Shown here piece by piece: positions 1-36,756 of a stretch of DNA of 36,756 nucleotides. Below the pieces are notes generated by a model. That model saw only the letters and a list, made by a program, of their open reading frames with translations. It made no database searches and had not been told where the DNA came from. The first letter of the stretch is position 1. Every line of letters starts with the position of its first letter. Origin of the DNA: Candidatus Galloscillospira stercoripullorum. GTDB lineage: Bacteria; Bacillota; Clostridia; Oscillospirales; Oscillospiraceae. The stretch is from NCBI GenBank assembly GCA_018715695.1, contig DVLB01000111.1, positions 1 to 36,756 of the forward strand. The letters run 5' to 3'. The translations under genes and the position numbers were made by a program.

Positions 1-230
1 ATACTATTTTGATACTAATAAACTTTACAGCCGAAAATAGCAGGTGGAATATTAACATATTTGCGAAAGTTTTTCCTGCGAAATCACCTCAAATACACCC
101 TACTATATCTGAATTTGCCGAGTGGGAATAATTTCGGAGACCCGGAAAAGCCTGATTTTGCTGGGTTTTTGAGAGGTTAAGGCCCTCTGTAGCAACGATT
201 TGGCAACATTTTTTCATTATTCATAAAAAG

Positions 231-269
231 AGAGCTAGCTGATTTTATTCATCAGCTAGCTCTTTTTTG
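231..269. terminator. Rho-independent terminator hairpin at the end of the small minus-strand CDS / accessory segment
   Basis: Perfect 13-bp inverted repeat agagctagctgat (231-243) / atcagctagctct (251-263), 7-nt loop, followed by a T run on the + strand; A-rich on the other side, so possibly bidirectional. Confidence 0.8.
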
Positions 270-282
270 ATACTTTCCTGAA

Positions 283-636
283 TCATACACCAATGACAAT
301 AAAGCCGCATGCATCGTCAATATGAACTTCAACCCAGTCGTTTATGTCCGATAGAATTTGCATGACGATATTAAAGTCGTTGGGATCAACAATCTCTTTT
401 AGATTGAGTTTCATGATACGCTGCCATTGAGACTTTGAAATATAAGTATCCTCAAACATATCAAAATCCTCTACGACTTCACGAAATATTGCCTCTAAGA
501 AGAAAAAGAAAGCATCATCTATCACATAAAGGGAATCCGGTCTTGTCAACTTATGATCTTTAATGTTGCAAGCTTTTCGTAACTCAAGAAAATTACTGTC
601 ACTAAATTCCCCAAGGGCAAAAATATACTTATTCAT
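283..636 (-). CDS. Hypothetical small acidic protein (117 aa)
   Basis: ORF 283..798 trimmed to the internal Met (MNKYIFALGEFSDSNFLELRKACNIKDHK...); the upstream part of the ORF reads as out-of-frame remnant sequence. Family not recognised. Confidence 0.55.
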   Translation of the reverse strand: MNKYIFALGEFSDSNFLELRKACNIKDHKLTRPDSLYVIDDAFFFFLEAIFREVVEDFDMFEDTYISKSQWQRIMKLNLKEIVDPNDFNIVMQILSDINDWVEVHIDDACGFIVIGV

Positions 637-659
637 TTTGTATCCCACCCATCTGTTAG

Positions 660-930
660 CCGGCCCCTGTGACAGAAACTTGGTCTGCTTCCACGTAGAA
701 ACTCCGGATAGTGTGGCGCTGCTTGTCATAGTCCTCTTTGGAGATTTCGCCAGCCTCCAGCCTGGCAGCGGCCTGTTGCCAGGAGCGGAGCATCTCATGT
801 GGCCGGGCGGCGTCCTAGTTCCTCTGCAAATCGACCTTCAGGCAAGCTTCTCCGGGAAGCCCAGCGCCATACCGAGATATTTCTGTGTCATTTCCCGCAG
901 GAGACGGAAAAGTGAATTTGTTCGCCAATC
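660..930 (-). pseudogene. Remnant of a mobile-element-type gene (fragmentary peptides)
   Basis: Minus strand reads ...NSLFRLLREMTQKYLGMALGFPEKLA* and then, in a separate piece, DAARPHEMLRSWQQAAARLEAGEISKEDYDKQRHTIRSFYVEADQVSVTGAG*. They look like gene tails with no intact ORF. The 'LEAGEISKEDYD' phrase is reminiscent of conjugative-element/recombinase proteins, from memory only. Confidence 0.3.
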
Positions 931-1035
931 CCCACATCATCAATTCCAACTGTTGGCGTCTTTAGAAAAACGTAGCAGAAATGATTCGTAAAGTCAAGAA
1001 AGTACTAAGTAATTATATTTAGTTTATTGTATAAA

Positions 1036-1070
1036 GGCGGGCAAGCCCAAGGAGGCTTGCCCGCCGCCTT
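1036..1070. repeat. Inverted repeat / hairpin
   Basis: ggcgggcaagcc (1036-1047) / ggcttgcccgcc (1054-1065), 6-nt loop. Confidence 0.6.
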
Positions 1071-1090
1071 TGATTTGGTGGTACCAAAGC

Positions 1091-1139
1091 AAATCCGCCG
1101 GAAGCGGCATCTCAAAGAGTCGCTTCCGGCGGATTTTTT
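1091..1139. terminator. Terminator downstream of the XRE regulator gene (probably bidirectional)
   Basis: Perfect 16-bp stem aaatccgccggaagcg (1091-1106) / cgcttccggcggattt (1121-1136), flanked by T-rich DNA; directly abuts the 3' end of the minus-strand CDS. Confidence 0.75.
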
Positions 1140-1452
1140 ACATCTTATCAATCAAAGCGAATACAACGGCTTGCTGTTCTTCGCTCAGCCTCGACCAGCG
1201 TTCCAGAAGCTTTTTCTGCGCCTCAGTCAAGGAAACAGGTGTATCTTCTTCAGCAAATAGCTGAGAGAGCGTAATGCCAAAAGCTGTGCAGATTTTCTCC
1301 AAGGATGGAATGGTCGGAACCATGTCCTTACGATACCATGAGGAGATCGTGGATTGCGGCAAACCAGAGCGCTCTGCAAGCTGATACTCTGTCCAACCCC
1401 GCGCCTCCCGATATGAGGTTATGACCGAGAGAATATCCTTCACCTGCATCAC
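1138..1452 (-). CDS. XRE-family helix-turn-helix transcriptional regulator
   Basis: 104 aa; N-terminal HTH_3-like sequence ...REARGWTEYQLAERSGLPQSTISSWYRKDMVPTIPSLEKICTAFGITLSQLFAEE. AAGGAG just upstream; exact start (1452, 1449 or a nearby in-frame GTG) uncertain. Confidence 0.85.
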   Translation of the reverse strand: MMQVKDILSVITSYREARGWTEYQLAERSGLPQSTISSWYRKDMVPTIPSLEKICTAFGITLSQLFAEEDTPVSLTEAQKKLLERWSRLSEEQQAVVFALIDKM

Positions 1453-1484
1453 TCCTTTGCTTGTGTTCTTCGTAAATTATACTT

Positions 1485-1508
1485 TGATAAATCGTTGTGA
1501 TTTAATCA
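1485..1508. promoter_or_regulatory. Candidate operator in the divergent XRE/SLOG intergenic region
   Basis: Near-palindrome TGATAAATC-gttgt-GATTTAATCA within an AT-rich divergent promoter region. Confidence 0.4.
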
Positions 1509-1559
1509 TTTATATCGTATAATTTTAACGATAAATACAACTATAAAGGAGGGAGAACT

Positions 1560-2036
1560 TTGGGCGGAAAAAGCTGTTTTTTCATCGGACACCGCGAAAC
1601 ATCGGAAGAAATTTATCCAGCACTGTATGCGACTGTAGAACAGCACATTTTGGAATATGGCGTCACAGAATTTATCGTCGGCCACTATGGCGGATTTGAC
1701 CGGCTTGCAGCGTCAGCGGTCAAGGCAGTAAAGCGCTTTCAACCAGAAGTGAAACTCACTCTGCTGTTGCCTTACCATCCAGCAGAACGGCCCGTCCTAC
1801 CGCCAGATGGATTTGACCGTACCTTCTATCCGCCAGGGATGGAAAGTGTTCCGCGTAAGATCGCAATCGTGAGAGCAAACCGCTATGTTATGGATCATGT
1901 AGATTACCTCATCGCCTATGCCTGGCATCCTGCCAGCAATGCACGGGAGCTGGTGGAGTATGCAAGAGGGCGAGAAAAGAAAAATTCTCTTTTTATAACA
2001 TTGATAAATCACGATGATGGATACACACAGAAGTAA
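1560..2036 (+). CDS. SLOG-fold (YspA/DUF1273-like) putative nucleotide-binding protein
   Basis: TTG start with strong RBS (aaaggaggg); begins CFFIGHRETSEEIYPAL..., with internal ...EFIVGHYGGFDRLAASAVK..., ...DYLIAYAWHPASNARELVEYA..., the FIGHR / G-G-FD / ARELVEYA pattern of SLOG Rossmannoid proteins. Confidence 0.7.
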   Translation: MGGKSCFFIGHRETSEEIYPALYATVEQHILEYGVTEFIVGHYGGFDRLAASAVKAVKRFQPEVKLTLLLPYHPAERPVLPPDGFDRTFYPPGMESVPRKIAIVRANRYVMDHVDYLIAYAWHPASNARELVEYARGREKKNSLFITLINHDDGYTQK

Positions 2037-2169
2037 AAAACGTGAGGAAACTTGGAGAGCGGGCAGGGCTTCCGGCAGCGCGGAGCTTCTCTGCGGGTGC
2101 GATTTAGGATTTACAACGGAGAGAAAGCGTGCTATGATGGACAGGAATTGAATACCAATCCGGCTTTTG

Positions 2170-2430
2170 TGGCAACATGCGCGACCCTGCCGATCTGGCA
2201 GGACACGCATCCTTGTTTTGAACAAGGGAATCGGGTGAAAGTCCCGGACAAGGACCGCGGCAGAACCTCGGGCGAAAGCCTGGGCGGAGCGCGGACCCTT
2301 AGCTGTGATGGTGAAGGATGCCTCTTTTCTGCGAAAGCAGGTCACTGGCGGCTGGGCCGCTGGGAAGGCGGGCGGCATCCGCTGGCCCTATATTGGGCCT
2401 GAACACCTCAGTCAGAAGACCTACTGGGAG
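2170..2430 (+). ncRNA. Cobalamin riboswitch (upstream, first of two in series)
   Basis: Contains aagggaatcgggtgaaagtcccggac, gcgaaagcaggtcactggc...gctgggaaggcgggcggcatccgc and cagtcagaagacctac, i.e. the ordered conserved blocks of B12 riboswitches. Boundaries approximate. Confidence 0.75.
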
Positions 2431-2521
2431 CTCCATCCTCCTCGGGAGGGGGGGCCTGCTCTGAAAGATGCCAGGAGAAACGGCGCGCATGCGCCTGTTT
2501 CGTGTTTTCAGGAATGGAAGC

Positions 2522-2551
2522 AAAAGCGGACGTGGAGGCGTCCGCTTTTTT
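2522..2551 (+). terminator. Rho-independent terminator downstream of riboswitch 1
   Basis: aaaagcggacg (2522-2532) / cgtccgctttt (2539-2549), loop tggagg, followed by a T run. Confidence 0.85.
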
Positions 2552-2689
2552 GCGCGCTTTTTTCGGTGGGCGGCAAAGCGCCGGCATGAAGGCGGGAAAA
2601 AGACCATATGCTGCAAACAGCAGGAAGGCAACGGGGAGGGAAGGCCACTGACCAAAGCGGGAAAGCAGAGCGGAACAGACAAGTGAATC

Positions 2690-2900
2690 AGGCAGCTTTT
2701 GTGGCCCCGGCTCGGCCTTGACGACAGAGACGGGGATGGACAAGGGAATCGGGTGAGAATCCCGAACGGTAACCGCCGCTGTAAGCGCTGAGATACCGGA
2801 TCGTTGGCGAAAGCCAGTCACTGGGAAACTGGGAAGGCAGATCCGGCGTCGTGGGGCAGAGTGTCCCGCAGGCGCAAGTCAGAAGACCTACAAGAGAGGC
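2690..2900 (+). ncRNA. Cobalamin riboswitch (second, proximal to the operon)
   Basis: gacaagggaatcgggtgagaatcccgaacggtaaccgccgctgtaagcgc ... cgaaagccagtcactgggaaactgggaaggc ... gcgcaagtcagaagacctac: near-consensus B12-box architecture. Confidence 0.92.
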
Positions 2901-2956
2901 AGCGGCCGCGTGAGCGGCCAACCATGGGAAAACGGCTGTGGAGATCAATGGGATCT

Positions 2957-2981
2957 GCCACGGCATTTTTCATGCCGCGGC
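2957..2981 (+). promoter_or_regulatory. Hairpin between riboswitch 2 and the RBS of the first gene
   Basis: tgccacggcat / atgccgcggca inverted repeat just upstream of gaaaggag; could be part of the expression platform. Confidence 0.4.
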
Positions 2982-3006
2982 ACAGGAGTTGAAAGGAGAC
3001 GCGAGC

Positions 3007-4662
3007 ATGAAAACAAGAGGATTGAGCCTTTTGCTGGCCCTGGTGATGGTGCTGGGACTGCTGAGTGCCCCAGCGCAGGCGGCGGAGGGCACCGAGGAGA
3101 TTTCCAGCCAGGCGCAGCTGGCGGAAATGACGGATGGCGGCAGCTATATCCTGACAGCGGATATTGTGCTGAGCGAGTGGGAGGCCATTTCCTTCTCCGG
3201 CAGTCTGGACGGAAATGGCCACACCATCACCCTGAGCGGGACGCCGCTCTTTGATACCCTCAGCGGCACGGTGAAAAACCTGCTGCTGGACGGGAGTGTG
3301 TCCGACAGCAAAACGCCGGCGCCCTGGCGTACAGCGTGACAGGCGGGACCGTCCAAAACTGCTGGTCAGGGGCCAGCGTCAGCGTGGGCTATATCGCCAC
3401 TCCGGCGGGATTTGCGGGCAAGCTGACAGGGAGCGTCATCAAAAGCTGCCTTTCCACCAGTCCGCTGAAATCCTATGACAAGGGGATCGCTTCCACGGCG
3501 GACGCCTCCTCCCGGATTTCAAATTGCTATTGGCTGCCGGCAAGCTCCCCCAGCGGCGGGAGCTTTGCGGGAGAAGACAATCAGAAAATAACCGCCGACG
3601 ACTATCTGGTGGCCATGGCAAACCTCAACGCCGCCCACGAGGAGGGGCTGCTTTACTGGACCATGGGCCAGGACGGCGTGCCCCGGCCCACTTCCGAGGC
3701 GGCGCCTGAAGTGGAGCGCACCCAGCTGGACCAGGCCATAAGCCAAGCGGCGGCGCTGCGGGAAGAGGAGTATACGCCGCGCTCCTGGTCCGCCCTGGAA
3801 GCTGCCCTGCAAAGTGCCCAGGCGGTGGGCCAGGACGCCACCCAAGCGGAGGTAAACGCCGCGGCAAAGGCGCTGACCGACGCTATGGCGGCGCTGGTGG
3901 TGCGGGGGGACAAGACGGCCCTGGAGGAGCTCTGCAACAGCGTCAGGGACAAGACAGACGCCGTGAGCGGAGAGGAAGGGATTTGTTATACCGCCGAGAG
4001 CTGGGCCGCCTTTGCCGACGCCCGGACCGCCGCCAACGCGGTGCTGGAGGATGAAAACGCCGATGAGCGGCAGGTGCTTGACGCCAGGGAAGCCCTTCAG
4101 CAGGCCCTGGAGGGGCTGATCCCGGACCGCACCGGGGTGACCGCAGAGGAGCGAGCAGCCCTTGGCGGGGAAATGGAGAAGGCCCCCGGTGAGAAGGGTT
4201 GGTACCTTCGCGCCCGGCGCCCCGGCCAGCCGGGCCATGCTGACCACCGTCCTCTACCGCCTGGAGAGCCCGGCGTCCGGCGAGCAGCAGGAGATGCCCT
4301 TTGCCGATGTGGCGCAGGACGCCTGGTATGCCGGCGCGGTGGCCTGGGCTGGGGAAAACGGGATCGTCAACGGCGTGGGCGGCGGCGTCTTCGCGCCCGG
4401 AAAGGCCATTACCCGGGAGCAGATGGTCACCATGTTCTACCGCTACGCCTGCTATCGCGGTGAAGCCACCGGCGCGGCGGGAGACCTGGAGCAGTTTGCC
4501 GACGGAGAAGAGGTCTCCGCCTGGGCCGTGGAGGCCATGAGCTGGGCCGTGGGCGCCGGACTTATCTCCGGGGTGGCCCCCCAGACCCTTGCCCCCGGCG
4601 GCACCGCTACCAGCGCCCAGATGGCGGCCATCCTGATGGCGTTCATCGAGATGATGAAATAA
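3007..4662 (+). pseudogene. Secreted surface protein with GLUG/beta-helix-like N-terminus, two FIVAR-like repeats and C-terminal SLH domains; reading frame broken twice
   Basis: Signal peptide MKTRGLSLLLALVMVLGLLSAPAQAA in frame 1 (3007-3339), continued in frame 3 (3336-~4195: ...TQLDQAISQAAALREEEYTPRSWSALEAALQSAQAV... FIVAR), then frame 1 again (~4195-4662: GTFAPGAPASRAMLTTVLYRLE...FADVAQDAWYAGAVAWAGENGIVNGVGGGVFAPGKAITREQMVTMFYRYA SLH). Confidence 0.75.
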
Positions 4663-4672
4663 CAGGGGGAGC

Positions 4673-4702
4673 GGCCCGGAGCGGTCCATTGGGCTCCGGG
4701 CC
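4673..4702 (+). repeat. Intercistronic hairpin
   Basis: ggcccggag (4673-4681) / ctccgggcc (4694-4702); no T run. Confidence 0.5.
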
Positions 4703-4724
4703 ATCCCCTGACAGGAGAAAGAAG

Positions 4725-6376
4725 ATGAAAGGCTTAAAAAAACGGGCGCTGAGCCTGCTGCTTGCCCTGGGGGTGCAGCTTGCGCTCCTGGCGACGGCGG
4801 CGTCTGCCACGGCGGCGCTGCCCGACGCGCTGCACACCGCCGCCGCACACATGCTGGACACGGTGACCCAGCCGCAGGTGGGCTCCGTGGGAGGCGAGTG
4901 GGCGGTCATCGGTCTGGCCAGGAGCGGCGTTGCGGTGCCTCAGTCCTATTGGGACGAGTACTACGCGGGGGTGGAGGACTATGTGGAGGCGTGCGGCGGC
5001 ATTCTGCACGAGAAGAAGTATACGGAATATTCCCGCCTCATCATCGCGCTGACGGCCATCGGCGCGGACCCCACCGATGTGGCCGGGTACAATCTGCTCA
5101 CCGCCCTGGGGGACTATGAAAGGACCATCTGGCAGGGCCTCAACGGCCCCACCTGGGCGCTCATCGCTCTGGACTGCGGCGGATATGAGATCCCGGAAAA
5201 TCCCGAGGCCAAGACCCAGGCCACCCGGCAGATGTATGTAGACCGGATCCTGGCGTGTCAGCTCCCGGACGGGGGCTGGAGCCTGTACGGCGGCACGGAG
5301 CTGGAGGCCGCCGGCTATGATACCGCCGACCCGGACATCACCGGCATGGCCTTGCAGGCCCTTGCCCGGTATCAGGATCAGAGCGCCGTGGCCAAGGCAA
5401 CGGAGGAAGCCCTCTCCTGCATGAGCGGGAGGCAAAACTCCGATGGCGGCTTTGAGAGCGAGGGTGTGCCCAGCGCCGCGAGCACCGCGCAGATCCTGGT
5501 GGCGCTGTGCGAGCTGGGCATCTCCCTGGACGATTGGCGCTTTGTGAAAACGGCAACACGGTACTGGACGATCTCTTGCAGTTTCGCGATGGTAAAGGTG
5601 GATTCCTTCACACGAAGGAGGGCTCCGGCTCCAGCCAGATGGCCTCAGAGCAGGGGCTGTACGCCCTGGCGGCCGCCTGGAGAGCGGAGAGCGGGCAGAG
5701 CAGCCTTTACCGGATGGACGACGTGGCCATCCGGGTATCCGGCCAAGGGGCGGCGGGCTCCGGCCTGCCTGGAAAGGACCCGGCGGTGCGCTTGCCCGCC
5801 GTCTCCGCCCAGGGAGCCACCTTTGCGGACATCGCCGCCCATGAAAATAGGCAGGCCATCGAGGCCCTGGCGGAAAGAGGGATCATTACCGGCATGGGCG
5901 GCGGACTTTTCTGCCCGGACGAGACCATGACCAGAGCGCAGTTTGTCGCCATCGTCATCAAGGCTCTGGGCCTGACCCCGGAGCTCTGCGACGATTTCAG
6001 CGATGTGGCCGATACCGCCTGGTACGCCGGGTATGTGGGGACGGCCTCCCGCCTGGGTCTGATCAACGGCCGGGGCGGCGGGATCTTTGACCCGGGCGGG
6101 ACCATCACGCGACAGGAGGCCGCGGTCCTGGTGGCCCGGGCGGCCGCGCTCTGCGGGATGGATACCGAGCTGGACAGCGGCAGCGCCCGCGATACACTGG
6201 CCCAGTTTGGTGACTATGTAAAAACGGCCCAGTGGGCCCGGGAGGGGCTGGCGTTTTGCTATCAGGCGGGGATTCTGGATGATGGCGCGCTGGAGATCCG
6301 GGGCGGGGAGGCCGTCCGTCGCTGTGAGGTGGCGCAGATGATCTACGGCCTGCTCTGCGCGGCAGAGCTGCTGTGA
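4725..6376 (+). pseudogene. Secreted SLH-anchored protein with prenyltransferase/squalene-cyclase-like alpha/alpha-barrel domain (putative corrinoid-binding alpha domain); single -1 frame break at ~5547-5551
   Basis: Signal peptide MKGLKKRALSLLLALGVQLALLATAASA; repeats such as GGEWAVIGLARSG, YTEYSRLIIALTAIGADPTDVAGYNLL, LPDGGWSLYGG, DPDITGMALQALARYQ, NSDGGFESEG. Frame 3 up to DDWRFVK, then frame 2 from NGNTVLDDLLQF to the end, with SLH motifs. Closely similar to the intact minus-strand paralog 20089-21717. Confidence 0.8.
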
Positions 6377-6395
6377 CGGAAGAGAGGGGCAGTCT

Positions 6396-7298
6396 GTGTG
6401 GTGGAAGAGACATAAGTGGAAGGTCCTCCTTCCCGTCATAGCCGTGGCCGTGCTGGCCGCCGCCTTCTGGTACGGCGGCGACGCCCCCGGCTTGCAGGGC
6501 TGGACCGTGCCGGAGGGCGGGGGAAGTGCGTCGGTCAGTCACAGCCAGATGCCGCAGCAGACTCCTGAGCCTGCGGAGAGCGGAAAACCGCAGGCGGCGG
6601 AGGAGAGCGCGCTCCCGACTCCCGAAGAAAGCCCGGGGACGCCGGCGGAGCCGTCCCCCAGCACCGAGACGGAACAGACGCAGGCGCCGGGGGATGAGCA
6701 GGCCGAGCAAAGCGGTCCGGAAGAGGAGGAAAGCGCCGGGACACAGAGCGCCGGCGGGGAAGAGACGCCGCCCCAGGCCGTGGAAGGGGACGGTGATGCT
6801 GAGAAGGACAAATACCTTACAGATACTGTGCCGGAAGGAAAACCGCTGCCGGTGGAGCCCCAGGACGCGGTGCTCTCCGACACGGCCTACACCTGCACCA
6901 TTTCCATCTCCTGCGCCTCCATCCTGGACCATATGGACTGGCTGGACGAGGAAAAGGCGGAGCTGGTGCCGGAGGACGGCTGGGTCCTTGCGCCGGTGGA
7001 GGTCACCTTCTACGAAGGGGAGAGCGTGTTCAACGTCCTTCAGCGCACCTGCAAGCAGCAGAAAATTCATCTGGAATTTGAAAACACACCCATGTATAAT
7101 TCTGCCTATATAGAGGGCATCCATAACCTGTATGAGTTTGACTGCGGCGAGCTGTCCGGCTGGATGTATGAGGTCAACGGCTGGTTTCCCAATTACGGCT
7201 GCTCCCGCTACCAGCTCCGGGACGGCGACGTGATCTGCTGGGTCTATACCTGCGAGCTGGGGGCGGACGTGGGCAGGGACGACGCCCTGGACGGCTGA
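6396..7298 (+). CDS. Membrane-tethered DUF4430 (transcobalamin beta-domain-like) protein
   Basis: N-terminal TM segment WKVLLPVIAVAVLAAAFWYGG, Pro/Glu/Ser-rich linker, then TCTISISCASILDHMDWL...PEDGWVLAPVEVTFYEGESVFNVLQRTCKQQKIHLEFENTPMYNSAYIEGIHNLYEFDCGELSGWMYEVNGWFPNYGCSRYQLRDGDVICWVYTCELG, the DUF4430 pattern. Confidence 0.85.
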   Translation: MWWKRHKWKVLLPVIAVAVLAAAFWYGGDAPGLQGWTVPEGGGSASVSHSQMPQQTPEPAESGKPQAAEESALPTPEESPGTPAEPSPSTETEQTQAPGDEQAEQSGPEEEESAGTQSAGGEETPPQAVEGDGDAEKDKYLTDTVPEGKPLPVEPQDAVLSDTAYTCTISISCASILDHMDWLDEEKAELVPEDGWVLAPVEVTFYEGESVFNVLQRTCKQQKIHLEFENTPMYNSAYIEGIHNLYEFDCGELSGWMYEVNGWFPNYGCSRYQLRDGDVICWVYTCELGADVGRDDALDG

Positions 7299-7330
7299 GG
7301 GCAGGAGAAAACAAGAGAGGAGGCGGCGAA

Positions 7331-8248
7331 ATGCCGGGGAGAGATACCTTTTCAAGCTACCATCCCATGGTCAATTTCCTTTACTTTGCCCTGGTGCTGG
7401 TCTTTTCCATGTTTTTTCTGCACCCGGTCAGCCTGATTTTCTCTCTGGCGTGCGCCGCCTGCTACAACCGGTATCTCAATGGCCCCAAGGCCCTGCGGTT
7501 CCAGCTTTTGTATCTGCTGCCCATGGCGGTGCTGGCGGCCGTGATAAACCCGGCCTTCAATCACCAGGGCGTCACCATGCTTGCCTATCTCCCTTCGGGA
7601 AATCCGCTGACCCTGGAGAGCATCCTCTACGGAGCCGCCGCGGGGGCCATGCTGGCCACGGTGATCTTGTGGTTTTCCTGCTATACGGCGGTCATGACTT
7701 CGGACAAGTTCGTCTATCTCTTCGGCCGGGCCATCCCGTCGCTCTCCCTGGTGCTGTCCATGACGCTGCGCTTCGTGCCCCGGTTCAAGGCCCAGCTCCA
7801 CACGGTGGCGGAGGCCCAGCGCTGTGTGGGCCGGGACGTATCCGGCGGGAGCGTGCTGCGGCGGGTCCGCAATGCGGTCACCATCCTGTCCATTATGGTG
7901 ACCTGGGCGCTGGAAAATGCCATTGAGACGGCGGACAGCATGAAAAGCCGGGGCTACGGCCTGCCGGGGCGCACGGCCTTTTCCATCTACCGCTTTACAG
8001 AGCGGGACCGGCAGGCACTGGCGTGGCTTTGCTTCTGCGGGGTCTACGTCTGCGCGGGCTGGGCGACGGGGGGCTTTGCCTGGCGCTATTACCCCGCGGT
8101 CAAGGGCGCGCCCTGGACGCCGTTTACCGTCAGCTTCCAGCTGGTGTACCTGGCGCTGTGCCTGACGCCGGTGTTTTTGGACCTCCGGGAGGATAGGCGC
8201 TGGAAGCGCCGGGAGGCCGGGCAGGATAGGACCTGTTCCCAGGCGTGA
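7331..8248 (+). CDS. ECF transporter T component (EcfT family)
   Basis: Multi-TM protein with EcfT signature ...LRFVPRFKAQLHTVAEAQRCVG... and ...AIETADSMKSRGYGLPGRT.... Confidence 0.9.
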   Translation: MPGRDTFSSYHPMVNFLYFALVLVFSMFFLHPVSLIFSLACAACYNRYLNGPKALRFQLLYLLPMAVLAAVINPAFNHQGVTMLAYLPSGNPLTLESILYGAAAGAMLATVILWFSCYTAVMTSDKFVYLFGRAIPSLSLVLSMTLRFVPRFKAQLHTVAEAQRCVGRDVSGGSVLRRVRNAVTILSIMVTWALENAIETADSMKSRGYGLPGRTAFSIYRFTERDRQALAWLCFCGVYVCAGWATGGFAWRYYPAVKGAPWTPFTVSFQLVYLALCLTPVFLDLREDRRWKRREAGQDRTCSQA

Positions 8249-8280
8249 AGCGCATAGGAGCGGGCCAAGGAGGATTTTTT

Positions 8281-10935
8281 GTGGAACATACGCCGTTTTT
8301 GCATATAGACCACCTGACCTTCTTTTATCCCGAGCAGGAGGACGCAGCTCTGCGGGATGTGACGCTCACGGTGGAGCGGGGGGCCTTCTGGGTGCTGTGC
8401 GGGCCCTCGGGCTGCGGGAAGAGCACGCTGCTGCGCCACCTCAAGCCGGCCTTGGCCCCCCACGGGCGCAGGAGCGGCAGCGTGACGATGGAGGGCGTGG
8501 AGCTGAGCGCCTTGGAGCAGCGGGAGCAGAGCCGCCGCATGGGCTTCGTGGGGCAGAGTCCGGAGAACCAGATCGTCACCGACAAGGTATGGCATGAGCT
8601 GGCCTTCGGCCTGGAGAGCCTGGGCTGCGACACCCCCACCATCCGCCGCAGAGTGGCGGAGATGGCCTCCTTTTTCGGCATCGAGGGGTGGTTTTATAAA
8701 AATGTAGCTGATCTCTCCGGCGGGCAGAAGCAGCTTTTGAATCTGGCCTCGGTGATGGCCATGCAGCCTGATGTGCTGATTCTGGACGAGCCCACCTCCC
8801 AGCTGGACCCCATCGCCGCCTCGGAATTTCTCTCCACCCTGGGCCGGATCAACCGGGAGCTGGGCACCACGGTCATCCTCACCGAGCACCGGCTGGAGGA
8901 CGCTTTTCCCCTGGCCACCCAGGTGGCGGTGCTGGACGGGGGGCGGCTTCTGTGTACCGGCACGCCGGGGCAGGTGGGGGAGCGACTGCGGGAGGCAGGC
9001 CACGGCATGTTCCTGGCCATGCCTACGGCCATGCGGATCTGGGCGTCCGTCCGTGACGGCGGACCCTGTCCCGTCACGGTGCGAGAGGGCCGGGACTGGC
9101 TGAGTGCCTGGGCCTCCGGGCATCCCCTCCGGGCGCTGCCGCCGGAGCGGGTGGCAGCCCCCTCCGGCGAGACGGCCATCGCGGCGGAAGAGCTGTGGTT
9201 TCGATATGAGAAGGACGGGGAGGACGTGGTGCGCGGGCTCACCCTGTCCGTGGGAAAAGGGGAGCTTTTGACTCTGCTGGGCGGCAACGGCACGGGCAAG
9301 ACCACCTCGCTCAAGCTGCTGGCCGGGCTTCTGACGCCCCACCGGGGCCAGGTGCGCCGGGCGGGCCGTATCGGCGTGCTGCCCCAGAATCCCCAGACGC
9401 TGTTTGTGAAAAAGACCGTGCGGGAGGACCTTTTTGAGCTTCTCCGGGACGGCGGCGCGCCAGCTGCGGAGCGGGAGGCGCGGGTAGCCCATGTGACCGC
9501 GCTGTGTCGCCTGGAGGGGCTGCTGGACCGGCATCCCTACGACCTCTCCGGCGGGGAGCAGCAGCGCACCGCCCTGGCCAAGGTGCTGCTGCTGGACCCC
9601 GACATACTGCTGATGGACGAGCCCACCAAGGGCCTGGACGCGGAGTTCAAGGAGAGCTTCGCCCAGATCCTGCGGGTGCTTTTGAAGCGGGGGGTGGCCA
9701 TTGTCATGGTCAGCCATGACATTGAGTTCTGCGCGGCCCACGCCCACCGCTGCGCCCTGTTTTTCGACGGCGCCATCGTCACCGAGGCGGCGCCCAGGGC
9801 CTTCTTCTCCGGCAACAGCTTCTACACCACCTCGGCAAACCGCATGGCCCGGATGCTCTGCCCCCAGGCGGTGACGCCGGAGGACGTGATGGCGGTATGC
9901 GGCGGAGAACTGCCCGCGCCGCCGGAGCTGCCGGAGGATATTCCGCCCCTGCCCGCGCCCAGGCCGGAGAGCGCCGCGGCGAGGCCGGAAAAGCTGCCGC
10001 TGTGGCGCAAGCTGCTGGCGGCGGCGTCCGGCGTGGGGGCCGCCGTGCTGCTGGCGCAGGTGCTGAGTGTTACGGACCTCACCGCCCTCATCTCCCAGGA
10101 GGGGGTGCGGCCCCTGAGCGAGGGGCTGCCCGGCGTGTATGTGCTTTTGGTGGCGTGCCTGCTGGTCTTTGCCGCCTGTGTGACGCGGCGCTCCCACAGG
10201 CCGGACTATATGCAGCAGCAGCCCCGGGCAAAGCGAAAGCTCACCAGGCGGACCCTGGTGGCGGCGGTCCTCATCGTGTTGCTCATCCCACTCACGCTGT
10301 TTGTGGGGATCTACTATCTGGACGGCAGGAAGTATTACTTTATCGCCCTGCTCATCCTGCTGGAGACCATGCTGCCCTTCTTCCTGGTTTTTGAGGGCCG
10401 CAGGCCCCAGGCCAGGGAGCTCATTGTGATCGCGGTACTGTGCGCCCTGGCGGTGGCGGGGCGGGCGGTTTTCTTCATGCTGCCCCAGTTCAAGCCGGTG
10501 ATGGCGCTGACCATCGTGGCCGGTGTGGCCTTCGGCGGCGAGACCGGCTTTCTGGTGGGGGCCATGACCATGCTGGCCTCCAACGTACTCTACGCCCAGG
10601 GCCCCTGGACGCCCTGGCAGATGTTCGCCATGGGAATCATCGGCTTTCTCTCCGGAGTGCTCTTCCGAAAAGGATGGCTGCGCCGCACCCGGGGGGCGCT
10701 GGGGGTGTTCGGCGCCCTGTGCGCTATTTTGATCTATGGCGGCATCATGAACCCCGCCGCCGCGCTCTTGTGGGCGGGGGAGCTGAACTGGAAGGTGCTG
10801 GCGGCTTATTATGTCTCCGGCTTCCCCTTTGACTGCATCCAAGCCGCCGCCACATGGCTCTTTTTATGGGTGGGCGCGGAGCCCATGCTGGAGAAGCTGG
10901 ACCGGATCAAGGTGAAATACGGCCTGGTGGAGTGA
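8281..10935 (+). CDS. ECF transporter fusion protein: two ABC ATPase domains + C-terminal S-component-like membrane domain
   Basis: Two sets of Walker A (GPSGCGKST, GGNGTGKTT), ABC signature (LSGGQKQ, LSGGEQQ) and Walker B (VLILDEP, ILLMDEP), followed by a hydrophobic region with ECF-S-like ...PVMALTIVAGVAFGGETGFLVGAMTMLASNVLYAQGPWTPWQMFAMGIIGFLSGVLF.... GTG start at 8281 has a good AGGAGG; the ORF track start 8245 overlaps the ecfT stop. Confidence 0.9.
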   Translation: MEHTPFLHIDHLTFFYPEQEDAALRDVTLTVERGAFWVLCGPSGCGKSTLLRHLKPALAPHGRRSGSVTMEGVELSALEQREQSRRMGFVGQSPENQIVTDKVWHELAFGLESLGCDTPTIRRRVAEMASFFGIEGWFYKNVADLSGGQKQLLNLASVMAMQPDVLILDEPTSQLDPIAASEFLSTLGRINRELGTTVILTEHRLEDAFPLATQVAVLDGGRLLCTGTPGQVGERLREAGHGMFLAMPTAMRIWASVRDGGPCPVTVREGRDWLSAWASGHPLRALPPERVAAPSGETAIAAEELWFRYEKDGEDVVRGLTLSVGKGELLTLLGGNGTGKTTSLKLLAGLLTPHRGQVRRAGRIGVLPQNPQTLFVKKTVREDLFELLRDGGAPAAEREARVAHVTALCRLEGLLDRHPYDLSGGEQQRTALAKVLLLDPDILLMDEPTKGLDAEFKESFAQILRVLLKRGVAIVMVSHDIEFCAAHAHRCALFFDGAIVTEAAPRAFFSGNSFYTTSANRMARMLCPQAVTPEDVMAVCGGELPAPPELPEDIPPLPAPRPESAAARPEKLPLWRKLLAAASGVGAAVLLAQVLSVTDLTALISQEGVRPLSEGLPGVYVLLVACLLVFAACVTRRSHRPDYMQQQPRAKRKLTRRTLVAAVLIVLLIPLTLFVGIYYLDGRKYYFIALLILLETMLPFFLVFEGRRPQARELIVIAVLCALAVAGRAVFFMLPQFKPVMALTIVAGVAFGGETGFLVGAMTMLASNVLYAQGPWTPWQMFAMGIIGFLSGVLFRKGWLRRTRGALGVFGALCAILIYGGIMNPAAALLWAGELNWKVLAAYYVSGFPFDCIQAAATWLFLWVGAEPMLEKLDRIKVKYGLVE

Positions 10936-10997
10936 GAAGGTCCATCTTCTGGTTGACATCCGCCGCCGCAGCTTCCATACTGAATCCACAGGGAGGG

Positions 10998-11660
10998 ATG
11001 AGAATGGAACTTTCCGACTGCCTGCCATTCTGGGATACACTGTCCGAGCAGCAGCGGCAGCAGCTTGTGCATGCCGCCGCGCTGCGCACCGTGGAGAAGG
11101 GGACCGTGATCCACGGCCCGGGTGGCCGATGCACCGGGCTGCTGGCGGTGGTTTCGGGGCAGCTGCGGGCCTATATCCTTTCGGAGGAGGGACGGGAGAT
11201 CACCCTCTACCGCCTGTTTGAGCGGGACATCTGCCTGTTCTCCGCGTCCTGCATGCTGCGCAGCATCCAGTTTGACATCGCCATTGAGGCGGAGAAGGAC
11301 ACCGCCTTCTGGGTGATCCGGCCCGAGGTGTACAAGGACCTGATGGAGCGGCTGCCCGCGGTGGCCAATTATACCAACGAACTGATGGCCGACCGGTTTT
11401 CCGAGGTGATGTGGCGTATGGAGCAGATCCTCTGGAAGAGCTTCGACAAGCGCCTGGCCGCCTTTCTGCTGGAGGAGGCGGCCCTGGAGGGGAGCGATGT
11501 GCTGAAAATCACCCATGAGGCCATCGGGCACCACCTGGGCAACCCCCGGGAGGTGGTCACCCGGATGCTGCGCTATTTCCAGGGGGAGGGGCTGGTGGAG
11601 CTGGCCCGGGGCAGTGTGCGCATCACAGATATGGAGGGCCTTCGGGCCCTTGCGGGCTGA
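10998..11660 (+). CDS. Crp/Fnr-family transcriptional regulator
   Basis: cNMP-binding-like N-terminus (...VEKGTVIHGPGGRCTGLLAVVSGQLRAYILSEEGREITLYRLFERDICLFSASCML) and C-terminal HTH (ITHEAIGHHLGNPREVVTRMLRYFQGEGLVELARGSVRITD). Confidence 0.9.
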   Translation: MRMELSDCLPFWDTLSEQQRQQLVHAAALRTVEKGTVIHGPGGRCTGLLAVVSGQLRAYILSEEGREITLYRLFERDICLFSASCMLRSIQFDIAIEAEKDTAFWVIRPEVYKDLMERLPAVANYTNELMADRFSEVMWRMEQILWKSFDKRLAAFLLEEAALEGSDVLKITHEAIGHHLGNPREVVTRMLRYFQGEGLVELARGSVRITDMEGLRALAG

Positions 11661-11687
11661 TTTCAAAGCCGGTCCAAAAGCAAAAAG

Positions 11688-11724
11688 CGGACGCCATGAA
11701 TTTTTCATGGCGTCCGATTTTTTG
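11688..11724. terminator. Bidirectional terminator between convergent regulator and thioredoxin genes
   Basis: cggacgccatgaa (11688-11700) / ttcatggcgtccg (11704-11716); T run on both strands. Confidence 0.85.
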
Positions 11725-11728
11725 TGTA

Positions 11729-12034
11729 TCACAGCATGGAGAGGATCTGGGCCTTGGGGCGGGCACCCACCATCTGGTTGAGCAGCTTGCCGTCCCGGAA
11801 GACCAGCAGGGTGGGGATGCTCATGATCTGGAACTGGGCGGCCAGCTGGGGCTGCTCATCCACGTTGACCTTGCCCACCTTGATGTCGGACCGCTCCTGG
11901 GCGATCTCCTCTACAACGGGGCCCACCATGCGGCAGGGGCCGCACCAGGGGGCCCAGAAGTCCAGCAGGACGGGCTTGTCGGAGTGAAGGACCTCTTCCT
12001 GGAAATTCGAGTTGGTGATATTGAGTACGGACAT
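11729..12034 (-). CDS. trxA: Thioredoxin
   Basis: 101 aa from the internal Met: MSVLNITNSNFQEEVLHSDKPVLLDFWAPWCGPCRMVGPVVEEIAQERSDIKVGKVNVDEQPQLAAQFQIMSIPTLLVFRDGK; WCGPC active site. Confidence 0.95.
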   Translation of the reverse strand: MSVLNITNSNFQEEVLHSDKPVLLDFWAPWCGPCRMVGPVVEEIAQERSDIKVGKVNVDEQPQLAAQFQIMSIPTLLVFRDGKLLNQMVGARPKAQILSML

Positions 12035-12292
12035 GTGAAAAACTCCTTTCTCTGGCGCCGGGGATACCGGAGCCGGTTCCCTTTGACTTGTTATGGGCTT
12101 AGTATACCCCCTTGGACGGCGGACTTCCGTGATATTGTCACAGTACGCTTTTATAATTTGTTCAAATCCCACTCACAGTTTTCTCATAACTGCCCGATAC
12201 AATAAAATACGGCCAGACAGGCCCTCTCCGCGGCCGTTTTCAGCGTCAGTTCAGGAGCGCGGAGTATGATAAAGTGATAAAAAGCGGGGGGA

Positions 12293-12991
12293 ATGGCCGT
12301 GAGGATCCTGGTGGTGGAGGATGAGAAGCTGCTGGCCGATACTGTGGCAGCCTTTCTCAAAAGCAAGGGCTTTGGAGTGGATACCGTCTATGACGGGGAG
12401 GCGGGAGAGGCGTACGCCCGCCTGGGCGTCTATGACCTGCTGATCCTGGACGTGATGCTACCGGGGCAGGACGGCTATCAGGTGGCCAGGCGGATTCGGT
12501 CCGAACGGGTGGGCACCCCCATCCTCATGCTCACCGCCCGCTCGGCGCTGGAGGACCGGGTCACCGGGCTCAACGCCGGCGCGGACTACTACCTCACCAA
12601 ACCCTTCGACACCCGGGAGTTGCTGGCCTGCGTCAACGCCCTGCTGCGCAGGCAGGGGGAGCAGGTGGACGAACTCTCCTTCGGCAATACGGTGCTGGAT
12701 CTCTCTTCGGCCACCCTCCGCGCCGCCGGCGGGGAGGTGCGGCTCTCCGCCCGGGAATTTGACATCATGCGTCTGCTGCTGCGCAGCGGAGAGCGAAACC
12801 TGTCCAAGGAGTCCATACTGGAAAACGTGTGGGGCTTTGACTCAGAGGCGGTGGAAAACCATGTGGAGGTCTACATCGGATTTCTGCGCAAAAAGCTGAT
12901 GAGCATCGGCTCCGATGTGCGTATCGAGGCCAGACGCAGGCTTGGATACCATTTGGAGGTGTGCGGGAATGATCCGAAAGCTGCGTGTTAA
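12293..12991 (+). CDS. OmpR-family response regulator
   Basis: Receiver domain ILVVEDEKLLADTV...DLLILDVMLPGQDGYQV...PILMLTAR...YYLTKPFD and winged-helix C-terminus (LSAREFDIMRLLLRSGERNLSKESILENVWGFDSEAVENHVEVYIGFLRKKL). Confidence 0.95.
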   Translation: MAVRILVVEDEKLLADTVAAFLKSKGFGVDTVYDGEAGEAYARLGVYDLLILDVMLPGQDGYQVARRIRSERVGTPILMLTARSALEDRVTGLNAGADYYLTKPFDTRELLACVNALLRRQGEQVDELSFGNTVLDLSSATLRAAGGEVRLSAREFDIMRLLLRSGERNLSKESILENVWGFDSEAVENHVEVYIGFLRKKLMSIGSDVRIEARRRLGYHLEVCGNDPKAAC

Positions 12992-14177
12992 ATTTGTACT
13001 GGTCAATATGGCCATCGTCTCCATCATGCTGGGAGTCATCCTGGGCATGGTGCTTTACTTTACCAGCGCGGATCTGGAGCAGGAGAGCATCCGTATGATG
13101 CAGGACCTGGCCACCCAGCCCCTCCAGCTCCGGGGGCCGGGGGAGCAGCAGGGGGAGGTGCGGCTGCCCTTCTTTACGCTGCACCTCAGTCCATACGGCG
13201 ACGTGGTCTCCACCGGCGGCGGCTATTACGACCTCTCGGACGACGCCTTTCTGAACACCCTCATCGACCAGGCCATGTTCTCCGCCAAGCGCCTGGGGGT
13301 GATCGAGGAGTACGACCTGCGGTACTACCGCCTTGACACGCCCGCCGGGCGGTGCCTGGTCTTTGCCGACATCTCCAGCGAGCAGGCCACCCTCAACGGG
13401 CTGGTGAAGACCTGCGTGCTGATCGGGGCGGTGAGCTTTCTGGCCTTTCTGGTTGTGAGCATCCTACTGTCCAAATGGGCGGTACGCCCGGTGGAACGGG
13501 CGTGGACGCAGCAGGGACAGTTTGTGGCGGCGGCCTCCCATGAGCTCAAGACCCCGCTGACCGTGATCATGACCAGCGCCGAGCTGCTCCAGGACCCCGC
13601 CTATGACGAGGAAAAGCGCAAAACCTTTTTGGCGGGCATCCTCACCATGTCCCGGCAGATGAAAGGGCTGATTGAGCAGATGCTGGAGTTGGCCCGCTCG
13701 GAGGGCGCCCAGACCAAGAGCGTTTTTGGCAGAGTGAACCTGAGCGCGGTGGTGGCGCAGGCGGCGCTGCCCTTTGAGGCGGTGTTCTATGAGAGAGGGC
13801 AGTCCCTGACCTCCAGCATCGCCGACGAAATCCAGGTCTGTGGGGATGAGGGCTCCCTCCGCCAGGTGGTGGAGATCCTGCTGGACAACGCGCTCAAGTA
13901 CGCCTCGCCGGGCGGAGCGGTGCGGATGACCCTGGAGCGCAAGGGGAGAAGCCGCTGCCTGCTGACGGTGGCGAACCAGGGAGAGCCCATCGCGCCGGAG
14001 GATCTGGAGAATATTTTCAAGCGCTTTTACCGCTGTGACCCCGCCCGCAGCCGAAACGGCAGCTTTGGACTGGGACTGTCCATTGCGCAGAGCATCGTCA
14101 CGCAGCACCGGGGGCGGATCTGGGCGGAGAGCAAGAACGAGGAAAACAGCTTTTTTGTGGAGCTGCCCTGCGCGTGA
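12969..14177 (+). CDS. Sensor histidine kinase
   Basis: Two TM segments, H-box ASHELKTPLTVI, N-box LDNALKYA, G-box SFGLGLSIAQSIVTQHRGRI; overlaps the response regulator. Confidence 0.95.
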   Translation: MIRKLRVKFVLVNMAIVSIMLGVILGMVLYFTSADLEQESIRMMQDLATQPLQLRGPGEQQGEVRLPFFTLHLSPYGDVVSTGGGYYDLSDDAFLNTLIDQAMFSAKRLGVIEEYDLRYYRLDTPAGRCLVFADISSEQATLNGLVKTCVLIGAVSFLAFLVVSILLSKWAVRPVERAWTQQGQFVAAASHELKTPLTVIMTSAELLQDPAYDEEKRKTFLAGILTMSRQMKGLIEQMLELARSEGAQTKSVFGRVNLSAVVAQAALPFEAVFYERGQSLTSSIADEIQVCGDEGSLRQVVEILLDNALKYASPGGAVRMTLERKGRSRCLLTVANQGEPIAPEDLENIFKRFYRCDPARSRNGSFGLGLSIAQSIVTQHRGRIWAESKNEENSFFVELPCA

Positions 14178-14290
14178 GAAGCAAAAAAGATGAAGATCGC
14201 GAGCGACTTACCTCAGCCTGTCAAAAAATCCCCCGCAGGGAAGCCTCGCAGAGTTCCGGCGCGCGCACGCGGCGGAATAAGATTAAAATC

Positions 14291-14420
14291 TGTCATTTCC
14301 AAGGACATGTGCCTTGGAAATGACACTTCTCATGACGGATGGGGTGACAATTTCGTAAGAAATCGAACCCTATCCGTCATGCAGCCTTTTGTCGGAAAAG
14401 GCCGAAGGCCTTTTTCGACA
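14291..14420. repeat. Three consecutive long imperfect/perfect hairpins (intergenic palindromic element)
   Basis: 14291-14304/14312-14325 (tgtcatttccaagg/ccttggaaatgaca, perfect); 14331-14345/14367-14381 (catgacggatggggt/accctatccgtcatg); 14390-14403/14407-14420 (tgtcggaaaaggcc/ggcctttttcgaca). Confidence 0.7.
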
Positions 14421-14426
14421 GTCTCA

Positions 14427-14456
14427 GGCGAAGGCCGGGGGGCCTTCGCCTTTTTT
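14427..14456 (+). terminator. Rho-independent terminator
   Basis: ggcgaaggcc (14427-14436) / ggccttcgcc (14441-14450), GGGG loop, followed by six Ts. Confidence 0.85.
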
Positions 14457-14550
14457 GCGCCCTGTTTCAGCGTGGTTTCAGCGGGCACGGTTATAATGGC
14501 CTGCGAGAAAAGCTCCGCGCACGGCGGAGCGTGCAACAAGGAGGTCGACC

Positions 14551-15528
14551 ATGATCACAGTGGAACATCTGACAAAGTGCTATGGCGATTTCAAGGCGGT
14601 GGAGGACCTCTCCTTTGAGATCGGGGAAGGGGCGGTCTACGGCTTTCTGGGGCCGAACGGCGCCGGGAAATCCACCACCATGAACATCATGACGGGCTGT
14701 CTCTCGGCCACGGAGGGACATGTTCGCATCGAGGGCTATGATATTTTTGAAGAGCCCATGAAGGCAAAGCGGCTCATCGGCTATCTGCCGGAGCAGCCGC
14801 CCCTCTATATGAACGAGACGCCGGTGGAATACCTGCGCTTTGTAGGGGAGACCAAGGGGGTGCACGGCGCGGAGCTCAAGCGCCAGATCGACGAGGTGAT
14901 GGAACAGACCCGGATCACCCAGATGCGCAGCCGGCGCATTTCCCAGCTCTCCAAGGGATACAGGCAGCGCGTGGGGATCGCCCAGGCGCTGATGGGCTCG
15001 CCCCGGGTCGTCATTCTGGACGAGCCCACCGTGGGCCTTGACCCCATCCAGATCGTGGAGATCCGGGAGCTGATCCGGGACCTGGGCCGGAGCCATACGG
15101 TCATCCTCAGCTCCCACATCCTCTCCGAGGTCCAGACCATCTGCGAGGAGATCCTCATCATCTCCCGGGGAAAGCTGGTGGCCTTTGGCCGTCCGGGGGA
15201 CCTGGAGCGGCAGCTGCTCTCTCCCAGCGAGATCAATCTTGTCGCGGAGACGGGGGAAAAGGAGGCACGGGAGATCCTGGAGCCCCTGGAGCACATCACC
15301 CAGGCCGACTTCCACGCGGAAGGCGGCGAGCGGGTGGCGGTGTGCCTCAAGACCGACCAGACCGACATCCACGACATTTCCAGGGACATCTTCTTTGCCT
15401 TTGCCCGCCGGGGGACCGCCCTGCTGGAGATGAATCTCAAGAAAGCCAACCTGGAGGACGTCTTCCTGGAGCTCACCGAGAAGGACCAGGGCGGCAGCGC
15501 TGAGAACAAGGAGGAGGAGCCGGCATGA
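14551..15528 (+). CDS. ABC transporter ATP-binding protein (GldA-like)
   Basis: Walker A GPNGAGKST, signature LSKGYRQRVGIAQAL, Walker B VVILDEPTVGLDP; RBS aaggag. Confidence 0.92.
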   Translation: MITVEHLTKCYGDFKAVEDLSFEIGEGAVYGFLGPNGAGKSTTMNIMTGCLSATEGHVRIEGYDIFEEPMKAKRLIGYLPEQPPLYMNETPVEYLRFVGETKGVHGAELKRQIDEVMEQTRITQMRSRRISQLSKGYRQRVGIAQALMGSPRVVILDEPTVGLDPIQIVEIRELIRDLGRSHTVILSSHILSEVQTICEEILIISRGKLVAFGRPGDLERQLLSPSEINLVAETGEKEAREILEPLEHITQADFHAEGGERVAVCLKTDQTDIHDISRDIFFAFARRGTALLEMNLKKANLEDVFLELTEKDQGGSAENKEEEPA

Positions 15529-16388
15529 GCGCCATCTTGAAGCACGAGCTGAGAAGCTATTTCCACTCTCTGACCGCCTATGTCTTCGGGGCCTTTCTGC
15601 TGGCCTTCATCGGCATCGGCGCCATGCTCTACAACATTGAGGCGGCGGTGAGCAACTTTGAATACGTCCTGGGCTTTGCCGAGCTTATCTTTGTGGTCAT
15701 CGTGCCCATCCTGACCATGCGCTGCATCGCCGAGGAGCGCAAGCAGAAGACCGACCAGCTGCTCTACTCCCTGCCCGTCACCACCACCCAGGTGGTGCTG
15801 GGCAAATACCTGGCCCTGCTCATTCTTTACCTGATCCCCTTGGCGGTGATCGCCGTCTACCCGCTGATCTTCGCCCAGTTCGGCGATGTCTATCTGCTCA
15901 CGGCCTACGGCTCCATCCTGGCCTTTTTCGTCATGGGCGCGGCGCTCATTGCCCTGGGGGTGTTCCTCTCCTCCCTCACGGATAACCAGGGCCTGGCGGC
16001 GGGCGTGGGTATCGCAGTGATATTGTTCAATTATTTCAGCGTGAGCCTCTCTGAGTATGTCTCCTCCACCTCCTTCGGCACCCTGGTGGTGCTGCTGGTG
16101 CTCATCGTGGCCCTGGGAGCTCTGATCCGCCACCTGACCGGCAACGGCAACCTGGCCTACTGGGTGAGCTTTGCCCTGGCGGTGGCGCTGCTGGTGTTCT
16201 TCTTCTGGAATGGCACCGCTTTGGAAGGACTGCTGCCGGAGATCATGACCACCCTGTCCCTCTTTGAGCGGTTTGACGTGTTTGTCAACGGGGTCTTCGA
16301 CATGACGGCCATCGTCTACTACCTGTCGGTGGTGGTCTTTTTCCTCTTCCTCTCGGTTCAGTCCCTGGAAAAAAGGAGGTATAACTGA
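15525..16388 (+). CDS. ABC-2 type permease (GldF-like)
   Basis: Polytopic; MSAILKHELRSYFHSLTAYVFGAFLLAFIGIGAM... typical ABC-2 N-terminus; overlaps the upstream ATPase gene. Confidence 0.85.
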   Translation: MSAILKHELRSYFHSLTAYVFGAFLLAFIGIGAMLYNIEAAVSNFEYVLGFAELIFVVIVPILTMRCIAEERKQKTDQLLYSLPVTTTQVVLGKYLALLILYLIPLAVIAVYPLIFAQFGDVYLLTAYGSILAFFVMGAALIALGVFLSSLTDNQGLAAGVGIAVILFNYFSVSLSEYVSSTSFGTLVVLLVLIVALGALIRHLTGNGNLAYWVSFALAVALLVFFFWNGTALEGLLPEIMTTLSLFERFDVFVNGVFDMTAIVYYLSVVVFFLFLSVQSLEKRRYN

Positions 16389-17845
16389 TGAAATCGCCAA
16401 AACTCCTTTCCAAGCGGGATGGCGGGGGGAACAGCCGGGTGGCCTTCCATGGCGGTTCCTATTCCCTGGTGATCACCGCCGTGGTCCTGGCGCTGCTGGT
16501 GGTGGTGAATATCCTGGCCTCCGCCCTGCCCACCACCCTCACCAAGTACGACATCAGCGCCGCCCAGCTTTACTCCGTCACCAGCAACACCAAGGTGGTA
16601 CTCAACGTGCTGGAGGAGGACGTGACCATCTATTGGATCGTCCAGTCCGGCGAGGAGGACTCCATCCTGGAGAACCTGCTGGGCAAGTATGAGAGCCTCT
16701 CCGAGCACATCACCGTATTGAAGCGCAACCCGGACGTCTATCCCACCTTCGCCCAGCAGTACACCGACGAGACGGTGGCCAACAACAGCCTGGTGGTGGA
16801 GTGCGGAGACCGCAGCCGCTATATTGCCTACGACGACATCTACCTCTTCGAGACCGACCTCTACAGCTACGTCACCTACGCCGACTCCTTCGACGGCGAG
16901 GGGGCCATCACCTCGGCCATCGACTATGTGGTCAGTGAGGACCTGCCAGCGCTCTATGTGCTGGAGGGCCACGGGGAGCAGGAGCTGCCCACCACCTTCA
17001 GCGATCAGCTTACAAAAGACAACATCCAGGTCCAGAGCTTCTCCCTGCTGACGGCGGACGCCGTGCCCGAGGAGGCTGACTGCCTGATGATCTACGGCCC
17101 CTCCAGCGACATCTCCCAGGAGGAGAAGGAGATGCTCAGCGACTATATCGAGGGGGGCGGGAAGCTGCTGGTCATGGCCGGGCCCATCGAAGAGGGCTCC
17201 CTGGACAACCTTAACAGCCTCCTCGCAGACTACGGCGTGACCGTCAATGAGGGCGTGGTCATCGAGGGCGACCGGGACCACTACGCCTTCCAGACCCCCT
17301 GGGCCCTGATGCCGGACATGGCCTCGGATGAGATCACCGATTCCCTCATTGAAGAGCACTACTATCCCATCTTCACCATCGCCCAGGGCCTCACGGTGTC
17401 GGGGAATGCAGGAAGTGCCACGGTGACCGAGCTGCTCACCACCTCGGATGCGGCCTTCAGCAAGCTGGCCGGCTATGGCATGAGCACCTATGAAAAGGAG
17501 GAGGGGGACATCGACGGTCCCTTCGCCCTGGCGGTCTCGGTGGAGACGGCGGGCGGAGGAGAAATGATTTGGTTTGCCTCCTCCACCTACCTCAGTGACG
17601 CCTACAATGCCTATTCCTCCGGCGCCAACGTGAACCTGACCATGAACGCCATGGCCTCTCTCATCGGGGAGAGCGAGAGCATGGCCATCCGCAGCAAGTC
17701 CCTGAACTATAATTACCTGACCATCAGCGGCTCCACCTCGTCGCTTCTGAAGGTGACCCTGATCGGCGTGATCCCGCTGCTCTACCTGGGCGTGGGCATC
17801 AGCGTGGTGCTGGGCAGAAGGAGGGTACGCGATGAAGCGGTATAA
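16388..17845 (+). CDS. GldG-like ABC-type auxiliary membrane protein
   Basis: N- and C-terminal TM helices with extracytoplasmic domain (...YDISAAQLYSVTSNTKVVLNVLEEDVTIYWIV...ALYVLEGHGEQELP...GGKLLVMAGP...). Confidence 0.8.
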   Translation: MKSPKLLSKRDGGGNSRVAFHGGSYSLVITAVVLALLVVVNILASALPTTLTKYDISAAQLYSVTSNTKVVLNVLEEDVTIYWIVQSGEEDSILENLLGKYESLSEHITVLKRNPDVYPTFAQQYTDETVANNSLVVECGDRSRYIAYDDIYLFETDLYSYVTYADSFDGEGAITSAIDYVVSEDLPALYVLEGHGEQELPTTFSDQLTKDNIQVQSFSLLTADAVPEEADCLMIYGPSSDISQEEKEMLSDYIEGGGKLLVMAGPIEEGSLDNLNSLLADYGVTVNEGVVIEGDRDHYAFQTPWALMPDMASDEITDSLIEEHYYPIFTIAQGLTVSGNAGSATVTELLTTSDAAFSKLAGYGMSTYEKEEGDIDGPFALAVSVETAGGGEMIWFASSTYLSDAYNAYSSGANVNLTMNAMASLIGESESMAIRSKSLNYNYLTISGSTSSLLKVTLIGVIPLLYLGVGISVVLGRRRVRDEAV

Positions 17846-19232
17846 ACGAATCGGGATCCTGCTCCTGGCCCTGGTCGTCGTGTGCGCGGTGACCTTCGCC
17901 GTGAGCCGGTATGAGGAGTACAAGGAGCAGATCAGCGTCAGCGGCCAGGTGGTCCTGGAGATCCCCGTGCAGTCGGTGCAGACCCTCTCCTGGGAGTACA
18001 ACGACCAGAGCTTCTCCTTCCAGAAGGGGGAGGACGGCTGGAGCTATGATGCCGACTCGGCCTTCCCGGTGGATGACGGGGAGATCGAGGCGCTGCTCGC
18101 TCCCTTTGAGGCCCTGAGCGCCGCCTTTATCATCGAGGACGTGGAGGACTACGGCCAGTATGGTCTCTCTGACCCCATATGCACCATTACCCTCTCCGAC
18201 GGGGAGCAGACCTGGGAGATCACCCTGGGGGATTTCAGCGCCATGGACTCCCAGCGCTATCTCTCCCTGGGAGACGGCAACGTCTACCTGGTGGAGGACG
18301 ACCCGGTGGACCTCTACTCCACCCAGCTCAGTGGGCTCATCCTCCACGATGCCCTGCCGGAACTCCGGCAGGTGAGTGCCATCACCTTCTCCGGGGAGCA
18401 AGGCTACTCCATCACCTATGAAGAAGAGGGGCAGAACACCTACCGCGCCCAGGACGTCTACTTCGCGCAGCTGAGCGGAGGGACGCTGCCTCTGGACACC
18501 GACCTGGTGGAGGACTACCTCTCCGCCATTTCGGGCCTGGACCTTGAGGACTATGTGACCTACAACGCCACGGAGGATGAGGTGGCCCAGTGCGGCCTTG
18601 ATGAGCCGGAGCTGACCATTTCGGTGGACTACACCTGGGAGGATGAGGACGGAGAGAGCCTCTCGGACACCCTGGTCCTCCACATCAGCCGGGATCCGGA
18701 GCAGGCGGCGGGGGCGGAGGACGGCGAGGAGGAGAATGCCGATGCCATCACCGCCTACGCCCGGGTGGGGGACTCCCAGATCCTCTACCAGATCTCCGGG
18801 GAGGAGTATCTGACCCTGATGGCGGCTTCCTCCGATGACCTGCGCCACCGGGAGGTCATTCCCGCCGACCTGGAGAATGTGACGGCCCTGGACATCACCC
18901 TGGAGGGCGAGACCTACACCCTCACAGTCCAGGGAGAGGACGACGAGCGGGTCTTCCTCCTGGGCGAGGAGGAGATCGACAGCGGCGATCTGGTCTCCGC
19001 CCTGGAGGGTCTGAGCGCCGACAGCTTCACCGATGAAGCGCCCACCCAGAAGGAGGAGATCTCCCTGACGCTCACCCTGGACCTGGAGGGAACGCCCACT
19101 GTGGACGTCACCCTTTACCGGTATGACGGCAGCACCTGCCTAGCCGTGGTGGACGGCGAGACGGTCTCCCTGGTGGCGCGCAGCGCCGTGGTGGACCTCA
19201 TTGAGGCGGTCAACGCCATCGTCCTGGATTAA
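17832..19232 (+). CDS. DUF4340-like protein
   Basis: MKRYKRIGILLLALVVVCAVTFAVSRYEEYKEQ... then acidic beta-rich repeats (YDADSAFPVDDGEIEALLAPFEALSAAFIIEDVEDYGQYGLSDPICTITLSDG); immediately downstream of and overlapping the GldG-like gene. Confidence 0.75.
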   Translation: MKRYKRIGILLLALVVVCAVTFAVSRYEEYKEQISVSGQVVLEIPVQSVQTLSWEYNDQSFSFQKGEDGWSYDADSAFPVDDGEIEALLAPFEALSAAFIIEDVEDYGQYGLSDPICTITLSDGEQTWEITLGDFSAMDSQRYLSLGDGNVYLVEDDPVDLYSTQLSGLILHDALPELRQVSAITFSGEQGYSITYEEEGQNTYRAQDVYFAQLSGGTLPLDTDLVEDYLSAISGLDLEDYVTYNATEDEVAQCGLDEPELTISVDYTWEDEDGESLSDTLVLHISRDPEQAAGAEDGEEENADAITAYARVGDSQILYQISGEEYLTLMAASSDDLRHREVIPADLENVTALDITLEGETYTLTVQGEDDERVFLLGEEEIDSGDLVSALEGLSADSFTDEAPTQKEEISLTLTLDLEGTPTVDVTLYRYDGSTCLAVVDGETVSLVARSAVVDLIEAVNAIVLD

Positions 19233-19264
19233 GGCAGAGCCTACACAGGCAGAGTGAAAAAGAA

Positions 19265-19302
19265 TGCCCGGCTCCCGCATCAAGCGGGAGCCGGGCACTT
19301 TT
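19265..19302. terminator. Terminator between convergent genes
   Basis: tgcccggctcccgc (19265-19278) / gcgggagccgggca (19284-19297), followed by cttttt; T-rich on the minus side too. Confidence 0.85.
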
Positions 19303-19344
19303 TGTATGGAGGAGAGAAGAAAGGGCACGCAGGCTGGGGACAGG

Positions 19345-20076
19345 TCATCCCACGCCGGCGTAGCCGCCCACATCGTCTCCCAGATCGCAGGTGTAAAGGA
19401 AATCCACTGTATCCCCGCTCTCCAGCAGGTACTGGGAGCAGCCAAAGCCGGGGAACTGACCGTTGACCCGGTAGGTCCAGCCGGAAAGGGGACCGCAGTC
19501 GAACTCGTAGAGGTTTCCGATGCCCTCGATATAGGCGCTGTTGTAGAGCGGGGTGGAGGAGAACTCCAGGTGGATGCCCTCCTCACGGCAGACGCGCTGG
19601 AGAAGGGAGAAGGCGCTCTCGCCTTCCTCCCATTCCACCTCGGTGGGGGGGAGGACCCAGCCGTCAGCGGGGATGAGGTCGATTTTGTCTTCCTCCAGGT
19701 CGGCCAGGTTGTCCAGCACCGTGGCGCAGGAGATGGAGAGGGTGCAGGTGAGGGCGTCGGGCTCCTCCTCCGCTGAGGGGGTGGGCTGCGCTGCAGGCGG
19801 CAACGAGGGGGAGGGTGTAGGCGCGGCCGTGGGAGTGGGGGAGGGCGCTTCACCGCTCTCCTCCGGTGTGGGCGTGACAGCGGGAGAGGGGGTGAGAGCG
19901 GGAGAAGAGGCGGGAGCTTCGGAAGGCTCCGGCCGCTGGGTCAGCGCCGCGGTGGGCGTGGCGGAAGGGGCGGGCGGCGCGGTGGGGCCGCTGTCCCCCA
20001 GGAAGAAGGCGGCAGCCAGCACCGCCGCCGCGGCGGCCAATACGGCCAGCCGGAGCCATAGCTTTTTTCGGTCCAT
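19345..20076 (-). CDS. Membrane-tethered DUF4430 protein (paralog of 6396-7298)
   Basis: N-terminal TM, long Pro/Thr/Ser-rich linker, then LTCTLSISCATVLDNLADLEEDKIDLIPADGWVLPPTEVEWEEGESAFSLLQRVCREEGIHLEFSSTPLYNSAYIEGIGNLYEFDCGPLSGWTYRVNGQFPGFGCSQYLLESGDTVDFLYTCDLGDDVG. Confidence 0.85.
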   Translation of the reverse strand: MDRKKLWLRLAVLAAAAAVLAAAFFLGDSGPTAPPAPSATPTAALTQRPEPSEAPASSPALTPSPAVTPTPEESGEAPSPTPTAAPTPSPSLPPAAQPTPSAEEEPDALTCTLSISCATVLDNLADLEEDKIDLIPADGWVLPPTEVEWEEGESAFSLLQRVCREEGIHLEFSSTPLYNSAYIEGIGNLYEFDCGPLSGWTYRVNGQFPGFGCSQYLLESGDTVDFLYTCDLGDDVGGYAGVG

Positions 20077-20088
20077 GGCGCCTCCCCG

Positions 20089-21717
20089 TCAGATGAGCTG
20101 GGCGCGGAGCAGCAGCGTGTAGACCATCTGGGCTACCTGGCTGCGCAGAGCGTTTTCCCGGGCCGACGACTGGACGAGATCGGCCTCCACGATCCCCTCA
20201 CGCAGGCAGAAGGCCGTCCCGGTCCTGGCCCAGGAGGAGAGGTCCGCACCGGCGGGGAGGAGCGCGGCGGTCTCCTCTTCGGTGAGGGCGGTGTCCAGTC
20301 CGCACAGCACCGCGGCCCGGGAGAGCAGGGTGGCCGCCTCCTGGATGGAGATGGTGCCCTTGGGATCAAAGGTGGTCTCGCTTCTGCCGTTGATGAGACC
20401 GTAGCCGTAGGCGGTGCCCACATAGGGGGCGTACCAGGCGGAGGGGGATACGTCGGCAAAGACGTCGCTCTCCCGGGGAATGAGCCCCAGCGCCCCCACC
20501 ACGATGGCGGCGAATTCCGCCCGGGTCATGGTGTCGTCGGGCGCGAAGAGACCGCCGCCCTTGCCGCTGATCACGCCACGCGCGGCCAGAGCCTCCACCG
20601 CCGTGCGGCAGTCCTGGCCGGCAATGTCAGTGAATGTAATATCAGGGTTTGTAACGGGAAGTACCTTTACATCGGGGTGGCGGCCGCTCAGGCCGCCGGA
20701 GACAGCGGCGGGCACGGTGTAGGGCGTGTCGTTCATGGAGAAGAAGGCGCTTTCACCCTTGGCCGAGCGGAGGGCGGCCCCCAGGGCACACACCCCCTGC
20801 TCGGTGGAGCGCAGGTCTCCGGTCTCGCTGCCGGCGGTGTAGCAGAAGCTGCCGTCGCTGAGCTGGAAGGAGAGCAGGGCGTCCAGGGGAGAGCAGCCGT
20901 TTTTCACAAAGCGGCTGTCGGTCATCTCCACGCCCAGGGCGCACAGGGCCATGACCACCTGGGCGATGGTAGGGGCGTTGGCGGTGCCCCGGTAGAGGAA
21001 GCTGCCGTCCTCCGCTTGGAGGCCGCTCAGGCAGTCAAGGCCCCGTTCCACAGCCTGGGCCACCGCTGGCTGATCGCGGTAATTTGCAAGGGCCAGCAGG
21101 GCGCCGGCGGTGAGGTCCACGTCGGCCTCGCCGTCCCCGCCCCGGTCGCCCAGGTTCCAGCCGCCGCAGTCAAGCTGCCGGGAGAGGATCTCGTCCACAT
21201 AGAGCTGCCGGGTGGCCTGGACCGGGGCGGAGGGGTTCACGGGCATCTCGTAGCTTCCGCTGTCCAGGGCGAGGAGGGCCCAGACCGGGCCGTTGAGACC
21301 CTGCCAGACCACCTGCTCAAAGTCGCCCAGAGGGGCGAGCAGGTCGTAGCCCGCCACGTCGGTGGGGTCGGCGCCGATGGCGGCGAGAGCCAGGACGGTG
21401 CGGCTGTACTCGGTGTAAAGCCGCTTGTCCAGCACGCCCTCCAGCAGGGTCACCTGCTCGGAGAGTCGGGTGTAGTAGTACTCCAGATAGGACTGAGGCA
21501 CCGCCAGGGTGCTCCGGGTCAGAGCCAGCACGGTCCACTCGCCGCCCAGGGTGCCGGGCTGGGGGAGGTTGACCGCGGCGCGCAGGATGGAGCAGCCCTG
21601 CTCCACAGCCTGTTCCAGACTGTCGGAGGGCTGGGCGGCCCGGACCGGGGCGGCCAGGGACAGGACCAGGGCGAGAGCCAGCGAGAGCGCGGCGAGGCTG
21701 TGTTTGAATCGGTTCAT
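20089..21717 (-). CDS. Secreted SLH-anchored prenyltransferase/squalene-cyclase-like alpha/alpha-barrel protein (intact paralog of 4725-6376)
   Basis: 542 aa; signal peptide MNRFKHSLAALSLALALVLSLAAPVRA; GGEWTVLALTRSTLAVPQSYLEYYY, YTEYSRTVLALAAIGADPTDVAGYDLLAPLGDFEQVVWQGLNGPVWALLALD, LDCGGWNLG, then SLH motifs FTDIAGQDCRTAVEALAARGVISGKGGGLFAPDDTMTRAEFAAIVVGALGL. Confidence 0.88.
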   Translation of the reverse strand: MNRFKHSLAALSLALALVLSLAAPVRAAQPSDSLEQAVEQGCSILRAAVNLPQPGTLGGEWTVLALTRSTLAVPQSYLEYYYTRLSEQVTLLEGVLDKRLYTEYSRTVLALAAIGADPTDVAGYDLLAPLGDFEQVVWQGLNGPVWALLALDSGSYEMPVNPSAPVQATRQLYVDEILSRQLDCGGWNLGDRGGDGEADVDLTAGALLALANYRDQPAVAQAVERGLDCLSGLQAEDGSFLYRGTANAPTIAQVVMALCALGVEMTDSRFVKNGCSPLDALLSFQLSDGSFCYTAGSETGDLRSTEQGVCALGAALRSAKGESAFFSMNDTPYTVPAAVSGGLSGRHPDVKVLPVTNPDITFTDIAGQDCRTAVEALAARGVISGKGGGLFAPDDTMTRAEFAAIVVGALGLIPRESDVFADVSPSAWYAPYVGTAYGYGLINGRSETTFDPKGTISIQEAATLLSRAAVLCGLDTALTEEETAALLPAGADLSSWARTGTAFCLREGIVEADLVQSSARENALRSQVAQMVYTLLLRAQLI

Positions 21718-21747
21718 GTGCTCCTCCTGTTCTTCCTGCCGGGACGG

Positions 21748-21777
21748 AAAACGCCCGCTGCGGAAGGCAGCGGGCGT
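21748..21777 (-). terminator. Terminator hairpin between riboswitch 3 and the minus-strand operon (candidate expression platform)
   Basis: acgcccgctgc (21751-21761) / gcagcgggcgt (21767-21777); minus strand continues TTTTCCGT (short U tract). Confidence 0.65.
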
Positions 21778-21811
21778 GCGGCAGACAGCTTCCGGTTCCG
21801 GCAGAAACTAG

Positions 21812-21918
21812 GGCGCTCCCGGGTTTCCTGACTTATCTCCCTGGCGGGAGCTTCACAGTGACCGACTCGCGGGGCCTTTCACCCCATTTCCCCTTCCGCA
21901 TGGCGCGGCGGGAGCGCC
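21812..21918 (-). ncRNA. Compact cobalamin riboswitch
   Basis: Minus strand: GGCGCTCCC...GGGGAAATGGGGTGAAAGGCCCCGCGAGTCGGTCACTGTGAAGCTCCCGCCAGGGAGATAAGTCAGGAAACCCGGGAGCGCC; P1 closes with ggcgctccc/gggagcgcc. Confidence 0.85.
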
Positions 21919-21937
21919 TATATGGTTTTGTGGGAAT

Positions 21938-21966
21938 AGCTTATCACGTTCCCGCATGAAATACAA
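21938..21966 (-). promoter_or_regulatory. Candidate sigma-A promoter for riboswitch 3 operon
   Basis: Minus strand TTGTAT - 17 nt - TAAGCT, about 20 nt upstream of the riboswitch P1 stem. Confidence 0.35.
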
Positions 21967-21982
21967 GGGGGGGAGATATTTC

Positions 21983-22012
21983 TTTACAACCGGCGCGGGG
22001 ATAGGGTAAAAT
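21983..22012 (+). promoter_or_regulatory. Candidate sigma-A promoter for the DUF6056-like gene
   Basis: TTTACA - 18 nt - TAAAAT. Confidence 0.35.
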
Positions 22013-22033
22013 AAAAAATTAGAGCAAAGGAAA

Positions 22034-23545
22034 ATGCCCGCCCTCCGGGGCGGGAAGAGAGAGGGGAGAAATCAGGTGAGGCGGTCTTTGTTGCCTGAGG
22101 CAGGAGGACAGGGGCGCTGGCGGCGGTATCTGCCGTGGCTGCTGCTGGTCTTGCTCATCGCGGCGGCGGTGCCCATGCTGTGGCTGGGGCTATATGCCCA
22201 CCCCTCGGCGGACGACTACGCCTACGGCGTGGCTGCCCACGCCGCGCTGCGGGACGGTACCTCCGTGCTGGGGGGCGTCTGGGCCCTCATTCGCAGGTAT
22301 TACGGCGGCTGGCAGGGGACCTATTCCGCCATCGCCCTCATGGCTCTGATGCCGGGGGTGTGGGGGGAGGACCTCTACGCGCTTACCACCGTGGTCATGC
22401 TGGGTATGCTGGCCTTCTCCACCTTTAAGCTCACCCATACGCTGATCTGCCGCATGGCCGGGGCGCCGGGGAGCTGGGCCATCGGAGCGGGGAGCGCCCT
22501 CACCCTGCTCTCGGCACAGCTGGTGGCCGACCCGCTCCACAGCTTTTACTGGTGGAACGGCTCGGTGTACTATACCTTTACTTATGGGGTCATGCTGCTG
22601 CTGGCCGAACGGATGCTGCGCCTGCTTTTGAGCAAGGATCTGCGGCAGAGCGTCTGGCCCCTGGCCTCCGGGGTGGTGCTGGCGGTCTTTGTGGGGGGCA
22701 GCAACTACGCCACCGCCCTTCTGACGGCGGTGCTGCTGGGGGTGTTGTGCCTGTCCTGCCTGGTCTGGCGGCGGGAAAAGCTGCCGGGCGCCGCAGTGGT
22801 CACCCTTGTGATGCTGGTGAGCTTCGCCCTCAGCGCCCTGGCCCCGGGCAACGCCCGCCGGCAGGCCCAGCTCACCGGTATGCCGGCGGTGGAGGCTATC
22901 CTCAGCGCCATCGGCCAGGCATGGGAGGACTTCGGAACGTGGATGAGCCCGGTGCTGGCCCTCTCCATGGCCCTGGCCGTGCCGCTGCTCTACGGCCTGG
23001 CGGGGAGGACGAAGCTGCGCTTTCGTCTCCCGCCGCTGTTCATGGCCTTTACCTTTCTTGTGTACGCCACCCAGAACACCCCCCACTTCTTTGCCGCAGG
23101 GACCGCCGGGCCGGAGCGCCTGCGCAACGTGGTATTCTTCTCCTGGCTGTGGCTGCTCTTCCTGTGGGAGTTTTACCTGCTGGGGTGGCTGCGCCGGCGG
23201 TTTGCCATCCATGAGAAGCTGAGCGCCGCCGCCGCCCCGGTCTGGACGGCCGTGCTGGCCGCGGCTCTGGCGGTGAGCTGTGTCCTGGCGGCTGGGGCGG
23301 GGGAGCTCACCACGGCGGAGGCGGTGAGAGAGCTCTCCGACGGCTCGGCGGCGGCCTACGATGCCCAGATGGACGCGCGCCGGGTACTCTATGAGGATAT
23401 GGAGGTGCGCAATGTGGTCCTCTCGCCCATCACCGCGCGGCCGAGGCTGCTCTACTGGAGCGACGCCGTTGAAGACGCGGACAACTGGGTGAACACCGCC
23501 ATCAGCAATTATTTCCTCAAGGACTCCGTGGTCCTGGTGCCATAG
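22034..23545 (+). CDS. DUF6056-like polytopic membrane protein
   Basis: Many TM helices, early motif LYAHPSADDYAYGVAAH, FYWWNGSVYYTFTYG, APGNARRQ. Start could instead be GTG at 22076, which has a better RBS. Confidence 0.7.
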   Translation: MPALRGGKREGRNQVRRSLLPEAGGQGRWRRYLPWLLLVLLIAAAVPMLWLGLYAHPSADDYAYGVAAHAALRDGTSVLGGVWALIRRYYGGWQGTYSAIALMALMPGVWGEDLYALTTVVMLGMLAFSTFKLTHTLICRMAGAPGSWAIGAGSALTLLSAQLVADPLHSFYWWNGSVYYTFTYGVMLLLAERMLRLLLSKDLRQSVWPLASGVVLAVFVGGSNYATALLTAVLLGVLCLSCLVWRREKLPGAAVVTLVMLVSFALSALAPGNARRQAQLTGMPAVEAILSAIGQAWEDFGTWMSPVLALSMALAVPLLYGLAGRTKLRFRLPPLFMAFTFLVYATQNTPHFFAAGTAGPERLRNVVFFSWLWLLFLWEFYLLGWLRRRFAIHEKLSAAAAPVWTAVLAAALAVSCVLAAGAGELTTAEAVRELSDGSAAAYDAQMDARRVLYEDMEVRNVVLSPITARPRLLYWSDAVEDADNWVNTAISNYFLKDSVVLVP

Positions 23546-23651
23546 CACAGCAGGTGCATGACGCGAGAGGAAATGTTGCATAAAGGCCGGGCGCTCTCCG
23601 GGCGCCCCTGGGGATATTTGCAACAAAGATAAAAAGAATTTGCAAAAACAC

Positions 23652-23680
23652 TTGACAGTGAGCGGGAGAATCCGTATACT
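23652..23680 (+). promoter_or_regulatory. Strong sigma-A promoter for glnA
   Basis: TTGACA (23652-23657), 17-nt spacer, TATACT (23675-23680). Confidence 0.85.
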
Positions 23681-23695
23681 GGGTCCATCAGTTGA

Positions 23696-23740
23696 GAACG
23701 AAGGCGTTCCGACCCAGATGGGCGGAGCGCCTTCTCGCTG
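23696..23740 (+). promoter_or_regulatory. Structured 5' leader of glnA (long hairpin)
   Basis: gaaggcgttccg...cggagcgccttc pairs as a ~12-bp stem (one G-U) around accc-agat-ggg, directly downstream of the predicted promoter. Confidence 0.6.
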
Positions 23741-23773
23741 TTTCAGGGAAAAACAGGAAAGGGGATACCCGCT

Positions 23774-25105
23774 ATGGCGTATACGAAGGAAGACATCATC
23801 CGCATGGTAAAGGAGGAGGACATCGAGTTCATCCGACTCCAGTTCACCGACATCTTCGGCCAGCTCAAGAACGTGGCCATCACCGCCTACCAGATCGAGA
23901 AGGCGGTCAACAACCAGATCATGTTCGACGGCTCTTCCATCGAGGGCTTTACCCGCATCCACGAGTCTGACCAGTACCTCTATCCCGATCTGGACTCTTT
24001 CGTGGTCTTCCCCTGGCGGCCCCAGCACGGCAAGGTGGCCCGGCTGATCTGCGACGTGTATAACCCCGACGGCACTCCCTTCGTGGGCGACCCCCGGGGC
24101 GTGCTCAAGCGGGTGCTCAAGCGGGCTGCCGACATGGGCTATGAGGCCTTCAACGTGGGCCCCGAGGCCGAGTTCTTCCTCTTCCAGACCGACGAAGAGG
24201 GCAAGCCAACCACCAAGACCAACGACGAGGCCGGCTACTTTGACCTGGGTCCCCTGGACCACGGCGAGGGCACCCGTCGGGAGATCTGCCTGGCCCTGGA
24301 GCAGATGGGCTACGAGATCGAGGCCAGCCATCACGAGGTGGCCGAGGGCCAGCACGAGATCGACTTCAAGTACGCCGACGCTCTGAAGGCCGCCGACAAC
24401 ATCATGACCTTCAAGCTGGCGGTCAAGACCCTGGCCCAGAAAAACGGCCTCCACGCCACCTTCATGCCCAAGCCCATCTACGGCATCAACGGCTCGGGCA
24501 TGCACACCAACATGTCCCTGTTCAAACACGGCAAGAACGTCTTCTACGATCCCGACGGGGAGAAGGGCCTTTCCAAGGAGGCCTATGCCTTCATCGCCGG
24601 ACTTCTGCACCATGTGAAGGGCATGGCCGCCGTCACCAACCCGCTGGTCAACTCCTACAAGCGCCTGGTGCCCGGCTACGAGGCCCCCTGCTACCTGGCC
24701 TGGTCTGCCTCCAACCGCTCGGCCCTCATCCGTATCCCTGCCTCCCGGGGCCAGTCTACCCGCGTGGAGCTGCGCTCTCCCGACCCCTCCTGCAACCCGT
24801 ATCTGGCCTTTGCCGTGTGCCTGGCCGCCGGCCTGGACGGCATCGAGAAGGGTATGACCCCGCCCCCCGAGATCACTGAGAACATCTTCGCCATGGACCA
24901 GGCCACCCGGGAGGCCAACGGCATCGAGAGCCTGCCCGGCTCCCTGGAGGAGGCCCTGCACGCCCTGCAGAAGGACCAGCTCATTCTGGATACCCTGGGC
25001 GAGCATGTGGCGGAGAACTTCATCCATGGCAAAGAGAAGGAGTGGGATGAGTACCGTACCCGCGTCAGTTCCTGGGAGCGGGAGAAGTACATCATCAACT
25101 ATTGA
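23774..25105 (+). CDS. glnA: Type I glutamine synthetase
   Basis: 443 aa; [36 protein letters not shown]..., [77 protein letters not shown]. Confidence 0.97.
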
Positions 25106-25172
25106 TCAGCGGCGGCCCTGCCGTCTCTGATCCAGCTCCCGAAATCAGGATGAACGGGGAGTGAGAGACGCA

Positions 25173-25703
25173 ATGGAAAAAGTGATCGTTGCCTTTGAGA
25201 GCGCCAAGAGCAGCGACCGGGTCAAGGAGATCCTGGAGAGCGCCGGCGTCTCAGCCTGCATCCTCTGCCGTTCGGCGGCGGAGGTCAAGCGGGTGGTGAA
25301 CAAACAGAATGTGACCACAGTGGTGTGCGGCTATAAATTCGCCGACGCCTCGGCGGAGGAGCTGTTCAGCGACCTGCCTATCTCCTGTGCCATGCTGATG
25401 GTGGCGCCCCAGAGCCTGTTGGACCTGTGCGGAAACGGAGACATCTTCACCCTGGCCTCGCCGGTGGGAAAGAGTGACCTGGTGGCGTCAGTGCGGATGC
25501 TCACCCAGATCGGCCACCGGCTGGAACGTTTCGTCCGGCCCCGCCGCAGCGATGAGGACGCGGCGATCATCGAAGAGGCCAAGGCCGTGCTGATGGACCG
25601 GCATGGCATGAGCGAGGAGCAGGCCCACCGCTTCCTCCAGAAAAAGAGCATGGACACGGGCTCCAAGATGGTTCAAACCGCCAGGATGGTCCTGGACGGA
25701 TAA
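25173..25703 (+). CDS. ANTAR-domain response regulator (RNA-binding antiterminator type)
   Basis: C-terminal ...DEDAAIIEEAKAVLMDRHGMSEEQAHRFLQKKSMDTGSKMVQTARMVLDG fits the ANTAR pattern; N-terminal receiver-like domain. Start may be 25161 or 25173. Confidence 0.85.
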   Translation: MEKVIVAFESAKSSDRVKEILESAGVSACILCRSAAEVKRVVNKQNVTTVVCGYKFADASAEELFSDLPISCAMLMVAPQSLLDLCGNGDIFTLASPVGKSDLVASVRMLTQIGHRLERFVRPRRSDEDAAIIEEAKAVLMDRHGMSEEQAHRFLQKKSMDTGSKMVQTARMVLDG

Positions 25704-25730
25704 GAAAATAGCGTGTGACAACGTCGTCAT

Positions 25731-25785
25731 GGCCCCATCGGGCGACAGAATAAAATGACTGCCGTCCGATGGGGCCTGTTCATTT
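25731..25785 (+). terminator. Hairpin/terminator downstream of the ANTAR gene
   Basis: ggccccatcgg (25731-25741) / ccgatggggcc (25766-25776), extendable inward to ~18 bp; weak T-rich tail. Confidence 0.6.
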
Positions 25786-25809
25786 CAATCAATGGATCAG
25801 GAGGGCCTC

Positions 25810-26604
25810 ATGCAGTTTACCAAGATGCATGGTCTGGGAAACGACTATGTCTATCTGGACTGCACGAAGGAGACACCGGCGGATCTGCCGGAGCTGGCCG
25901 TGCGCCTTTCAGACCGCCATTTCGGCGTGGGGGGCGACGGGCTGATCTGCATTTGTCCGTCCCGCAGGGCGGATTTCAGGATGCGCATCTTCAACGCCGA
26001 TGGCTCGGAGGGGGAGATGTGCGGAAACGGAATCCGCTGCGTGGGGAAGTTCGTCTACGACAAGGGCATGACGGACAAGAAAAGCCTCACGGTGGAGACC
26101 CTGGCAGGGGTCCGCACCCTGGAGCTCCATACCACCGGAGGGACGGTGTCCGCCGCGACGGTGGACATGGGTGTGCCGGCCATCGCGCCGGAGCGCATCA
26201 TCACCGTTGGAGGCAGGGAGTACCGGGTGATCCCGGTCTCCATGGGCAACCCCCACGCGGTGACCTATTTTCCCCAGGTCGCCGCCCTGGACCTGAAGGC
26301 CCTGGGCCCCGGCTTTGAGTGCCACCCCAGCTTTCCCCAGCGCACCAACACGGAGTTTGTGGAGGTGCTGGGCCCCGCAAAGCTGCGCCTGCGGGTGTGG
26401 GAGCGGGGGAGCGGGGAGACCTTAGCCTGCGGCACCGGTGCCTGCGCGGCGCTGGCGGCCTCGGCGGCGGCGGGCTTCACCCAGCGCGCCGCCGTGGTGG
26501 AGCTGCCCGGCGGTGACCTGGAGATCCGCTGGGAGCCATCCGACGGCCATATCTACATGACCGGTCCGGCTGTGACCGTATTTGAGGGGCTGCTGCCCGA
26601 CTAA
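25810..26604 (+). CDS. dapF: Diaminopimelate epimerase
   Basis: [18 protein letters not shown]..., [36 protein letters not shown] caggaggg. Confidence 0.96.
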
Positions 26605-26623
26605 AGAAAAAGGAGGACCAACG

Positions 26624-27841
26624 ATGGCCCGTATCAATCAGAATTTTCTCAAACTGCCCGGTGGGTATCTCTTCCCTGAGATTGGCCGCCGGGTGAGGGC
26701 GTTTTCCGCCGAGAATCCGCCCATGCCTCTCATCCGCCTGGGAATCGGCGACGTGACGCAGCCCTTGGCCCCCGTGGTGGTGGAGGCTATGCGCAAGGCC
26801 GTGGAGGAGATGGGCCGCAAGGAGACCTTCCGGGGCTACTGCGAGGAGACCTGCTGCGCCTACGACTTCCTGCGCTTTGCCATCCGGGACTCCTATAAGG
26901 CCCTGGGTGTGGAGGTGGCCGACGACGAGATCTTTGTCTCCGACGGCGCTAAGAGCGACTGCGGCAACATCGGGGACATCTTCGGCCTGGACAACGTGGT
27001 GGCGGTGTGCGACCCGGTCTACCCGGTGTATGTGGATACCAACGCCATGGCCGGCCGGGCGGGGGAGTATGTGGACGGGAAGTGGACCGACCTCATCTAC
27101 CTGCCCTGCACCGCTGACAACGGCTTCTTCCCCGAACTGCCCAAGGGGAAGGTGGCCGACCTCATCTACATCTGCTCCCCCAATAACCCCACCGGCGCCG
27201 CTGCCACCAAGGAGCAGCTCAAGGTGTGGGTGGACTACGCCAATGAGCACGGCAGCGTGATCCTCTATGACTCGGCCTATGAGGCCTTCATCACCGAGCC
27301 GGGCATCCCCCACAGCATCTTTGAGGTGGAGGGAGCCCGGGAGTGCGCCATCGAGTTCCGCTCCTTCTCCAAGACCGCCGGCTTTACCGGTACCCGCTGC
27401 GCCTATACCATCATCCCCAAGGACCTCAAGCGGGACGGGGCCAGCCTCAACGCTCTGTGGAACCGCCGCCAGGGCACCAAGTTCAACGGCGTACCCTATG
27501 TGGTGCAGCGGGGTGCCGAGGCGGTGTTCACCCCCGAGGGCCAGCGGCAGATCAAGGAGACCATCGCCTACTACCTCAACAACGCCAAGGTCATCAAGCA
27601 GGGCCTCACCGACGCGGGGCTCACGGTGTACGGCGGCGTCAACGCTCCCTACATCTGGGCCCGCACCCCCGACGGGAAGGACTCCTGGGGCTTCTTCGAC
27701 CGCCTGCTGCATGAGGCCTGCGTGGTCACTACCCCCGGCGCCGGCTTCGGCCCCAGCGGCGAGGGCTATATCCGCCTGACCGCCTTCGGCGACGCCCAGG
27801 CCACCCGGGAAGCGGTGGAGCGCATCCGCAAGATCCTCTGA
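26624..27841 (+). CDS. dapL: LL-diaminopimelate aminotransferase
   Basis: [48 protein letters not shown]..., [40 protein letters not shown]. Confidence 0.96.
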
Positions 27842-27864
27842 AAAATCTGAAGAGAACGTGCAAT

Positions 27865-27919
27865 GGGGCGCGGTCTCTCCCGGCGCTATGACGCCGGGAG
27901 AACTGCGCCCCGTTTTTTT
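27865..27919 (+). terminator. Strong terminator/attenuator hairpin between dapL and gltB
   Basis: ggggcgc...ctcccggcg (27865-27885) / cgccgggag...gcgcccc (27892-27911), followed by gttttttt. Confidence 0.88.
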
Positions 27920-27950
27920 GGCGATCTCACCCAAGAGAGGGGAAAATCAT

Positions 27951-30900
27951 ATGAATGAGCAGAGAATGGAAGGCTACCGCCGCCGGGGTCTCTATGACCC
28001 GGCCTTTGAGCACGACGCCTGCGGCATCGGCGCGGTGGTAGACATCAAGGGCCGCAAGAGCCACCAGACGGTGGACGACGCGCTGAAGATCGTGGAGAAG
28101 CTGGAGCACCGGGCGGGCAAGGACGCCGAGGGCAAGACCGGTGACGGCGTGGGCATCCTGCTCCAGATCTCCCATAAATTCTTCCGGAAGGCTGTCAAGG
28201 AACTGGGCTTTACGCTTGGAGAAGAGCGGGATTACGGCGTGGGAATGTTCTTCTTCCCCCAGGACACCCTCAAGCGCAGCCAGGCCAAGAAGATGTTTGA
28301 GATCATCGTGGCCAAGGAGGGCATGGAATTTCTGGGCTGGCGCACGGTGCCGGTGGAGCCGGGCATCCTGGGTCAGAAGGCCCTGGAGAAGATGCCCTGG
28401 ATCGAGCAGGGCTTTGTGCGCCGTCCGGAGGGGGTGCGCCGGGGGCTGGACTTTGACCGGCGGCTCTATGTGGCCCGGCGGGTGTTCGAGCAGTCGGGGG
28501 ACGAGACCTATGTAGCCTCTCTTTCCAGCCGGACCATCGTCTACAAGGGTATGTTCCTGGTGGGCCAGCTGCGCAGGTTCTACCTGGACCTGCAGGACAG
28601 CGACTATCAGAGCGCCATCGCCCTGGTCCACTCCCGTTTTTCCACCAACACCAACCCCTCCTGGGAGCGGGCCCATCCCAACCGGCTCATTGCCCACAAT
28701 GGGGAGATCAACACCATCCGGGGCAACATCGACCGGATGCTGGCACGAGAGGAGACCATGTCCTCCCGCGTCCTGGCCCCGGATATGGACAAGGTCCTGC
28801 CGGTGGTCAACACGGATGGCTCCGATTCGGCCATGCTGGACAATACCCTGGAATTTCTCACCATGAGCGGAATGGACCTGCCCCTGGCGGTGATGGCGGC
28901 CATCCCCGAGCCCTGGCGCAATGACGCCTCCGTCTCCCGGGCCAAGCGGGATCTCTATGAGTATTACAGTATCCTCATGGAGCCCTGGGACGGTCCGGCC
29001 TCCATCCTCTTCTCCGACGGCGATGTGGTGGGGGCGGTGCTGGACCGCAACGGCCTGCGTCCCAGCCGCTACTATGTGACGAGCGACCACCGGCTCATCC
29101 TCTCTTCCGAGGTAGGGGTGCTGGACATCCCGGCCGGGCGCATCCTGCGCAAATCCCGGCTGGAGCCCGGAAAGATGCTCCTGGTGGACACGGTGGGGGG
29201 CCGTATCATCGGCGACGAGGAGCTCAAGGAGACCTACGCCCACCGCGCCCCCTATGGGGAGTGGCTGGACCGAGAGCTGGTGCGCCTGCGTGACCTGCCC
29301 ATCCCCAACCACCGGGTGGAGACATACAGCACCGCCGAGCTGCCCCGCATCCAGAAGGCCTTCGGCTACACCTATGAGGACGTGAAGGACACCATCCTCC
29401 CCATGGCGCGCACCGGCGCGGAGCCCACCGCCGCAATGGGCATCGACATTCCCCTGGCGGTACTGGACGACAAGGGCCAGCCCCTGTTCAACTACTTCAA
29501 GCAGCTCTTTGCCCAGGTGACCAACCCGCCTATCGACGCTATCCGGGAAGAGGTGGTCACCGACACCACCGTCTACCTGGCCGACGACGGCAACCTTCTG
29601 GAGGAGCGGCCGGAGAACTGCCGGGTCCTCCAGGTGAGAAACCCCATCCTCACCTCCACCGACCTCATGAAGATCCGCAATATGAAGCGCCCCGGCTTTA
29701 CCGTGGAGACGGTGTCCATCCTCCACTACAAGAACACCCCCCTCAAGCGGGCCCTGGACCAGCTGTTCCTGGCGGTGGACCGGGCTTATCGCCACGGGGC
29801 CAACATTGTGATATTGTCCGACCGGGGAGTGGATGAGAACCATGTGGCCATCCCGTCCCTGCTGGCGGTGTCCGCCATCGAGCAGCACCTGGTGCGCACC
29901 AGGAAGCGCACGGCGGTGTCCATCGTACTGGAGTCCGCCGAGCCTCGGGAGGTGCACCACTTCGCCACCCTGCTGGGCTACGGCGCCCGGGCCATCAACC
30001 CCTACCTGGCCCATGAGACCATTCATTCTCTCATCGCCGACGGCCTTCTGGACAAGGACTACTACGCCGCCGTGGACGACTACAACAACGCGGTGCTCCA
30101 CGGCATCGTGAAGATCGCCTCCAAAATGGGCATCTCCACCCTCCAGTCCTACCAGTCGGCCCAGATTTTCGAGGCCGTGGGCATCGACCGCCAGGTGATC
30201 GACGCTTACTTCACCAACACGGTCTCCCGGGTGGGAGGCATCGGCCTCAAGGAGATCGCCGACCTGGTGGACCGCAACCACTCCCGCGCCTTTGATCCCC
30301 TGGGACTGGGCACCGATCCCACCCTGGACAGCCTGGGCGCCCACAAGGCCAGGGCGGGCCAGGAGGACCACATGTATAACCCCCAGACCATCCACCTGCT
30401 CCAGGAGGCCACCCGGCGGGGAGACTACGGGCTGTTCAAGCAGTATTCCGCCCTGGTGGACGACGAGACCAAGCCCCACACCCTCCGAGGCCTGATGGAG
30501 ATGCGCTATCTGGACACCCCCATCCCCCTGGAGGAGGTGGAGAGCGAGGAGGAGATCGTAAAGCGATTCAAGACCGGCGCCATGAGCTACGGCTCCATCT
30601 CTCAGGAGGCCCACGAGTGCATGGCCCAGGCCATGAACATGCTGGGGGGCAAGTCCAACTCCGGCGAGGGAGGCGAGGAGCCCGACCGGCTGCGGGACAG
30701 CGCTCGCAACTCCGCCATCAAGCAGGTGGCCTCCGGCCGCTTTGGAGTCACCAGCGAGTACCTGGTCTCCGCCCAGGAGATCCAGATCAAGCTGGCCCAG
30801 GGCGCCAAGCCCGGCGAGGGCGGGCACCTGCCCGGGAAGAAGGTCTATCCCTGGATCGCCCGGACCCGCCACTCCACGCCCGGCGTGTCTCTCATCTCGC

Positions 30901-32498
30901 CGCCGCCCCATCACGACATCTACTCCATCGAGGACCTCTCCGAGCTTATCTACGACCTGAAAAACGCCAACCGCGCCGCCCGCATCAGCGTGAAGCTGGT
31001 CAGCGAGGCGGGAGTGGGCACCATCGCCGCGGGCGTGGCTAAGGCGGGTGCCCAGGTGGTGCTCATCTCGGGCTATGACGGCGGCACCGGCGCGGCCCAG
31101 CGCACCTCCATCCACCACGCGGGCCTGCCCTGGGAGCTGGGCCTGGCCGAGACCCACCAGACCCTCATCCAAAACGGCCTGCGCTCCCGGGTGGTGCTGG
31201 AGACCGACGGCAAGCTCATGAGCGGCCGGGACGTGGCTATCGCCTGTATGCTGGGGGCGGAGGAGTTTGGCTTCGCCACCGCGCCCCTGGTGACCATGGG
31301 CTGCGTGATGATGCGGGTGTGCAATCTGGACACCTGCCCGGTGGGCGTGGCCACCCAGAACCCGGAGCTGCGCAAGCGCTTCCAGGGCAAGCCGGAATAT
31401 GTGGCCAACTTCATGCGCTTTGTGGCCCGGGAGCTGCGCGAGCACATGGCGCGGCTGGGCGTGCGCACCGTGGAGGAGCTGGTGGGCCGCACCGACCTGC
31501 TCAAGGTCAGGGAGCACGCGGTCAACGAGCGCGCCGCCCGGGTGGACCTCACCGCCATCCTGGACAATCCTTGGGCGGGGGCGGACAAGACCCGCTTTGA
31601 TCGCGCCGACATCTATGACTTCCAGCTGGAGCGCACGGTGGACCTCAGCGTGCTGGAGCGGGAGCTGGGCAAGGCCCTGGAGCGGGGCGAGAAGCGGCGC
31701 CTGGAGGTGGAGGTGTCCTCCACCGACCGCACCGTGGGCGCCATCCTGGGCAGCGACATTACCCGCCTTCACGGAAATTCCCTGCCCGACGATACCTTCA
31801 CCGTCAAGTGTACCGGCGGGGGCGGTCAGTCCTTCGGCGCCTTCATCCCCAAGGGCCTGACCCTGGAGCTGGAGGGAGACGCCAACGACTACTTCGGCAA
31901 GGGCCTCTCGGGGGGCAAGCTCATCCTCTATCCCCCCAAGGACAGCACCTTTGAGGCCGGCGAGAACATCATCGTGGGCAACGTGGCCCTCTACGGCGCC
32001 ACCAGCGGCAGGGCGTATATCGCCGGCGTGGCGGGGGAGCGGTTCTGCGTGCGCAACTCCGGAGCCTGCGCGGTGGTGGAGGGCGTGGGCGACCACGGCT
32101 GCGAGTATATGACCGGCGGCCGCGTGGTGGTGCTGGGACGTACCGGGAAGAACTTCGCCGCCGGTATGTCCGGCGGAATCGCCTACGTCTGGGACGCCGA
32201 CCGCAGCCTCTATATGCGCCTGAACAAGGAGCTGGTGAGCATGGACAGCGTCACCGAGCCGGAGGACGCCGAGGAGCTGCGCGCCCTGATCGAGGCCCAT
32301 GTGGCCGCCACCGGCTCTGTCCGGGGCGCGGAGATCCTGGCCGATTTTGAGGCCAATCTGCCCAAATTCAAGAAGATCCTGCCCCGGGACTACGACCGGA
32401 TGCTCAGAGCCATCGCCCGCTACGAGGCGGAGGGCCTCTCCCGCGACCAGGCCGAGACCGAGGCCTTCTACGAGAATACGAAAGGAGGGAAGGAGTAA
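27951..32498 (+). CDS. gltB: Glutamate synthase large subunit
   Basis: ~1515 aa; class II amidotransferase start after short leader (HDACGIGAVVDIKG), RFSTNTNPSWERAHPNRLIAHNGEINT, FMN/Fe-S region GEGGEEPDRL...GAKPGEGGHLPG...CNLDTCPVGVATQNPELR, C-terminal GXGXG domain. Confidence 0.97.
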   Translation: MNEQRMEGYRRRGLYDPAFEHDACGIGAVVDIKGRKSHQTVDDALKIVEKLEHRAGKDAEGKTGDGVGILLQISHKFFRKAVKELGFTLGEERDYGVGMFFFPQDTLKRSQAKKMFEIIVAKEGMEFLGWRTVPVEPGILGQKALEKMPWIEQGFVRRPEGVRRGLDFDRRLYVARRVFEQSGDETYVASLSSRTIVYKGMFLVGQLRRFYLDLQDSDYQSAIALVHSRFSTNTNPSWERAHPNRLIAHNGEINTIRGNIDRMLAREETMSSRVLAPDMDKVLPVVNTDGSDSAMLDNTLEFLTMSGMDLPLAVMAAIPEPWRNDASVSRAKRDLYEYYSILMEPWDGPASILFSDGDVVGAVLDRNGLRPSRYYVTSDHRLILSSEVGVLDIPAGRILRKSRLEPGKMLLVDTVGGRIIGDEELKETYAHRAPYGEWLDRELVRLRDLPIPNHRVETYSTAELPRIQKAFGYTYEDVKDTILPMARTGAEPTAAMGIDIPLAVLDDKGQPLFNYFKQLFAQVTNPPIDAIREEVVTDTTVYLADDGNLLEERPENCRVLQVRNPILTSTDLMKIRNMKRPGFTVETVSILHYKNTPLKRALDQLFLAVDRAYRHGANIVILSDRGVDENHVAIPSLLAVSAIEQHLVRTRKRTAVSIVLESAEPREVHHFATLLGYGARAINPYLAHETIHSLIADGLLDKDYYAAVDDYNNAVLHGIVKIASKMGISTLQSYQSAQIFEAVGIDRQVIDAYFTNTVSRVGGIGLKEIADLVDRNHSRAFDPLGLGTDPTLDSLGAHKARAGQEDHMYNPQTIHLLQEATRRGDYGLFKQYSALVDDETKPHTLRGLMEMRYLDTPIPLEEVESEEEIVKRFKTGAMSYGSISQEAHECMAQAMNMLGGKSNSGEGGEEPDRLRDSARNSAIKQVASGRFGVTSEYLVSAQEIQIKLAQGAKPGEGGHLPGKKVYPWIARTRHSTPGVSLISPPPHHDIYSIEDLSELIYDLKNANRAARISVKLVSEAGVGTIAAGVAKAGAQVVLISGYDGGTGAAQRTSIHHAGLPWELGLAETHQTLIQNGLRSRVVLETDGKLMSGRDVAIACMLGAEEFGFATAPLVTMGCVMMRVCNLDTCPVGVATQNPELRKRFQGKPEYVANFMRFVARELREHMARLGVRTVEELVGRTDLLKVREHAVNERAARVDLTAILDNPWAGADKTRFDRADIYDFQLERTVDLSVLERELGKALERGEKRRLEVEVSSTDRTVGAILGSDITRLHGNSLPDDTFTVKCTGGGGQSFGAFIPKGLTLELEGDANDYFGKGLSGGKLILYPPKDSTFEAGENIIVGNVALYGATSGRAYIAGVAGERFCVRNSGACAVVEGVGDHGCEYMTGGRVVVLGRTGKNFAAGMSGGIAYVWDADRSLYMRLNKELVSMDSVTEPEDAEELRALIEAHVAATGSVRGAEILADFEANLPKFKKILPRDYDRMLRAIARYEAEGLSRDQAETEAFYENTKGGKE

Positions 32499-33955
32499 TG
32501 GGAAAGCCGACGGGATTTCTGGACTATGACCGGCTCAACAACCCGGCCCAGCCGCCCCTGGAGCGGATTCGCCACTTCAATGAGTTTCATCCCATGCTCC
32601 CCCCGGAGCAGCGCCGGGAGCAGGGGGGACGGTGCATGGAGTGCGGCGTCCCCTACTGCCAGTCCGGGGTGGTGCTCTCCGGTATGGTCACCGGCTGCCC
32701 GCTTCACAACCTGATCCCCGAGTGGAACGACCTCGTCTACACCGGCAATCTGGATCTGGCCCAGCGGCGGCTGCTCAAGACCAATAACTTTCCCGAGTTC
32801 ACCGGCCGGGTGTGTCCGGCCCTGTGTGAGGCGGCCTGCACCTGCGGGCTCAACGGGAAAAGCGTGACCGTCAAGGAAAATGAGCTGGGCATCATCGAGG
32901 ATGCCTGGGCCAGGGGGGCCATGGCTCCCAGACCGCCCAAGGCGCGCAGCGGAAAGCGCGTGGCGGTGGTGGGCTCGGGACCCTCCGGCCTGGCCGCCGC
33001 CGACCAGCTCAACCGCCGGGGCCACTCGGTCACGGTCTTTGAGCGGGAGGACCGCCCCGGCGGCCTTCTGATGTACGGCATCCCCAACATGAAGCTTCAG
33101 AAGGAGATCGTGGCGCGCCGCACCGACCTTATGAGCGCCGAAGGGGTGGAGTTTGCCCTCAACACGGACGTGAGTGGGGAGGGGAAGGCGGAGGAGCTGC
33201 TGGAGCAGTTCGACGCCGTCATCCTCTGCGCCGGCGCAGGTAAACCCCGGGATTTGACTGTGACTGGAAGGGATGTAAAAGGAGTTTGCTTCGCGGTCGA
33301 TTTCCTCAAATCCACCACCAAGGCCCTGCTCTCCGGCGGCTTGCGGGAGGGCAACCACATAAGCGCCAAGGGCAAGCGGGTGGTCATCGTGGGCGGAGGC
33401 GACACGGGCAACGACTGTGTGGGCACCTGCATCCGCCACGGCTGCGCCTCGGTGGTGCAGCTGGAGATGATGCCCAAGGCTCCCGACGAGCGCACCGCGC
33501 AAAACCCCTGGCCCGAGTGGCCCCGGGTGTGCAAGACCGACTACGGTCAGGAGGAGGCCATTGCCGTTTTCGGCGCCGATCCCCGGCTCTATCAGACCAC
33601 GGTCACCGAGCTGCTCTCCGACGAGAGCGGGGCGCTGCGGGCGGTCAAGACGGTGAAGCTGGGGGCCGATCTCAAGCCCCTGGCGGGCACGGAGGAGGAG
33701 CTTCCCTGTGAGCTGCTGCTCATCGCCGCGGGCTTTACCGGCTGCGAGGGGGCCCTTCCCCAGGCCTTCGGCGTGGAGCTGACCGGGCGGGGCGTGGTCC
33801 AAACCCAGGCCGAGGGCTACGCCACCAACGTGCCCAAGGTGTTTGCCGCGGGTGACATGCGCCGGGGCCAGTCCCTGGTGGTGTGGGCCATCGCCGAGGG
33901 CCGCGCCGCGGCCCGGGAGGTGGACCGCTTCCTCATGGGGTATACCAATCTCTGA
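32498..33955 (+). CDS. gltD: Glutamate synthase small subunit
   Basis: [12 protein letters not shown]..., [74 protein letters not shown] overlap with gltB. Confidence 0.96.
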
Positions 33956-33972
33956 TTTGTGCTCACCGCCGC

Positions 33973-34009
33973 AAGGCCCGGGCCGGCAAGCTGCCGGCCC
34001 GGGCCTTTT
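33973..34009. terminator. Terminator after gltD
   Basis: aaggcccgggccggc (33973-33987) / gccggcccgggcctt (33993-34007) followed by TT. Confidence 0.8.
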
Positions 34010-34100
34010 CCGCGCAAAAAAGATGGAAATGTTTTTGGTTTTGTGATAATATATTTTCGTATGCCGCTTCCGGCAATCTTGGCACAGCGGAGGGAAACCG

Positions 34101-34964
34101 ATGAGCTATCTCATGTCAATTCTTATGGGCCTGATCCAGGGCGTGGCAGAATTCCTGCCCATTTCCAGCTCGGGGCATCTGGCCCTGTTCCAGGCGTTTT
34201 TTGGAGTGGAGGATGTGGAGGCCAACCACATGCTCTTCACGGTCATGCTCCACTTTGGCACCTTCATCTCGGTGTGCGTGGTCTACTGGCGGGACATCGT
34301 GGCCATGATCCGGGAGTTTTTCCTGGGGATCGCGGCGCTCTTCTCCCGGCAGGGAGGGAAGAGCGCGCCTCCCCCTGAGCGGCGGCTGGTGCTGCTCATC
34401 ATCGTGGGCACCCTGCCGCTGCTGGTTATGGTCTTCCTAAAGGATTACATTGACCAGCTCTTTGTCAACTCCATCCCCGTCTCGCTCATGCTGCTGATCA
34501 CCGGCTTCATCCTCTTTTTCTCCGACCGGCTCTCCAGGGGACGGAAGACGGCGAAAAACACCAAGCTGACCGACGGACTGCTCATCGGCTGCGCCCAGGC
34601 GGTGGCGGTGATCCCCGGCATCTCCCGCTCGGGCGCCACTATCTCTTCGGGCATGATGCTGGGCCTGAACCGGGATTTCGCCGTGCGCTATTCCTTCCTG
34701 CTCTCGCTGCCCGCTATCGTGGGGGCCAACATTCTGGAGCTTAAGGACGCGCTGGAGGCGGAGAATTTTGCTGAGACGGTGGTGCCGCTGCTGCCGGTGT
34801 ATCTGGTGGGCGTGCTGGTGGCTGCCGTGGTGGGGTACTTTGCCATCCGCCTGGTGAAGAGCCTGGCCGACAAGGGAAAGTTCGGCAAGTTCGCCTATTA
34901 CTGCTGGGCAGTGGGGGCGGTGTCCCTGGTGGCCGGCATCCTGAAATTTTACGTTTTTGCCTGA
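34101..34964 (+). CDS. uppP: Undecaprenyl-diphosphatase (BacA/UppP)
   Basis: [28 protein letters not shown]..., [29 protein letters not shown]. Confidence 0.95.
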
Positions 34965-34995
34965 ATACCAAAGACTTTGACTCTCCTGGGAGGGA

Positions 34996-36756
<1,761 letters not shown>

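Follow-up and report, generated by a model that had tools for sequence, protein, structure and literature searches.

A gene pair that in most of its relatives stands beside an importer, and that here stands alone under a riboswitch of its own, raises the question of what it captures and where the captured molecule goes. The window, that is, the whole stretch of 36,756 nucleotides that we analysed, holds such a pair on the minus strand, and on the plus strand it holds a related pair followed by a complete ECF-type import system. Extracellular corrinoid capture by Gram-positive gut bacteria is poorly known. We find the minus-strand unit to be real and functional-looking, and well supported as a putative corrinoid-capture module. 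We also consider it likely that it is a stand-alone capture cassette, a split transcobalamin that feeds the plus-strand importer in trans. If this is true, a bacterial equivalent of transcobalamin, in two pieces and linked to an ECF importer, would offer a testable capture mechanism, and it would be relevant to the proposal that the animal B12 carriers arose in bacteria.

Two copies of the pair in one window

The minus strand from 21918 to 19263 is a self-contained transcription unit in which a compact corrinoid riboswitch, a terminator, a ribosome-binding site, a barrel-SLH gene, a DUF4430 gene, and a second terminator follow one another (Table 1). Both open reading frames of the pair are present at exactly the positions given by the first-pass annotation (20089-21717 and 19345-20076), with a gap of 12 bases between the genes. 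The barrel protein has an N-terminus that appears signal-peptide-like from its sequence, and its SLH repeats match the Pfam model above the cut-off, at 82.7 bits, while its matches to Prenyltrans and SQHop_cyclase are all below the Pfam cut-off. The DUF4430 protein begins with a membrane helix (residues 3-26), continues with a disordered linker rich in P, S, and T, and ends with the domain itself (about residues 110-235), which matches PF14478 at 51.5 bits against a cut-off of 23.8. The flanking genes are unrelated, with DUF4340 and ABC-2 genes on one side and genes for a DUF6056 protein and glutamine synthetase on the other. An ECF importer module (T subunit, ATPases, S component) is absent from the unit and its neighbours, which agrees with the earlier description of a pair lacking transporter genes. 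The SLH repeats, the N-terminal membrane helix of the DUF4430 protein, and the terminators are features that this earlier description did not include.

Table 1. Coordinates of the features discussed in the text
Feature	Position	Strand	Evidence
Riboswitch 1 (long form), preceding the complete plus operon	2182..2442	+	RF00174, 46.0 bits
Riboswitch 2 (long form), preceding the complete plus operon	2684..2909	+	RF00174, 66.3 bits
Plus barrel-SLH gene, with a frameshift near 5547-5550 that splits the frame	4689..6376	+	
Plus TM-DUF4430 gene	6396..7298	+	PF14478, 66.9 bits
CbiQ-type ECF transmembrane subunit; proposed in-trans partner	7331..8248	+	PF02361, 27.9 bits
EcfA-EcfA'-S-component fusion	8245..10935	+	
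Terminator closing the minus unit, 16-bp stem, T-run; matches on the plus strand too	19263..19299	-	Terminator scan
Membrane-anchored DUF4430 (transcobalamin beta-domain-like) protein, 243 aa	19345..20076	-	PF14478, AF2, Foldseek
Secreted alpha/alpha-barrel + SLH protein, 542 aa	20089..21717	-	ORF, Pfam, AF2, Foldseek
C-terminal SLH repeats of the minus barrel protein	20110-20637	-	
Alpha/alpha-barrel part of the minus barrel protein	about 20683-21639	-	
Intrinsic terminator after the riboswitch and ahead of the start codon; stem of 11 bp, T-run	21748..21777	-	Sequence, scan
P13 stem-loop GUUUC-UGCCGGAACC-GGAAGC, expression platform	21788..21808	-	Helix 8 of alignment A5
Compact corrinoid riboswitch, aptamer + P13 hairpin	21785..21918	-	RF00174 match 21801-21930; model R1

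The plus-strand cassette corresponds to the standard operon of relatives, and its importer genes (7331-10935) lie 8-13 kb from the minus pair. The S component of its fusion is the only match to such a component in the available genome assembly of 1.88 Mb, which is 74% complete. The sequence parallels that had been reported between the two strands are real, as NSAYIEGI(G/H)NLYEFDCG(P/E)LSGW is common to both DUF4430 proteins and YTEYSR...AIGADPTDVAGY to both barrels. Overall, the two barrels are 52% identical over the part that aligns, and the two DUF4430 proteins are 44% identical. The minus pair had also been called intact, and by comparison it is, because its reading frames are open and the frame of the plus barrel is split. 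The plus frameshift sits at a short A-run and, the source being a MAG, may be an assembly error. Should the frameshift be genuine, just one complete barrel, that of the minus strand, was found in this assembly, which covers 74% of the genome.

A compact form of the corrinoid riboswitch

In the same 1.88 Mb assembly (74% complete), the Rfam cobalamin model RF00174 has three matches only, namely riboswitches 1 and 2 and the minus element. The latter scores 30.6 bits, with E-values of 5e-6 locally and 4e-6 genome-wide. Thus, classification with Infernal, which had been suggested as a check, gives a divided answer: the match is significant, but its score lies just under the gathering score of 31.5 bits. 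The family-level evidence overrides this literal rejection at the Rfam cut-off, and we therefore uphold the assignment of the element at 21812-21918 as a cobalamin-type riboswitch on the basis of the RF00174 match together with that evidence.

The evidence comes from a covariance model, R1, which has 134 positions and was built from four elements (those of the window, G147, G094, and G057). The window element scores 130.7 bits with R1, being itself one of the four training sequences. Matches to R1 were found in 155 of 401 genomes of the family at E<=0.01, while in a class-wide sample only 8 of 387 other genomes have one at E<=1e-4; the two thresholds differ, and for many matches in the family the E-value is well under both. 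In alignment A5, which contains 37 distinct sequences, covariation reaches 0.516 compared with 0.166 in shuffled alignments, none of the 500 shuffles being as high. A5 was fitted to the model, which biases these counts towards it, and sliding the pairing partner by one to three columns reduces the score to about 0.09. Changes on both sides of a helix are seen in P1, P2, P13, and the short hairpin that replaces P6; P13 is paired in 97.3% of cells, and six of its seven pairs have changed on both sides. This covarying structure contains the conserved core of GGUGAAA, CACUGU, and an AGUCAG-type B12 box.

The surroundings of the compact elements are also those of a cobalamin riboswitch, in that the genes that they would control are corrinoid genes. 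Downstream of the homologues, there are four cbiK genes, a tetrapyrrole methylase gene, cobT, cbiQ, and several DUF4430, barrel, and SLH genes. A strict scan places a terminator within 140 bases after 30 of 36 compact elements, compared with 29 of 600 random segments; it was used instead of a looser scan, which was dropped when 53% of the controls passed it. A simple kissing pair between L5 and L13 was considered as a shared trait of all compact elements and rejected, as the CCG/CGG pairing fits the window and G147 elements and does not fit that of G094.

With regard to the known classes as set out in PMC11260477, a short hairpin, helix 7 of A5, replaces the P8-P12 (P6) extension of class I, which the compact form lacks. 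For class IIb, which is marked by GGAA at J3/4 and UCU at J6/3, inspection of A5 reveals GGAA in most sequences and no UCU. The form is much like the ppe2 switch of Mycobacterium tuberculosis (class II / IIb, PMC11260477), and it has in common with RF00174 and class II switches the core, the GGAA at J3/4, the lack of a P8-P12 extension, and a P13 hairpin. By inspection, it differs from class IIb in lacking UCU at J6/3, and it differs from RF00174 in that nearly all the compact homologues tested fall below the Rfam cut-off and in that it is concentrated in this bacterial family. For instance, a lenient Rfam search called a cobalamin riboswitch at 4 of 20 compact loci, with none above the gathering score. 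The view of the first-pass annotation that riboswitch 3 is a different and shorter form is thus borne out by its own family model, its covariation, and the missing extension. We regard this lineage as the most original element of our results, and it means that a good part of this family's corrinoid regulon goes unseen when the Rfam cut-off is applied.

The pair in relatives and its likeness to transcobalamin

A protein search found the barrel in 81 of 201 genomes of the family. In relatives, a recurring operon often begins with a gene for a large SLH/DUF4430 protein and continues with barrel-SLH, TM-DUF4430, CbiQ, and EcfA-EcfA'-S fusion genes; in several of them, these operons also encode proteins in which barrel and DUF4430 are fused. 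For 48 barrel-SLH genes, 1.5 kb or more of downstream DNA is available; TM-DUF4430 follows in 43 of them, and in 40 CbiQ also lies within 6 kb, which supports the earlier idea that the pair is a functional module. Its proposed linkage to B12 riboswitches likewise extends to relatives, since an RF00174 match precedes 25 of 49 barrel genes in the genomes scanned, on the same strand and no more than 10 kb away, where about 0.006 would be expected for each gene. With the compact model, a riboswitch is found for at least five further barrels (G039, G031:C27, G070:C5, G094, and G106). In three genomes (G072, G160, and G127), the pair lacks an adjacent CbiQ and an importer S component is found at another locus; G000 is also counted here, with a pair that has no adjacent importer and an S component elsewhere. 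Both the pair and the importer of G072 and G160 are preceded by RF00174 matches. Thus, pair and importer can be placed separately and switched separately, and the minus pair of the window is an unusual importer-less form, yet not a unique one.

The AF2 model of the minus barrel-SLH protein is confident (pLDDT 86.8), as is most of the model of the DUF4430 domain. When the latter was compared with the PDB using Foldseek, the best match was 5no0, a transcobalamin beta domain (TMt 0.74, E 8e-5), and ranks 1 to 16 contained only transcobalamin and intrinsic factor; haptocorrin appeared at rank 18. For the barrel model, SLH structures rank first, transcobalamin follows with 2v3n (E 3.4e-4) and 2bb6 (E 8e-4), and terpene cyclases and prenyltransferases score similarly to transcobalamin. 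The match of the barrel is therefore not specific, and the barrel alone would not be decisive. Sequence profiles searched against the PDB gave nothing convincing for DUF4430 and only SLH proteins and terpene cyclases for the barrel; the transcobalamin link rests on the predicted folds. In these terms, the pair combines a DUF4430/beta-grasp domain of the transcobalamin clade, as indicated by PF14478 and 5no0, with an alpha/alpha toroid partner, as indicated by the AF2 helices and Foldseek, with Prenyltrans below its Pfam cut-off.

Animal transcobalamin, intrinsic factor, and haptocorrin are likewise built of an alpha/alpha barrel and a beta-grasp domain, and it is their beta domain that the DUF4430 model matches best in the PDB. 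They differ from the pair in that here there are two polypeptides rather than one, with bacterial wall and membrane anchors, in that delivery would be to an ECF transporter and not to a receptor, and in a sequence identity of only about 12%. A closer precedent is the work of Burroughs et al. 2007 (PMC1796856), who proposed that bacterial transcobalamin-type proteins with SLBB and alpha/alpha toroid domains scavenge B12 or its precursors. These extracellular proteins have the same two domains (SLBB corresponding to DUF4430), they often lie near CbiO/CbiQ genes in genomes without key enzymes of B12 biosynthesis, and paralogous SLBB proteins within one operon were already noted. The pair described here, in comparison, consists of two polypeptides with different anchors (SLH and a membrane helix), and it has its own compact riboswitch and importer genes that stand apart; the passages of that paper covered here contain no mention of a riboswitch linked to such proteins. 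Similarly, the plus operon has the CbiQ-type T subunit, two ATPases, and S component of ECF cobalamin transporters such as ECF-CbrT, but it fuses EcfA, EcfA', and S in one chain and has surface capture proteins alongside, and its corrinoid substrate is putative. Among the open-access journal papers covered here, we found none linking DUF4430 with a riboswitch and none joining three or more of the topics transcobalamin, S-layer homology, corrinoid uptake, and Gram-positive. To the 2007 proposal, our analysis adds an arrangement split over two chains with different anchors, the link to riboswitches, a capture cassette unlinked from its importer, a match of the beta domain to PDB structures, and the family of compact riboswitches.

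A proposed mechanism and its alternatives

We propose that, when cellular corrinoid is low, RNA polymerase would pass the compact riboswitch and both proteins would be made. The barrel protein would leave the cell and attach to cell-wall polymer through its SLH repeats, while the DUF4430 protein would sit in the membrane by its N-terminal helix with its flexible linker extending outward. The alpha/alpha barrel and the beta-grasp domain, as the halves of a split transcobalamin, would then close on one corrinoid, the presumed ligand, as a two-protein clamp, and the corrinoid would be handed to a CbiQ/EcfA-A'-S importer. Because no importer adjoins the minus copy, this would most likely be the importer of the plus operon, fed in trans; a further importer could be absent from the assembly, which is 74% complete. 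With ample corrinoid, the ligand-bound aptamer would stabilise P13, the terminator following it would form, and expression would be turned off. The OFF direction is suggested by the layout of P13 and terminator and by analogy with the metE switch of P. megaterium, which has been dissected experimentally (PMC10653944), and the terminator/antiterminator logic is modelled.

Duplication had been offered as one origin of the two copies. As judged from the sequences, a recent local duplication of the plus pair is unlikely, given that a maximum-likelihood tree of 83 barrels places the minus barrel as sister to that of G045 (96/82) and the plus barrel as sister to that of G152 (98/94). The tree of the shorter DUF4430 domain is weakly resolved and compatible with the barrel tree, and the plus importer is not sister to the G045 importer. 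The AU test does not formally reject a clade of minus and plus copies (p 0.17), and separate lineages are therefore a preference and not proof. G045 is the only other genome of the same genus among those compared. One of its contigs ends just inside the DUF4430 gene 3' of the barrel, and another starts in the linker of a DUF4430 gene and continues with CbiQ and the importer; most simply, an assembly gap divides a single operon here. On that view, the pair native to the genus would be the minus one, split from its importer, and the plus operon would be a second lineage.

The same relationship could mean that the minus pair is a decaying leftover of the genus's ancestral ECF operon, as found in G045, from which the importer has been lost. 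Such a loss would fit the apparently full operon around the sister barrel, the missing importer next to the minus pair, and a branch that is longer, with more departures from conserved columns, than that of the plus copy; out of 80 columns conserved at 90%, the minus barrel differs in 9, the median being one. We nevertheless consider decay improbable, as both reading frames are open, the riboswitch core, P13, both terminators, and the 12-base spacing are kept, the DUF4430 domain retains all 36 of the columns conserved at 95%, and it is the plus barrel, not the minus one, that carries a frameshift.

Given these departures, the minus barrel may bind poorly or bind something else, which leads to the specialisation that the first-pass annotation had suggested. 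The pair might have diverged to capture another corrinoid or precursor (cobinamide, pseudo-B12, or alpha-ribazole), or to capture it with another affinity, complementing the plus pair. It has its own compact riboswitch, and its barrel lineage lies apart from the plus barrel in the tree. Furthermore, a His conserved in 52 of the 53 barrel-SLH proteins compared, with G045 as the one exception, is replaced by Tyr at residue 293, a change shared with G045, and E249 and the QMA(T/S)EQ motif near it are altered too. However, the nine changes are not significantly enriched at the presumed ligand rim (p 0.26), so we make no claim about a pocket, and the G045 copy apparently heads an ordinary ECF operon, with contigs that end and begin in a DUF4430 gene. 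In addition, none of 38 riboswitches surveyed answered to a single corrinoid only, and their selectivity is not strongly associated with the function of the target gene (PMC9600662), which makes riboswitch form a poor guide to corrinoid preference. On balance, we are doubtful of this specialisation. We are equally tentative about a wider conjecture, in which the compact riboswitch would be a distinct, largely unannotated class-II-like lineage that runs a distributed scavenging regulon, including in-trans capture pairs, and in which the minus-barrel lineage with its His-to-Tyr change would have altered its ligand preference.

It is also conceivable that the proteins bind something other than a corrinoid, such as a sugar of the cell wall or a target of adhesion, and that B12 controls them for another purpose. 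SLH and DUF4430 domains are found in many surface proteins, and terpene cyclases are among the non-SLH structural matches of the barrel. We find this very unlikely in view of the strong linkage, across the family, to B12 riboswitches and CbiQ/ECF genes and of the specific match between the beta domain and transcobalamin. As regards the corrinoid-capture cassette that we favour, the genome contains two matches to B12-binding domains and one tetrapyrrole methylase match (a 286-codon frame), the latter probably being the rRNA enzyme RsmI; at 74% completeness, this fits a corrinoid scavenger that does not make the ring.

Single-chain and surface proteins

At five loci (L065, L068, L071, L110 and L112), among others, the barrel, DUF4430 and SLH domains are joined in one chain to form large surface proteins, whose genes share operons with the split pair. 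These fusions are single-chain transcobalamin-like proteins. The predicted CbiK cobalt chelatase of locus L153 is apparently also located on the cell surface, given that it is fused to SLH repeats, and lipoprotein-like N-termini were observed on the CbiK proteins of loci L141 and L144.

Plus operon and other capture genes

In the plus-strand barrel gene, the frameshift lies in an A-run at window positions 5547-5550 that has lost one base relative to its counterpart in the minus copy; it may be an assembly error in the metagenome-assembled genome. The FIVAR/SLH gene that follows the second tandem riboswitch also seems broken, being split into several ORFs, and a terminator-like hairpin lies 3′ of the first. 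In relative G072, a B12-binding-domain protein is encoded directly downstream of the DUF4430 gene of the importer-unlinked pair. No barrel was found on contig C113 of the window's own genome (G000), which bears a third DUF4430 match.

Other riboswitch forms in relatives

In an odd form, the 3′ box is of the GUCG type (one instance reads AGUCGGGAUA) where AGCCAGGAGACC would otherwise stand, and barrel or DUF4430 genes lie downstream of it. An additional short form has other cobalamin riboswitches nearby in all three genomes listed.

Coordinates of the additional features
Feature	Location	Strand	Setting
Two tandem long-form cobalamin riboswitches	window 2182-2909	+	5′ of plus operon
B12-binding-domain protein, 235-codon frame	G072:C19:12594-12935	opposite to G072 DUF4430 gene	
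Third DUF4430 match in G000	G000:C113:1417-1590 (L116)		inside 418-codon open frame
GUCG-type-box riboswitch form	L060 2017-2146 (G045); G078:C1:1349411-1349547; G160:C1:2082589-2082733		
Short riboswitch form, AAGCCGGUGAGAAUCCGGCGCAGUCUUACCUCUACUGU...GCCAGG	G022:C1:185493-185628; G078:C1:1349937-1350070; L127 (G057) 6702-6854		
Predicted CbiK-SLH fusion	L153 1895-3136 (G029)		under compact riboswitch
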